Assembly (NCBI GenBank): GCA_029846755.1
Contig: JARWBI010000001.1
Location: forward strand, 868,001-932,000
DNA from: Falsirhodobacter flavus
GTDB lineage: Bacteria; Pseudomonadota; Alphaproteobacteria; Rhodobacterales; Rhodobacteraceae
Direction: 5' to 3'
DNA: 64,000 nucleotides
Within the stretch, counting starts at the first letter, position 1. Each line of letters starts with the position of its first letter. The translations under genes and the position numbers were made by a program. Positions 1 to 64,000 of the stretch are shown here, piece after piece. The notes beneath the pieces are model-generated. The model saw nothing but the letters and a program-made list of their open reading frames with translations. It did no database searches and was not told the origin of the DNA.

Positions 1-95
1 ACGCGCACCTTCCCGTGACTTTGGCGCGATTGTCCATTCAATCCAGCGACGATTCTGCATAATTGGTCGCAAAGCCAAGCAGAGGAGCCCGGCAG

Positions 96-2063
96 ATGAT
101 CGTCGAACTTGGACATTTCGCGCTGATCCTCGCGCTTTGCGTGGCGGTGGTCCAGTCGGTCATCCCGCTGATCGGCGCGCAAAAGGGCTGGTCGGGCTGG
201 ATGGCGGTGGGCGATCTGGCGGCGAACATCCAATTCGTGCTGATTGCGGCATCGTTCGCGGCGCTGACGGTGGCCTTCGTAACCTCCGATTTCTCGCTGA
301 AACTCGTGGTGGAAAACTCGCATACGCTGAAGCCGCTGATCTACAAGATCTCGGGCGTTTGGGGGAACCATGAAGGCTCGCTCCTGCTCTGGGTGCTGAT
401 CCTTGCTGTCTTCGGGGCGTCGGCGGTCTGGTTCGGGGGGAACCTTCCGCCACGGCTGCGGGCAAGAGTGCTGGCTGTGCAGGGGATGATCGGCGTGGCG
501 TTCATGCTGTTCATGCTGCTGACATCGAACCCGTTTCTGCGGCTCGCCGTGCCGCCCTTCGATGGGCAGGACCTGAACCCGCTGCTGCAAGATCCGGGGC
601 TCGCGTTCCATCCACCGTTCCTCTATCTCGGCTATGTCGGGCTTTCGATGTCGTTCAGTTTCGCCGTCGCCGCGCTGATTGAAGGGCGGGTGGACGCCGC
701 ATGGGGTCGCTGGGTCCGGCCATGGACGCTGGCGGCCTGGGTGTTCCTGACCATCGGCATCGCGCTTGGGTCGTGGTGGGCCTATTACGAGCTTGGCTGG
801 GGCGGCTTCTGGTTCTGGGACCCGGTCGAGAATGCGTCCTTCATGCCGTGGCTGATCGCGGCAGCGCTGCTCCATTCTGCCATCGTCGTGGAAAAGCGGG
901 AGTCGCTGAAGGCATGGACGATCCTGTTGGCGATCCTCGCCTTCGGCTTTTCGCTGATCGGGACGTTCATCGTGCGGTCGGGGGTCATCACCTCGGTCCA
1001 TGCCTTTGCCAACGATCCTGAACGCGGGGTGTTCATCCTGCTGATCCTCGGCATCTTCATGGGCGGGGCGCTGACGCTTTTCGCCGCGCGTGCGGGGTCG
1101 ATGGAGGCGAAGGGCGTCTTTTCAACCGTCAGCCGCGAATCCGGGTTGGTGCTGAACAACCTTTTGCTGACCGTTGCGTCCTTCGTGGTGTTCATCGGCA
1201 CGATCTGGCCCCTGCTGGCCGAGATCCTGTGGGGCCGCACGCTGTCCGTCGGCGCGCCGTTCTTCAACGCCGCCTTCACGCCCTTTGCCATCGCCATCGC
1301 CATTGCCCTTCCCGTGGGTGGGCTGATCCCGTGGAAACGGGCCGAGATTCGCCGTGCCCTGTGGCTGCTGCGCGGGGTGCTGGTGCTTGCGATCGCCCTT
1401 GGCGCGCTCGCATGGGCAATGCAGACGGGCCGGTCGGCGCTGGCACCTTTGGGGCTCGGGCTGGGGGCGTGGGTCGTGTTCGGCGCAATGGTGGATATCT
1501 GGCAGCGCACAGGAAGAGGCGCTTTGCGGGAACGTCTGCGCCGTCTGTGCCGCTTGCCGCGCGCCGATTGGGGCAAGGCGATCTCTCATGCCGGGTTCGG
1601 CGTCACGACCTTCGCCATCGCCGCGATCACCGCCTGGCAGGTCGAGGATATCCGCGTTGTGCAGGAGGGGGGCAGCTTCGATCTGGGCCGCTATACCGTC
1701 ACGCTGGACGATGTCGAGGAGACGCAGGGGCCGAATTACCTGACCACCATCGCGGCGATGACGCTGGCCGAAGATGGGCGCACCGTCGCCGTGCTGCACC
1801 CGGAGAAGCGCTTCTACCCCGTCGCCCGCATGCCGACGACCGAGGCGGCAATCGACTATGGCCTGCTGCGCGACGTCTATCTGGTGATCGGCGACGAGCA
1901 GGATGCGGGGGGCTGGGCCGTTCGCAGCTATATCAAGCCGTTCGCCAACTGGATCTGGGGCGGGGCGTTCCTGATGGCGCTGGGCGGGTGTTTCAGCCTT
2001 TCGGATCGCCGGTATCGCGTCGCCGCAGGGGCGCGGCGTCCGCAGGGGGTGCCCGCCGAATGA
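96..2063 (+). CDS. ccmF: Cytochrome c heme lyase subunit CcmF
   Basis: Integral membrane protein of the System I cytochrome c maturation pathway. It takes heme from holo-CcmE and, with CcmH, attaches it to apocytochrome c on the periplasmic side. The 655-residue product is hydrophobic throughout and carries the tryptophan-rich WWD-type heme-handling segment (GSWWAYYELGWGGFWFWDP) near residues 230-250. The start at 96 is chosen because AGAGGAG lies about 10 bases upstream; a TTG at 63 would only add an unconserved tail. Its stop overlaps the ccmH start by four bases (ATGA). The same order is known in Rhodobacter as ccl1-ccl2. No ccmE or ccmG is visible in the window. Confidence 0.95.
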   Translation: MIVELGHFALILALCVAVVQSVIPLIGAQKGWSGWMAVGDLAANIQFVLIAASFAALTVAFVTSDFSLKLVVENSHTLKPLIYKISGVWGNHEGSLLLWVLILAVFGASAVWFGGNLPPRLRARVLAVQGMIGVAFMLFMLLTSNPFLRLAVPPFDGQDLNPLLQDPGLAFHPPFLYLGYVGLSMSFSFAVAALIEGRVDAAWGRWVRPWTLAAWVFLTIGIALGSWWAYYELGWGGFWFWDPVENASFMPWLIAAALLHSAIVVEKRESLKAWTILLAILAFGFSLIGTFIVRSGVITSVHAFANDPERGVFILLILGIFMGGALTLFAARAGSMEAKGVFSTVSRESGLVLNNLLLTVASFVVFIGTIWPLLAEILWGRTLSVGAPFFNAAFTPFAIAIAIALPVGGLIPWKRAEIRRALWLLRGVLVLAIALGALAWAMQTGRSALAPLGLGLGAWVVFGAMVDIWQRTGRGALRERLRRLCRLPRADWGKAISHAGFGVTTFAIAAITAWQVEDIRVVQEGGSFDLGRYTVTLDDVEETQGPNYLTTIAAMTLAEDGRTVAVLHPEKRFYPVARMPTTEAAIDYGLLRDVYLVIGDEQDAGGWAVRSYIKPFANWIWGGAFLMALGGCFSLSDRRYRVAAGARRPQGVPAE

Positions 2064-2503
2064 TCCGCGCGCTGATCCTTTCGCTTCTGCTGGCCGGACC
2101 CGCCTTCGCGGTGCAGCCGGGCGAAATGCTGTCCGATCCCGCGCTGGAGTCTCGCGCGCGCGAGATTTCCAAGGGTCTGCGCTGCCCCGTCTGCCGGAAC
2201 GAGAATATCGACGACAGCAACGCCACCATCGCCTCGGACCTGCGGCTTCTGGTGCGCGAGCGTCTGGTTGCAGGCGATGACGACCAGCAGGTTGTCGATT
2301 TCGTGGTCGACCGCTATGGCGAGTATGTGCTGCTCAACCCCGTCGCGCGGGGGGCCGGGATGATCCTGTGGATTGCCGGGCCGCTGATGTTGCTGGGCGG
2401 GGGCGCAGTCGCGTGGGCGTATCTACGCCGCCGCCGTCCCGTCCATGACACTCCGCTGAGTGAGGAGGAACGCGCCCGTCTGGACACGCTCCTGAAGGAT
2501 TAG
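2060..2503 (+). CDS. ccmH: Cytochrome c maturation protein CcmH (thiol-reducing subunit)
   Basis: A 147-residue membrane-anchored thioredoxin-pathway partner that keeps the CxxCH motif of apocytochrome c reduced before heme ligation. It has an N-terminal signal peptide (about residues 1-18, ending AFA), the hallmark LRCPVC redox motif near residues 41-46, and one C-terminal membrane helix (about residues 103-122), which is the short CcmH/Ccl2 form. It is translationally coupled to ccmF through ATGA. Its TAG stop overlaps the nhaA stop on the other strand within TTAG, so nothing separates the two convergent genes. Confidence 0.94.
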
Positions 2504-3681
2504 CGCGAAGGTGTCGGAACCGCCTCGCGCGGCGCGCGCCGCAGCAGCGCCGCGCCCGCGACGGCCGACAGCAGCGATCCGGCCAGCACGCCCATCTTCA
2601 ACTCGTTCTGAAGCAGCACATCGCCAGGGAATGAAAGAAGGCCGATGAACAGGCTCATCGTGAAGCCGATCCCGCAAAGCAGCGATACGCCATAGACCTG
2701 CCGCCATGTCGCATCCTTTGGCACATCGGCCCAACCCGCCTTGATGACCAACCATGTCGTTGAAAACACACCGATCTGCTTGCCAAGGAACAGGCCCGAC
2801 GCGATGCCCAGAGGGACGGGGTCCAGCAGGTTCGCAAAGCTCATTCCGGCAAAGGACACGCCTGCATTGGCGAAACCGAAGATCGGCACGATGATGAACG
2901 TGACCCACGGCGCGATGGCATGTTCCAGCCGATGCAGGGGCGATGTCGCATCATCCGGCGCGGAGGGCGATGGTTTCAGCGGGATCGTCAGCGCCAGGAC
3001 CACGCCCGCGATGGTGGCGTGAACGCCCGATTGCAGGGTCAGGAACCACAGCACAGCCCCGAGAATCAGGTAGGGCACGAGGCGCGTGACCCCGGCCAGA
3101 TTCATCGCCACCAGCGCCGCCGTGACAACTCCGGCCCCCGCCAGCGCCGCCATGTCGATCTGCGCCGTATAGAACAGTGCAATGATGACGACCGCGCCCA
3201 GATCGTCGATGATCGCCAGTGCAGCCAGGAACACCCGCAGCGAGATCGGCACCGAAGGGCCCAGCAACGACAGAACGCCCAGCGCAAAGGCGATGTCGGT
3301 CGCCGAGGGGATGGCCCAGCCGTTCGGGTGCCCGCCGCTCAGGTTGACGGCCAGATAGAACAGCGCCGGCACGACCATCCCGCCCAGGGCAGCCGCCCCC
3401 GGCAGGATGCGGCGCGGCCAGCTCGACAATTGCCCGTCCAACATCTCGCGCTTGATCTCCAGCCCGACCATCAGGAAGAAGACCGCCATCAGCGCGTCAT
3501 TCACCCAATGCAGGACCGACAGGCCGCCGATGTAGACATGCAGGACATGTTCGTAGGCGTCGCGCAGCGGAGAGTTCGCGACGATCAGCGCAAGCGCCGC
3601 CGCCCCCATCAGAACGATCCCCCCCGCCGAGGAGGATTCCAGAAATCGCCGCAGAACGGATGCAGGTTTGTCGGTCGTCAT
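2500..3681 (-). CDS. nhaA: Na+/H+ antiporter NhaA
   Basis: Electrogenic sodium/proton antiporter of the inner membrane, used for pH and sodium homeostasis. The 393-residue length matches the family (about 390). The conserved paired aspartates of the ion site are visible in [12 protein letters not shown], and the upstream conserved Asp lies in [12 protein letters not shown]. The start at 3681 is preceded by a GGGAGAGG ribosome-binding stretch. The gene follows ilvN on the same strand after 61 bases that hold a perfect 12-bp inverted repeat abutting this ribosome-binding site. It ends inside the stop codon of ccmH. Confidence 0.95.
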
Positions 3682-3690
3682 CGCCTCTCC

Positions 3691-3724
3691 CTTTTCCCGC
3701 CCGGATCATAGGGGGCGGGAAAAG
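3691..3724 (-). promoter_or_regulatory. Stem-loop between ilvN and nhaA, next to the nhaA ribosome-binding site
   Basis: A perfect 12-bp inverted repeat (CTTTTCCCGCCC / GGGCGGGAAAAG) with a 10-base loop fills most of the ilvN-nhaA gap. In the minus-strand transcript it is not followed by a U run, so it is not a standard terminator. Its 3' arm runs straight into the GGGAGAGG that serves nhaA. It may end or protect the ilv mRNA, or limit nhaA translation; the sequence alone does not decide. Confidence 0.5.
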
Positions 3725-3742
3725 AGGGTCCAGCGGAAAAGG

Positions 3743-4297
3743 TCAGACGCCCCGCGCCAACGCCGCGACGCCGGTGCGCGCCATCTCTCGCAGACCAAGC
3801 GGGCGCATCAGATCGGCGAAGGCGTCGATCTTCTCGGGTGTGCCCGTGATCTCGAACACGAAACTTTCCAGCGTCGAATCCACTACATTGGCGCGGAAGA
3901 TCTCGGCCAGCCGCAGTGCCTCGATCCGGTGATCGCCCTTGCCAGACACCTTGAACAGCGCCAGTTCGCGTTGCACGGCGGGCCCTTCGACGGTCAGGTC
4001 GTGAACCTCGTGCACGGGGACCAGACGGCCAAGCTGGGCCTTGATCTGTTCGATCACCGCTGCCGTTCCGGTCGTCACCACGGTGATGCGCGAACGGTGC
4101 CCCTCGTGGTCGACCTCGGCCACGGTCAGGCTGTCGATGTTGTAGCCGCGACCCGAAAACAGGCCGATCACGCGCGCCAGCACGCCGCTTTCATTGTCGA
4201 CCAGCACGGCCAGCGTGTGCGTCTCGATGATCTCGCCGTTCGGATCGCGCAGGTCATAGGCGGAATGGCTCACGGAGCCTTTCTTGATGTTCAGCAT
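3743..4297 (-). CDS. ilvN: Acetolactate synthase small (regulatory) subunit
   Basis: Regulatory subunit of acetohydroxyacid synthase, which makes the enzyme fully active and sensitive to valine feedback. The 184-residue protein has an N-terminal ACT domain (about residues 26-100, with HTLAVLVDNESGVLARVIGL and the following strand pattern) and the usual C-terminal small-subunit domain with KVSGKGDHRIEALRLAEIFR. It lies nine bases downstream of the catalytic-subunit gene on the same strand, as expected for an ilvIH/ilvBN operon, and so falls under the same upstream attenuator. ilvH is an equally used symbol. Confidence 0.93.
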   Translation of the reverse strand: MLNIKKGSVSHSAYDLRDPNGEIIETHTLAVLVDNESGVLARVIGLFSGRGYNIDSLTVAEVDHEGHRSRITVVTTGTAAVIEQIKAQLGRLVPVHEVHDLTVEGPAVQRELALFKVSGKGDHRIEALRLAEIFRANVVDSTLESFVFEITGTPEKIDAFADLMRPLGLREMARTGVAALARGV

Positions 4298-4306
4298 CCT
4301 GTCCTC

Positions 4307-6058
4307 TTACACCAGCGCCGCGCCGTGGGTTTCGATCACGCCCATCATCTTCGCCTCGCCCAGCAGCATCTCGTTATGCGGCTTGCCCGAGGGGATCATG
4401 GGGAAGCAGTTCTCGTGCTTTTCCACCAGACAGTCGAAGATCACGGGGCCGTCGTAGTCCAGCATCTCGTTGATCGCGTCGTCCAGATCATTGGGGTCGG
4501 AACAGCGGATGCCCTTGCAGCCGAACGCCTCGGCCAGTTTCACGAAATCGGGCAGGCTTTCGGACCACGAATGGCTGTAACGCTGGCCATGCAGCAGGTC
4601 CTGCCACTGGCGCACCATGCCAAGGCGTTCGTTGTTCAGGATGAACTGCTTGACCGGGGCGCGGAACTGCATCGCCGTGCCCATCTCCTGCATGTTCATC
4701 AGCCACGACGCCTCGCCGGCGACGTTGATGACCAGCGCGTCGGGATGGGCGACCTGCACACCGATCGACGCAGGAAGGCCATAACCCATGGTGCCAAGGC
4801 CGCCCGAGGTCATCCAGCGGTTCGGTTGGTCGAAATGCAGATACTGCGCCGCCCACATCTGGTGCTGCCCGACCTCGGTCGTGATGTAGCGGTCTCGCCC
4901 GCGGGTCAGCGCTTCAAGGCGTTCCAACGCGTGCTGCGGCTTGATGGTCTTCTGCGACGGGCGATAGTCGAGGCAGCGCACCGCCTGCCACTCCTTGATC
5001 CGCACCCACCATTGCGTCACCGCCTCGCGGTTCACACGGCTGCCGCGCTGTTTCCACAGGGTCAGCACGTCTTCCAGCACATTGGCCACGTCGCCAAGGA
5101 TCGGCACGTCCACGCGGATGATCTTGTTGATGGACGACGCTTCGATGTCGATATGCACCTTCTTCGATCCGGGCGAGAAATCGGCGACCCGCCCGGTGAT
5201 CCGGTCATCGAACCGCGCACCGATGTTGAACATCGCATCGCAGCCATGCATCGCAAGGTTCGCCTCATACAGCCCGTGCATCCCCAGCATCCCCAGCCAC
5301 AGCTTGCCGCTGGCCGGATAGGCGCCCAGACCCATCAGCGTCGAGGTGACCGGAAATCCCGTTGCCTCGGCCAACTCGCGCAGCAGTTCGGACGCGCGCG
5401 GGCCGGAGTTGATGACCCCGCCGCCTGTATAGAAGACCGGGCGTTCCGCTGTCTCGATCATCTCGACCATACGCTCGATCATGGCCGGGTCGCCCTTCAC
5501 CGTCGGGGCATAGTGGCGCGGCTTGGTCGGGGCAGGGCCGACGTAATCGGCGGTCGCGAACTGCACGTCCTTGGGAATGTCGATCAGCACCGGACCCGGG
5601 CGGCCCGAGGTTGCGACGTGAAAGCCGTTATGGATCGTCTCGGACAGTTTCGCCGGGTCCTTCACCAGCCAGTTATGCTTGGTGCAGGCGCGGGTGATGC
5701 CGACGGTGTCGGCCTCCTGGAACCCGTCGGTGCCGATCAGGAAGGTCGGAACCTGACCCGACAGCACGACCAGCGGGATGGAATCCAGCAGCGCGTCAGT
5801 CAGGCCGGTGACCGCATTGGTCGCGCCGGGGCCGGAGGTGACCAGCACCACGCCGGGTTTGCCGGTCGATCTGGCATAGCCTTCGGCCATGTGGACCGCG
5901 CCCTGTTCGTGACGGACCAGAACGTGCTTGATGTCGTTCTGCTGGAAAATCTCGTCATAGATCGGAAGGACGGCGCCGCCGGGATAGCCGAAGACCACCT
6001 CGACCCCCTGATCCTTCAGGGCCTGAACCACCATCTTCGCGCCGCTCATCTGCGTCAT
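4307..6058 (-). CDS. ilvI: Acetolactate synthase large (catalytic) subunit
   Basis: Thiamine-diphosphate and FAD-dependent enzyme that condenses two pyruvates (or pyruvate plus 2-oxobutyrate) in the first common step of valine, leucine and isoleucine synthesis. The 583 residues contain the N-terminal TPP domain with the catalytic glutamate in LVRHEQGAVHMAEGYAR (about residues 48-62), the central FAD domain, and the C-terminal TPP domain. The usual GDG/GDA of the TPP motif reads GEASWLMNMQEMG, which I believe is a variant common in Rhodobacteraceae. AGGAAGGA lies 7 bases upstream of the chosen ATG. Expression is probably set by the leader peptide and attenuator at 6089-6187. The symbol could equally be ilvB. 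Confidence 0.93.
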   Translation of the reverse strand: MTQMSGAKMVVQALKDQGVEVVFGYPGGAVLPIYDEIFQQNDIKHVLVRHEQGAVHMAEGYARSTGKPGVVLVTSGPGATNAVTGLTDALLDSIPLVVLSGQVPTFLIGTDGFQEADTVGITRACTKHNWLVKDPAKLSETIHNGFHVATSGRPGPVLIDIPKDVQFATADYVGPAPTKPRHYAPTVKGDPAMIERMVEMIETAERPVFYTGGGVINSGPRASELLRELAEATGFPVTSTLMGLGAYPASGKLWLGMLGMHGLYEANLAMHGCDAMFNIGARFDDRITGRVADFSPGSKKVHIDIEASSINKIIRVDVPILGDVANVLEDVLTLWKQRGSRVNREAVTQWWVRIKEWQAVRCLDYRPSQKTIKPQHALERLEALTRGRDRYITTEVGQHQMWAAQYLHFDQPNRWMTSGGLGTMGYGLPASIGVQVAHPDALVINVAGEASWLMNMQEMGTAMQFRAPVKQFILNNERLGMVRQWQDLLHGQRYSHSWSESLPDFVKLAEAFGCKGIRCSDPNDLDDAINEMLDYDGPVIFDCLVEKHENCFPMIPSGKPHNEMLLGEAKMMGVIETHGAALV

Positions 6059-6088
6059 GTGCCTGTCCTTCCTCGCCTCTTTCGCAAC

Positions 6089-6114
6089 AAAAAGCCCCCG
6101 AGGTCATCGGGGGC
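6089..6114 (-). terminator. Intrinsic terminator in the ilvI leader (attenuator)
   Basis: In the minus-strand RNA an 8-bp perfect stem, GCCCCCGA / TCGGGGGC (plus-strand arms 6107-6114 and 6094-6101), closes a 5-base loop and is followed at once by five U residues (6089-6093). It sits only 30 bases before the ilvI start codon and downstream of a short leader reading frame, so it cannot be a terminator for an upstream gene that must be isolated. The 5' arm overlaps the sequence that would form a competing antiterminator with the leader (6109-6121 pairing with 6147-6163). Confidence 0.85.
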
Positions 6115-6163
6115 GCATGGGAACCGTTATGGTCAACCGTTACCGGCCCATGCGCGCATCCCC
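6109..6163 (-). promoter_or_regulatory. Antiterminator stem of the ilv attenuator
   Basis: Minus-strand GCGCATGGG inside the leader reading frame (6147-6155) is exactly complementary to CCCATGCGC (6113-6121), which runs into the first arm of the terminator. After a 4-base bulge the pairing can continue as GGGG (6160-6163) with CCCC (6109-6112). Forming this stem removes the 5' arm of the terminator. A ribosome that reaches the leader stop codon would cover 6147-6155 and let the terminator form, whereas one stalled at the Ile/Val/Leu codons leaves it free. The pairing is seen directly; the mechanism is inferred from classical amino-acid attenuation. Confidence 0.7.
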
Positions 6164-6187
6164 TACAAGACCTACGATGGAAGGCAT
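6140..6187 (-). CDS. ilv leader peptide (branched-chain amino acid attenuator)
   Basis: A 15-codon reading frame, MPSIVGLVGDARMGR, with AAGGGGA seven bases before its ATG and a TAA stop. Codons 4-8 read Ile-Val-Gly-Leu-Val, and both Val codons are GTA, a codon little used in this GC-rich region. That density of the three products of the downstream pathway in so short a peptide, placed between a candidate promoter and a terminator, marks it as the sensor of an ilvIN attenuator. The stop codon lies 25 bases before the terminator stem. It is too short to be a functional protein. Confidence 0.75.
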   Translation of the reverse strand: MPSIVGLVGDARMGR

Positions 6188-6215
6188 AAGCCAGTCCCCT
6201 TGTTGCGATGAAGGC

Positions 6216-6244
6216 AACTTAGACGGGCGGTTTGGCAAGGTCAA
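6216..6244 (-). promoter_or_regulatory. Candidate promoter of the ilv leader
   Basis: Minus-strand TTGACC (plus 6239-6244; five of six matches to the -35 consensus) and TAAGTT (6216-6221; a weak -10) are separated by 17 bases. Transcription would begin about 20-25 bases before the leader peptide start. It is a pattern match only; another TTGACG further upstream near 6268 is an alternative. Confidence 0.4.
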
Positions 6245-6318
6245 TGGCATAAAATATCAACACCGGCGTCAAAGTGGATGTTTTGTTGCGCCGAGGCCGG
6301 ATTTGAGTGCTCAAAGTT

Positions 6319-6945
6319 TCACTCGTCGTCGCGGACCAGCCTGAGATGCGGCTTGCCACGCGGCACGAAGGGTGCGGGCTCCTCGGCGAAGCCGGGGGTG
6401 CGTGTCCCGGTCAGGATACGCTCCTCCAGTGCGCGGCCGCCGGTGAAACGGCGCGGGCTGCGTCCGATGATCCCTTCGGTCGCCAGGCAGCCGAGCGCCA
6501 GATCCGCGCCGCCTTCGCCCTTGACCGGCAACAGGATCATGCGCCCCGAAAGCGCTGGCCGCCCGACGCCCCGGCCCGCGTCGACGCACAGATCGAGGAT
6601 GCAGGGCGTGGCGAAGACCCGCTCGATCCGTGGGGCGATTTCGTCCCGGTCCCCGGGTTCGAACAGCGACGAAAAAGGCATCCCGCGCACATCCATCCCC
6701 ATGATGTCGGACAGGTGCATCCCGGCAAGACGGAACCGCGCGATGCCGGGCGCGATCCGTTCGATCAGGAAGGAATTCGCCAGCGCTCCCTCGATCCCGC
6801 GCGGATCGATCCGGCTGCGCTGCGGCAGCCTGCCATCCTCGCGCAGCGCCTCCCAATAGGCACGGACCTGCGCGATCATCGCGAATCGAACAGACGTCAT
6901 TCCGTTCTCCGTCACAGCCCGCCGGGCCGGGAAATCAATCAGCAT
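6319..6945 (-). CDS. PAS-domain protein of the alphaproteobacterial PAS_5 type
   Basis: A 208-residue soluble protein that appears to be a stand-alone PAS domain of the family I know as PAS_5, common in alphaproteobacteria and of unknown ligand. The family pattern is visible: VRAYWEALREDGRLPQRSRIDP near the start, then a short-helix and strand run with ANSFLIERIAPGIARFRLAG and DVRGMPFSSLFEPGDRDE. No output domain is attached. The start at 6945 has GGAG eight bases upstream; an ATG at 6900 with GGAG six bases upstream is equally good and would give 193 residues. It stands alone, divergent from gmk. Confidence 0.75.
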   Translation of the reverse strand: MLIDFPARRAVTENGMTSVRFAMIAQVRAYWEALREDGRLPQRSRIDPRGIEGALANSFLIERIAPGIARFRLAGMHLSDIMGMDVRGMPFSSLFEPGDRDEIAPRIERVFATPCILDLCVDAGRGVGRPALSGRMILLPVKGEGGADLALGCLATEGIIGRSPRRFTGGRALEERILTGTRTPGFAEEPAPFVPRGKPHLRLVRDDE

Positions 6946-7144
6946 ACTATACACTCCACACAAGGGTCGCACTATGGGGTGCCGCGCCGGAAACGTCGGC
7001 AGGCTGCACGAGACCCTTTTCGCCAGATAGCAGCTTTTCGAGCGGAGGCGCGTGAAAGATGAATGAATGGTAAACGGCTGATCGCGCTTGACCTTGGGGG
7101 CGGGTTCGCCCAGATGCGGGCTGAACGGCAAAAGGGGGCCAGAC

Positions 7145-7777
7145 ATGCGGCGCGGACTTCTTCTGATCCTCTCCTCGCCTTCGGGCGCGGGCAAATCGAC
7201 GCTGTCGCGGCGGATCATGGACTGGGATCCGACGATCCGCTTCTCGGTCTCGGCGACGACCCGCGCGCCAAGGCCGGGCGAACAGGACGGGCGCGAATAT
7301 TACTTCCGCACGCGCGAGGATTTTCAGGATCTGGTCGCGAACGGGCAGATGCTGGAACATGCCGAAGTGTTCGGCAACTTCTATGGCAGCCCGCGCGGAC
7401 CTGTGGAACAGGCGATGCTCGATGGGCGCGACACGCTGTTCGACATCGACTGGCAGGGCGGGCAGCAGATCCGCAACTCGGCCCTTGGGCGCGATGTGGT
7501 TTCGGTCTTCGTGCTGCCACCCTCCATCGCCGAGCTGGAGCGTCGCCTGCGCGGACGCGCGCAGGACAGCGAGGAGGTCATCGCCGGCCGGATGGCGAAA
7601 AGCCGCGACGAGATCAGCCACTGGGCGGAATATGACTATGTCCTCGTCAACAACGACATAGATACTGCGGAACAGGAGCTTCGGACCATCCTCATGGCCG
7701 AGCGCCTGCGCCGCGATCGCCAGCCCATGCTGAACGACTTCGTCCGCGGCCTGAACGGGGAGTTCGAGAGAAGATGA
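7145..7777 (+). CDS. gmk: Guanylate kinase
   Basis: Phosphorylates GMP to GDP with ATP, an essential step of guanine nucleotide synthesis. The 210-residue protein has the P-loop [10 protein letters not shown] near residues 9-18, the GMP-binding region with [14 protein letters not shown] and DGREYYF, and the FGNFYGSP segment. The start at 7145 follows AAAGGGGG by 6-7 bases; an upstream in-frame ATG at 7088 would add 19 unconserved residues. It overlaps the next gene by four bases (ATGA). In many relatives a yicC-like gene precedes gmk; none does here. Confidence 0.96.
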
Positions 7778-8328
7778 TCTATGCCCTCGATGACGTCGCA
7801 CCGAGCGTTCCTGCCTCGGGCGATTACTGGATCGCGCCGGGGGCCCATGTGGTCGGGCGCGTCGTGCTTGCCGACGGGGTGGGCATCTGGTTCGGCGCCG
7901 TCCTGCGCGGCGACAACGAGGAGATTCGCATCGGCGAGGGGACCAATATCCAGGAAAATTCCGTGCTGCATACCGATTGGGGATACCCGCTGTCGGTCGG
8001 CGCGAATTGCACGATCGGCCACAAGGCGATGCTGCATGGCTGCACCATCGGCGACGGCACGCTGATCGGAATGGGCGCGATGGTCATGAACGGGGCGAAG
8101 ATCGGCAAAGGCTGCCTGATCGGCGCGAACGCTTTGGTCACCGAGGGGAAGGAGATCCCCGACGGATCGCTCGTAATGGGCGCGCCCGGGCGTATCGTGC
8201 GCGAACTGAATGCCGAAGCGCAGGAACGCCTTCTTGCATCGGCAAGCAGCTACCGCAACAACATGCGGCGGTTCCGCAGCGGTCTCGTGGCGCTTCGGCG
8301 CGTCAGTGACGGTCCTGAAGCAGGCTGA
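7774..8328 (+). CDS. Gamma carbonic anhydrase family protein
   Basis: Left-handed beta-helix (hexapeptide repeat) protein of the YrdA/PaaY/gamma-carbonic-anhydrase group, 184 residues. Hexapeptide turns run from about residue 22 to 130 ([46 protein letters not shown]), and the metal-site histidines appear in VLHTD and [11 protein letters not shown]. Members bind zinc or a similar metal, but many have no demonstrated carbonic anhydrase activity, so the substrate is uncertain. It is translationally coupled to gmk, and its last 26 bases are overlapped by the convergent gene at 8303. Confidence 0.88.
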
Positions 8329-8731
8329 CCTCGCGGCCCGGCAAGGCGGCTCGCAACTCGTCCTCGATCATCGACGCGTGCCTGACGCCCGTTCCGACGA
8401 CTTCGACGGGGCCCATCCAGCGCAGGCTGCGCAGGCGGGCCATCACCTCGACCGCGTCGAAATCATCGGCGATCAGCGGGCAAATGACGCGGCTGGGCGA
8501 GACGCGGCGCAAAAGCGCACGGTCAAGCCCGATAAAACGGGCCACGACGACCGACGGGCGCCGGGGCAGGCGGTCGATCAACGGCAATGCTTGGGGGACC
8601 TCGATCAGAAGAAGCGTCTCGGCGGGATCGCGCAATGGCACCGGAGCCTTTGGCGTCATCGAACGCATCGCATCCAGCCGAACAACAGAAACTGAGCTCC
8701 AGCCCCAGCCAGTGGGATCCATTCTTTTCAT
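8303..8731 (-). CDS. Hypothetical protein, possible receiver-like fold
   Basis: A 142-residue soluble protein I do not recognise by name. The reading frame is supported by its position between well-placed neighbours and by protein-like alternation: strands such as ETLLLIEVPQ, PSVVVARF and VICPLIADDF followed by helices. The central part (about residues 35-125) has the alternating beta/alpha pattern of a receiver-like domain but without a clear phosphorylatable aspartate. The start at 8731 is an ATG; the ribosome-binding site upstream is AAGGAG (8738-8743). It converges on the carbonic anhydrase gene and is divergent from the phoR-like gene. Confidence 0.6.
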   Translation of the reverse strand: MKRMDPTGWGWSSVSVVRLDAMRSMTPKAPVPLRDPAETLLLIEVPQALPLIDRLPRRPSVVVARFIGLDRALLRRVSPSRVICPLIADDFDAVEVMARLRSLRWMGPVEVVGTGVRHASMIEDELRAALPGREVSLLQDRH

Positions 8732-8852
8732 AGCGTCTCCTTCCGCCCCTTTCTAAAGGCGGACATTTGCGGGAAAAGCAGAGTGTCACTGTATGTTCAA
8801 GTGAAATTGGCACAACATCCTACGGTAAAACAAACTGTCGCATTTCTGCAAG

Positions 8853-9965
8853 ATGGTGCTCCTGCGGCCAAGGGCAACATCGAAAGGCGACGGGCCGGCG
8901 CAACGAATTGAATGGGTGAGACTGTTGTCGGACAAGGAAATGAAACTTCTGGAAACCCTGCTTGAAGGTGTTCCCCTTCCCATGGTCCTGATCGACAGCG
9001 AGGAACGGATCGCGGCAGCCAATGCCCCCGCGCTGGCACTGTTCGGCAGCGGCATCGTCGCGCGGCACTACGTCATCGCGATGCGCCAGCCCGGGCTGCT
9101 GGACGCGATCGAGGGAACGCTGCGCCACCGCCAGATGGTCCGCGCGCGCCACATCATCACCGGCCCCTCGCGCGAGGCGAGCTATCGCGTGACGGTATCC
9201 CCGGTCGAGGGGGGGCGCGTGCTGTGCGCCTTCGAGGATATCACCGAACAGGAACAGGCGGGCGCGATCCGGCGCGATTTCGTGGCCAATGTCAGCCACG
9301 AGCTTCGCACCCCGCTGACCTCGCTTCTGGGGTTCATCGAGACCTTGCAGGGCGCGGCCAAGGACGACCCCGGCGCCCGCGCGCGTTTCCTCGCCATCAT
9401 GGCGCGCGAGGCAGAACGCATGAACCGGCTGGTGCGCGATCTTCTTTCGCTCAGCCGGGTGGAGAGCGAGGAGCGGGTGCGCCCGACGACGCCCGTGGAT
9501 ATCGCGGCGCTGGTCGCGCTGGCCGTCACTGCGCTGCGCCCGACCGCCGCCTCGGCCGGCGTCACGATCGAGGTGACGGGCGATCCCGGCCCGCTGCTTG
9601 TTCCGGCGGATTCGGACCAGATGGTGCAGGTGTTCCAGAACCTGATCGAGAATGCGCTGAAATACGGCGCCGGGGGCGGAATCATCACCATCGCGCTTCG
9701 CCGTGACCAGAACGACATCCTCCGACTTGGCCCGTCGGTGGTCGTGGATGTGATCGACCGGGGCGAGGGGATCGACCCGATCCACATCCCGCGCCTGACC
9801 GAACGGTTCTATCGGGTGGACAACCACCGCTCGCGCGAGCAGGGCGGAACGGGGCTGGGGCTGGCCATCGTCAAGCACATCGTCAACCGCCACCGCGGGC
9901 GCTTCCGCATCGAAAGCGCCAAGGGCAAGGGCAGCACCTTCACCATCATTCTGCCCGAAGGCTAG
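8853..9965 (+). CDS. phoR: PhoR-type sensor histidine kinase
   Basis: Histidine kinase with an N-terminal PAS domain (from about residue 33, MKLLETLLEGVPLPMVLID onward), a HisKA domain with the phosphorylated histidine in FVANVSHELRTPLTSLLGF (about residue 150), and an ATPase domain with NLIENALKYG, DRGEGI and GTGLGLAI. No membrane helix is visible, as in other alphaproteobacterial PhoR proteins that sense phosphate through PhoU/Pst. The start is uncertain: ATG 8853, GTG 8916 and ATG 8940 are in frame, and only the part from 8940 looks conserved. No phoB or pst gene is adjacent, so the assignment to phosphate control rests on sequence type. Its TAG stop shares CTAG with the convergent gene. 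Confidence 0.8.
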   Translation: MVLLRPRATSKGDGPAQRIEWVRLLSDKEMKLLETLLEGVPLPMVLIDSEERIAAANAPALALFGSGIVARHYVIAMRQPGLLDAIEGTLRHRQMVRARHIITGPSREASYRVTVSPVEGGRVLCAFEDITEQEQAGAIRRDFVANVSHELRTPLTSLLGFIETLQGAAKDDPGARARFLAIMAREAERMNRLVRDLLSLSRVESEERVRPTTPVDIAALVALAVTALRPTAASAGVTIEVTGDPGPLLVPADSDQMVQVFQNLIENALKYGAGGGIITIALRRDQNDILRLGPSVVVDVIDRGEGIDPIHIPRLTERFYRVDNHRSREQGGTGLGLAIVKHIVNRHRGRFRIESAKGKGSTFTIILPEG

Positions 9966-10906
9966 AGCCGGGCGATCCGTTCGGTAAGCAGCCCAAAGAA
10001 GCCGTCCGCATCCACATGGCCCATGAACAGGGCGTTGGGGGTGCGGTCGGTCACGCCCCACCAGTCGGCCACGGTCATGCCCAGCGTCAGCTCGCTGCGG
10101 GTCTCGATCTCGACGTTGATGTGGCGGCCGGTGAACAGGTCGGGGCGGATCAGCCATGCGATGACGCAGGGGTCATGCAAAGGCGCGCCGTTCCCGCCAT
10201 ATTTGGCGATGTCGAACCGTTCGAAGAAATCGGCCCATTCGGCAACCATCTGTCCCGCAAGCGTTCCCATGTTACGGAAGGCGCGGATGCGCGGCGGGCT
10301 GGTCAGCGCCTTGTGCGTCACGTCCAGCGGCATCACGACCAACGGCACGCCGGAGCGGAAGACGATGTCGGCGGCCTCGGGATCGACGAAGATGTTGAAC
10401 TCCGCCGCCGGGGTGATGTTGCCGACCTCGAAATAAGCGCCGCCCATCAGCACGATTTCCTGAATGCGCGGCGCGATGTCGGGCGCGCGGCGCAAGGCGG
10501 TGGCGATATTCGTCAGCGGCCCCAGCGGGCACAGCGTGACGGTCCCCGAAGGTTCCGCCCGCAGCGTCTCGATGATGAAATCGACCGCGTGCTGCTGTTC
10601 CAGCGGCAGCTTGGGTTCCGGCAGGGGCGGCCCGTCGAGGCCCGTCGCGCCATGCACATGTTCCGCTGTCACCAGCTTGCGTTGAAGCGGCGCATCGCAT
10701 CCGGCAAAGACGCGGACCGGGCCGGCCCCTGCCAAGGCGCAGATAGCGCGGGCATTGCGTTCCGTCAGATGCAGCGGCACGTTCCCGGCAACGACGGTTA
10801 CGCCAAGCACTGCGATATCTTCCGGGCTGGCAAGCGCCAGCAGAAGGGCGATCGCGTCATCCTGTCCAGGATCGCAATCTATGATGACTTTTCTGGGGTG
10901 GCTCAT
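9962..10906 (-). CDS. Inosine-uridine preferring nucleoside hydrolase
   Basis: Calcium-dependent N-ribohydrolase that splits nucleosides into base and ribose for salvage. The 314-residue protein begins with the family signature VIIDCDPGQDDAIA (the DxDxxxDD calcium and ribose site) and carries the later ligands in FNIFVDPEAADIVF and HDPC. The start at ATG 10906 gives the family length; a GTG at 10936 would add ten residues. It lies 29 bases after mazG on the same strand and is probably co-transcribed with it, both acting on nucleosides or nucleotides. The substrate (pyrimidine or purine) cannot be told. Confidence 0.9.
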   Translation of the reverse strand: MSHPRKVIIDCDPGQDDAIALLLALASPEDIAVLGVTVVAGNVPLHLTERNARAICALAGAGPVRVFAGCDAPLQRKLVTAEHVHGATGLDGPPLPEPKLPLEQQHAVDFIIETLRAEPSGTVTLCPLGPLTNIATALRRAPDIAPRIQEIVLMGGAYFEVGNITPAAEFNIFVDPEAADIVFRSGVPLVVMPLDVTHKALTSPPRIRAFRNMGTLAGQMVAEWADFFERFDIAKYGGNGAPLHDPCVIAWLIRPDLFTGRHINVEIETRSELTLGMTVADWWGVTDRTPNALFMGHVDADGFFGLLTERIARL

Positions 10907-10935
10907 CTGGTCTTCTTGGTTAACGGGCTGCACCA

Positions 10936-11754
10936 CTATCTAATCCCCGAAGCGGCGGAGTTCCCGGAAAATTCCGCGCTTCGGCGCTTTTCCTCGTCCT
11001 TGGCGCGGTCCCAGAGGGCGTCCATCTCCTGCAGGTTGCTGTCTTTCGGAGCGCGCCCATCTTGGGCGAGAATTTCTTCGATCCGCATGAACCGGCGGGT
11101 GAATTTGGCATTCGCTCCGCGCAGCGCGCCTTCGGCATCGACCTTCATGTGGCGGGCCAGATTCGCCATGACGAACAGCAGATCGCCGAACTCCTCCTCG
11201 ACCTCGGCCTGCGTCAAGGTCTCGCGCGCCTCGACCAGTTCGGCCATCTCTTCGCGCAGCTTGTCCAACACCTGATCGGTCGATGGCCAGTCGAAGCCGA
11301 CCCGCGCCGCGCGGCTTTGCAGCTTCACCGCACGGGTCAGGGCGGGAAGGCCCAGCGCCACGCCGTCCAGCACGCCGCCCTTGCGTTCGGCGGCCTTGAT
11401 TGCCTCCCAATCCGCGGTCTGCTGATCGGGGGTCTTGTCGCGGCTCTCATCCCCGAAGACATGGGGGTGGCGCGCGATCATCTTGTCCGAAATGGCGTTC
11501 GCCACGTCGTCGAAGGTGAACATGCCCGCTTCCTCGGCCATGCGGGAATGGAACACGGTTTGCAGCAGCAGATCGCCCAGCTCTCCCGGCAGTTCGTCCC
11601 ACGCCTTGCGCTGGATCGCGTCCGCGACCTCATGCGCTTCCTCGATGGTATAGGGGGCGATGGTGGCGAAGGTCTGCTCGATATCCCAAGGGCAGCCGGT
11701 ATTGGGGTCGCGCAGCGCACGCATGATCTCCAGCAGGCGGTCGATTCCGGTCAT
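10936..11754 (-). CDS. mazG: Nucleoside triphosphate pyrophosphohydrolase MazG
   Basis: Hydrolyses NTPs and dNTPs to monophosphates and pyrophosphate, cleaning the pool. The 272 residues hold two MazG helical domains, each with the metal-binding EExxE...ExxD pattern: IEEAHEVADAI with GELGDLLLQTVFHS in the first half (about residues 35-75) and EEMAELVEA with EEFGDLLFVMANLARH in the second (about residues 170-215). The start at 11754 begins right at the conserved MTGIDRLLEIMRALRDP. It is divergent from the amidohydrolase gene and followed closely by the nucleoside hydrolase. Confidence 0.94.
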   Translation of the reverse strand: MTGIDRLLEIMRALRDPNTGCPWDIEQTFATIAPYTIEEAHEVADAIQRKAWDELPGELGDLLLQTVFHSRMAEEAGMFTFDDVANAISDKMIARHPHVFGDESRDKTPDQQTADWEAIKAAERKGGVLDGVALGLPALTRAVKLQSRAARVGFDWPSTDQVLDKLREEMAELVEARETLTQAEVEEEFGDLLFVMANLARHMKVDAEGALRGANAKFTRRFMRIEEILAQDGRAPKDSNLQEMDALWDRAKDEEKRRSAEFSGNSAASGIR

Positions 11755-11814
11755 TGCAGCCCCTCGGGTTTTCGGGTTCAACCGAAGGACTACAATTCTT
11801 TGCAGGAGTTCGCC

Positions 11815-12969
11815 ATGCCCGTCCTGAACCGCATCGCCGGTTACGCCGATCAGATGAAGGGCTGGCGCCGCCACCTGCATGCCCATCCCGAGCTGATGTT
11901 CGACTGCCACCAAACGGCGGCCTTCATCGCCGAACGCCTGCGCGAATTCGGCGTGGACGAGGTTCATGAGGGCATCGCCACCACCGGCATTGTCGCGATC
12001 ATCAATGGGCAGGGCGAAGGGCCGACCATCGGTCTGCGCGCGGACATGGACGCGCTGCCGATCACCGAGACGACGGGTGCGGACCATGCCTCGACCGTGC
12101 CGGGGCGGGCGCATTCCTGCGGACACGACGGGCATGTGACGATGCTGCTGGGCGCAGCGAAGTATCTGGCCGAGACGCGGCGGTTTTCGGGCCGGGTCGC
12201 GCTGATCTTCCAGCCCGCCGAGGAAGACGGCGGCGGCGGCGAGGTCATGGTCCGCGAAGGCGTGATGGACCGCTTCGGCATCAAGGAAGTCTATGGCATC
12301 CACAACGCGCCGAACGTCCCCTTCGGCAGGTTCCTGACCACGCCGGGGCCGATCCTTGCGGCGGTGGACACGGCAACCGTCACCCTGCGCGGCAGGGGCG
12401 GCCACGGCGCGACGCCGCATGTGACGATCGACCCGATCCCGGCAATGGTCTCGCTGGTGGGGGCGTTGCAGACGATCGTCTCGCGCAATGCCCCGGCGCA
12501 GGATGTGCTGGTGGTGTCTGTCACGCAGATCCATTCCGGCAGCGCATCGAACATCATCCCCGAGGAAGCTTGGATGACCGCCACCATCCGCACCTTCACC
12601 CCCGAGATGCGCGATCTGGCCGAACGCCGCTTCCGCGAGATCGTCGCAGGGCAGGCGGCATCCTTCGGAGTCGAGGTCGTGCTGGATTACGAACGCGGCT
12701 ATCCCCCGACGGTCAACCACCCCAAACAGGCCGAGTTTGCGGCGCAAATCGCGCAGGAGGTCAGCGGCAACGTCGATCCCGACAGCCCGCGCGAAATGGC
12801 GGCCGAGGATTTTGCCTATATGCTTCAGGCGCGGCCGGGGGCCTATCTGTTCCTTGGCACCGGGCCGGGGGCGGGGCTGCATCAGGCCGCTTTCGACTTC
12901 AACGACGAAGCGGCCCCCATCGGTGCCAGCTTCTTTGCGCGACTGGTAGAAACGGCCCTTCCCGCATAG
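11815..12969 (+). CDS. M20 family amidohydrolase (HipO/IAA-amino acid hydrolase type)
   Basis: Zinc or manganese-dependent amidohydrolase/carboxypeptidase of the M20D group, 384 residues. The metal ligands are visible in LRADMDALPI, SCGHDGHVTMLLGAAKYL, QPAEEDGGGG and YGIHNAPN, with the dimerisation lid between about residues 185 and 300. Members act on N-acyl amino acids such as hippurate or N-acetyl-diaminopimelate; the substrate is not evident here. AGGAG lies seven bases before the ATG at 11815. It stands alone between mazG (divergent) and the sulfolipid operon. Confidence 0.9.
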   Translation: MPVLNRIAGYADQMKGWRRHLHAHPELMFDCHQTAAFIAERLREFGVDEVHEGIATTGIVAIINGQGEGPTIGLRADMDALPITETTGADHASTVPGRAHSCGHDGHVTMLLGAAKYLAETRRFSGRVALIFQPAEEDGGGGEVMVREGVMDRFGIKEVYGIHNAPNVPFGRFLTTPGPILAAVDTATVTLRGRGGHGATPHVTIDPIPAMVSLVGALQTIVSRNAPAQDVLVVSVTQIHSGSASNIIPEEAWMTATIRTFTPEMRDLAERRFREIVAGQAASFGVEVVLDYERGYPPTVNHPKQAEFAAQIAQEVSGNVDPDSPREMAAEDFAYMLQARPGAYLFLGTGPGAGLHQAAFDFNDEAAPIGASFFARLVETALPA

Positions 12970-13087
12970 GCGGAAATCGGCGCTGCGCACGATGTCGTTA
13001 TTTCTTCATTCGACTTGGGTAGAATGACGACCTATCTATTGCCGATGGCGCAGAACGATTTGCTGCGCGACCTGAAGGAGACGACAT

Positions 13088-14305
13088 TTGCGTATTGCAG
13101 TTCTTGGCGGCGATGGTTTCGTGGGCTGGCCCACCTCGCTGCACCTGTCCAACCTTGGGCACGAGGTGCATATCGTCGACAACCTGTCTCGCCGCTGGAT
13201 CGATACCGAACTGGGGGTCCAATCGCTGACCCCGATGGATTCGATCCAGGAACGCTGCCGCATCTGGCATCAGGAAACTGGTCACCGGATCCATTTCCAC
13301 CTGCTGAACCTCGCGACCGAATACGACCGCCTGAAAGGCTGGCTGCAAGAGGTGCGCCCCGACGCGATCATCCATTTTGCCGAACAGCGCGCCGCGCCCT
13401 ATTCGATGAAGACGGATCGCCACAAGGTCTACACCGTAAACAACAACGTCAACGCCACGCATAACCTGCTGGCGGCGATGGTCGAAACCGGGATCGACGC
13501 GCATCTGGTCCATCTGGGTACGATGGGCGTTTACGGCTATTCCTCGGTCGGTGCGCCGATCCCCGAAGGGTATCTGGACGTCGAGATCGACACGCCCACG
13601 GGCAAGAAGGGTCAGCAGATCCTGTATCCGACCAAGCCCGGTTCGGTCTATCACATGACCAAATCGCTGGATCAGATCCTGTTCCAGTTCTATGCTCAGA
13701 ATGACGGGCTGCGGATCACCGACCTGCATCAGGGCATCGTCTGGGGCACCCATACCGACCAGACCCGCCGGCACGAACAGCTTATCAACCGTTTCGACTA
13801 TGACGGCGATTACGGCACGGTGCTGAACCGTTTCCTGATCCAGGCCGCCATCGGCTATCCGCTGACGGTGCATGGCACGGGCGGGCAGACGCGCGCCTTC
13901 ATCCACGTGCAGGACTCGGTCCGCTGCGTCGAACTGGCTTTGGGCGATGCGCCGAAATCGGGCGAGCGGGTGAAGATCTTCAACCAGATGACCGAAACGC
14001 ACCGCGTCCGCGATCTGGCCGAGATGGTGGCGAAGCTGACCGGGGCGAAGGTCGCGAACCTGCCGAACCCGCGCAAAGAGGCACCCGAGAACGATCTGAT
14101 CGTGAACAATGACCGGTTCATCGCGCTTGGCCTGAAGCCGATCACGCTGGCCGAGGGGCTTTTGTCCGAGGTCGTGGACGTGGCGAAAAAGTATGCCCAC
14201 CGCATCGACCGTTCGCGCGTACCGGCGGTGTCTGCATGGACCAAGGATATCGCCCAGCGGGTCGATCACGATCCCGAGGGTAAGCGTCTGCGCTCCGTCT
14301 CCTGA
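13088..14305 (+). CDS. sqdB: UDP-sulfoquinovose synthase SqdB
   Basis: Converts UDP-glucose and sulfite to UDP-sulfoquinovose, the head-group donor for the sulfolipid SQDG. The 405-residue extended SDR has the NAD-binding loop GGDGFVGWPTSLHLSNLGH, the UDP-sugar and sulfite region MDSIQERCRIWHQETG, the active-site HLGTMGVYGY and YHMTKSLDQ (YxxxK). Translation must begin at TTG 13088, because the Rossmann strand MRIAVLGGDG starts there and AAGGAG lies six bases upstream. It heads an sqdBDC operon; a TAGAAT (13020-13025) could be its -10 box, but no convincing -35 is seen. Confidence 0.95.
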   Translation: MRIAVLGGDGFVGWPTSLHLSNLGHEVHIVDNLSRRWIDTELGVQSLTPMDSIQERCRIWHQETGHRIHFHLLNLATEYDRLKGWLQEVRPDAIIHFAEQRAAPYSMKTDRHKVYTVNNNVNATHNLLAAMVETGIDAHLVHLGTMGVYGYSSVGAPIPEGYLDVEIDTPTGKKGQQILYPTKPGSVYHMTKSLDQILFQFYAQNDGLRITDLHQGIVWGTHTDQTRRHEQLINRFDYDGDYGTVLNRFLIQAAIGYPLTVHGTGGQTRAFIHVQDSVRCVELALGDAPKSGERVKIFNQMTETHRVRDLAEMVAKLTGAKVANLPNPRKEAPENDLIVNNDRFIALGLKPITLAEGLLSEVVDVAKKYAHRIDRSRVPAVSAWTKDIAQRVDHDPEGKRLRSVS

Positions 14306-14306
14306 C

Positions 14307-15089
14307 ATGCTGGGGCTTTTCCCGGACCGGCCCGCGTCATCGACGCGGGCCTTCGTCACTCTGGTCACCAATGCCGACTACGTTCGCGGCGCGCGGGCGT
14401 TGATAAACTCGCTGCGGGCGACAGGGACAGATGCCGACATCGTCGTGCTGCACACGGATGCCCCGGTCGAAGGGCTGGACGCGCGGCTGGTCCGCTGCGA
14501 TCTGCTGCCGACCTCCGATGCCTTCAACGCCGCCCATGCCCGCGATGCGCTTCATGCGCGGGCGGCCTTCACCAAGGGCGGCAAACCGCCGTTCCACACC
14601 CCGCTGGACAATTTTGCGAAACTTCGGCTGTGGCAGCTGGAATACGAACGCGTGGTGTTCCTTGACGCTGACACGCTGGTACTGAAGAATATCGACAAGC
14701 TGTTCGAATATCCCGAATTCTGCGCCGCTCCGAATGTCTATGAGGGCGTTGCGGATTTTCACCGCATGAATTCCGGCGTTTTCACGGCGCGACCCTCGGC
14801 TGCGACGTTCGATGCGATGATGGCCCGTCTGGATGTGCCGGATGCGTTCTGGCGGCGGACCGACCAGACCTTCTTGCAAGAATTCTTCCCCGACTGGCAT
14901 GGCCTGCCGGTCTTCTACAACATGCTGCAATATGTCTGGTTCGCCATGCCCGAGCTTTGGTCCTGGGACGAGATCAAGGTGCTGCATTTCCAGTATGAGA
15001 AGCCGTGGCAGGACCATGACAAGGCAGACAAGCTGCGCCCGCTGATCGACCTGTGGCACGCTTACGAGCGTGGGGACATCCCGGCGTGA
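14307..15089 (+). CDS. sqdD: Sulfolipid-associated glycosyltransferase SqdD (GT8, glycogenin-like)
   Basis: A 260-residue glycosyltransferase of the glycogenin-like GT8 type with the metal-binding DxD in VVFLDADTLVL (about residue 117), the N-terminal strand FVTLVTNADYVRGARALI, and the acceptor-side FHRMNSGVF. In Rhodobacter sphaeroides the equivalent gene lies between sqdB and sqdC and is thought to transfer sulfoquinovose from its UDP form. The ATG at 14307 is one base after the sqdB stop and has no good ribosome-binding site, so translational coupling is likely. Its stop overlaps the sqdC start (GTGA). Confidence 0.9.
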   Translation: MLGLFPDRPASSTRAFVTLVTNADYVRGARALINSLRATGTDADIVVLHTDAPVEGLDARLVRCDLLPTSDAFNAAHARDALHARAAFTKGGKPPFHTPLDNFAKLRLWQLEYERVVFLDADTLVLKNIDKLFEYPEFCAAPNVYEGVADFHRMNSGVFTARPSAATFDAMMARLDVPDAFWRRTDQTFLQEFFPDWHGLPVFYNMLQYVWFAMPELWSWDEIKVLHFQYEKPWQDHDKADKLRPLIDLWHAYERGDIPA

Positions 15090-15838
15090 AGGTCGCGATC
15101 ACTGGCGGCAGCGGACTTGTCGGGCGGTTCATCGTCGATGCCGCGCGGGCGGCGGGGCACGAGGTGATCCTGCCGCAATTCCGTCTGGGCGACGCGGTGA
15201 CGATCGAGGCCGATGCGCTGATCCACTGCGCCTTCGCCCATGCCCCCGGCAAATATCGCGGGGGCGAGGGCGACGATCCCGAAGGTTTCCGCCGCGCCAA
15301 TGTCGACGGCACCCTGCGCCTGTTCGACGGGTTTCCCGGGCGGACCGTGTTTCTTTCCACCCGCGCCGTCTATGGCGATTATCCGGCAGGAACGGTTCTG
15401 CGCGAGGATATGCCGCTGCGGCCCGACACGCTCTACGGACAAGTGAAGGCCGAGGTGGAGCCGCATGCCACCGTCAGCCTGCGGGCCACGGGCGTCTATG
15501 GTCCGGGGGTGGGGCACAAATGGGAAAACCTGTTCGCCGATCACCTGGCAGGCCGTCCTGTCGCACCGCGCGTTGCGACCGAAGTGCATGGCGACGATCT
15601 GGCGCAGGCCGCGATGATCCTGCTGGACCGGGGTGAGGGGGCGTATAACGTTTCGGACCTGCTGCTGGACCGGCATGATCTGTTGGCAGAACTTGGCGGC
15701 ACACCGCCCGAACGCAGCGTTGCAAAGGTGAGCGAGATGGACTGCGCCCGGCTGCGTGCGCTCGGCTGGCAGCCGGGCGGGTGGGAGAGGCTGCGTGCCA
15801 GCCTCCCCGCGATGCTTCAGAGCGTGCCGTCCAGATAG
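15086..15838 (+). CDS. sqdC: Sulfolipid biosynthesis protein SqdC (short epimerase/reductase family)
   Basis: A 250-residue NAD(P)-binding protein of the SDR epimerase type: ITGGSGLVGRFIVDAARAAGH at the N-terminus, FLSTRAVYGDY and LYGQVKAEVE (YxxxK). In R. sphaeroides loss of sqdC causes build-up of sulfoquinovosyl-dihydroxyacetone, so a reductase role on that intermediate is plausible. The start is GTG at 15086, inside the sqdD stop, with GGGGA ten bases upstream. The final 22 bases overlap mtlK on the other strand. Confidence 0.87.
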   Translation: MKVAITGGSGLVGRFIVDAARAAGHEVILPQFRLGDAVTIEADALIHCAFAHAPGKYRGGEGDDPEGFRRANVDGTLRLFDGFPGRTVFLSTRAVYGDYPAGTVLREDMPLRPDTLYGQVKAEVEPHATVSLRATGVYGPGVGHKWENLFADHLAGRPVAPRVATEVHGDDLAQAAMILLDRGEGAYNVSDLLLDRHDLLAELGGTPPERSVAKVSEMDCARLRALGWQPGGWERLRASLPAMLQSVPSR

Positions 15839-17286
15839 CGCTGGATCACGGGCTGGCTGCCTTCGGCCCAAACCGCGCGCAGCAGTTCCGCAAAGCGGAC
15901 GGCGACGGCCGGATTCTGGCCCAGATCGCCATAGACCTCGCGCATCGCCAGCCATGCGGCGGGATCGTCCTTGGCCTTGGCGGCAACGATGGTCAGCTTT
16001 TCCCAGTTCGGATCGTTCGGTTCGATCTGCGTGCCGTTCTCCGACGTGCCGAAGCAGTAACGGCACCACAGCGCCGACAGCAGGATCAGCCCGGTGGCAT
16101 CGCCACCCTTTGCCACCACGTCGCGGATCGACGGGATGATGAACTTGGGCTGGCGGTTCGACCCGTCCAGACACAGGCGGCGAACCGTATCGGCCACCTC
16201 GGGGTTCGAGCAGCGGTCGAGAATCAGCTGCTTGTACGCGCCAAGGTCGGTATTCGGGACCGGCGGGACGATGGGCAGGATCTCGTCATCCTCTACCTTG
16301 GACAGGAAGGCGCGGATCTGCGGATCCTCCATCGCTTCGTGGACATAGTGGATGTCGCGCAGACCGCCGGGATAGGCGATGATCGCATGACCGCCGTTCA
16401 GGATGCGGATCTTCATTGTCTCATAGGCGTCCACCGCATCGGTGAAGGTCACTCCCACCTTTTCCAGAGCGGGGCGCCCGGCGGGGAAGTTGTCCTCGAC
16501 CACCCATTGGCGGAAGGTTTCGCAGGTGACGGGGGCCTTGTCCTCGATCCCGAGGTCGAGCGCCATCTTCAATTCGCGCGGGCCAGTCGCGGGGGTGATC
16601 CGGTCAACCATCGAATTGGGGAAGGCGACATTGGCCGCGATCCAGTCCGCAAGCTCCGGGTCCGACAGCTTTGCAAGGCCCACCACGGCATCGCGGGTGA
16701 CATGGCCGTTATGCGGGACGTTGTCGCAGCACATGACGGTGAAGGGCTGAAGACCCCCGGCCCGGCGGGCCCTCAGCGCCGCGATGATCGCGCCGAACGC
16801 GGTATCGGGCGCGGCGGGGTTCGCGGCATCGTGCTGGATATCGGGGTGATCGGGGCTGAATGTGCCGGACTTGGGGTCGATGTAATATCCACCCTCCGTC
16901 ACGGTCAACGAGACGATGCGGATGCGGCTGTCCGACATGGCCGCGATCAGATCCTTGTTGCCCGCGGCGACCGGAACGAATCCAGTCATCGCACCGATCA
17001 CGCGGGTGCTGCCGCCCTCGGGGGCCAGTTCGATGACGGATGAAAGGTAGTCCTGCTCGGCGAGGATCTTGCGCATCCGCTCGTCCCCTTCGCGCACGCC
17101 GGCGCCAAGGATCGCCCAGTCGTGATCGCCCTGCGCGAACAGATCGTCCAGATAGACCGCCATATGCGCGCGGTGGAAATTGCCGCAGCCGATATGCACG
17201 ATGCCTGGCGTCAGCGCGCTGCGATCATAGGCGGGGGCGCTCACACCCTCGGGCAGCTGGTTCAGGGTCGCGTTCGAGATTTTCAT
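15817..17286 (-). CDS. mtlK: Mannitol 2-dehydrogenase (polyol dehydrogenase, long-chain type)
   Basis: NAD-dependent enzyme oxidising D-mannitol (and related polyols such as arabitol) to the 2-ketose, 489 residues as usual for the long-chain polyol dehydrogenase family. It has the N-terminal nucleotide site IVHIGCGNFHRAHMAVY and the active-site block KIRILNGGHAIIAYPGGLRD (Lys, Asn and His positions near 290-305). It is the last gene of the polyol operon, one base after smoS, which matches the known smoS-mtlK order in Rhodobacter sphaeroides. It overlaps the end of sqdC by 22 bases. Confidence 0.93.
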   Translation of the reverse strand: MKISNATLNQLPEGVSAPAYDRSALTPGIVHIGCGNFHRAHMAVYLDDLFAQGDHDWAILGAGVREGDERMRKILAEQDYLSSVIELAPEGGSTRVIGAMTGFVPVAAGNKDLIAAMSDSRIRIVSLTVTEGGYYIDPKSGTFSPDHPDIQHDAANPAAPDTAFGAIIAALRARRAGGLQPFTVMCCDNVPHNGHVTRDAVVGLAKLSDPELADWIAANVAFPNSMVDRITPATGPRELKMALDLGIEDKAPVTCETFRQWVVEDNFPAGRPALEKVGVTFTDAVDAYETMKIRILNGGHAIIAYPGGLRDIHYVHEAMEDPQIRAFLSKVEDDEILPIVPPVPNTDLGAYKQLILDRCSNPEVADTVRRLCLDGSNRQPKFIIPSIRDVVAKGGDATGLILLSALWCRYCFGTSENGTQIEPNDPNWEKLTIVAAKAKDDPAAWLAMREVYGDLGQNPAVAVRFAELLRAVWAEGSQPVIQRYLDGTL

Positions 17287-17287
17287 G

Positions 17288-18049
17288 TCAGCTCATCCAG
17301 TTGCCGCCATCGACGTTATACGTCTGGGCCACGATATAATCCGCGTCGGGCGAGGCGAGGAACACCGCCATCCCCGTCAGGTCGTCGGCGGTGCCCATGC
17401 GCCCGAAGGGCACGGCCTCGCCGACAAGACGCTTCTTCTCGCCCAGCGGGCGGTTTTCGTATTTGGCGAAAAAGGCGTCCACGCCGTCCCAATGTTCGCC
17501 GTCCACGACGCCGGGGGCGATGGCGTTGACGTTTATGCCGTGCTCGATCAGATTCAGCCCCGCGCTTTGCGTCAGGCTGATGATTGCGGCCTTGGTCGCG
17601 CAATAGACGCCGACGAGCCCCTCGCCCCGCCGTCCGGCCTGCGAGGCCATGTTGATGATCCTGCCGCCGCGGCCTTGCTCGATCATGACCTTGGCCACCG
17701 CCTGCATCATGAACAGCGATCCGGCCACGTTGATCGCGAAAGTGCGGTCATAATCGGCGCGCGTGATCTCAATGATCGGGGCCGCCGTGAAGATGGCCGC
17801 GTTGTTGATCAGGATGTCGATCCCGCGCGCCGCCGCGACCTCGGCCACGCAAGCGTCGATGCTGGCCTGATCGGTCACGTCCAGATGTGCGGCATGCGCG
17901 CCGATCTCGGCCGCCGCGGCCTGTGCCGCGGGAAGGTTGATGTCGGCGATCGTGACGCTTGCACCTTCGGCGACGTAGCGCGCGGCAAAGGCCTTGCCGA
18001 TACCGCGCGCCGCGCCGGTGATGATGGCGGACTTGCCCCGAAGCCTCAT
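17288..18049 (-). CDS. smoS: Sorbitol (D-glucitol) dehydrogenase, SDR family
   Basis: Short-chain dehydrogenase that oxidises sorbitol (and galactitol) to the ketohexose. The 253 residues match the crystallised R. sphaeroides enzyme (256). It shows the cofactor loop [11 protein letters not shown] (about residues 12-22), NNAA, the serine strand INMASQAG and YCATKAA (YxxxK, about residue 153). Its ATG overlaps the smoK stop by four bases (ATGA) and mtlK follows after one base, so the three genes form one translational chain. Confidence 0.92.
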
Positions 18050-19038
18050 ATCGTCATTCCGTTCGCGTCGAATTTATGGATGCAGGCGGGGTCGGGGGTC
18101 AGCCAGACCGTGTCGCCGTGATGCAGGCCGATCTCACCATCCGCGCGGACGTTGATAAGCCCATGATCCGTCTGCACATGAAGGTAGGTGTCCGAGCCGA
18201 GATGTTCGGAAACCGTCACGCGGCCCTGCCATTCGCCCGATTGGCCCGCTTTGATGTGTTCGGGACGCACGCCGATCTCGTGCGCGCTGTGTTTCGCAGC
18301 CTCGGCCCCACCGATGAAGTTCATCTTGGGGCTGCCGATGAAGCCCGCGACGAAGCGGTTGCGCGGATGGCGGTAAAGGTCCAGCGGCGATCCGACCTGC
18401 TCGATCCGGCCCGCTTGCAGCACGACGATCTGGTCGGCCATCGTCATCGCCTCGACCTGATCGTGGGTGACATAGATCATCGTGGTCTTGAGGCTGTTGT
18501 GCAGCTCCGAAATCTCGAGCCGCATGTTGACGCGCAGGGCGGCGTCAAGGTTCGACAGAGGCTCGTCGAACAGGAACGCCGCCGGTTCGCGCACGATGGC
18601 GCGGCCGATGGCGACGCGCTGGCGCTGCCCGCCCGAAAGCTGCCCCGGACGGCGATCCAGATAGGAGGACAGGTTCAGCACCTTTGCCGCGCCTTCGACC
18701 TTCTTGTCGATTTCGGCCTGACTCAGCTTCGCCATCTTCAGCGGGAAGGCGATGTTCTTGCGCACCGACATATGCGGATAGAGCGCATAGCTCTGGAACA
18801 CCATCGCCAGACGCCGCTGGGCAGGGCGCAGGTCGGTCGCGTCCTTGCCGTCGATGAAGATCTTGCCGCCCGACGTATCCTCCAGTCCGGCGATCAGGCG
18901 CAGCAGCGTCGACTTCCCGCAGCCCGAGGGGCCGACGAAGACGACGAACTCGCCTTCGTTAATCTGCAGATCCAGCGGCGGAATCACCTCCACATCGCCG
19001 AATTGTTTCGTCACGCCCTTGAGTTCGATCTGACCCAT
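18046..19038 (-). CDS. smoK: Polyol ABC transporter ATP-binding protein
   Basis: MalK/UgpC-type ATPase energising polyol uptake, 330 residues. Walker [10 protein letters not shown] (about residues 37-45), Q-loop [13 protein letters not shown], signature [14 protein letters not shown], Walker [13 protein letters not shown] and the switch histidine in YVTHDQVEA are all present. The last 95 residues form the MalK-like OB-fold regulatory domain (IGVRPEHI). It sits between the permease gene smoG (12 bases apart) and smoS (4-base overlap). Confidence 0.94.
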
Positions 19039-19050
19039 TGGATTAACCCC

Positions 19051-19881
19051 TTATTTCACGGCGCCGAAGGTCAGGCCACGCACCAGCTGCTTCTGGCTGA
19101 ACCAGCCAAGAACAATGATCGGTGCGATCGCCATCATCGATGCGGCGGAAAGTTTTGCGTAGAAAAGCCCTTCGGGCGAGGAATAGCTGGCGATGAACTG
19201 CGTCAGCGGCGCCGACTTCGAAGCGGTCAGGTTCAGCGTCCAGAACGCCTCGTTCCAGGCCAGAATGATGTTCAGAAGCAAGGTCGACGCGATGCCCGGA
19301 ACCGCCATCGGCGTCAGGACATAGATGATCTCGCGCGTGAGGTTCGCGCCGTCCATGCGCGCCGCCTCGAGGATCTCACCCGGGATTTCCTTGAAATAGG
19401 TGTAGAGCATCCACACCACGATCGGCAGGTTCATCAGCGTCAGCACGATCACGAGGCCGATGCGCGTGTCCAAGAGCCCCGTATCGCGGAACAGAAGATA
19501 GATCGGGACAAGAACGCCCACGGCGGGCATCATCTTGGTGGACAGCATCCACATCAGGATGTCCTTGGTCCGCTTGCCCGGCACGAAGGCCATCGACCAT
19601 GCGGCGGGGATCGCGATGATCAGCGCCGCAACGGTCGATCCGACCGAGATGATGACCGAGTTCCAGAAGTGCAGGAAGTAGTTAGAGCGCCCCTGCACGG
19701 TGGTGTAATTCTCGGTCGTCCAGTCGAAGAACAGGAACTTCGGCGGGGTCGCGATGGCGTCCGCCTCGGTCTTGAAGCTGGTCAGGAAGGTCCACAGGAT
19801 CGGGAAGAAAATGGCGATGGCGATGGTCCATGCGATGGCCGTCACGATCACCTTGCGTTGGGTGGTTACGGTGCGTGCCAT
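19051..19881 (-). CDS. smoG: Polyol ABC transporter permease (MalG type)
   Basis: Inner-membrane permease with six predicted helices, 276 residues, of the carbohydrate uptake MalG/LacG type. The cytoplasmic EAA loop that docks on the ATPase is visible as EAARMDGANLTREIIYVLTP (about residues 170-190). It begins one base after smoF stops, the usual tight permease pair, and precedes smoK. Confidence 0.93.
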   Translation of the reverse strand: MARTVTTQRKVIVTAIAWTIAIAIFFPILWTFLTSFKTEADAIATPPKFLFFDWTTENYTTVQGRSNYFLHFWNSVIISVGSTVAALIIAIPAAWSMAFVPGKRTKDILMWMLSTKMMPAVGVLVPIYLLFRDTGLLDTRIGLVIVLTLMNLPIVVWMLYTYFKEIPGEILEAARMDGANLTREIIYVLTPMAVPGIASTLLLNIILAWNEAFWTLNLTASKSAPLTQFIASYSSPEGLFYAKLSAASMMAIAPIIVLGWFSQKQLVRGLTFGAVK

Positions 19882-19882
19882 C

Positions 19883-20755
19883 TTACGTCTCCAGATTCTT
19901 GCCGATCATCCGCATCAGGAAGATCGCGACGATGTTGGCAAGGATGACGGCCACGATGCCGCCTGCGGACCCCAGACCCACGTCGTATTGCAGCAGGGAT
20001 TGCGAATAGACGAGGTAGGTGAGGTTGGTCGACGCGTTGCCCGGACCGCCATTGGTGGTCACGAGGATCTCGGCAAAGACCGACAGCAGGAAGATGGTCT
20101 GGATCAGGATCACCACCGTCGCCGCGCGGGCAAGGTGGGGCAGCATGATGTAGAAGAAACGCGACACGGCACCGGCGCCGTCCATCTCAGCAGCTTCAAG
20201 CTGTTCGCTGTCCAGCGATTGCAGCGCAGTCAGCAGGATCAGCGTCGCGAACGGCAGCCATTGCCAAGCCACGATCAGGATGATCGAGAACAGCGGCGCC
20301 GCCGACAGGAAATCGAAGGGCGCGAACCCCAGGGTGCGTGCGATCCATGCGAACAGCCCGTTCACCGGGTTCATAAACATGTTCTTCCAGACCAGCGCAG
20401 ACACGGTCGGCATCACGAAGAAGGGCGCGATGACAAGCACGCGCACGATCCCTTGACCGAACATCGGCTGATCCAGCAGCAGCGCCAAAAGAATGCCGCC
20501 GATGGTCGTGATGGCCAGGACGCCCAGAACCAGCGTCAGCGTGTTCCACAACGCGGGCCAGAAATTGGGATCGGTGAAGAAATACTGGTAATTCTCAATC
20601 CCGACGAACGGATTGTCGCCCGGGATCAGCAGGTTGTAGCGCAGGAACGAAAACCAGATCGTCATGCCCAGCGGCACGATCATCCACAGGAAAAGCAGGA
20701 TGACGGCGGGCGAGATCATCAGACGTCCGGCGGCGCGGGAAGCTTGCGTTGCCAT
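19883..20755 (-). CDS. smoF: Polyol ABC transporter permease (MalF type)
   Basis: Partner permease, 290 residues and six helices, with the EAA loop LEAAEMDGAGAVSRFFYIML (about residues 205-225). The ATG at 20755 is preferred, with AAGGA eight bases upstream; the reading frame stays open to 20797 without conserved sequence. A 100-base gap with a strong stem-loop separates it from smoE, so the binding protein can be made in excess over the membrane part. Confidence 0.93.
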   Translation of the reverse strand: MATQASRAAGRLMISPAVILLFLWMIVPLGMTIWFSFLRYNLLIPGDNPFVGIENYQYFFTDPNFWPALWNTLTLVLGVLAITTIGGILLALLLDQPMFGQGIVRVLVIAPFFVMPTVSALVWKNMFMNPVNGLFAWIARTLGFAPFDFLSAAPLFSIILIVAWQWLPFATLILLTALQSLDSEQLEAAEMDGAGAVSRFFYIMLPHLARAATVVILIQTIFLLSVFAEILVTTNGGPGNASTNLTYLVYSQSLLQYDVGLGSAGGIVAVILANIVAIFLMRMIGKNLET

Positions 20756-20808
20756 TCGGGCGGTCCTTCGTTGGGCGGCACCACATGCCGCACCCATTTA
20801 AACTGGAG

Positions 20809-20837
20809 CGGGGGGCACGTTTGTCACGCACCCCCCG
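20809..20837 (-). promoter_or_regulatory. Intergenic stem-loop between smoE and smoF
   Basis: In the smo transcript CGGGGGGTGCGT and ACGTGCCCCCCG pair over 12 positions (two G-U pairs) around a 5-base loop, about 20 bases after the smoE stop. No U run follows, so full termination is unlikely. Such hairpins between binding-protein and permease genes commonly protect the upstream mRNA from 3' decay or end part of transcription, giving more binding protein; that role here is inferred. Confidence 0.6.
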
Positions 20838-20855
20838 ACTGAAGGCGGGGAGGCC

Positions 20856-22172
20856 TTATTTCGGATAGCCGGCGCGGCTCATCTCGCGCGTGGTCAGGGC
20901 CTGAGCGGCAGCCAGCGCCTGATCGGCATCCGACGTGCCAGCCAGTGCGGCCGAGAAGACCTGTCCGACCGCCGTGCCGATCGCCTGGAATTCCGGGATC
21001 GAGACGAACTGCCCGCCGGTATAGGGCACTTCCTGATCGGACGGGCTTTGCGTATCGGCAGCCTCGATCGCGGCAAGCGTCTGGGCGGCGAAGGGCGCTG
21101 CGGTCAGGTATTCCTGGTTCTCATACAGCGAGGTGCGCGTTCCCGGAGGCACGTTGGCGATGCCCTCGTGTTCGGCCACCAGTGCGGTATATTCTTGCGA
21201 GGTCGCCCAGGCGACGAAGGCCTTGGCCGCATCCTGCTTCTGCGACGAAGCCGGGATGGCAAGGTTCCACGACCACAGCCAGTTGCCGTGGTTGTCGCCG
21301 CCAGCGCGAACGGGCGAGGGGGCGTAGCCGACATGTTCGGCAACCGTGCTTTCGTTCGGGTTCGACACGAAGGATGCCGCAACCGTCGCGTCGATCCACA
21401 TCCCGCATTTCCCGGTCTGGAACAGCGCGAGGTTTTCGTTGAACCCGTTCGACGAAGCGCCGGGCGGGCCGTAATTCGTCATCAGGTTCAGATAGGTATC
21501 GAGCGTCGTCTTCCATTCCGGGCTGTCGAACTGCGGCTTCCAGTCGGTATCGAACCAGCGCGCGCCTTCCGAGTTCGCCATCGAGGTCAGGAACGCCATG
21601 TTCTCGCCCCATCCGGCCTTGCCGCGCAGGCAGATGCCATAAATTTCGGCGCCCTTGTCGGTCATCTTCTCGGCCGCTTCGGTGATGAAATCCCAATCGG
21701 GGTTTTCCGGCATCGTCAGGCCCGCTTTTTCCAGCAGATCCGTGCGATACATGAGCATCGAGCTTTCGGCATAGAAGGGCGCTGCATAAAGCTTGCCATC
21801 GACAGTCAGACCGGCCGCGACGGGGGCAAGGAAATCCTCGGGTTTGTAATCGGCGCCCATGTCTTCCAGCGGAAGCAGCCAGTTCTGCGCGGCCCAGATC
21901 GGCACTTCGTAGTTGCCGATGGTCAGCACGTCATACTGCCCGCCATTGGTCGCGATGTCGGTCGTCACGCGCTGGCGCAGGACGTTCTCTTCCAACGTGA
22001 CCCATTCGACCTGGATGTCGGGATGCTTTTCGTTGAAGTCGGCCATCAGGCCCTGCATGCGGATCATGTCGCCGTTGTTGACGGTTGCGACGGTGATGGT
22101 TTCGGCATGCGCGGCTGCGCCAAGTGCGACAAGGCTGCAGGCTCCGAGAAGCCCGCGAAGTTTCGAAGACAT
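20856..22172 (-). CDS. smoE: Polyol ABC transporter substrate-binding protein
   Basis: Periplasmic solute-binding protein (family 1, maltose-binding-like), 438 residues. It has a Sec signal peptide of about 23 residues (MSSKLRGLLGACSLVALGAA then HA before the mature ETITV), followed by the two-lobed fold; the YAAPFYAESSMLMYRTDLLEKAG stretch is typical of the sorbitol/mannitol group. The start at 22172 has GGGGAGGA six bases upstream; the frame is open further up but without conservation. It is the first gene of the transport part of the operon, with candidate promoter and operator just upstream. Confidence 0.94.
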   Translation of the reverse strand: MSSKLRGLLGACSLVALGAAAHAETITVATVNNGDMIRMQGLMADFNEKHPDIQVEWVTLEENVLRQRVTTDIATNGGQYDVLTIGNYEVPIWAAQNWLLPLEDMGADYKPEDFLAPVAAGLTVDGKLYAAPFYAESSMLMYRTDLLEKAGLTMPENPDWDFITEAAEKMTDKGAEIYGICLRGKAGWGENMAFLTSMANSEGARWFDTDWKPQFDSPEWKTTLDTYLNLMTNYGPPGASSNGFNENLALFQTGKCGMWIDATVAASFVSNPNESTVAEHVGYAPSPVRAGGDNHGNWLWSWNLAIPASSQKQDAAKAFVAWATSQEYTALVAEHEGIANVPPGTRTSLYENQEYLTAAPFAAQTLAAIEAADTQSPSDQEVPYTGGQFVSIPEFQAIGTAVGQVFSAALAGTSDADQALAAAQALTTREMSRAGYPK

Positions 22173-22189
22173 AGGTATCCTCCCCAATT

Positions 22190-22203
22190 TGAGCATATGC
22201 CCA
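22190..22203. promoter_or_regulatory. Palindromic operator candidate in the smoE leader
   Basis: TGAGCATATGCCCA is a 14-base near-perfect palindrome (TGRGCATATGCYCA, one mismatched pair) placed 17 bases before the smoE start codon and just upstream of its ribosome-binding site. The SorC-type regulator encoded next door is the obvious candidate to bind it as a roadblock repressor. No second copy was found nearby, and the consensus of this regulator is not known to me. Confidence 0.4.
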
Positions 22204-22215
22204 AAGTCATGACAA

Positions 22216-22249
22216 ATATTCACAATAGCTGCGTCCAACGTCAAGGCAA
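22216..22249 (-). promoter_or_regulatory. Candidate smoE promoter
   Basis: On the minus strand, TTGACG (plus 22239-22244) with GAATAT 17 bases on (22216-22221), or TTGCCT (22244-22249) with TATTGT 16 bases on (22222-22227), are the best -35/-10 pairs. Both place the start of transcription just before the palindrome at 22190-22203. Pattern match only. Confidence 0.35.
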
Positions 22250-22260
22250 TTGTGCGCCGC

Positions 22261-22284
22261 ACCGGGCTTTCGACAAAGCCCGGT
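22261..22284. terminator. Hairpin between the regulator gene and smoE
   Basis: A perfect 10-bp inverted repeat, ACCGGGCTTT / AAAGCCCGGT, with a 4-base loop lies 44 bases after the stop of the SorC-type regulator gene and upstream of the smoE promoter. On the plus strand it is followed by TTTCC; on the minus strand no U run follows. It most likely ends or reduces transcription from the regulator genes into smoE. Confidence 0.55.
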
Positions 22285-22327
22285 TTTCCAGCAAGATGGA
22301 TTGAAAATGCGGCAGAGCCAGCAGCGC

Positions 22328-23263
22328 TTAGGAAAGAAGCGCGTCCGCCGTTTCCTCGTCGGTGACGATGGCATTCAGAATGCGGCCCCGCAGCGCCGCC
22401 CGAATCGGCACGACCTTGTTCCGGCCTGCGGCGATGCCGACCGCCAGACGCGGCAGGCCGGGGACAACGGGAACCGAGGTCATGCGGTCGTGGATGTGCG
22501 AGCGAAGATAGCTGCCGCGTTCGTCGAACATGCGCCCGGCTACCTCGCCCACAGCGCCTTGCGCCTGAACCTCGGCCAGTTCGCTGCGCGAGATGAAACC
22601 ATCAAGATAAAGCGGTGCATCATCGCTCATCTGCCCGACGCCAAGGAAGATCGCCGTCGCTTGTTCGCCCAGGGTGCGGACGGACCGGACGGGGGCAAGG
22701 GCAAGGAACGCATCCCGTTCCTCGACCGAGTCGCTGATGACGGGGGTGGTCATGGGATAATGCGGCGCGCCCAGCTTGGCGGCCAGACGCAGGATCACGT
22801 CGAAGCGGCTGGCGGATCCGTCTTCGGCGATGTTGCCGATCAGCGAGACGAGGCGGTGCCGGTCGCAGGGGACCGCCTGAAGCTCTGCCGCCATCGCGGT
22901 CAGGGCGCGTCCGGTGCCGACGCCGATCACCTGCGGCTCGGGGCGGGCCAGCACCGCCTCGAACAACGTGGCGGCGGCGGGGGCGATGGCGCGGGCGGCA
23001 TTGTCGCCGATGGTCGGCGCAACCCGGCACTCCAGAAGCCCGAACCGTTCGCGCAGCCGCGCTTCCAGCTCAAGGCAAGACCCGAGCGGATGTTCCAGAC
23101 GCACGCGGATCAGCCCCTCGGCCATCGCGCGGCTGACCAGTCGCTGGGCGCGCTGGCGCGAAATGCCCATTGCCTGCGCGATCTGGTCCTGCGTCATTCC
23201 AGCCGCGTAATAGAGCCACCCGGCGCGCGCGGCGGCATCCAGCGGATCGGTTTCGATCTTCAT
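22328..23263 (-). CDS. SorC/DeoR-type sugar-binding transcriptional regulator of the polyol operon
   Basis: A 311-residue regulator with an N-terminal helix-turn-helix (GMTQDQIAQAMGISRQRAQRLVSRAMAEGLI, about residues 20-50) and a C-terminal sugar-phosphate-sensing domain of the SorC family (IGVGTGRALTAMAAEL, LIGNIAEDGSASRFDVILRLA, AVGIAAGRNKVVPIRAALRG). Members usually repress a sugar or polyol operon until the phosphorylated sugar binds. Its position directly upstream of smoE makes the smo operon the likely target; smoC is the name used for such a gene in related bacteria. It starts inside the HAD gene stop (ATGA). Confidence 0.87.
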   Translation of the reverse strand: MKIETDPLDAAARAGWLYYAAGMTQDQIAQAMGISRQRAQRLVSRAMAEGLIRVRLEHPLGSCLELEARLRERFGLLECRVAPTIGDNAARAIAPAAATLFEAVLARPEPQVIGVGTGRALTAMAAELQAVPCDRHRLVSLIGNIAEDGSASRFDVILRLAAKLGAPHYPMTTPVISDSVEERDAFLALAPVRSVRTLGEQATAIFLGVGQMSDDAPLYLDGFISRSELAEVQAQGAVGEVAGRMFDERGSYLRSHIHDRMTSVPVVPGLPRLAVGIAAGRNKVVPIRAALRGRILNAIVTDEETADALLS

Positions 23264-23916
23264 GCGGCAGACTCCCAGAACTCGGCAAAGGAGGCGAAAT
23301 GGCGGTCGGCACGCGCGTCTTCGGGCGCGGTCAGATCGCGCCCGACAAGATGCGCGCCCCCGGTGAAACGCCAGACGTTCATCCCCGCGGCACGCGCGGC
23401 ACGAATGCCGTTCAGGCTGTCCTCGATCACGAGGCACCGTTCAGGGGCGACGCCCATCGTGCGGGCAGCCAGCAAGAAAAGATCGGGCGCGGGCTTGCCG
23501 TTTGCCACCATCCCGGCGGTGAAAAGCCGGTCCCCGACCAGCGCGTCCAGCCCCGCAATCCGAAGCGAGCGTTCTGCCCGCGTCTGGCTGGAGGATGTCG
23601 CGACGCACCATGGCAGGTGCATTCCGCCAAGAAGGTCGGCAACGCCGGGGATGACCTTCAGATCCGTCTCGAAAGCTTGAAGCAGACGGGCGCGATACTG
23701 CGCTTCGAATTCACCGGGAAGGTCGATGGCGAAATCGCGGCGGACGGTCGAAAGAACGGTGGGATAGCTGCGGCCGAGGAAATGGCGGACCACGTAATCA
23801 GCGTCGATCGCAACGCCATGGTCGGCAAGTTCGCGGATCAGCATGGCGGCGCTGATGACCTCGCTGTCGATCAACACGCCGTCGCAGTCGAAAATAACAA
23901 GCCCGATGTCGTTCAT
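23260..23916 (-). CDS. HAD-superfamily hydrolase (phosphatase or phosphomutase type)
   Basis: A 218-residue HAD-IA protein. The nucleophile motif FDCDGVLIDSE (about residues 9-19) is followed by a helical cap, motif II ATSSS, the lysine of motif III in NGKPAPDLFLLAA and motif IV VIEDSLNGIRAARAAGM. These are features of beta-phosphoglucomutase-like and sugar-phosphate phosphatases. Coupling to the polyol regulator suggests it acts on a sugar or polyol phosphate, perhaps the effector itself; this is inference. ATG 23916 is chosen with GGAGG five bases upstream, rather than GTG 23919. Confidence 0.85.
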   Translation of the reverse strand: MNDIGLVIFDCDGVLIDSEVISAAMLIRELADHGVAIDADYVVRHFLGRSYPTVLSTVRRDFAIDLPGEFEAQYRARLLQAFETDLKVIPGVADLLGGMHLPWCVATSSSQTRAERSLRIAGLDALVGDRLFTAGMVANGKPAPDLFLLAARTMGVAPERCLVIEDSLNGIRAARAAGMNVWRFTGGAHLVGRDLTAPEDARADRHFASFAEFWESAA

Positions 23917-23972
23917 CACATCCTCCCGAGACGGACTTATGAATGATCCGCGCGCGGGGGGGAAGATGCGAA

Positions 23973-23991
23973 GGGGGGCGCAAGGCCCCCC
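23973..23991 (-). terminator. Hairpin after the small Gln-rich gene
   Basis: GGGGGGC and GCCCCCC form a 7-bp all-GC stem around a 5-base loop, eight bases after the stop at 24000. The minus-strand transcript continues with UUCGCAUCUU, a poor U tract. It is a plausible terminator for the small gene, placed before the HAD-regulator operon. Confidence 0.5.
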
Positions 23992-23999
23992 AGTCTGCC

Positions 24000-24143
24000 T
24001 CAGATCGAGGCCCAGTCCCGGAACAGGGCTGCACCCTGCTGCGTCGCGACTGTGGAATTCTGGCCCTGCTGCTGCTGCGAGGGGGTGGTGGCGGCGCCCT
24101 GCTGCGGCGAAGTGCCGGCTTGCTGGGGCTGATGGGTGGCCAT
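24000..24143 (-). CDS. Small Gln-rich protein of 47 residues, unknown
   Basis: A short frame starting MATHQPQQAGTSPQQG and ending GAALFRDWASI, with ten or more glutamines and several Thr/Ser/Pro, so the N-terminal three-quarters is low-complexity and probably disordered while the last ten residues look like a short amphipathic tail. Support for it being real: GGAG seven bases before the ATG, a GC-rich hairpin right after the stop, and an otherwise empty gap. A weak TTGCGA/TATCTG pair lies about 80 bases upstream. No signal peptide or membrane helix. I do not recognise a family. Confidence 0.5.
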   Translation of the reverse strand: MATHQPQQAGTSPQQGAATTPSQQQQGQNSTVATQQGAALFRDWASI

Positions 24144-24373
24144 TTTACTACTCCGGTTCATTGGCTCGTTTCCGGGCGGATCATCCGCTCCGGTCTCATC
24201 CAGATATGCCTTGCACAAAACTGTCGCAAGCATTTCGTCGATCACCATTGTTTCAACATGTTACCGCACCCTCTGGGGGTTGAATGCGGTGGGTTCGATA
24301 CAAACGCGCGGGGGTCTGGCCTTCGGCGGCGGTGCATGGCAGGGTTTTCCAGGAAAGCCGGAGCTGCGATTCA

Positions 24374-25441
24374 ATGAACAAGGCGAATGCCATTCCTGTC
24401 CTTGACGGCCACAACGACTTCCTTCTGCGTCTCTATTATGCGCCCGACCGGCGCGAGAGGCTTTGGCTGACGGGCGAGGGGCGGGGCCATCTGGACCTGC
24501 CGCGCATGCGGGCGGGCGGTTTCGCGGGCGGATTCTTCGCGATCTATATCCCGTCGCCTCCGACGTCCGAAGTTCTGGATTTCGAGCGGATGATGGACAA
24601 TCCGCCCTATGATCTGCCGCTGCCGCCCCCGGTGCCGGCTGCGCAGGCGCAGGCGATCGCGCTGACCATGGCCGGGCATCTTCTGTGGATGGAACGCGCC
24701 AGCGAGGGTGCCTTCCGCATCGTTCATGACGTGGCCGGAATCGAAGCCGCCATGCGCGAGGGCGTCGTCTTCGGCATCATGCATATGGAGGGGGCCGAGG
24801 CCATCGCCCCCGACCTAGACGCGTTGCACAGCTTTCACGCGATGGGCTTGCGTTCGCTCGGCCCGGTGTGGAGCCGTCCGACCGCCTTCGGCCACGGCGT
24901 TCCGTTCCGCTTCCCGTCGGGTCCCGATACCGGGCCGGGGCTGACGGACAGCGGCAAGCGCCTGATCCGCGAATGCAACGCGCTGAAGATCCTGGTGGAC
25001 CTGTCGCATCTGAACGAAAAGGGTTTCGACGACGTGGCGGCGATCTCGGACGCGCCGCTGGTTGCGACCCATTCCAACGCCCATGCCGTCACGCCGTCGT
25101 CCCGCAACCTGACCGACCGGCAGCTGCGGATGATCGCCGAGACGGACGGAATGGTGGGGCTGAACTTCGGAACCGTCTTCCTGCGCGAAGACGGGCGCCG
25201 CGCCCCCGAAATCGGCTGGGAACCGGTCTTGCGACATCTGGACCACCTGATCGGCATTCTGGGCGAGGATCGAGTCGGTTTCGGATCGGATTTCGACGGG
25301 GCGACGGTTCCCGAAGGGATCGCGGATGTCGCGGGCCTTCCCGCGCTGCTTCAGGCGCTGCGCCAGCATGGTTACGATGACGGTCTGCTGGAAAAGCTGG
25401 CCTGGCGCAACTGGATCTCGGTCCTGCGCCGAAGCTGGTAG
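24374..25441 (+). CDS. Membrane dipeptidase (renal dipeptidase family, M19)
   Basis: Zinc metallopeptidase of the amidohydrolase fold that splits dipeptides, often D-amino acid containing, 355 residues. The metal ligands are visible: HxD in VLDGHNDFLL (about residue 13), the bridging Glu in MHMEGAEAI, histidines in VDLSHLNEKGF and ATHSNAHAV, and the Asp in GFGSDFDG. There is no signal peptide, so it is cytoplasmic despite the family name. ATG 24374 is chosen because it starts the conserved region, with GGAG ten bases upstream. The 230 bases between it and the divergent small gene hold no other feature I can support. Confidence 0.9.
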   Translation: MNKANAIPVLDGHNDFLLRLYYAPDRRERLWLTGEGRGHLDLPRMRAGGFAGGFFAIYIPSPPTSEVLDFERMMDNPPYDLPLPPPVPAAQAQAIALTMAGHLLWMERASEGAFRIVHDVAGIEAAMREGVVFGIMHMEGAEAIAPDLDALHSFHAMGLRSLGPVWSRPTAFGHGVPFRFPSGPDTGPGLTDSGKRLIRECNALKILVDLSHLNEKGFDDVAAISDAPLVATHSNAHAVTPSSRNLTDRQLRMIAETDGMVGLNFGTVFLREDGRRAPEIGWEPVLRHLDHLIGILGEDRVGFGSDFDGATVPEGIADVAGLPALLQALRQHGYDDGLLEKLAWRNWISVLRRSW

Positions 25442-25479
25442 CTTGACCGGCCAACCAAGGCAGGTCATGGCTTGAACAA

Positions 25480-27873
25480 ATGCTCAGCCATCGGATGAAT
25501 GCCGTGACCAACCTTCGCGATGAAATCCTGCGCCACCTGACCTTCACGCTGGGCAAGGATCGCCCCAATGCCACAGTCTATGACTGGCGGATGGCGCTGT
25601 CCTATGCCGTGCGGGACCGGATCATGGGGCCGTGGTTCGATGCCACCCGCCGCACATGGGCCGAGGATCGCAAGCGCGTCTACTACCTGTCGATGGAATT
25701 CCTGATCGGGCGGCTGCTGGAAGACGCGACCATCAACCTTGGCATCCACCAGGAGGCCGAGGAAGCGATGACCGCGCTGGGCCAGGATTTCCGCGCCGTG
25801 GTCGAGGATGAGCCGGATGCGGCACTGGGCAATGGCGGGCTGGGCCGTCTGGCGGCCTGTTTCATGGAGTCGATGGCAACGCTGGGCTGCCCTGCCTATG
25901 GTTACGGCATCCGCTATGAAAACGGGCTGTTCCGGCAGCGTTTCCAGAACGGCCAGCAGATCGAGGCGCCCGAGGATTGGCTGGCCCAGACCCACCCGTG
26001 GGAATTCCCGCGGCCCGAGGCGAAATACGTCATCCCCTTCGGCGGCCATGTGGAGACCAAGGGCGGTCAGAACATCTGGGTCCCCGGCGCCTCCGTCCAT
26101 GCGATGGCCCATGACACGCCGGTGATCGGCTGGCAGGGCAAATGGGCCAACACCCTGCGCTTCTGGTCGGCCGAGCCCACCAACCTGTTCGATCTGGAAC
26201 GCTTCAACCGCGGCGATTACACCGCCGCCGCCGAACCCGAGGTTCTGGCCCGGACGCTGAGCCGGGTGCTTTACCCCGATGACACCACCTATCAGGGCAA
26301 GGAACTGCGGCTGAAGCAGGAATTCTTCCTGACCTCTGCCGCCTTGCAGGACATCCTGCGCCGGTTCCTTCAGAACCATGCCGACCTGCGCGCGCTGCCG
26401 AACCATGTCGCGATCCAGATGAACGACACCCATCCCGCGATCGCCGGGCCGGAGTTGATCCGCCTGCTGGTGGACGAGCACAACATGGACTTCCGCGACG
26501 CCGTGACGGTGGCGCAGAAATGCCTCGGCTATACCAACCACACATTGCTGCCCGAGGCGCTGGAGCGTTGGGCGACCTTCACCTTCGGCAACGTGCTGCC
26601 GCGCCATATGCAGATCGTGGAACGGATCGACGCGTGGCACCTGGACGAAAACCGCTCGCGCCCGCATTACGTCGGCATCGTGAAACATCACGAGGTGCGG
26701 ATGGGCGAATTGGCCTTCATCATGTCGCACAAGGTGAACGGGGTGTCCGCGCTCCATTCCGATCTGGTGAAGAAGAACCTGTTTCCGGAACTGGACGCCC
26801 TGCATCCGGGCCGGATCATCAACCAGACCAACGGCGTCACGCCCCGCCGCTGGCTGAAGATGTGCAACCCCGCGCTTTCGGGCCTGATTGCCGAAACCAT
26901 CGGCGAGGGGTGGGAGTCGCATCTGGACCGCCTGCGCGAGCTGGAACCGGCGATCGAGACGAAGCCGTTCCTTGCCGCCTACGATGCGGCAAAGCGCCAG
27001 AACAAGGTCGCGCTTTCGAACTGGATCGGCGGGCAGGGCGTCATCGTCAGCCCCGACGCGCTGTTCGACGTGCAGATCAAACGCATCCACGAATACAAGC
27101 GCCAGCTTCTGAACATCCTTGAAACCATCGCGCGCTGGTCTTCGATCCGCGACAATCCGAACGGCAACTGGGTGCCGCGTGTCAAGATCTTCGGCGGCAA
27201 GTCCGCCCCCGGCTATGCCGTCGCCAAGGAGATCATTCACCTTGTGAACGACGTGGCGCGCACGGTGAATTCGGACCCAGTCACGGGCGATCTGCTGAAG
27301 GTGGTGTTCCCGCCGAACTACAACGTTTCGATGGCGCAGCGGCTGATCCCGGCGGCAGACCTGTCGGAACAGATCTCGACCGCCGGAAAAGAAGCATCGG
27401 GCACCGGCAACATGAAATTCATGATGAACGGCGCGCCCACCATCGGCACGCTGGACGGCGCGAATGTCGAAATCCTGAAGGAAGTCGGGGCCGAGAACTT
27501 CTTCCTGTTCGGCCTGACCGCCGAGGAAGTGCCGAAGCGCCGCGAGAACCCCGAACATGCGGCCCATGCCATCGAAGCGTCCAAGCCCCTTCAGGACGTG
27601 TTGCAGATGATCGCCGAAGGCCGTTTCAGCCCGGAACAAAAGGACCGCTATCACGGTCTGGTCCATCGCATCTGGCACCACGATTATTTTCTGGTCGCGT
27701 CTGATTTCGACTCCTACATCAAGGCGCAGGCGGATGCCGATACGGCCTTTGCCGACCGGGATCGCTGGCTGCGGATGGCGGCGCTGAACACGGCGCGGTC
27801 GGGCTTCTTCAGCTCCGACCGGACGATCCGGGGCTATATGCAGGATATCTGGTCGGTCGAGCCAGCAATATGA
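25480..27873 (+). CDS. glgP: Glycogen phosphorylase
   Basis: Pyridoxal-phosphate enzyme releasing glucose-1-phosphate from glycogen or maltodextrin ends, 797 residues. The active region with MNDTHPAIAGPELIRLLVDEH and the PLP lysine in GTGNMKFMMNGAPTIGTLDGAN (Lys near residue 647) is intact, as is VYYLSMEFLIGRLL near the N-terminus. Two in-frame ATGs (25480, 25495) could start it and neither has a good ribosome-binding site. It is the first gene of a six-gene glycogen cluster; glgB follows after 27 bases. Confidence 0.95.
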   Translation: MLSHRMNAVTNLRDEILRHLTFTLGKDRPNATVYDWRMALSYAVRDRIMGPWFDATRRTWAEDRKRVYYLSMEFLIGRLLEDATINLGIHQEAEEAMTALGQDFRAVVEDEPDAALGNGGLGRLAACFMESMATLGCPAYGYGIRYENGLFRQRFQNGQQIEAPEDWLAQTHPWEFPRPEAKYVIPFGGHVETKGGQNIWVPGASVHAMAHDTPVIGWQGKWANTLRFWSAEPTNLFDLERFNRGDYTAAAEPEVLARTLSRVLYPDDTTYQGKELRLKQEFFLTSAALQDILRRFLQNHADLRALPNHVAIQMNDTHPAIAGPELIRLLVDEHNMDFRDAVTVAQKCLGYTNHTLLPEALERWATFTFGNVLPRHMQIVERIDAWHLDENRSRPHYVGIVKHHEVRMGELAFIMSHKVNGVSALHSDLVKKNLFPELDALHPGRIINQTNGVTPRRWLKMCNPALSGLIAETIGEGWESHLDRLRELEPAIETKPFLAAYDAAKRQNKVALSNWIGGQGVIVSPDALFDVQIKRIHEYKRQLLNILETIARWSSIRDNPNGNWVPRVKIFGGKSAPGYAVAKEIIHLVNDVARTVNSDPVTGDLLKVVFPPNYNVSMAQRLIPAADLSEQISTAGKEASGTGNMKFMMNGAPTIGTLDGANVEILKEVGAENFFLFGLTAEEVPKRRENPEHAAHAIEASKPLQDVLQMIAEGRFSPEQKDRYHGLVHRIWHHDYFLVASDFDSYIKAQADADTAFADRDRWLRMAALNTARSGFFSSDRTIRGYMQDIWSVEPAI

Positions 27874-27900
27874 GGTGACGACGGATTGAAGGGAAAAGAC

Positions 27901-30060
27901 ATGGCGACCGCCGAGACGATCATCGATGCCGGGGTCGCAGCAGCGATCGCTTCGGGCACCCATGCCAATCCCTTCTCCGTCCTTGGGCCGCATCCCGAAG
28001 GTAACGGCTGGCGCGTGACGGTGTGGCAGCCGGGGGCCGAACGGGTCTGGATCGGCGGGACCGAGGCGCGGCAGGATCATCCGGGCCTGTTCACCGCCCT
28101 GACCGGCAAGCGCGACTACTGCGTCCGGGCGGCGAATGCGGGCGGAGAATGGGAGTTCGAGGACCCCTACCGTTTCGGCCCCGTGCTGGGCGAGATCGAC
28201 GAATACCTTCTGGGCGAGGGCACGCACCGCCGCCTGTGGGACGCGCTTGGCGCGCATCCGATCCGACACGAAGGCGTGGATGGGACCCACTTCGCCGTCT
28301 GGGCGCCGAATGCCCAGCGCGTTTCGGTGGTTGGCGATTTCAACCATTGGGACGGGCGGCGCCATCCGATGCGTGCGCGCGGATCGACCGGCGTATGGGA
28401 AATCTTCCTGCCCGGGGTGGAGCCGGGGACGGCCTACAAATACGAGATCCGGGCGAATGACACGATCCAGCCGCTGAAGGCCGATCCGGTCGGCTTCGGA
28501 TCCGAACATGCGCCGCGCACCGCGTCAGTCGTGCGCGACCTTGGCCATGCCGAATGGCACGACGGCGAATGGATGGCGGGCCGGGCCGCGCGCAACAGCG
28601 TCGATGCGCCCATCTCGATCTATGAGGTGCATCTTGGAAGCTGGAAGCGCGCACCGGGCGACCGGATGCTGTCCTATGATGAACTGGCCGAGCAGCTGGT
28701 CGATTATGCCGACTGGATGGGCTTCACGCATCTGGAACTGATGCCGATCTCGGAATTCCCATTCGAGGGGAGCTGGGGGTATCAGCCCATCGGCATGTTC
28801 GCCCCGACCATCCGACACGGAACGCCGGATCAGTTCCGCGCGCTGGTCGATGCCGCGCATCGCAAAGGGCTGGGCGTCATCCTCGACTGGGTGCCGGGGC
28901 ATTTCCCGACCGACCAGCATGGGCTCGGCCGTTTCGACGGCACGGCGCTGTACGAACATGCCGACCCGCGCGAGGGGTTCCATCAGGACTGGAACACGCT
29001 GATCTATAACTACGGTCGGCGCGAGGTTCGCAATTACCTGACCGCCAACGCGCTGTACTGGCTGGACGAATACCATATCGACGGGCTGCGCGTGGATGCC
29101 GTCGCCTCGATGCTCTACCGCGACTATTCGCGCAAGGAAGGCGAGTGGGTGCCGAACATCCATGGCGGGCGCGAGAATTACGAAGCCGTGTCCCTGCTGC
29201 GAGAGATGAACGTCAGCGCTTACGGAGAGCACACCGGCATCATGACGGTGGCCGAGGAGTCGACCTCCTATCCCGGCGTGTCGCGCCCGGTGAACCACGG
29301 GGGGCTGGGGTTCGGATTCAAGTGGAACATGGGCTGGATGAACGACACGCTGGCCTATATGCACCGGGACCCGATATATCGTCGGCATCACCACCATCAG
29401 ATGACCTTCGGGCTGCATTACGCATGGTCCGAAAATTTCATCCTGCCGATCAGCCATGACGAGGTGGTCCACGGCAAGGGCAGCATGATCGCCAAGATGC
29501 CGGGCAATGGGGCGGAGAAATTCGCCAACCTGCGCGCCTATTACGCCTTTATGTGGATGCATCCGGGCAAGAAGCTGCTGTTTATGGGCTGCGAATTCGC
29601 CCAAGGGCGCGAATGGTCGCACCAGCAGAGCCTCGACTGGCATCAGGCGGAACTGCCGGAACACCGGGGCGTGCAGACGCTGGTGCGCGATCTGAACCTG
29701 CTTTATCGGTCCACCCCCGCGTTGCATGTGAACGACGCCCGGCCTGAGGGTTTTCTCTGGCTGGAGCCGAACGATGCCGACCAGTCCGTCTTCGCCTTCG
29801 CCCGCAAGGGCGGACCGGGCGATCCGATGGTCGTTGTCGCACTGAACATGACCCCGGTCGAGCGCAGCTATATGCTGGGATTTCCAGCGGCGGGCGAGTG
29901 GGAGGAGGTTCTGAACACCGATGCATGGCATTACGGCGGGATGAGCCGTGGCAACCTGGGAGGGGTGACCACGGAGCGCAAGGCTTGGCACGGGCAGGAG
30001 CAGTCCGCGCTTGTCACGCTTCCGCCCTTGTCCGCTGTGGTGTTCCGACAGGCGAGTTGA
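27901..30060 (+). CDS. glgB: 1,4-alpha-glucan branching enzyme
   Basis: GH13 enzyme that makes alpha-1,6 branches in glycogen, 719 residues. It has the double N-terminal CBM48-like modules ([11 protein letters not shown] at about 20-30; [20 protein letters not shown] at about 130-150) of full-length GlgB and the catalytic barrel with [17 protein letters not shown] (nucleophile Asp), [10 protein letters not shown] (acid Glu) and [11 protein letters not shown]. The ATG at 27901 follows AAGGGA by about six bases. Confidence 0.96.
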
Positions 30061-30081
30061 CGAGTGTGGCAGGGGGGAGAA

Positions 30082-31353
30082 ATGCTGCCGAAACCGAACC
30101 AGAGACTATCTTCGCAGGCCATGGCCTTCGTGCTTGCAGGGGGACGCGGAAGCCGCCTGAAAGAGCTGACCGACCGGCGGGCGAAACCCGCCGTGCATTT
30201 CGGCGGCAAGACGCGGATCATCGACTTCGCGCTGTCGAATGCGCTGAACTCGGGCATCCGCAAAATGGCGGTGGCAACGCAATACAAGGCGCACAGCCTG
30301 ATCCGGCACATGCAGCGGGGTTGGGGCTTCTTCCGGGCCGAGCGGAACGAATACCTCGATATCCTGCCCGCCAGCCAGCGCGTGGCCGAGAACAAGTGGT
30401 ATCTGGGCACTGCAGATGCGGTCACCCAGAACATCGACATCGTCGACAGCTATGACATCAAGTATGTCGTGATCCTTGCCGGGGATCACATCTACAAGAT
30501 GGATTACGAGATCATGCTGGCCGAACATGTCGCGACTGGCGCGGACGTGACCATTGGCTGTCTGACCGTGCCACGGATGGAAGCGACGGCTTTCGGCGTC
30601 ATGCATGTGGATCCCACCATGCGCATCACCGAGTTTTTGGAAAAGCCCAAGGATCCGCCGGGCATTCCGGGCGATCCCGATCATGCGCTGGCCTCGATGG
30701 GGATCTATGTCTTCGACTGGCAATTCCTGCGCGATCTGCTGATCCGCGATGCCGAGGATGAGAATTCCAGCCATGATTTCGGCAACGACATCATCCCGCA
30801 GATCGTCAAGAACGGAAAGGCGCAGGCCCACCGTTTCGCCGACAGCTGCGTCACCTCGGGGCTGGAGACGGAGCCTTATTGGCGCGACGTGGGGACAATC
30901 GACGCCTTCTGGCAGGCGAATGTGGACCTGACCGATTTCATCCCCAAGCTGGACCTTTACGATAACGAATGGCCGATCTGGACCTATTCCGAGATCGCGC
31001 CACCCGCCAAGTTCATCCATGACGAGGACAACAGGCGCGGCTTTGCCATATCGTCGCTCGTGGCGGGGGACTGCATCATCTCGGGGACCGAGGTGCGCAA
31101 TTCGCTGCTGTTCACGGGTTGCCGCACGCACAGCTTCTCGTCGCTGGAATATGTGGTGGCGCTGCCCAAGGTCGATATCGGGCGGAAGGCCGAACTTACA
31201 CGATGTGTTATCGATTCCGGTGTCATCATCCCGGAAGGGCTTGTCGTGGGGCAGGACCCGGACGAGGATGAGAAATGGTTCCGACGCAGCGAGGGGGGCA
31301 TCGTTCTGATAACGCAGGCGATGCTGGATGCGCGGGCCAGGGCGATCGGCTGA
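30082..31353 (+). CDS. glgC: Glucose-1-phosphate adenylyltransferase
   Basis: Makes ADP-glucose from glucose-1-phosphate and ATP, the committed and allosterically controlled step of glycogen synthesis. The 423 residues contain the nucleotide loop [21 protein letters not shown], the activator-site lysine region [23 protein letters not shown], the glucose-1-phosphate site [12 protein letters not shown], and the C-terminal left-handed beta-helix with [11 protein letters not shown]. The ATG at 30082 is preceded by AGGGGGGAG. It follows glgB by 21 bases. Confidence 0.96.
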
Positions 31354-31464
31354 GGCAGGATCGCCACAGGGGGGAGGAAGGCGGCGCGCGTTTTCGCGCG
31401 GCGGTGGAACTTCGCGGACTTTCCGGCATTCCCTGTCGGGCGGACTCAGCACAAGGACAGATGG

Positions 31465-32897
31465 ATGGCGGGTGAAACGCGGGTGCTTTCGGTTGCGTCG
31501 GAATGCGTTCCGCTGCTGAAGACGGGCGGGCTGGCCGATGTGGTCGGCGCACTGCCTGCCGCTATCGCTGCCGAAGGCGTGGACATGCGTGTGCTGATCC
31601 CGGCCTATTGCACGCTACGCTGGCGGCTGGAAACGATGGAGCAGGTCTTCTCCGAAGACGATCTGTTCGGCGGTGCGGCGCGGGTCTTCCTTGGCGAAGT
31701 GGCGGGGATCAGGGTGCTGCTGCTGGACGCACCGCATCTTTATGATCGCGAGGGCGGGCCGTATTCGGGGCCGGGTGGGGACTGGCCGGACAACCCCGTC
31801 CGTTTTGCCGCGCTGTCGTGGATCGGTGCCCGCATCGCGCGCGAGGGCACGTCGGATGGCTGGCGCCCGCATGTCCTGCATGCCCATGACTGGCAGGCGG
31901 GTTTCGCCCCCGCCTATATGGCGTTCAGCGGTGCGCGTGACGTGGCGACGGTCATCACCGTGCACAACATGGCATTCCAGGGCTGGGCCCCGGCCGACCT
32001 TCTTGGATACCTGCGCCTTCCGGCGTGGGAGTTTCATCCCGGTTCCCTGGAATATTACGGCGGGCTGTCCAGCCTGAAGGCCGGGCTGGTGACGGCGGAC
32101 TGGATCACCACCGTTTCGCCGAATTATGCGTCCGAACTCATGCGCCCCGAGGCGGGGATGGGTCTGCAAGGGATCATGTCCGCCCGCGCCAGCCATGTCA
32201 CCGGAATCCTGAACGGCGTCGACACCGCCGTCTGGTCGCCCGAGGCAGAGGAGCGCCCCTATGGCATCCGCACCCTGCGCCGCAAGCATGACAGCCGTGT
32301 CGCGCTTTCGGCGGCCTTCGGGCTGGACGTGCCGGGGCCGCTTGCCATCGTCGTCAGTCGCCTGACGCATCAGAAGGGGATCGACCTGATCCCCGGCGTG
32401 CTTCCTTCCTTCATCGAGGCGGGGGGCGGTCTTGCCGTCCTCGGGTCGGGCGATCCGGCGATGGAATCCGCGATGCGCTCGCTGGAGCTGCGCTATCCCG
32501 GCAGGGTCGGGGTGCGTATCGGCTATGACGAGGGTCTGAGCCATCTGATGTTCGCGGGCGGCGACGCGGTGATCGTGCCCTCGCGGTTCGAGCCATGCGG
32601 TCTGACGCAGATGTATGGGCTGCGTTACGGCACGCTGCCGGTGGTGGCGCAGGTCGGCGGGCTGGCGGACAGCGTGATCTCGGCCAACCCGGCGGCGGTG
32701 GCGGCAGGGGTCGCTACCGGCATCGTGTTTGCCCCCACGACCAAAGACGCGCTGGCGGCGGCGCTGCGGCGGCTGACCGAGCTTTGGTCAGACCAGTCGC
32801 AATGGCAGCACATTCAGCGCAATGCGATGCGCCATCCGGTCGGCTGGGAAGCGTCGGCGCGGGAATATGCCGCGCTTTACGACCGGATCCGGCGGTG

Positions 32898-32898
<1 letters not shown>
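31465..32898 (+). CDS. glgA: Glycogen synthase (ADP-glucose type)
   Basis: GT5 enzyme that elongates alpha-1,4-glucan from ADP-glucose, 477 residues. The KTGGL substrate motif is at VPLLKTGGLADVVGALP (about residues 16-32), and the C-terminal half has VVSRLTHQKGIDLI and VPSRFEPCGLTQMYGLRYGTLPVV with the catalytic glutamates. AAGGAC precedes the ATG at 31465. A 111-base gap after glgC contains no gene. Its TGA shares a base with the glgX start (TGATG). Confidence 0.96.
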
Positions 32899-37283
<4,385 letters not shown>

Positions 37284-37341
37284 CTGCATACTCCCTAACC
37301 TGCCAAGGGTTTATGCTGCGAGCGCTAACGCCGCAAGGCTT

Positions 37342-38181
37342 TCACGGCACCCGTTTGACATAGGCGGCGATGGCGGCGCGTTCCTGCGCGGGCAGGCGCG
37401 AGATGTTCTCGATCACCAGTGCCATGTGACCGCCCGCCGAATCGTAATCGGGAGTGAAACCGGAGGTCAGATATTCCGCGATCTCATCCGCTGACCAATC
37501 CAACTCGCTGGCGTTGATCGCAGGGATGCGCCCTTCGCCCTGAAGCCATCGCGCGGTGTCGAGCCCGCCCGCGATCCCGCGCGGCGTATGGCATTCGCCG
37601 CAATGGCCCAGCGCCTCGGCCAGATAGCGGCCGCGCTGTTCCTCGAGTGTCAGGTCCCCCTCGATCACCCAGCCATCGCGCAGATAGACCAACTTCCACA
37701 GACCGAGGCCCCGGCGGATGTTGAAGGGAAAGCCGACCCGATGCGGCCGGCTCGGCACAGCCGAGGGCGGCAGCATGTCCATATAGGCCTTCAGATCGGC
37801 GATATCCTGCGGCTCGGCACGGGAATAGGAGGTGTAGGGGAAGGCGGGGTAGTAGTGCCGCCCTTCAGGGGAGATGCCGCGCTGGACGGCGTTCACGAAC
37901 TGCTCGGGGGTCCAGCCGCCGATGCCGTGCTCCGGGTCGGGCGAGATGTTCGGCGCGACGAATGTGCCGAAATCCGTCTTGAACTCCATCCCGCCGGACA
38001 GGACCAGCCGGTCATCCTCGGACCCGTGGCAGGAGGCGCAGCCAGCGGCATCGAAGACCTGCTCGCCCCGTTCGGGGTCGCCCGACAACAGCGCATAGGA
38101 TGCCGGACGCGCGGTGGTGAGCATCCAGAATCCGGCAAAACCGATGGCCCCAAGGCCAAGAAAAGCGGCAAGAAAACGCAT
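37342..38181 (-). CDS. Diheme c-type cytochrome
   Basis: A 279-residue membrane-anchored or periplasmic cytochrome with two heme sites: CASCH at residues 48-52 and CGECH at about residue 193. The N-terminus is an uncleaved-looking signal anchor (about residues 3-22). The order of the domains and the central TSYSRAEPQDIADLKAYMDML resemble the cytochrome subunits of periplasmic alcohol/sugar dehydrogenases or of sulfite/thiosulfate systems, but no dehydrogenase partner is next to it. Heme attachment would use the Ccm system represented at the left edge. The electron donor is unknown. Confidence 0.85.
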   Translation of the reverse strand: MRFLAAFLGLGAIGFAGFWMLTTARPASYALLSGDPERGEQVFDAAGCASCHGSEDDRLVLSGGMEFKTDFGTFVAPNISPDPEHGIGGWTPEQFVNAVQRGISPEGRHYYPAFPYTSYSRAEPQDIADLKAYMDMLPPSAVPSRPHRVGFPFNIRRGLGLWKLVYLRDGWVIEGDLTLEEQRGRYLAEALGHCGECHTPRGIAGGLDTARWLQGEGRIPAINASELDWSADEIAEYLTSGFTPDYDSAGGHMALVIENISRLPAQERAAIAAYVKRVP

Positions 38182-38224
38182 CTGGCTGTCCCTTCGGATG
38201 GCGGCGTTCTGCCACCATAGCCGA

Positions 38225-38410
38225 TCAGGGCGCGATGCGCACCGGCCTTGCGCCGCCGCCTGTCATCAGCCAATCCGGCCAGCCGACATAGCGTTCCACC
38301 ATGAACAGTGCGAAACAGGCGGCCACCACGCAGATCACGAGGATCACCTTCCACATCGGCGGTGGATGGCGCAGCCAACGCTGCATGCGCAGAAGCCACA
38401 TCAGGTTCAT
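38225..38410 (-). CDS. Small single-span membrane protein, conserved in Rhodobacteraceae
   Basis: A 61-residue protein with a basic, Trp-rich N-terminus ([17 protein letters not shown]), one hydrophobic helix (about residues 20-40, [17 protein letters not shown]) and a short polar tail. Its ATG overlaps the hpt stop by four bases, so it is co-translated with hpt. I recall similar small membrane proteins beside hpt in other Rhodobacteraceae; no function is known. Confidence 0.72.
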
Positions 38411-38946
38411 TCGACGAACCGGACCTTGCCGATGAAGGGCAGGTTGCGGTTCAGCTGGGCATAGTCGATGCCATAGCCGACCACGAATTCGTCGGGGATG
38501 GTGAATCCGGTCCAGCGCTTGTCCACCTCGACCTCGCGGCGGGCTGGCTTGTCCAGCAATGCACAGACTTCCAGCCGCGCTGGCTCGCGCGATTTCAGCA
38601 GGCGGATCACATGCGACAGGGTGAAGCCGGTATCGACGATATCTTCGACCACAAGCACATCGCGGCCAGCGATCTCTCCGCGCAGGTCCTTGAGGATGCG
38701 GACCTCGCGGCTCGATTCCATCGCGTTGCCATAGGACGACGCCTCAAGGAAATCGACTTCCACCGGCAGGTCCAACTCGCGCACGAGGTCCGCGATGAAG
38801 ATGAACGATCCGCGCAACAGGCCGACGACGACCAGCTTTTCCGTGCCCGCGTAATGGGCGGTGATCTCCTTCGCCAGTTCCTCCACGCGCGCGGCGATGG
38901 ATTTGGCAGAGATCATCTGGTCTATGACATATTGTCCGGTCGGCAT
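38407..38946 (-). CDS. hpt: Hypoxanthine phosphoribosyltransferase
   Basis: Purine-salvage enzyme joining hypoxanthine (and guanine) to PRPP, 179 residues. The PRPP motif [13 protein letters not shown] (about residues 98-110), [16 protein letters not shown] and the C-terminal [20 protein letters not shown] are characteristic. AAGAGGG lies about six bases before the ATG at 38946; the frame is open much further upstream only as a shadow of the divergent gene. It leads a two-gene unit with the small membrane protein. Confidence 0.95.
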
Positions 38947-39012
38947 GGCACCCTCTTGCACTTCGCAGGTTTGGTAGCGAAAACCGCAGCGGAAGTCACG
39001 ACCGAGGATGCC

Positions 39013-39468
39013 ATGCCCAGCCATCACGAGACGCGCGTTCTGCCCTATACCGCGCAGCAGATGTATGACCTTGTGGCCGATGTGCAGTCCTATCCGAAGT
39101 TCCTGCCATGGAATTCGGCCGCCCGCATCCGCTCGCGCACGCCCATCGACGGTGGGGGAGAGTTGATGGAGGCGGATCTGGTCATCTCGTTCAAGGTGTT
39201 CCGCGAACGCTTCGGCAGCCGGGTGACGCTGTGGCCCGACCAGAAGAAGATCGACACCGAATATCTTGACGGGCCGTTCAAATACATGAAATCGACTTGG
39301 GCCTTCCGCGATGCGCCGGGCGGCTGCGAAGTCGAATTCTTCGTGGATTTCGAGTTCAAGAACGCGATCCTGCAAGGGATCATCGGCATCGTCTTCAACG
39401 AGGCGATGCAGCGTATCGTCCGCGCGTTCGAGCGCCGCGCGGCCGAACTCTACGGCACCAGCGCCTGA
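39013..39468 (+). CDS. RatA/COQ10-like SRPBCC family protein
   Basis: A 151-residue START-like protein of the polyketide cyclase/COQ10 family: [28 protein letters not shown] at the start, and a C-terminal helix [20 protein letters not shown]. In mitochondria COQ10 carries ubiquinone; the E. coli homologue RatA was described as a ribosome-association toxin. A quinone-chaperone role is the more likely in this respiratory bacterium. GAGG sits five bases before the ATG. It is divergent from hpt and its last 19 bases overlap cinA. Confidence 0.85.
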
Positions 39469-39917
39469 GTCAGCAGCCACAGGGCGTGGGACACCGTCGC
39501 CTCGCGCACCTTGGCGCGGCCGATGGCGCCGAAATCGACCGTTTCGGTGTGGCAGCCGTCACGATTGGCGATGGCGAAGCAGACGCGCCCCTCTGGCTTG
39601 TGTTCGGACCCGCCCGGTCCCGCGATTCCGGTGACCGCGACTGCAAGGTTCGCCTTCGATCGCGCGATGGCGCCTGTCGCCATTTCGCGCGCGATCTCCT
39701 CCGACACCGCGCCGAAACTGTCCAGCGTCTCGGGGCGGATGCCCAGCATTTCGACCTTCGCGGCGTTTGAATAGGTTACAAAGCCCCGGTCGAAGATCGC
39801 CGAGCTTCCGGCGACATTCGTGATCGCCGCCGAGATCATGCCGCCCGTGCAGCTTTCCGCCGTGGCGATCACCGCGCGCCGCGCCTTTGCCAGTTCCAGA
39901 AGCGCGGCCCAGCTCAC
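39450..39917 (-). CDS. CinA C-terminal domain protein (NMN amidohydrolase type)
   Basis: A 155-residue stand-alone CinA_C/PncC domain, which deamidates nicotinamide mononucleotide in the pyridine nucleotide cycle. The signature [15 protein letters not shown] (about residues 18-32) and [19 protein letters not shown] (about residues 95-113) are present. The start is a GTG at 39917 that overlaps the pgpA stop (GTGA), making it third in the ispDF-pgpA-cinA chain. There is no N-terminal CinA domain, so competence is not implied. Confidence 0.9.
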
Positions 39918-40393
39918 ATCAGCACCCCATGCGCGATGCCTGCCGCAACGATGGTCGCGATCCCGGCAAAGACCCCCGCCCAAAGATCGTCGGCCATCAC
40001 GCCCCAGGCATCGCCCCGGCGATCGGCCCGGCCCACGAGCCAGGGCTTCCAGATGTCGAACAGGCGGAAGAAGATGAAAGCGGCGACCCAGCCCGGCCAG
40101 ACCATGTCCATCCCGCGCCACCAGAACGCGGCGGCGGGGAACAGCAGCGCCAGCCACTGTCCCGCAACCTCGTCAATGACAAACTCCGAAGGATCGTCGT
40201 GGGTATCGCCCAATTCCGCCCGCAGCGCCCACCAGCCGATCAGCGTGACGGCAAGCGTTGCCGCGACCAGCACTGGAAAGCCCAGCCAGCGGTCGATGGC
40301 GATGCCCGCCGCCAATGCGACCGCCGATCCCCATGTGCCGGGGCCGGGGCGCAACAGCCCCACGCCGAACAGCAGGCAGATCGCGCGGGTCAT
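39914..40393 (-). CDS. pgpA: Phosphatidylglycerophosphatase A
   Basis: Membrane phosphatase that makes phosphatidylglycerol from its phosphate, 159 residues. It has the family's N-terminal [31 protein letters not shown] with the acidic metal site, [11 protein letters not shown] and the conserved [17 protein letters not shown], with three or four membrane helices. Its ATG overlaps the ispDF stop (ATGA), and cinA begins within its stop. Confidence 0.93.
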
Positions 40394-41505
40394 GCCGATA
40401 CCAGCGTCGCTGTGGCGATGGCCGCGATCCCCTCGCCGCGCCCGGTGAAGCCCAGCTTCTCCGATGTGGTCGCCTTGACCGAGATCCGGTCCACCACCAC
40501 GCCCATGATCGCCGCCAGCGCCGCGCGCATTGCCGCCGCGTGCGGACCGACCTTGGGATATTCGCAGATCAGCGTCACGTCGCAATTCGACAGCTTGAAC
40601 CCCCGCGCCGCCACGCGCCCCATCGCATGTTCCAGAAAGATGCGGCTGTCCGCGCCCTTCCATTTCATGTCGGACGGGGGGAAATGCTGGCCGATGTCGC
40701 CTTCGGCCAGCGCGCCATAGATCGCGTCGGTCAGCGCGTGCATGCCCACATCCGCATCCGAATGGCCCTGAAGCCCGCGCGAATGGGGGACCGATACGCC
40801 GCACAGCCAGACCTGATCGCCGGGGCCGAAGCGGTGCACGTCGAAACCGTTGCCAAGGCGAATGTCCATGCTCCGTCCCTTCAGGATACGCTCGGCCCGG
40901 TCGAAATCGCCCGGCCATGTAAGTTTCAGGTTGTCTTCGTCCCCTTCGACGATGGCGACGTCAAGACCTGCGGCGCGCGCAACCTCCACATCATCCGCCG
41001 CGCCGCCGGGGTGCGCAAGATGGGCGGCGAGGATCGCGTCGAAACGGAACGCTTGCGGGGTCTGTGCCCGCCATAGCCCGCTGCGATCCTGCGTGCCGTC
41101 CACTGTGCCATCGCCGCGCCACAGCGCATCGGTCACGGCCAGTGCGGGGGCGGCACCGACGGCATCGTCCAGTGCCGCGATCATCCGCGCGATCAATGCT
41201 GGCGAAACCAAGGGCCGCGCACCGTCATGGATGAGCACCCGCGTCACGCCTGTCCCCTCAAGCGCCCGCAGAGCCGCCAGAACCGATGCGCTACGCGTCT
41301 CGCCCCCATGCACCAGATCGACGTCCAGCCCCTCGGCCATTGCATGATCGTCCGGATGGATCACGAGGATGCGGCGCAGCCCCTTAAAGGCGTCCAGCGC
41401 ATGTGCTATGGCAGGGCGGCCCGCAAGGGGGCGCCATTGCTTCGGCAAACCGCCTCCGGCCCGGGTGCCGCGTCCGGCGGCGACGATGATGGCTGCAACT
41501 GTCAT
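40390..41505 (-). CDS. ispDF: Bifunctional IspD/IspF isoprenoid enzyme
   Basis: Fusion of 2-C-methyl-D-erythritol 4-phosphate cytidylyltransferase (IspD, about residues 1-210: [33 protein letters not shown]) with 2-C-methyl-D-erythritol 2,4-cyclodiphosphate synthase (IspF, about residues 213-371: [11 protein letters not shown] with the zinc Asp and His, [37 protein letters not shown]). It catalyses steps three and five of the MEP pathway; the fusion is usual in alphaproteobacteria. The 371-residue product starts at ATG 41505; the frame remains open to 41700 without conserved sequence. Confidence 0.95.
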
Positions 41506-41681
41506 GATGCCGGATATGGCATGTTGTCGCGAGGCGGAAAAGTCTTGGCAGTGTCGCGGCTTTCGGCAAGATGGATTAAAATTTGTGCAAAGCACGTTTT
41601 CGCGCCATGTTGCCCGCCGCAATGATTTGTAAATCGCCATGGACCGGCATAGGTCAGGGCTAACGCTTAAGGAATAGGCAT

Positions 41682-42668
41682 TTGTCCATTCGCCTCGCAT
41701 CCGTTTCCATCGAACCGCCGGTCCTGCTGGCTCCGCTTGCGGGGATCACGGACCTGCCGTTCCGCCAGCTGGTCGCCTCGTTCGGGGCGGGGCTGGTCGT
41801 GTCGGAAATGGTAGCGACGCAGGAACTTGTGCAGGCCAAACCTGCCGCCCGTGCCAAGGCAGAACTTGGGTTCGGACAGCAGGCGACCTCGGTTCAGCTT
41901 GCGGGGCGCGACGCCTACTGGCTGGCCGAGGCGGCGCGCTATGTCGAAGGGCAGGGCGCGCAGGTCATCGATTTCAATATGGGCTGTCCTGCGAAACGCG
42001 TGACTTCTGCCAGCGGCAACGGTGCCTGCGGTTCGGCCCTGATGCGCGAGCCGGATCACGCGCTGTCGCTGGTCTCGGCAGTGGTGCAGGCGGTGTCGGT
42101 GCCGGTCACTCTGAAGATGCGGCTCGGATGGGACGACGATTGCCTGAACGCCCCCGAGATCGCCCGCCGGGCCGAGGAGGCGGGCGTGCGGATGGTCACG
42201 ATCCACGGGCGCACGCGCTGCCAGTTCTATAAGGGCAGTGCCGACTGGGCTGCGATCCGTTCGGTCAAGGATGCGGTGTCGATCCCGGTCATCGCCAATG
42301 GCGACATCGTCGGCCCCGACACCGCAGCCGAGGCGATGCGCCAATCCGGTGCCGATGGCGTCATGGTGGGCCGCGGCGCGCAGGGCCGTCCGTGGCTGCT
42401 GGCGCAGATCGCGGCATCACTGTTCGGCACCCCCGCGCCGACGGTTCCCGAAGGTGCCGCGCTGGGCGATCTGGTGACCGCACATTACGAGGCGATGCTG
42501 TCCTTCTATGGCACCGCACTGGGTGTGAAGATCGCCCGCAAGCACCTTGGCTGGTATCTTGAGGCGGCGGGCATCCCGCGCGGCCCGATGCTGACCATGG
42601 ACGACCCGGCGCAGGTGATCCAAGCCATCCGCGCCGCCTTCAACGATCAGGAAAGTCTTGCCGCATGA
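41682..42668 (+). CDS. dusB: tRNA-dihydrouridine synthase DusB (NifR3)
   Basis: FMN enzyme that reduces uridines in the tRNA D-loop, 328 residues. Seen are the barrel start [24 protein letters not shown], the catalytic cysteine in [11 protein letters not shown] (about residue 100), [24 protein letters not shown] and IANGDI. The start must be TTG 41682 (AAGGA eight bases upstream), since the conserved N-terminal strand follows at once and no ATG fits. It is the first gene of the classic nifR3-ntrB-ntrC operon and overlaps ntrB by four bases. Confidence 0.94.
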
Positions 42669-43783
42669 GCGAAACCCAGCCCTATCGCGCCCCATACCCC
42701 GTTCCCGGCGTGATCTGGGCCAGCTTGCCCATCCCGGCGCTGCTGATCGACGCAGGGGGCCTCATCATCGAAAGCAACCCGGCGGCGGAGACGTTCCTCA
42801 ACGCCTCGCAGCGCAGCCTGAAAGGCCAGCCTGCGCTGGACCGCATCTCCATCGACGCCCCGATGGAGGAGGCGTTCGAACGCGCCCGCACCAATCAGTC
42901 AGCGCTGTTCATCAACGATGTGGATGTGACCACGGGCGAGCGGCCCCCGGTGCAATGCACCATCCAGCTTGCGCCGATGCATGACAATCCGGGCGTGCTG
43001 ATGCTCCTGATCTCGTCGCGCGACATCGCGGACCGGCTGGGGCGGGTGGCTGCCTCGCGGTCCGCCGCGCGGTCTGCCATCGGCATGGCCGAGATGCTGG
43101 CGCATGAGATCAAGAACCCGCTTGCCGGAATCTCGGGTGCGGCGCAGCTGATCGCGATGAACCTCTCGCCCGAGGATCGCGAGCTTGCCGATCTGATCGT
43201 CGAGGAGACCCGCCGCATCGTGAAGCTGCTGGAGCAGGTCGAACAGTTCGGCAACCTGCGCCCGCCCGAACGCCGCGCGGTCAACATCCACGACGCGCTG
43301 GACCGCGCGCGCCGTTCGGCGATGGTCGGGTTTGCCGCAAAGATGACCATCGTGGAAGATTACGATCCCTCGCTTCCCTCCACCTATGCCGATCCGGACC
43401 AGCTGATGCAGGTGTTCCTGAACCTCATCAAGAACGCGGCCGAGGCGGCGGGCCCGGGGGGCGGGACGATCCGCCTGCGCAGCTTCTATGACCTGTCGCT
43501 TCGCCTGCGTCGCAAGGATGGGCCGGGAAGCTCGCTTCCGCTGCAGGTGGAGATCGTGGACGACGGCCCCGGCATCAAGCCCGAGATCGCGGCGTCGATC
43601 TTCGACCCTTTCGTGTCGGGCCGGGAGAACGGAACGGGCCTCGGGCTGGCGCTCGTTTCGAAAATCATTTCGGATCACGGTGGTATCATCGCCGTCGATT
43701 CGGTTCCGGGGAAAACGGTCTTCCGCGTTTCCCTGCCGGTTGCGCCCCGGGATGCGGCGTTGAACGAGATGGAGAGCAAGTAG
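42665..43783 (+). CDS. ntrB: Nitrogen regulation sensor kinase NtrB
   Basis: Soluble two-component kinase that phosphorylates NtrC under nitrogen limitation and is switched by PII. The 372 residues have an N-terminal PAS domain (about 15-110, [23 protein letters not shown]), the phosphohistidine in [18 protein letters not shown] (about residue 145), [20 protein letters not shown] and GTGLGLALV. It is coupled to dusB through ATGA, and ntrC starts directly after its stop. Confidence 0.95.
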
Positions 43784-45148
43784 ATGGACGGCACTATCCT
43801 CGTCGCCGATGACGACCGCACCATCCGCACGGTGCTGACGCAGGCGCTGACACGGGCGGGATGCAAGGTTCATGCCACTTCGTCCCTGACCACCCTGATG
43901 CGGTGGGTCGAGGAGGGGAAGGGCGATCTCGTCATCTCGGATGTGATGATGCCCGACGGGAACGGCCTCGAGGCGCTGCCGAAGATCGGCAAGATGCGTC
44001 CCGGCCTTCCGGTAATCGTCATCTCGGCCCAGAACACGATCATGACCGCGATCCAGGCGGCCGAGGCGGAGGCTTACGATTACCTGCCCAAGCCCTTCGA
44101 TCTGCCCGACCTGATGAAACGCTCGGCTCGCGCACTGGACATGAAGCGCCGCGCGCCGGCGCGGGCGGCGACCCCGCGCGAGGGGGGCGACGATCTGCCG
44201 CTGGTGGGGCGGACGGCGGCGATGCAGGCGCTGTATCGGCTGGTGGCTCGCGTGATGAACACCGACCTTGCCGTGCTCATCACCGGCGAGAGCGGGACGG
44301 GTAAATCGCTGATCGCCCGCGCGATCCACGATTTCTCGGACCGCCGGACTCTGCCTTTCGTCGTTGCGCAGGCGTCGGATCTGCAAGGCGCGGACGGCCC
44401 TTCGACGCTGGTCACACGCGCCAAGGGCGGCAGCCTCGTCTTCGACGAGGTGGCCGATTACGACGACGACACGCAGGCCCGGATCGTACGGCTGCTGGAT
44501 CAGATGGGCGAGCATTCACCGCGCATCATGGCCACGTCGCAAAGCGATCTTCAGGCCAAGATGGAGGCGGGAGAGTTCCGGCAGGACCTGTTCTATCGCC
44601 TTGGCGGCGTCACGCTTCACGTCCCGGCGTTGCGCGAGCGGGTGGACGACATTCCCCTGCTGGCCGACCATTTCCTTGCGCGCGGAGAGCGCGACTTCGG
44701 CACGGTCCGCCGCCTGTCCAACGAGGCGCGCGATCTGGTCCGCGCCTATAGCTGGCCGGGCAATGTGCGGCAGCTGGAAAACACCTTGCGCCGCCTGATG
44801 GTCACATCCGCCGAGGCCGAGATCGCAAAGCCCGAGGTCGAGGCCGTGCTGGGAAGCCAGCCCGCGATGGAGCCGCTGAAAGGCGGGGGCGAGGGCGAGA
44901 AGCTATCCGCATCGGTTGCACGGCATCTGAAACGGTATTTCGATCTGCATGGCGGCGCGCTGCCATCCCCCGGCGTCTATCAGCGCATCCTGCGCGAGGT
45001 GGAGGCGCCGCTGATCGAAATCGCGCTGGATGCGACCGCCGGCAATCAGGCGAAATGCGCGGATCTGCTGGGGATCAACCGCAATACGCTGCGCAAGAAG
45101 ATCACCGATCTGGATATTCGCGTGACACGCCGCCGGAAACTGATGTAA
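43784..45148 (+). CDS. ntrC: Nitrogen regulator NtrC, GAFTGA-less Rhodobacter type
   Basis: Response regulator of nitrogen assimilation, 454 residues: receiver domain with Asp53, AAA+ domain with Walker A GESGTGKS (168-175) and Walker B SLVFDE (217-222), and a C-terminal Fis-type helix-turn-helix ([21 protein letters not shown]). The stretch between PFVV (191-194) and Walker B is only about 22 residues, roughly 20 shorter than in sigma54 activators, and the GAFTGA loop is gone. This matches Rhodobacter capsulatus NtrC, which activates the sigma70 polymerase. It directly follows ntrB with no gap. Confidence 0.95.
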
Positions 45149-45220
45149 AACCGCAACAGAGCAGTGCCATAAAGGCACGAAGACTGTGCGGGCTGCGGCC
45201 CGGTTGAAGGACGGGGTTTC

Positions 45221-47437
45221 GTGCGATCTGCGGCACGCAGCAATTCTTGGGTAAGGTGGTCGCGCCTGCGCCGGCAAAGACGGTTCCAGACCGCGGCAAC
45301 CTTCGGGTTGGTCGCGCTTGGACCGATCCTGACGGCGCTGACGCTTCTGTTCCTCGGCCCATTGAACCAAAGTGGATCGCACACGCTGCGGCTTATCCTG
45401 CTGGCGGATTTCGTCTATGTTCTGGTCGTCGCCGCGCTGATCCTCGCGCGGGTGGCGCAGCTTTTGTCGGACCGGCGCAGCAAGTCGGCGGGCTCGCGGC
45501 TTCACCTGCGGCTGTCGGGCGTCTTCGCGCTGGTGGCCCTAATCCCGACGGTGCTGGTCGCGATCTTCGCCGTCGTCACGCTGAACATCGGGTTGGAAGG
45601 GTGGTTTTCGGACCGGGTGCAGCGCGTCGTCGGCAGCTCGCTGGCCGCCGCGCAGGCCTATGAAGCAGAACACCGCGAGGATCTGACCGAGGATGCCATC
45701 GCGCTCGCCTCCTATCTGAACACTGCCAAACGCTCGACCGCCTTTCTGCGCGACGACCAGCTTCGCCCGATCCTGAGCCAGGGGCAGGGGTTGGTGCAGC
45801 GGGGGCTGAGCGAGGCATTTCTGGTCGATGGCGTCGGCACGATGCTGACGCGGGGCGAGAAGAGCTATCTTTTCAATTTCGAGCAGCCCGCCCCCGAGGA
45901 TATCCAGCGCGCCCGCGACGAAGGCGTGGCGATCATTCAGGATTGGGCCAATAACGAATTCCGGGCGCTGGTCTATCTGGACGCTTTCGTGGATCGCTTC
46001 CTTTACGTCTCGCGTCAGGTCGATGGCAGCATCCTGAGCCTGCTGGACGACACGAAGGAAACCGTCGCGCTTTACCATCAGCTGGAAAGCGACCGGGGCC
46101 GGATGCTGTTCGAATTCGCGCTGCTGTATCTGGGATTCGCGCTGATCCTCGTGCTTGCTTCGGTCTGGTTGGGGCTGTGGTTCGCAGAGCGGCTGTCCGG
46201 CCCCGTGGGGCGTCTGGCGGGCGCGGCGCAGCGGGTCGGTGCGGGTGATCTGGACGTTCAAGTGTCCGAGGAGGAGGGCGACGACGAGATCGCGATGCTC
46301 GGCCGCCTGTTCAACCAGATGACGCGCCAGCTGAAAGGTCAGCGCGAGGCATTAGAGACGAGCCACGCGCAAACCGAGGCGCGGCGCCGCCTGTTCGATT
46401 CGGTGCTTTATTCCATCACGGCGGGGGTTATCGGGCTGGATGCGCGGGGGCGGGTGGATTTTATCAACCGCGCCGGGCGGAGGCTGCTGGATCTGGAAAC
46501 GACCGAACTGCCGCTGGCCATCGCGGTTCCGGAATTCGACGCGTTGTTCCAGAAACTGCGCGAGTTGGGCGGCACCGTGCAAGAGGAGATCCGCCTGACC
46601 CGCAAGGGCAAGCTGGAAAGCCTGCTGGTGCGGATGGCCGCACGCGAAACCGAGGACGGGCTGGAGGGATATGTCGTCGCATTCGACGATGTGACCGAGC
46701 TTGTCAGCGCCCAGCGCCATGCCGCGTGGGGCGACGTCGCCCGCCGCATCGCGCACGAGATCAAGAACCCGCTAACCCCGATCCAGCTTTCGGCGGAACG
46801 GATCAAACGCAAGTTCCGGCCGGTCGCGGGCGATATGGCGGGCGATCTGGAGCAATATACCGACGTGATCGTTCGCCAGACGAATGATCTGCGCCGCATC
46901 ATCGACGAGTTCTCCAAGTTCGCGCGGATGCCGGAGCCGGATCGGCGCGAGCATGACCTCGTGCGCATCCTGCGTGACGCGGTGACGCTTCAGGCTGGGC
47001 TGCGGATTGAAGCAGACCTTCCGGACGCACCCCTGCCGATGGAACTTGACGCGACGATGATGTCGCAGGCCTTCACCAACCTTCTGAAGAATGCCGGCGA
47101 AGCGATTGATGACAAATCAAAAACATCGCATATACAGCCGATGATCCGCGTTACGCTCTGCACCGAGGCGGAGACTGTGGTAATCCGCATCGCCGACAAT
47201 GGCGCGGGACTGCCTGCGGATCGGTCACGCCTGTTCGAACCTTATGTAACCACACGCGAAAAAGGCACCGGCCTCGGCCTGCCCATCGTCAAGAAGATCG
47301 TCGAGGAACATGGCGGCACGCTGGTGCTGACCGATGGGCCGATCTTCGAGGGCAATGCCCATGCCGGCGCGATGGCCGAGATCCGGCTGCCGCGCACCCC
47401 AAGGACCCGACCCAGAAGAAACGGAGAGGCGAAATGA
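45221..47437 (+). CDS. ntrY: Membrane sensor kinase NtrY
   Basis: Large membrane-bound histidine kinase partner of NtrX, linked to nitrogen metabolism and redox sensing, 738 residues. Four N-terminal helices flank a periplasmic domain (helices near residues 27-105 and 295-320), then HAMP (about 325-375), PAS (about 395-495), the phosphohistidine in [21 protein letters not shown] (about residue 515) and an ATPase domain with LLKNAGEAIDD, DNGAGLP and GTGLGLPIV. The start is GTG 45221 with AAGGA nine bases upstream. The 72 bases after ntrC contain two small hairpins (45164-45178, 45189-45202) but no clear promoter. It overlaps ntrX by four bases. Confidence 0.94.
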   Translation: MRSAARSNSWVRWSRLRRQRRFQTAATFGLVALGPILTALTLLFLGPLNQSGSHTLRLILLADFVYVLVVAALILARVAQLLSDRRSKSAGSRLHLRLSGVFALVALIPTVLVAIFAVVTLNIGLEGWFSDRVQRVVGSSLAAAQAYEAEHREDLTEDAIALASYLNTAKRSTAFLRDDQLRPILSQGQGLVQRGLSEAFLVDGVGTMLTRGEKSYLFNFEQPAPEDIQRARDEGVAIIQDWANNEFRALVYLDAFVDRFLYVSRQVDGSILSLLDDTKETVALYHQLESDRGRMLFEFALLYLGFALILVLASVWLGLWFAERLSGPVGRLAGAAQRVGAGDLDVQVSEEEGDDEIAMLGRLFNQMTRQLKGQREALETSHAQTEARRRLFDSVLYSITAGVIGLDARGRVDFINRAGRRLLDLETTELPLAIAVPEFDALFQKLRELGGTVQEEIRLTRKGKLESLLVRMAARETEDGLEGYVVAFDDVTELVSAQRHAAWGDVARRIAHEIKNPLTPIQLSAERIKRKFRPVAGDMAGDLEQYTDVIVRQTNDLRRIIDEFSKFARMPEPDRREHDLVRILRDAVTLQAGLRIEADLPDAPLPMELDATMMSQAFTNLLKNAGEAIDDKSKTSHIQPMIRVTLCTEAETVVIRIADNGAGLPADRSRLFEPYVTTREKGTGLGLPIVKKIVEEHGGTLVLTDGPIFEGNAHAGAMAEIRLPRTPRTRPRRNGEAK

Positions 47438-48819
47438 GCAGCATCCTGATCGTCGATGACGAGCGCGACATCCGGGAACTGATCGGAGATATCCTGAAGG
47501 ACGAAGGCTTTCAGGTGCGCCTTGCTGGCAATTCCGACGACTGCATGGCCGAGATCAGCGCCGAGGCGCCCTCGCTCATGATCCTCGACATCTGGCTGAA
47601 GGACAGCCGGATGGACGGGATCGACATTCTGAAACAGGTCAAGCGCAACAACCCGGACGTGCCGGTGGTCATCATCTCCGGCCACGGCAACATAGAGATC
47701 GCGGTCGCCGCGATCAAACAGGGCGCCTATGACTTCATCGAAAAGCCGTTCAATATCGACCAGTTGATGGTAGTGGTCAGCCGGGCGATGGAAGCGTCGC
47801 GTCTGCGCCGTGAAAATTCCGAACTGCGGCGCAAGGACGTGACCGGAGCCGAGATGCTGGGCAATTCGCCCTCATTCAAGACACTCAAGGCACAGCTGGA
47901 CAAGGTGACCAAATCCAATGGCCGGGTCATGCTGACGGGGCCTGCGGGCTCGGGCAAGGAACTGGCCGCTCGTTTCATCCACGGGCAATCCGGCCGCGCC
48001 AAGGCGGGCTTCGTTTCCGTCTCCTCGGCCGGGATCGAGCCGGAGCGGATGGAGGAGGTGCTGTTCGGGCGTGAAACGGTCGAGCGGGGGCTGGAAAAGG
48101 GGCTTCTGGAACAGGCCCATGGCGGCGTCGTCTATTTCGACGAAGTGGCCGAGATGCCGCTGGGCACCCAGTCCAAGCTGCTGCGCGTGCTGACGGAACA
48201 GCAATTCACCCGCGTCGGCGGGGTCGAGAAGGTGCGCGTCGATCTGCGTGTGATCTCGTCCACCAGCCGCGATCTGCGGGTGGAGATCGCGCAGGGCCGC
48301 TTCCGCCAAGAGCTTTACGACCGGCTGAACGTGGTTCCGATCGCCGTCCCCTCGTTGGAAGAACGGCGCGAGGATATCCCGGAACTGACGCGGCATTTCA
48401 TCGCCAGTTTCCACAAGACCCAAGGGCTGCCCTTGCGCAAGCTGTCGCCGGATGCAGAGGCGCTGCTTCAGACGATGCACTGGCCCGGCAATGTTCGCCA
48501 GCTTCGCAACGTCATCGAACGGGCGCTGATCCTTGGCGAAGGCTCCGGCCCGATCGAACCGCGGGAGCTTCCGGGCCAGGAGGCGGGCGGCGGCGATGGG
48601 CGCATGGTGCTGGGCGGCGCGCTGGTGACCCTTCCGCTGCGCGAGGCGCGGGAGTTGTTCGAGCGCGAATACCTGCTGACCCAGATCAACCGTTTCGGGG
48701 GCAATATCAGTCGCACCGCCAATTTCGTCGGGATGGAGCGGTCGGCGCTTCACCGCAAGCTGAAATCGCTGGGCGTCGTCGGCAAGGGGCGCAACGGCGA
48801 AGACGAGCCCGAGGAATGA
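47434..48819 (+). CDS. ntrX: Response regulator NtrX
   Basis: Partner of NtrY, 461 residues: receiver domain with Asp52 (LMILDIWLKD), AAA+ domain with Walker A GPAGSGKE (about residues 169-176; the final Thr/Ser is Glu), Walker B VVYFDEVAEMP, and a C-terminal Fis-type helix-turn-helix (GNISRTANFVGMERSALHRKL). There is no GAFTGA: the position reads EEVLFGRETVERGLEKG. This agrees with other NtrX proteins, which are not thought to drive sigma54. It is coupled to ntrY and trkA through ATGA junctions on both sides. Confidence 0.94.
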   Translation: MSSILIVDDERDIRELIGDILKDEGFQVRLAGNSDDCMAEISAEAPSLMILDIWLKDSRMDGIDILKQVKRNNPDVPVVIISGHGNIEIAVAAIKQGAYDFIEKPFNIDQLMVVVSRAMEASRLRRENSELRRKDVTGAEMLGNSPSFKTLKAQLDKVTKSNGRVMLTGPAGSGKELAARFIHGQSGRAKAGFVSVSSAGIEPERMEEVLFGRETVERGLEKGLLEQAHGGVVYFDEVAEMPLGTQSKLLRVLTEQQFTRVGGVEKVRVDLRVISSTSRDLRVEIAQGRFRQELYDRLNVVPIAVPSLEERREDIPELTRHFIASFHKTQGLPLRKLSPDAEALLQTMHWPGNVRQLRNVIERALILGEGSGPIEPRELPGQEAGGGDGRMVLGGALVTLPLREARELFEREYLLTQINRFGGNISRTANFVGMERSALHRKLKSLGVVGKGRNGEDEPEE

Positions 48820-50192
48820 AGGTCATCATCTGCGGCGCGGGGCAGGTCGGCTGGCAGATCGCGCGCCATCTGTCGGGCGAACGCAACGATGTCACAGTCG
48901 TGGATATGAACCCCGACCTCGTCCGTCGCGCGACCGAAACGCTGGACGTGCAGGGCGTGGTGGGCTTTGCCTCCTATCCCGACGTGCTGGAGCGTGCCGG
49001 TGCGCGCGATGCCGACATGATCATCGCCGCGACCCATTCCGACGAGGTGAACATGGTCACCTGTCAGGTGGCCCATTCGGTGTTTTCCATCACGCGCAAG
49101 ATCGCGCGGCTGCGAGCGCAAAGCTATCTCGACGCGATCTATGCCGATCTTTACCAGTCGGGCCATATGCCGATCGACGTTGTGATCTCGCCCGAGAAGG
49201 AGGTGGCGGAGGCGGCGCTGCAACGGCTTGCCTCGCCCTCGGCCTTCGATACCGAAAGTTTCATGGACGGGCGCGCGCAGCTTCTGGGTGTCGCTCTCGA
49301 CCCTGATTGCCCGGTGCTGAACACGCCGCTGCGGCAATTGAACGAACTGTTCTCGACCCTGCGCGCCATCGTTGTTGGCGTGCGGCGCGAAGGGCGGTTG
49401 TTCGTGCCGGAACCCGAGGATCAGCTTTTCGCGGGCGACGAGATCTATGTCTTCACCCATTCGGACGACGTGAACCGGACGCTGGGCATATTTGGCAAAT
49501 CGACGCGGCGGCAGGAACGGGTGGTTATCATCGGCGGCGGCGCGGTCGGCCTTGCGGTGGCGCAGGCGCTTGAGAATCAGACGCAGCGCGTCCGCGCCAA
49601 GATGATCGAACGCGATCTTCCCCGCGCCGAATCCGCCGCCGATACGCTGGAACGGACCATCGTGCTGAACGGCGACGGCATGGATCTGGAATTGCTGGAG
49701 GAGGCGGATGTTGCGACCGCCGATGCGGTTCTGGCGGTAACGGATGACGACAAGACCAACCTTTTGGCCGCCGTCCGGGCCAAGCAGGCGGGCTGCGGCA
49801 TGGCCATCGCGCTGGTCAACGATCCGACGCTGGTGCCGCTGATGGGCGCGCTGGACATCGACGCGCATATCAACCCGCGCGCCACCACCGTGTCTTCGAT
49901 CCTGCGCCACATCCGCCATGGGCGCGTGCGCCAGATCTATTCCATCGGCGATGCCGAGGCCGAGATGATCGAGGCGCAGGTTCTGTCCACCTCGCCACTG
50001 GCCGGGCGGCAGATCCGCGACATCGACTTCCCCGGAGGCGTGCTGGTTGGCGCAGTGATGAAGGGCGAGCGCATCCTGAAACCCACCGGCGACCTGCGGG
50101 TCGAGGAGGGTGACGTGATCGCCCTGTTCGCCATGACGAAGGACGTCCCCGAGGTCGAGCGGCTTCTGCAAGTCTCCATTGACTTCTTCTGA
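48816..50192 (+). CDS. trkA: Trk potassium uptake NAD-binding regulator TrkA
   Basis: Cytoplasmic gating subunit of the Trk potassium system, 458 residues, with two tandem RCK units: Rossmann loops MKVIICGAGQVGWQIARHL (about residues 1-19) and RVVIIGGGAVGLAVAQAL (about 233-250), each followed by a TrkA_C domain (about 140-215 and 370-455). It is coupled to ntrX (ATGA) and to trkH (TGATG). Confidence 0.95.
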   Translation: MKVIICGAGQVGWQIARHLSGERNDVTVVDMNPDLVRRATETLDVQGVVGFASYPDVLERAGARDADMIIAATHSDEVNMVTCQVAHSVFSITRKIARLRAQSYLDAIYADLYQSGHMPIDVVISPEKEVAEAALQRLASPSAFDTESFMDGRAQLLGVALDPDCPVLNTPLRQLNELFSTLRAIVVGVRREGRLFVPEPEDQLFAGDEIYVFTHSDDVNRTLGIFGKSTRRQERVVIIGGGAVGLAVAQALENQTQRVRAKMIERDLPRAESAADTLERTIVLNGDGMDLELLEEADVATADAVLAVTDDDKTNLLAAVRAKQAGCGMAIALVNDPTLVPLMGALDIDAHINPRATTVSSILRHIRHGRVRQIYSIGDAEAEMIEAQVLSTSPLAGRQIRDIDFPGGVLVGAVMKGERILKPTGDLRVEEGDVIALFAMTKDVPEVERLLQVSIDFF

Positions 50193-51691
50193 TGCGCGCG
50201 GGGAACGTCCCTTTTCTGGTGATCCTGATGGCCGTCGCCGGGCTGGCGATGTTCCTGCCTGCTTCGCATGCGCTGGTGCTGGGCGATCATGCCGAGGCGC
50301 GGGCCTTCTTCTATTCGGGCGTGCTGCTGCTCATGCTGACCTCGCTGATCGCGATCGCGACGGCGAATCATCGCCCGCCGAACCTTGCGCGCAGCCATCT
50401 TGCCGGGCTTCTGGGGGCCTATGCGATCCTGCCGCTGCTGTTCGCGGTGCCATTCTTCATCGCCGTGCCCGATACGACCTTCGGCAATGCTTGGTTCGAG
50501 ATGCTATCGGCCTTCACCACCACGGGTGCGACGATTTACGACCGGCCCGGGCGGTTGGGCGAGACGTTGCATCTGTGGCGTGCGCTGGTCGGCTGGCTGG
50601 GCGGTTTTTTCGTGCTGCTGAACGCGGTGGCGGTGCTGGCACCGTTGAACCTTGGCGGGACGGAAGTGGTCTCGGGACGCCCGCCGGGGCGGCTGGTGGG
50701 CGGCTGGATCGAAACCGCCGAGCCGTCGGAACGTCTGGTGCGCCATGCGACTGCGCTGTTTCCGGCCTATGGCGGGTTGACCCTTCTGCTGTGGGGCGCG
50801 CTCCTGACCAGCGGAGAGCCGGGGCTGGTCGCGCTGTCCTATGCGATGGGAACGCTTTCGACATCCGGCATCGCGCCGGGCTGGGATTTCGCCGACGCAC
50901 CGATGATCCGGTCGGGCGAGGTTCTGGTCTTCGTTTTCTTCGTGGTCGCGATCACCCGCCGCATGATCCCCGGCGCGGTTCTGGTCGACCGCTCGCGACC
51001 GCTGCGCGAGGACCCCGAGATCGTGCTGGCGGTGATGCTGATGCTATCGGCCCCTGCGATGCTGATCCTGCGTCACTGGCTTGGCAGCGTGGACTATGTC
51101 GGTGGCGTTCCGCAATTCCTTCAGGCGCTTTGGGGCAGCATATTCACCACGCTCAGTTTCATGACGACGACAGGATATGTGTCGGGCGGGTGGGACGTTG
51201 CGCGGGGATGGTCCGGGCTGGGGTCTTCGGGGCTGATCCTGATGGGGCTGGCCATCGTCGGGGGCGGCGTGGGCACGGCGGCGGGGGGCGTCACACTGCT
51301 GCGCGTCCATGCACTGTTCAGCCATTCACGACGAGAGCTGGAACGGATCGTGCACCCGTCATCCGTCGGGGGCGGCGGGACCGCGGGGCGGCGCATCCGC
51401 GGCGAGGGGGCCTACGTTGCATGGATATTCTTCATGCTTTTCGCCATTTCCATCGCCGTGACGATGCTGGCGCTTGCCCTGACGGGGCTCGGGTTCGAAC
51501 AGGCGGTCATCTTCTCGGTCGCGGCGCTTTCGACCACCGGCCCGCTGGCCGCCGTGGCGGGCGAGGCGCCGATATTCTGGTCCGATCTGGGAATGGTCCA
51601 GAAGACGATCCTCGGCTTTGCCATGATCCTCGGTAGGATCGAGACGCTCGCGATCCTGGCGCTTTTCTCACCGGCGGCGTGGTGGCGATAA
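50192..51691 (+). CDS. trkH: Trk potassium transporter membrane subunit
   Basis: Potassium-translocating membrane protein of the Trk/Ktr family, 499 residues and about ten helices. The four pseudo-repeated selectivity loops are recognisable (FTTTGATIYD, GTLSTSGIAPG, MTTTGYVSGGWD, STTGPLA), each with the conserved glycine of the filter. It begins within the trkA stop and closes the ntrYX-trk run. Next to nitrogen regulators the linkage is a conserved alphaproteobacterial order rather than proof of a shared role. Confidence 0.93.
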   Translation: MRAGNVPFLVILMAVAGLAMFLPASHALVLGDHAEARAFFYSGVLLLMLTSLIAIATANHRPPNLARSHLAGLLGAYAILPLLFAVPFFIAVPDTTFGNAWFEMLSAFTTTGATIYDRPGRLGETLHLWRALVGWLGGFFVLLNAVAVLAPLNLGGTEVVSGRPPGRLVGGWIETAEPSERLVRHATALFPAYGGLTLLLWGALLTSGEPGLVALSYAMGTLSTSGIAPGWDFADAPMIRSGEVLVFVFFVVAITRRMIPGAVLVDRSRPLREDPEIVLAVMLMLSAPAMLILRHWLGSVDYVGGVPQFLQALWGSIFTTLSFMTTTGYVSGGWDVARGWSGLGSSGLILMGLAIVGGGVGTAAGGVTLLRVHALFSHSRRELERIVHPSSVGGGGTAGRRIRGEGAYVAWIFFMLFAISIAVTMLALALTGLGFEQAVIFSVAALSTTGPLAAVAGEAPIFWSDLGMVQKTILGFAMILGRIETLAILALFSPAAWWR

Positions 51692-51810
51692 CGCGCTGCT
51701 TTTTGGGCTGGAATCTTCCGTGGCTGCGTTTCATACTTCACAGCGCGCCGTCGGGTCCCAGGGTCCGGGGGACGAGGGAACGACGCAATATATAACAACA
51801 AGGCATCAAA

Positions 51811-52044
51811 ATGGCTGCCGACAAGCAAAATCTCCAGGACGCTTTTCTGAACCATGTTCGGAAGGCAAAGGTCCCGGTAACGATCTTCCTCATCAACGGG
51901 GTGAAACTTCAGGGTGTCATCACCTGGTTTGACAATTTCTGCGTGCTTCTGCGCCGCGATGGCCAGTCGCAGCTTGTCTACAAGCACGCGATCTCTACCA
52001 TCATGCCAGGTGCTCCGATCAACCTGTATGAAGGCGAAGACTGA
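51811..52044 (+). CDS. hfq: RNA chaperone Hfq
   Basis: Hexameric Sm-like protein that pairs small RNAs with mRNAs, 77 residues. The Sm1 region [22 protein letters not shown] and the Sm2 motif YKHAIST are intact; the C-terminal tail is short, as in other alphaproteobacteria. AAGG lies eight bases before the ATG. A 119-base gap from trkH allows its own promoter but I see no clear one. hflX follows after eight bases. Confidence 0.97.
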
Positions 52045-52052
52045 TTAGCGAA

Positions 52053-53348
52053 TTGCCCGAGGATGACCGCGCCGGCGCGCCGCATGACACTGCGGCGCGG
52101 CCAACGCGCGCATATGTGCTCCACCCGGACCTGAAGGCGGCGCAGTCTCGGCGCTTGCCCGAACACGGTCTGGCCGAAGCCGTCTCGCTTGCCGCCGCAC
52201 TGCCGGGGCTGGAGGTTGTGGGGGCCGAGGTCGTGCGCCTGCCCAAGGCCCAGCCCGGAACGCTGTTCGGCTCCGGCAAGGTGGCTGAACTTGCCCAGCG
52301 TCTGAAGGAGATCGACCTTGTTCTGGTCGACGGCCCGGTGACGCCCGTGCAGCAGCGGAACTTGGAAAAGGAATGGGGCGTCAAGCTTCTGGATCGGACC
52401 GGGCTGATCCTTGAAATCTTCGCCGACCGCGCCCGCACGCGCGAAGGTGTGCTGCAGGTCGAACTCGCCGCGCTGTCCTATCAGCGCACGCGGCTGGTGC
52501 GGGCCTGGACCCACTTGGAACGCCAGCGGGGCGGTTTCGGCTTCGTCGGCGGTCCCGGAGAAACTCAGATCGAATCCGACCGCCGCGCCATCGACGAACA
52601 GGTCATTCGCATCCGCCGCCAGCTGGAAAAGGTGGTGAAGACGCGTGAGCTGCACCGCGCCGCCCGCCGCAAAGTGCCGTTCCCGGTCGTGGCGCTTGTC
52701 GGCTATACCAACGCCGGAAAATCCACTCTGTTCAACCGCATGACCGGGGCCGAGGTTCTGGCCAAGGACATGCTGTTCGCGACGCTGGACCCGACGATGC
52801 GCGGCGTGGAGCTGCCGACGGGAATGAAGGTGATCCTGTCCGACACGGTGGGATTCATCTCGGACCTGCCGACGCAGCTAGTAGCCGCCTTCCGCGCCAC
52901 TCTGGAGGAGGTGCTGGAGGCCGACCTGATCCTGCACGTCCGCGATATTGCCCATCCGGAAAGCGCCGAACAGGCTGCAGATGTGGCCGACATCCTGACC
53001 AGCCTTGGCGTCGATCCCGCCGTCCCGATGTTCGAGGTGTGGAACAAGTTGGACCTCGTCAAAGGCGCGATGGTCGAGACGCTGCGCGAACAGGGCGCGC
53101 GGTCCGACCGGATCTTCCCGGTGTCGGCCCTGACGGGCGAGGGGACGGAGACGCTGATCCGCGCGATCACCGATGTTCTGGACGAAGACCGGATGGTCGA
53201 GGTGCTGACCCTAGATTTCACCGACGGCCGCCGCCGCGCTTGGCTTCACGAGGAAGGCGTCGTCACGTCCGAGGCGCAGACCGAGGACGGTCACGATCTG
53301 ACCGTCAATTGGACCGCTCGCCAGCGCGCTCGCTTTCAGGCGCTGTAA
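52053..53348 (+). CDS. hflX: Ribosome-associated GTPase HflX
   Basis: Translation-factor-related GTPase that splits or rescues stalled 70S ribosomes, 431 residues. The N-terminal HflX domain holds GTLFGSGKVAEL, a coiled linker follows (about residues 155-195, VIRIRRQLEKVVKTRELHRA), and the G domain has G1 GYTNAGKST, G3 DTVGF and G4 NKLD. The start is uncertain: TTG 52053 fits, without a strong ribosome-binding site, and no ATG or GTG is available before the conserved region. Pairing with hfq is classic. Confidence 0.92.
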   Translation: MPEDDRAGAPHDTAARPTRAYVLHPDLKAAQSRRLPEHGLAEAVSLAAALPGLEVVGAEVVRLPKAQPGTLFGSGKVAELAQRLKEIDLVLVDGPVTPVQQRNLEKEWGVKLLDRTGLILEIFADRARTREGVLQVELAALSYQRTRLVRAWTHLERQRGGFGFVGGPGETQIESDRRAIDEQVIRIRRQLEKVVKTRELHRAARRKVPFPVVALVGYTNAGKSTLFNRMTGAEVLAKDMLFATLDPTMRGVELPTGMKVILSDTVGFISDLPTQLVAAFRATLEEVLEADLILHVRDIAHPESAEQAADVADILTSLGVDPAVPMFEVWNKLDLVKGAMVETLREQGARSDRIFPVSALTGEGTETLIRAITDVLDEDRMVEVLTLDFTDGRRRAWLHEEGVVTSEAQTEDGHDLTVNWTARQRARFQAL

Positions 53349-53368
53349 GCCGGACCGCAAGGTCCGGC
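53349..53368. terminator. GNRA-looped hairpin after hflX
   Basis: An 8-bp perfect stem GCCGGACC / GGTCCGGC closed by GCAA begins directly after the hflX stop codon. No T run follows on either strand. It is the only structured spacer between a convergent gene pair in this window and may end the hfq-hflX transcript. Confidence 0.55.
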
Positions 53369-53417
53369 CACCCCCAACGGGAGGAGATGCGCCCCGCATC
53401 GACGACGGGCGGGAGCG

Positions 53418-55877
53418 CTACCGGGGCGTCAGATGCGTGATCCCCACCGCCGCCGCCCGCGCCAGATCGGCATCCAGCGACATCGGAATATACTCGCCTC
53501 GCCGCCACAGCCCGCCCAGATCGTCATAGAATCGCGACAGCGGATGCCCCGATTGCCCAGTAGAGGTGATGAAGACCGAACTGTCCGGGTCCGCGAAGTC
53601 ATAGACACCGCGATAGCCCGCGCCATGCACATTCTGGAACGGGTCCTGACCATATCCCTTCGTCACACCGCGCAGCAACGTGTCATCCCCGCCCGATGTC
53701 GATTGCCGGATGTTCACCAGATAGCGCAGCAGCGGCACGTTCCCAAGCACCGGATGGTCATGCGTCGCCTGATGCGCGTCGCCCCAACGCCAACTTTCGA
53801 TATTCTTGCCATAGCGGTCCGACAGCCAGACCAGCGCGTCGTCCAGCGCCATCCGCGCGATGTCGGTGCAGGTCTCGACCGGCGAGGATTGGATGATGTC
53901 GCACCAGACCCCTGCGCCGCCTTCGTTGCGGAACACGCGGGTCAGGAACACGCTGTCCACATGGCCGAACTCGTCCGCCATCGGGCCTAGCTCGTCGCGG
54001 ATCAGGCGGTCCTGCAGCGCCGCCAGCCATGCTTGGGAGATCAGCGGCTCGGGCATGTGCTCGTTCATCTCGCCGTTCCATTGGGCCAGCATCTCCAGCG
54101 CGCGCTGGCGCTGGCGTTCTGGGGTGCCTTCGGGGGCGGCCTCGCCGGTGAACCAAAGGTCGGCGCCGATCAGCGGCAGCACCTGCCGCGCACCGATCGA
54201 CACCGTGTCCAGCTGCGCCTCGATGAAGCTTTCGCGGGTATGCACCTCGCGTGCGCGCATAAGGGCCAGCCAGCGCTGGATGCGCTGCGTGTCGCCCCAT
54301 TCGAAGCTGACATGGTTCGGGAAGGGCCGATCCACCGTCTTGTTGTTGGTGTTCCCAAGGATGCCCGTGTCGGGATCGACCACACGCGGGTTATCCTCAT
54401 AGGGGCGGATGCCGTCCCAGCGGTTGCGCGGGTCCCAGCCCGGTGTCGGCAAGCGTCCCTGCGCCTGCATCTGCGGATCGCGGTTCGGGATCGCGCCCAC
54501 CGTTTGCATCGCGATCCCGGTCCGGTCCGCCAGCATCACGTTCTGCGCCGGGGCGACGACCAGCCGCCCGGCTTCGATCGCCTCGTCCACGGTCTTCGAC
54601 TGCATCAACCGCATCGCTGCGGTCATCGAGGTGTCGCCCTCGGCCAGCGCTGTCCAGGACAGCGACATGACATGCCCGCGCGGCGTCACGGTGCCGACGT
54701 CATAATGCGAGCCTGCCAGAACCGGCCCGTTATCCGTCCAGCGCAGCGTCAGCGTCACCGGGGCCGCGCCTGCCACATTGATGATCGAGCGGCGAGTCTC
54801 GAACTTCTTCCAGCCGTCGGGGGTGCGGTATTCCTCGGGGTTGTCGGGGTTCACCTCCTCGATATGAAGATCCTGATCGTCCACATAGGCGGTGGTCAGG
54901 CCCCAGCCCAAGGCGTCCGAACGCCCCGTCATGATGACCGGGGTGCCGGGAATGGTCGCGCCGATCACGCCGCCCGATTGCAGTTGCAGCCGCGCCAGAT
55001 ACCAGATCGACGGCGCGGTGAAGCTCAGATGCGGGTCGTTCGCCAGCAGCGTGCCTCCCGCCGCCGAACGCGCGGGCGCTGCAGCCCACGCATTCGACGC
55101 CCCGGCAAAGGCGCGGCGGTGGAAGGGCGAAAGCGGATCCTCGGCCATGCGGATCGGCTCGTAATCCGGGGTTACGCCGGGGGCAAGTTCGGAATAGCGC
55201 GGCAAGGCCACCACCGCCTGTCCCGGATCGTCGGGCAGGATGTCGCGCAGCCGATCATCCGGCAGCAACAGCGACATCCGCGCCCGCAGCACCTCAGATT
55301 CCAGATGCGACGACAATTGCAGCGCCATCAGCTTGAGGATCGCGATGCTGTCGGCGGGCTGCCAAGCCGCGATCTCGTTCGAAAAGAAGAAGAACTCAGG
55401 CGCGCCACGGCCCCGCGCCTCGGCATTCACCTGATCGATCCAGTCGTTCACACCGCGCGCATAGGCGTCCAGCGCGCGCCGCGTCGGCTCGTCCTGCGCG
55501 GGGACGGCGCGATTGGCCAGACCGTAGAGGTCATAGCGCCGGATCATCGCGTCGGTCTGCAGCGTCCGTTCGCCGAAAATCTCGGACAGGCGACCTTGGG
55601 CGGTCCGGCGCAGCAACGTCATCTGCCACAGCCGGTCCTGCGCATGGGCAAAGCCGAGGGCGCGGAACACGTCGTCATCGTTGCCGCCAAAGATATGCGG
55701 CACGTTTGCGTTGTTCCGCACGATCTCGACCGGGGCCGAAAGGCCGGGCAGGGCGAAATCCTCGGAGTAATCGGGCAGGGATCGCGACAGGAAGAAATAG
55801 GTCACCGCCAGCGCCGCCAGCCCGAGCAGGATCAGGCCCGAAAGGATGCGCAGCAGCCAGCGGAAAACGGTGAACAT
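53418..55877 (-). CDS. Penicillin acylase family protein (Ntn-hydrolase)
   Basis: An 819-residue S45 N-terminal nucleophile hydrolase, related to penicillin G acylase and acyl-homoserine-lactone acylases. The precursor order is visible: A chain from about residue 35, a spacer, and the predicted self-cleavage site before the Ser in FAGASNAWAAA (about residue 245), then the B chain with LLANDPHL and WGLTTAYVDDQDL. The first 33 residues form a membrane helix that looks like an anchor rather than a cleaved signal. Substrates may be acyl-amides including quorum signals, but this is open. It starts at ATG 55877 with AAGGA ten bases upstream. Confidence 0.87.
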   Translation of the reverse strand: MFTVFRWLLRILSGLILLGLAALAVTYFFLSRSLPDYSEDFALPGLSAPVEIVRNNANVPHIFGGNDDDVFRALGFAHAQDRLWQMTLLRRTAQGRLSEIFGERTLQTDAMIRRYDLYGLANRAVPAQDEPTRRALDAYARGVNDWIDQVNAEARGRGAPEFFFFSNEIAAWQPADSIAILKLMALQLSSHLESEVLRARMSLLLPDDRLRDILPDDPGQAVVALPRYSELAPGVTPDYEPIRMAEDPLSPFHRRAFAGASNAWAAAPARSAAGGTLLANDPHLSFTAPSIWYLARLQLQSGGVIGATIPGTPVIMTGRSDALGWGLTTAYVDDQDLHIEEVNPDNPEEYRTPDGWKKFETRRSIINVAGAAPVTLTLRWTDNGPVLAGSHYDVGTVTPRGHVMSLSWTALAEGDTSMTAAMRLMQSKTVDEAIEAGRLVVAPAQNVMLADRTGIAMQTVGAIPNRDPQMQAQGRLPTPGWDPRNRWDGIRPYEDNPRVVDPDTGILGNTNNKTVDRPFPNHVSFEWGDTQRIQRWLALMRAREVHTRESFIEAQLDTVSIGARQVLPLIGADLWFTGEAAPEGTPERQRQRALEMLAQWNGEMNEHMPEPLISQAWLAALQDRLIRDELGPMADEFGHVDSVFLTRVFRNEGGAGVWCDIIQSSPVETCTDIARMALDDALVWLSDRYGKNIESWRWGDAHQATHDHPVLGNVPLLRYLVNIRQSTSGGDDTLLRGVTKGYGQDPFQNVHGAGYRGVYDFADPDSSVFITSTGQSGHPLSRFYDDLGGLWRRGEYIPMSLDADLARAAAVGITHLTPR

Positions 55878-55954
55878 GGGGAGCGCATCCTTGACGTCGG
55901 GGATCGCATGCTTCCTAGTCCATTGCGAACGAAGGAGCAATTGAGGAGCGGGCG

Positions 55955-56818
55955 ATGGCAAAGGTTGCATTTCTGGGGTTGGGCGTGATGGGCAGGCCGA
56001 TGGCCGGGCATCTGACGGCCAAGGGCCACGACGTCACCGTCTATAATCGCACGCTCGCAAAGGCCGAGGACTGGGCAGCGAAGCACGGCGGCCGCGCCGC
56101 CCGCACCCCGCGCGAAGCTGCCGAGGGTGCCGAATTCGTGATGGCCTGTGTCGGCAATGACGACGATCTGCGCAGCATCTGTCTGGGCGCCGACGGCGCC
56201 TTTGCAGGAATGAAGGATGCTATCTTCGTCGATCACACCACCGTTTCGGCGCAGGTCACGCGCGAGATGGCCGATGCCGCGCGCGAAACCGGGATCGGAT
56301 TCGTCGATGCGCCGGTCTCGGGCGGTCAGGCCGGGGCCGAGAATGGCGTGCTGTCGGTGATGTGCGGCGGGTCCGAGGCGGATTACACGAAGGCCGAGCC
56401 GGTAATCGCCGCCTATGCCAAGACTTGCCGCCGACTGGGCGATACCGGCGCGGGCCAGATCGCCAAGATGATGAACCAGATCTGCATTGCCGGGATCGTG
56501 CAGGGCCTATCCGAAGCCGTCGCCTTCGGCGAAAAAGCCGGTATGGACGTGAAGGCGGTGGTCGAGGTCATCCAGGGCGGTGCCGCCGGCAGCTGGCAGA
56601 TGGCCAACCGCCATGCCACCATGGTCGACGACAAGTTCGACTACGGCTTCGCCGTGGACTGGATGCGCAAGGACCTCGGCATCTGCCTGCGCACGGCGGA
56701 CGAGATCGGCGCGAGCCTGCCGCTGACCGCGCTTGTCGATCAGTTCTACAAGGATGTGCAGCGGATGGGCGGAGGACGCTGGGACACGTCCTCGCTGGTG
56801 AAGCGCCTCAGGGAATGA
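55955..56818 (+). CDS. NAD(P)-dependent beta-hydroxyacid dehydrogenase family protein
   Basis: A 287-residue oxidoreductase of the 3-hydroxyisobutyrate/tartronate-semialdehyde/GLYR group: FLGLGVMGRPMAGHL (about residues 6-20), the substrate loop DAPVSGGQAGAENG (about 117-130) and the catalytic lysine in GQIAKMMNQ (about residue 170). Such enzymes reduce or oxidise short hydroxy acids and semialdehydes; the substrate cannot be told. GAGGAG lies before the ATG. The last 11 bases overlap the convergent lipoprotein gene. Confidence 0.9.
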   Translation: MAKVAFLGLGVMGRPMAGHLTAKGHDVTVYNRTLAKAEDWAAKHGGRAARTPREAAEGAEFVMACVGNDDDLRSICLGADGAFAGMKDAIFVDHTTVSAQVTREMADAARETGIGFVDAPVSGGQAGAENGVLSVMCGGSEADYTKAEPVIAAYAKTCRRLGDTGAGQIAKMMNQICIAGIVQGLSEAVAFGEKAGMDVKAVVEVIQGGAAGSWQMANRHATMVDDKFDYGFAVDWMRKDLGICLRTADEIGASLPLTALVDQFYKDVQRMGGGRWDTSSLVKRLRE

Positions 56819-57356
56819 TGCGCGTGTATTTTGTTCCGGCCACCGTCGCACCCGCGATCAGGCCGGACTGACCAAAGACGAGGGCGATGACCGGGTCAAT
56901 CTCGGTCGTTTCCTTGCCAATGCTGCCGCCTTGGTCGGGCGTGGCATAGCGCAGATCGGCCCCGGCGGCCCAGCCGCTTGCACCGCGAAAATCGGCCAGC
57001 GCCTGCGGGGTCATGAAGAACAGCGCATGGGCATATTGCTGTGCACCGATCTGGAACCCGATGGATGCTTTGGCCGAGGAATAGTAATCCACCGTCACAT
57101 CCTGAATGCGGAGCGCGCCGCGTCCATAGGCGCCGCCGATCCCCAGCCCCGCCTCTGTCACCAGCGGCATGTAGAGAACCCCCGCCGACCGAGATGCGAG
57201 GTCGCGCGTGCCCGGATATGTCTGGAAAAGGTAGTCGCGCGTGGCATTCACACGCGCGTCGATCATCGCCGCGCCGTTGCTTCCGACGCCGTTGTTGCAG
57301 GCGGCAAGCGCCAGCGCCGCCCCCGTGCTGCCCAGGAAAACACGCCTGCTGATCAT
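56808..57356 (-). CDS. SYLF-domain (Ysc84-type) lipoprotein
   Basis: A 182-residue predicted lipoprotein. The N-terminus (SRRVFLGSTGAALALAAC) combines a twin-arginine-like start with a lipobox ending at Cys20. The rest is a SYLF/Ysc84 lipid-binding domain: AGVLYMPLVTEAGLGIGGAYGRG, DYYSSAKASIGFQIGAQQYAH and the C-terminal ALVFGQSGLIAGATVAGTKYT. Homologues bind phosphoinositides in eukaryotes; the bacterial role is unclear. ATG 57356 has GAGGG five bases upstream. Confidence 0.85.
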   Translation of the reverse strand: MISRRVFLGSTGAALALAACNNGVGSNGAAMIDARVNATRDYLFQTYPGTRDLASRSAGVLYMPLVTEAGLGIGGAYGRGALRIQDVTVDYYSSAKASIGFQIGAQQYAHALFFMTPQALADFRGASGWAAGADLRYATPDQGGSIGKETTEIDPVIALVFGQSGLIAGATVAGTKYTRIIP

Positions 57357-57464
57357 CCGCACCCTCACAAATATGACCCAAGGCTCTGATGGCCCTTGGG
57401 AAAACTGTAACAGGCGCTGCGGGCGCTGTCACCTGCGGACATGGCCGCAGGCGCCCTTCCGCCG

Positions 57465-58517
<1,053 letters not shown>

Positions 58518-58554
58518 TCAAGGGTAGGAGTGGGTGCGAACAAGGGAACGTGCA

Positions 58555-59067
58555 GTGCAGGCATACGAGGCGATCTTTCAGACCATCAGCATGCGATCCT
58601 TTTCCAGCATCTGGTATTGGCTTGTAGTGGTGGGGCTGTGGATGTGGACCGCGCAGCGGGTGCTGGGCGTTCCGCTGGACCTTATCATGCATGTGCACCG
58701 CCACCCCGAGGACGAACGCGCCGAGCGCGATATGCGGGACCTGCTGCGCGTGAACGCCGAACGGGCGGCGGCGGTGCCGGGTGTGCTGAATGTGGCAGTC
58801 GCGGCGTTCCTTCTGTCGGCCATCGTCGCGCTGTCCTTTGCCGGGCTGGAAATGGCGCAGGCGGTGGCCTGCATCGCCGTGCCGATGGCGGTGGTGGTGC
58901 TGCTTCGGATGCGGCTTGCGCGGCGGATTTCCGGCATGGGAACCATTGCCGCGACCAAGGCCTTGATCTGGCACAGGATGTTCGTGCAGATGATCGCGAT
59001 GGTCTCGATCTTCTCTACGGCTGTCTGGGGCATGTTCCGCAACCTCGGCCTTGCGGTCCTGAACTGA
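58555..59067 (+). CDS. Conserved Rhodobacteraceae membrane protein (often labelled SufBCD component)
   Basis: A 170-residue inner-membrane protein with about four helices, beginning VQAYEAIFQTISMRSFSSIWYW and ending AMVSIFSTAVWGMFRNLG. I recognise the family from Rhodobacteraceae genomes, where it is often called component of SufBCD complex, a label I know no experimental basis for, and no suf gene is near. GTG 58555 is chosen because AAGGGA lies seven bases upstream. It precedes mfd by 12 bases and is probably co-transcribed with it. Confidence 0.75.
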   Translation: MQAYEAIFQTISMRSFSSIWYWLVVVGLWMWTAQRVLGVPLDLIMHVHRHPEDERAERDMRDLLRVNAERAAAVPGVLNVAVAAFLLSAIVALSFAGLEMAQAVACIAVPMAVVVLLRMRLARRISGMGTIAATKALIWHRMFVQMIAMVSIFSTAVWGMFRNLGLAVLN

Positions 59068-59079
59068 AGGGGTTTCGCG

Positions 59080-62000
59080 ATGAGCGACCGGATCATCCTT
59101 GGCGGTGCGCCAGAAGGGTATGACGCAAAGCTGCTGGCGAAAGAGCTGGCAAAGGGCGCACCCGTCATCCATGTTGCCCGTGACGACAAGCGGCTGGAGG
59201 CGATGCGCACCGCGCTTTCTGTGATGGCGCCGGACGTTCCGGTGCTGGAATTCCCGGCATGGGACTGTCTGCCCTATGACCGCATCTCGCCCAACCCGGC
59301 GATCTCGGCGCGTCGGATGGCGACGCTGGCGGCGCTGGCGCAAGGGATGCCGGGGGCGTTCGTTCTGCTGACAACGATGAACGCGGCGACGCAGAAGGTG
59401 CCTTCGCGCGGGCTGATCGCGGCCTCCAGCTTTTCGGCGCGCGTGGGCGACCGCGTAGACGAGACACGTTTGCGCGACTACCTTGGCCGTATGGGTTATT
59501 CGCCCGTGACGACCGTGGCCGAACCCGGCGACTTTGCGATTCGCGGCGGTATCATCGACATCTACCCGCCCGAGGGCTCGCCGATCCGGCTGGACCTGTT
59601 TGGCGACACGCTGGACGGGCTGCGCCATTTCGACCCCGAAACCCAGCGATCCACCGACAAGCTGACGATGATCGACCTTGCCCCCGTGTCCGAGGTGATG
59701 CTGGACGACGCCTCGATCACCCGATTCCGCCAGAATTACCGTATCGAATTCGGTGCGGCTGGCACCAGCGATCCGCTTTACGAGGCGATCAGCGCGGGGC
59801 GCAAGCATCAGGGGATGGAGCATTGGCTGCCCTTCTTCCACGAGGGGCTGAAGACGCTGTTCGATTATCTGCCGAAGGCCGCGGTGATGCTGGACGATCA
59901 GATCACCCCCATGCGCCTGTCGCGGTGGGAGGGGATCGCGGACCAATATGACGCGCGGCGCGAGGCAATGGGCGCCAAGGGGCGGATGGACAGCGTCTAC
60001 AAACCCTCGGCGCCGGACCTTTTGTATCTGGACGATGCCGCGTGGGAGGCGGCTGTCGCCGGGCATCGGGTCATCCAGTTCTCGCCCAACCCGCAATCGC
60101 CGGGACCGGGCGTTCTGGACGCTGGCGGACGGCTGGGCCGCAGTTTCGCACCCGAGCGTCAGCAGGAAAACATCAGCCTCTTCGCTGCTTTCGCCGATCA
60201 TATTCGCGCGCTGCGCGAGGATCGGCAGGTGGTGATCGCGAGCTGGTCCGAGGGCGCGCGGGAACGGCTTTCGGGGCTGCTGGACGATCAGCAGGTGACG
60301 GGGCGCACTATCGACGACATGCGCGATGTGCCGGAGGGGCGCGGCGGGCTGTTCCTGACCGTCTGGGCGCTGGAGGCGGGGTTCACCGCGCCAGGGCTGG
60401 CGGTGATCTCGGAACAGGACGTGTTGGGCGACCGGCTGGTCGGCAAGCCTCGCCGCAAGCGCAAGGCCGACAACTTCCTGCGCGAGGTGGATACCCTGTC
60501 GCCGGGCGATCTGGTGGTGCATGTCGAACACGGGGTTGGCCGCTATATGGGGCTGGAAACGCTGCGCGTGCCGCAACCCCCGCGCAACAAGCCCGGACCG
60601 CCGCATGATTACCTGCATTTGGTGTATGCCGAGGATGCCAAACTCTATCTGCCGGTCGAAAATATCGAGCTTCTGTCGCGCTACGGTCACGAGGAGGGGC
60701 TGCTGGACCGTCTGGGCGGCGGAGCATGGCAGGCGAAGAAGGCCAAGCTGAAGCAGCGCATCCGCGAGATTGCGGATCGCCTGATGCGGATCGCAGCCGA
60801 ACGCCACCTGCGCCATGCCCCCATCCTCGAAGCGCCGCACCAGATGTGGGAGGCGTTCTCGGCCCGCTTCCCGTATCAGGAAACCGACGATCAGCTTTCC
60901 GCGATTGCCGATGTGGTCTCGGACCTTGAAGCGGGCCGTCCGATGGACCGTTTGGTGGTGGGCGATGTCGGCTTCGGCAAGACCGAGGTGGCGATGCGCG
61001 CTGCCTTTGTCGCCGCGATGGCCGGCATGCAGGTCGCGGTGATCTGTCCGACGACGCTTCTGGCCCGCCAGCATTTCCGCAGCTTTGCCGAACGCTTCCG
61101 CGGCTTTCCGTTCAAAGTGCGTCAATTGTCGCGCTTCGTGACCGCGAAAGAGGCGGCAGAAACGCGCGCCGGGCTGGCCGATGGCACGGTGGACATCTGC
61201 ATCGGCACCCATGCGCTTCTGGCCAAGACCGTGAAGATCAAGAACCTCGGCCTGCTGGTTATCGACGAGGAGCAGCATTTCGGCGTCACCCACAAGGAAC
61301 GCCTGAAGGAGATGCGGTCCGAGGTTCACGTCCTGACCCTGACCGCGACACCGATTCCGCGCACGCTGCAACTGTCGCTGACCGGGGTGCGTGACCTCTC
61401 GATCATCGCGACGCCGCCGGTGGACCGTCTGGCGATCCGCACCTATGTGTCGGAATTCGACAGCGTGACCCTGCGCGAGGCGCTTTTGCGCGAACGCTAT
61501 CGCGGCGGGCAGAGCTTTTTCGTCGTCCCGCGCATTTCCGACCTGCCAGAGATCGAGGCCTTCCTGCGCGAACAGGTGCCGGAGGTCACGTTCCTTGTCG
61601 CCCACGGCCAGCTTGCGGCGAGCGATCTGGACGAGCGGATGAACGAATTCTACGACGGCAAATACGATGTGCTGCTGGCGACGACCATCGTGGAATCGGG
61701 GCTGGATATTCCTACCGCCAACACGATGATCGTTCACCGCGCCGACATGTTCGGCCTGTCGCAGCTTTACCAGATCCGGGGGCGTGTGGGGCGGTCCAAG
61801 ACCCGCGCCTATTGCTATCTGACGACGAAACCGCGTGCGCCCTTGACGCCGCAGGCGCAGAAGCGGTTGAAGCTGCTGGCCAGCCTCGACAGCTTGGGGG
61901 CGGGGTTCAACCTTGCCTCGCACGATCTGGATCTGCGCGGCGCGGGCAACCTTCTGGGCGAAGAGCAGTCCGGCCACGTCAAGGAAGTCGGCTACGAACT

Positions 62001-62532
62001 CTACCAGTCCATGCTGGAAGAAACGATCGCCAAGCTGAAATCGGGCGAGATTTCGGGCCTGACCGAAGCGGACGATCAATGGGCGCCGCAGATCAATCTT
62101 GGCGTTCCTGTCCTGATCCCCGAGGAATATGTGCCGGATCTGGATATTCGCCTCGGCCTTTACCGCCGCCTATCGGGCCTGACCACCAAGGTCGAGATGG
62201 AGGGCTTCGCCGCCGAATTGATCGACCGCTTTGGTCCGCTGCCGAAAGAGGTGAACACGCTGATGCTGGTCGTGCGGATCAAGGCGATGTGCAAGCGGGC
62301 AGGGATCTCGCGTCTGGATGCCGGACCGAAGGGCGCGACGATCCAGTTCCACAACGACAAGTTCGCCGATCCGGCGGGTCTGGTCGATTTCGTCAAGGCG
62401 CAGGCCGGCGCGAAGATCGTGGGCAACAAGATCTCCATTCCCGGCGAATGGGCGACCGAGGGCGATCGCATCCGCGGGTCCTTCGGCATTGCCCGCGATC
62501 TGGCGGAAAAGCTCATGAAGAAGAAGGCCTAG
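59080..62532 (+). CDS. mfd: Transcription-repair coupling factor Mfd
   Basis: ATP-driven translocase that removes stalled RNA polymerase and recruits UvrA to lesions, 1150 residues. Domains in order: UvrB-like region (about 1-330), polymerase-interacting CarD-like domain (DTLSPGDLVVHVEHGVGRYMG, about 470-490), helicase core with Walker A GDVGFGKTE (about 629-637) and Walker B VIDEEQHFG (about 727), RecG-like motif VGRSKTRAYCYL, and a C-terminal TRCF domain (about 1010-1100). GAAGGGG lies before the ATG at 59080. It shares CTAG at its stop with the convergent transporter gene. Confidence 0.96.
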   Translation: MSDRIILGGAPEGYDAKLLAKELAKGAPVIHVARDDKRLEAMRTALSVMAPDVPVLEFPAWDCLPYDRISPNPAISARRMATLAALAQGMPGAFVLLTTMNAATQKVPSRGLIAASSFSARVGDRVDETRLRDYLGRMGYSPVTTVAEPGDFAIRGGIIDIYPPEGSPIRLDLFGDTLDGLRHFDPETQRSTDKLTMIDLAPVSEVMLDDASITRFRQNYRIEFGAAGTSDPLYEAISAGRKHQGMEHWLPFFHEGLKTLFDYLPKAAVMLDDQITPMRLSRWEGIADQYDARREAMGAKGRMDSVYKPSAPDLLYLDDAAWEAAVAGHRVIQFSPNPQSPGPGVLDAGGRLGRSFAPERQQENISLFAAFADHIRALREDRQVVIASWSEGARERLSGLLDDQQVTGRTIDDMRDVPEGRGGLFLTVWALEAGFTAPGLAVISEQDVLGDRLVGKPRRKRKADNFLREVDTLSPGDLVVHVEHGVGRYMGLETLRVPQPPRNKPGPPHDYLHLVYAEDAKLYLPVENIELLSRYGHEEGLLDRLGGGAWQAKKAKLKQRIREIADRLMRIAAERHLRHAPILEAPHQMWEAFSARFPYQETDDQLSAIADVVSDLEAGRPMDRLVVGDVGFGKTEVAMRAAFVAAMAGMQVAVICPTTLLARQHFRSFAERFRGFPFKVRQLSRFVTAKEAAETRAGLADGTVDICIGTHALLAKTVKIKNLGLLVIDEEQHFGVTHKERLKEMRSEVHVLTLTATPIPRTLQLSLTGVRDLSIIATPPVDRLAIRTYVSEFDSVTLREALLRERYRGGQSFFVVPRISDLPEIEAFLREQVPEVTFLVAHGQLAASDLDERMNEFYDGKYDVLLATTIVESGLDIPTANTMIVHRADMFGLSQLYQIRGRVGRSKTRAYCYLTTKPRAPLTPQAQKRLKLLASLDSLGAGFNLASHDLDLRGAGNLLGEEQSGHVKEVGYELYQSMLEETIAKLKSGEISGLTEADDQWAPQINLGVPVLIPEEYVPDLDIRLGLYRRLSGLTTKVEMEGFAAELIDRFGPLPKEVNTLMLVVRIKAMCKRAGISRLDAGPKGATIQFHNDKFADPAGLVDFVKAQAGAKIVGNKISIPGEWATEGDRIRGSFGIARDLAEKLMKKKA

Positions 62533-63728
62533 CGCGCGGGAAGCGCGCGCATGGCCAGAAGTGCAAGGCCGGTGAAGCAGGCGACCCCGATGGCCAGCGG
62601 CTGCACCGTGCCGTTGAACGACAGCCCGACGGGCGAGGCGAGCATGACACCCAGCACCGTCGCCACCCCGCCGATGACCGAGGCGGCAAGGCCCGCCAGA
62701 TGGCCCATCGGTTCCAGCGCCATGGCGTTCAGGTTGCCCATCGTCATCCCCATCATGAAGAAGATGCTGGTGAACCAGAAGAAGACCGCCGGGAACAGCG
62801 CCGCCTCGGGGATCAGGCTGAAAGCGCTGGACAGCGCCATGACGGTCGAGATGACAAATTGCACCGTCACCATCGCCGTAATCAGGTAACGCATTCCAAG
62901 CCGCACCACGAGCCGCGCGTTCAGAAAGCTGGACGCCCCCGACAGCAGCGCCCCAAGCGCGAACCAGTAAGGAAACTCGTCCCCGCGCCCCAGGGCGACG
63001 TCGAAGATCTGCTGCACCGAGGTGATCGTTGCGAACATGCAGCCGAAGATCAGCGCCTGCACCCCGATGGACAGAAGAACGCTGCCGTTGGTCAGAACCT
63101 CTCGCGTGCCGGACAGAAGGATCGGCAGCCGTAGCGGGCGGCGTGCCTCGATGGGTAGCGTCTCGGGCTGGCGTGCCATCATCCATGCTGAAGACAGCAG
63201 CGAGAAGATCACGAAGGCCACGAACACCCCGCGCCAGCCGAAGCCCGCGATGATGAAGCTGCCCGCCATCGGCGCAACCGCCGGAACCAGCGTGAACACC
63301 ATCATGATGAAGCTGACGACGCGCGCCATCTCGCGCCCTTTGTAAAGGTCACGCACCATCGCCAACGCCACGATGCGCGGACCCGCGCCGCCAAGGCCCT
63401 GGATGAGACGCCCGACCAGCACGGCCTCCAGCGAAGTGCCTGACAGCGCGATCAGCGCGCCGGCGCAGTAAAGCACCGCCCCGCCCAGCATCACCGTCTT
63501 GCGCCCGAACGCATCCGAAAGCGGGCCGACGAAGAACGTACCGACCCCCATGCCCAGCATGAAGAAAGTCACGATCAGCTGCGCATGGTTCGGCGCGTCG
63601 GGCGTCAGCTCTGCTGCGATGGCGGGCAGCGAAGGCAGCATCGAATCGATGGAAAAAGCCACGGTGGCGATCATCGTCGCGATCAGCGCGATGAACTCCC
63701 CTTGCGATACGGCGGGGCGGGTGGTCAT
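62529..63728 (-). CDS. MFS drug efflux transporter, Bcr/CflA type
   Basis: A 399-residue major facilitator with 12 predicted helices of the drug/proton antiporter (DHA1) class. Motif A is GPLSDAFGRKTVMLGG (about residues 67-82) and the helix 4-5 region is RLIQGLGGAGPRIVALAMVRDLY, as in Bcr/CflA. The substrate is unknown. The ATG at 63728 overlaps the upstream FrnE-like gene by four bases (ATGA); the coding frame extends further upstream only as a shadow of that gene. Confidence 0.9.
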   Translation of the reverse strand: MTTRPAVSQGEFIALIATMIATVAFSIDSMLPSLPAIAAELTPDAPNHAQLIVTFFMLGMGVGTFFVGPLSDAFGRKTVMLGGAVLYCAGALIALSGTSLEAVLVGRLIQGLGGAGPRIVALAMVRDLYKGREMARVVSFIMMVFTLVPAVAPMAGSFIIAGFGWRGVFVAFVIFSLLSSAWMMARQPETLPIEARRPLRLPILLSGTREVLTNGSVLLSIGVQALIFGCMFATITSVQQIFDVALGRGDEFPYWFALGALLSGASSFLNARLVVRLGMRYLITAMVTVQFVISTVMALSSAFSLIPEAALFPAVFFWFTSIFFMMGMTMGNLNAMALEPMGHLAGLAASVIGGVATVLGVMLASPVGLSFNGTVQPLAIGVACFTGLALLAMRALPAR

Positions 63729-64000
63729 TGGATCTGCTCGGCGATTTCGTCGATGATTTTTTGCCAAGTGTCCACCGATTGGGCGCCGGGAACCACGAAC
63801 TGACGGTCGATCAGGAATGTCGGAACGGCTGTCACACCTTTTTCCCGCGCATCGGCATCGCGGGCCGCCAGATCGTCGCGATCCGCCTCCGACGCCAGAA
63901 GCCGGGCAGTCACCTCGGCATCCATCCCGCACTCACCTGCGATTGCCGCCAGAACCGAGGCATCGCCGATATCGCGCCCGTCGCGGAAAAAGGCAGCGAA
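63725..64000 (-). CDS. DsbA/FrnE-like thioredoxin-fold oxidoreductase (C-terminal part)
   Basis: Partial gene: the frame is open to the window edge and gives the last 91 residues, starting FAAFFRDGRDIGDASVLA. The helical insert with RDIGDASVLAAIAGECG and the cis-proline loop GVTAVPTFLID are those of DsbA-family proteins of the FrnE / 2-hydroxychromene-carboxylate isomerase type. The N-terminal active site lies outside the window, so redox activity cannot be judged. It is coupled to the MFS gene through ATGA. Confidence 0.85.
   Translation of the reverse strand, partial: FAAFFRDGRDIGDASVLAAIAGECGMDAEVTARLLASEADRDDLAARDADAREKGVTAVPTFLIDRQFVVPGAQSVDTWQKIIDEIAEQIQ

Follow-up and report, generated by a model that had tools for sequence, protein, structure and literature searches.

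What regulates the acetolactate synthase genes ilvI and ilvN of Falsirhodobacter flavus, and does the short region in front of them do more than carry a promoter? An initial annotation of the window, by which we mean the whole stretch of 64,000 nucleotides that was analysed, had read this region as a leader-peptide attenuator, and every element that it named is present on the minus strand at the positions given below. Our comparative analysis reveals that the region holds a genuine attenuator of the leader-peptide type, conserved and of a kind already known, and it is very probably a ribosome-mediated transcription attenuator of ilvI-ilvN which senses the supply of isoleucine, leucine and valine. 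That reading is supported by the anatomy of the element, its conservation, the covariation of its stems, the bias of its leader toward rare codons and the prediction that closure of the terminator base depends on where the ribosome stands. Several features had gone unnoticed in the initial annotation: a hairpin around the leader stop codon (P2), a probable long-range helix (P0) whose 3' arm runs beyond the annotated coordinates, the very few bases that antiterminator and terminator have in common, apparent degeneration of the element among the window's congeners, and relatives elsewhere.

Anatomy of the ilvI leader

On the minus strand the order is PAS-domain gene, promoter, leader, arm pair, terminator, five U residues, ilvI and ilvN, with the following parts (window coordinates).

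6319-7218, minus strand: frame of the PAS-domain gene upstream of the element (Pfam)
6239-6244, minus strand: -35 box TTGACC, of the conserved promoter pattern
6216-6221, minus strand: -10 box TAAGTT, with a 17-nt spacer to the -35 box
6197-6208, minus strand: 5' arm of P0, UCGCAACAAGGG, making 12 pairs with 6093-6082 (covariation peak and sister-pair swap test)
6140-6187, minus strand: leader frame MPSIVGLVGDARMGR-TAA, from the ATG at 6187 to the TAA at 6140
6164-6178, minus strand: control codons ATC GTA GGT CTT GTA
6147-6155, minus strand: antiterminator arm A, GCGCAUGGG, within the last codons of the leader (covarying)
6137-6146, minus strand: hairpin P2, CCG-GUAA-CGG, whose GNRA-type loop holds the leader stop codon (covarying)
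6122-6134, minus strand: P3, a weak hairpin, GACC-AUAAC-GGUU, within the arm loop (predicted minimum-energy fold)
6113-6121, minus strand: antiterminator arm B, CCCAUGCGC, its last two bases common with the terminator
6094-6114, minus strand: intrinsic terminator stem-loop, GCCCCCGA-UGACC-UCGGGGGC
6089-6093, minus strand: U-tract (TTTTT), directly 3' of the terminator stem
6082-6093, minus strand: 3' arm of P0, UUUUUGUUGCGA, the U-tract plus seven further bases, complete only on read-through
4307-6058, minus strand: ilvI, acetolactate synthase large subunit (Pfam PF02775, PF02776 and PF00205)
3743-4297, minus strand: ilvN, acetolactate synthase small subunit (Pfam PF10369 and PF22629)

The candidate promoter, the 15-codon leader with its own ribosome-binding site (AAGGGG at 6201-6196, 8 nt 5' of the ATG), the run Ile-Val-Gly-Leu-Val at leader codons 4-8 and the perfect 8-bp terminator with its five U residues, separated by 30 bases from the ilvI ATG at 6058, are all as the initial annotation had described them. 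So is its 9-bp antiterminator pairing, in which GCGCATGGG (6155-6147) is perfectly complementary to CCCATGCGC (6121-6113). The four additional G-C pairs by which this pairing was said to be extendable do exist (6163-6160 with 6112-6109, spanning a bulge of 4 nt), yet only 7 of the 186 family members described below could extend the helix by four pairs and, in the window, the extension brings no thermodynamic gain in the RNA that is present at the termination decision.

A generic promoter scan of the window listed no promoter at the element, and a search of the whole 64-kb window against Rfam at gathering scores returned no matches, including to any riboswitch or T-box. On the same strand and 3' of ilvN lies a Na+/H+ antiporter gene (PF06965; 2500-3681, minus strand).

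Conservation and covariation across the Rhodobacteraceae

In the window, the leader stretch ending at the U-tract (122 nt) folds at -51 kcal/mol (z -2.16), with 8 of 200 shuffles folding as well. As this folding energy was only modest and not decisive, we examined conservation, which settles the question of whether the structure is above chance. Upstream regions of ilvI were drawn from 7 genomes of the window's genus and 198 of its family (194 with ilvI at threshold), the family search being given as 30 loci of which two were already in the sample; further ilvI upstreams came from 80 loci of named GTDB representatives and from 100 additional stretches. The resulting 218 loci (L-numbers are our locus handles, L001 being the window) yielded 215 ilvI upstreams, L002-L004 being other TPP enzymes, and 208 of these were distinct.

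A terminator, an adjacent arm pair and an Ile/Leu/Val-rich leader were parsed in 186 of the 208 distinct family upstreams, so that the branched-chain codons and both stems are kept in the comparison with related Rhodobacteraceae that the initial annotation had suggested. This set was selected on arms, terminator and leader, and counts of those parts within it are therefore conditional on the selection; P0 played no role in choosing it, and L007 was kept with a wrongly picked leader. By eye, the remaining 22 upstreams comprise 15 without a recognisable element and seven that are divergent or degenerate (L009, L024, L088, L112, L172, L201 and L218).

For covariation we used an alignment (A1) of 120 of the 171 dereplicated cores, taken in locus order up to L160 with L007 and L081 removed by hand. 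The arm pair together with P2 was paired in 95.0% of cells and showed 6 doubly changed pairs against 1.1 in shuffled alignments, and the terminator together with P2 was paired in 94.8% of cells, with 8 such pairs and 41 such cells against 2.3 and 11.4. None of 500 shuffles reached these values for the arm pair, the stop-codon hairpin and the terminator, although for some measures relatedness alone may beat shuffles. An intrinsic terminator before the first gene is thus both present in the window and marked by compensatory changes in the family. The stem ends are less constant: the outermost arm pair is absent in 45 of the 120 aligned cores and the innermost terminator pair fails in 52.

The hairpin P2 places the leader stop codon in a loop that reads G-UAA or G-UGA (GNRA-type) in 164 of the 186 upstreams and G-UAG in 11. 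Three or more pairs close this loop in 149 of 186, whereas joining sides from two different species yields 127 (maximum 133), and a stop codon in a hairpin loop can also be seen by eye in the divergent, low-similarity members L112, L171, L172, L325 and L219. Antiterminator and terminator share 2-3 nt in 172 of 186.

Promoter and leader peptide

The promoter type of the window is also conserved. In 169 of 186 upstreams a TTGAC-N16..19-TANNNT pattern precedes the leader ATG, against a mean of 0.45 in shuffled sequences, and the spacing is 17 in 161 of these 169. Between promoter and operon a short frame with a ribosome-binding site is conserved, the translation of which is predicted; it has 15 codons in 156 of 186 cases, contains 4-6 Ile/Leu/Val codons in 174, and ends in the tail RMGR in 152. 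Counted back from the stop, positions -12 to -8 each carry a branched-chain residue in 160-183 of the 186 leaders.

The control codons are strongly biased toward rare synonymous codons. The initial annotation had remarked on the local rarity of GTA, and across the family this codon accounts for 271 of 478 leader Val codons (57%); of the 4175 Val codons in 94 ilvI genes it makes up 2.5% (odds ratio 50, p 1e-213). Similarly, CTA makes up 28% in leaders against 1% in ilvI, and ATT 48% against 9%. Together with the conservation, the compensatory changes and the predicted switch point described next, this bias supports the leader-peptide attenuator reading. The element provides the Rhodobacteraceae, a large and ecologically important family, with a defined branched-chain switch and a testable base-pair map.

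A predicted switch at the base of the terminator

We modelled the terminator in RNA left free from successive positions of the leader. Averaged over the 186 upstreams, the predicted probability of the basal two terminator pairs was 0.45 with the RNA free from codon -5, 0.90 from codon -4 and 0.97 from the stop, and the jump from 0.45 to 0.90 places the switch point between codons -5 and -4. As a ribosome reaches about four codons past its A site, one whose A site is at -12 to -9 would leave the switch point exposed and one at the stop would cover it. In this model the control codons at -12 to -8 would sit about where the predicted switch requires. For comparisons of energy, means over the 186 upstreams were spoiled by impossible loops, and the overlap counts and single-locus values were used. 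The model keeps the central part of the terminator stem paired (mean 0.94), and the two competing states hardly differ in energy in the window (-29.9 versus -30.3 kcal/mol), so that exclusion has to come from the stem base and from sterics. With the RNA free from codon -8, mean basal pairing is 0.52 in the family and 0.94 in the window, and a stall at the first control codons would thus antiterminate poorly there.

From the position of the -10 box we infer a transcription start near 6209, and the 15-codon leader would be translated immediately. A shortage of charged Val-, Leu- or Ile-tRNA would stall the ribosome at the control codons (-12 to -8) and leave arm A, which begins about five codons before the stop, free to pair with arm B, with P2 inside the arm loop helping the two arms to meet. 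The A-B helix would then lie flush against the terminator base, take up its first 2-3 bases and block closure beside the U-tract, and with the base unclosed RNA polymerase would continue into ilvI. When amino acids are sufficient, the ribosome would reach the stop and cover arm A and P2, the terminator would close fully and transcription would end. The antiterminator would thus act by denying closure of the stem base, perhaps aided by flush helices inside the polymerase. This raises the question of whether antitermination can work by blocking the base of the terminator stem when the two structures have only 2-3 bases in common.

The smallness of that overlap, along with the modelled mid-stem that stays paired, invites another reading in which leader control is real but exerted differently, the arm pair being a timing or pausing hairpin, or a sensor of ribosome release, that coexists with the terminator. 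The two hairpins are in fact separate in the Sinorhizobium form of the element described below, and both form in its predicted fold. We nevertheless consider this rather unlikely, as the 2-3 nt overlap recurs in almost the whole set (172 of 186), the distance of the control codons fits the point at which arm A becomes covered, and starvation must free arm A, so that a pairing that favoured termination would run contrary to what a biosynthetic operon needs. Less probable still is that the released leader RNA or peptide acts in trans and that the conserved RMGR tail (152 of 186) reflects such a role. There is precedent in rnTrpL and peTrpL of Sinorhizobium, for which trans roles are reported in the accessible part of PMC10117765, and a Rhizobiales relative of our element is filed in Rfam as an sRNA; yet the tail codons are the antiterminator arm, so that RNA pairing alone suffices as an explanation, and the divergent loci L108, L140 and L179 alter the tail and the partner arm together. 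Finally, the terminator does lie downstream of a PAS-domain gene on the same strand and the folding energy is only mildly unusual, as would be expected if it simply ended that gene and the small frame were there by chance, with no regulation at all. A conserved promoter between the PAS gene and the terminator, the conserved length and codon bias of the leader and the covariation of the stems leave this reading with practically no probability.

A probable long-range helix between the 5' end and the U-tract

The putative helix P0 joins the 5' end and the leader ribosome-binding site to the U-tract and the bases that follow it. In a model-free scan of complementarity over the 186 upstreams, which compared 140 pairs of sequence windows within and between species, P0 was the single outstanding peak (+2.64, against a standard deviation of 0.34 for the map), the next values (0.6-0.8) belonging to windows that overlap the peak. 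Its two sides, 16 bases each, lie at -24 to -9 relative to the leader ATG and immediately 3' of the terminator stem, and its duplex energies average -8.8 within species against -7.0 between species. We also swapped partners between 92 nearest pairs, which are only roughly sisters as they were judged from 51 bases of ilvI. Of these, 81 were informative: 55 favoured their own partner, 22 the swapped partner and 4 neither (p 2e-4 for 55 of 77 decided pairs; Wilcoxon 4e-7). By a strict criterion, namely a contiguous helix with at least four Watson-Crick pairs beyond the U-run, P0 is found in 65 of 186 upstreams against 29.8 (maximum 45) on mixing partners, and it is therefore not universal. In the nearest relative (L005, 94% identical in IlvI), which has exactly the same leader region as Falsirhodobacter xinxiangensis L039, a locus filed as Rhodobacter, UCGCAGCAGAGG pairs with UUUUUGCUGCGA, with an A-U to G-C change compensated relative to the window. 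In the window, the leader including the 3' arm of P0 (135 nt) folds at -61 kcal/mol (z -3.17).

The helix is fairly likely to be real. The limited strict count and the 22 of 77 decided pairs that prefer a swapped partner would fit shared ancestry of two independently conserved motifs, with P0 itself non-functional, but the height of the scan peak, the preference of 55 decided pairs for their own partner and the compensated change between the window and its nearest relative make this unlikely, although we give it somewhat more weight than any alternative considered for the arm pair. If transcription starts near 6209, the 5' arm of P0 would comprise the extreme 5' end of the message together with part of the leader ribosome-binding site. 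Most of its 3' arm is transcribed after the terminator has been passed, so P0 should not influence the decision. Our guess is that, after read-through, P0 most likely keeps more ribosomes from entering the leader and shields the 5' end of the message, which raises the question of whether the tail of a terminator can act, once read through, on the start of its own message. In the Rhizobiales relatives, of which 6 of 9 loci could be parsed, a suggestive P0-like pairing of the start codon with the U-tract showed no covariation (scores of 13-15 for cognate pairs; mean of 13.9 after mixing).

Apparent decay in the window's genus

The initial annotation had called the leader of the window, with four regulatory codons, much leaner than enteric leaders. 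This fits the window's genus, but across the family leaders most often have five Ile/Leu/Val codons (105 of 186), and 24 have four. Among the 7 genomes of the genus, four control codons are found in the window, L005, L006 and L010, two in L009 (both Val), and one, with a mismatched arm, in L007 as read by hand; L008 is without the element. The genus thus seems to be losing the switch, and the lean leader belongs to such a lineage. No recognisable element was found at any of the nine named Paracoccus loci in the sample (L064, L073, L076, L078, L083, L087, L091, L103 and L118), all of which belong to the 22 upstreams outside the set of 186.

Comparison with known attenuators

The ilvGMEDA, ilvBN and leu attenuators of enterobacteria combine control codons for the products of the pathway with a terminator and an alternative pairing, and their ilv and leu leaders are longer and richer in control codons. 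Compared with these, the leaders of this family have 15 codons with about five control codons and the overlap of antiterminator and terminator is minimal. A non-systematic look for a conserved 1:2 protector hairpin in this family identified none.

Among the Alphaproteobacteria, the accessible part of PMC4117421 describes attenuation by the ilvBN leader of Caulobacter crescentus, with Ile/Val codons and a rho-independent terminator, and that of PMC1273637 describes an 'ilvB leader peptide' of alpha-proteobacteria. Compared by description, these likewise have an Ile/Val-codon leader before an acetolactate synthase operon under terminator control; the accessible parts of both sources make no mention of a stop-codon hairpin or of P0. 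In the same order as the window, uORFC-8-2 is a cysS attenuator of Rhodobacterales that also works by leader-peptide attenuation with a terminator (PMC8632094, in its accessible part), but it has Cys codons, stands before cysS and differs in structure; the same part of that source names no ilv motif for Rhodobacterales. The element goes unmentioned in the accessible parts of PMC2965389, PMC8632094 and PMC10117765, and the words ilv, attenuator and leader peptide are absent from PMC3738593. Within a partial coverage of the literature on attenuators of Rhodobacteraceae and Rhodobacter, ilvI leaders, long-range pairing and transporter leaders, the element was not found. As far as could be seen, the stop-codon hairpin, the minimal overlap, P0, the decay in the genus and, from the section that follows, the transporter copies and the re-reading of Atu_C8 are new.

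Relatives before transporter genes and the Rfam family Atu_C8

In the genome of the window, a covariance model of the core (R1) gave a single convincing site, at 82.5 bits with the runner-up at 22, and matches of 20-30 bits were disregarded as being at the level of this background. Among 385 genomes of the class, R1 identified 15 places above 40 bits: five ilvI sites of the Rhodobacteraceae (L223 and L231-L234) and ten in other families (L235-L244). With an eleventh at 34.5 bits (L245), all of the other-family sites, which span several alphaproteobacterial families, lie before a Bcr/CflA-type MFS transporter; of four members tested against NCBIfam TIGR00710, three scored over the cut-off and one just under it. 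The transporter leaders are mostly rich in Val, for example MNPKSVVVVVSRRCMVR, with L243 and L245 as exceptions, which raises the question of why a Bcr/CflA-type carrier would answer to valine. At 15 transporter loci of at least 48% identity, the module is present in ten (one as RF02502) and absent from five (L265, L268, L271, L272 and L274).

The module also stands before the MFS gene on conjugative plasmids (L320-L322) of Roseobacter denitrificans (66 bits), Phaeobacter piscinae (59) and Leisingera caerulea (55); 4 of 6 plasmid transporter records and 8 of 16 plasmid ilvI records were covered. On the Agrobacterium plasmid pAt2, a TPP riboswitch (L323, 1324-1440) stands instead before a homologous MFS gene, so that related carriers are wired to different signals.

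The Rfam family RF02502 (Atu_C8), filed as a Rhizobiales sRNA, occurs within about 60 nt before ilvI on pSymB of Sinorhizobium meliloti (121.1 bits; L325, 621-741), in Sinorhizobium sp. K101 (121.1 bits; L373, 521-641) and in a Shinella sp. (113.8 bits; L374, 519-639). These Rhizobiaceae loci have the leader MKNFAVILVVGRRMGRMV, which is identical in both Sinorhizobium copies, the arms GGCGCAUGGG/CCCAUGCGC, a stop codon in a hairpin and a terminator, and thus share with our family both the place before ilvI and the plan of a Val/Leu/Ile leader, stop hairpin, arms and terminator. Unlike the 2-3 nt overlap of the Rhodobacteraceae, the Sinorhizobium form has arm pair and terminator without overlap, which speaks against one common mode of antitermination. 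In the family that we label f107, all six over-threshold RF02502 copies among 36 genomes searched precede the same Bcr/CflA-type transporter. An Atu_C8 match at L219, with a LysR gene and an MFS gene as neighbours, had been taken for a chance match, a view that was overturned by the transporter link and then by L325 before ilvI. Given its leader, arms and position, Atu_C8 looks like an attenuator leader RNA, and this suggests that the Rfam entry should be re-read as an ilvI leader; the name was not found in the literature searched, the coverage of which was partial.

The window itself scored 18.4 bits against RF02502, under the gathering score of 50, with the full-length model aligned at the right place. 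When 13 sources were searched together, L077, L098 and L014 scored 23-30 bits, also below the gathering score, and the other ten, L001 among them, gave no match. The element of the window is a relative of RF02502 and, by the Rfam threshold, not a member. RF02502 gave no match at two plasmid-borne ilvI copies of Rhizobium, one of Methylobacterium and one of Sphingomonas. A joint reading, in which P0 would act as a lock after the decision, turning off the leader and covering the 5' end of messages that escaped termination, the module would also serve the transporter, and Atu_C8 would be the same module, is as a whole less likely than not.

A search of 70 upstreams from outside the Rhodobacteraceae (68 of ilvI and two named plasmid loci) with a descriptor of the element returned 2 of 70, namely L325 and a weak match at L307; it missed the degenerate L324 and is thus not exhaustive. 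At L307 and at L317, in another family, short leaders with an LVLI run and a stop codon in a hairpin loop lie upstream of ilvI with different arms, and these are possibly a separate type of attenuator.
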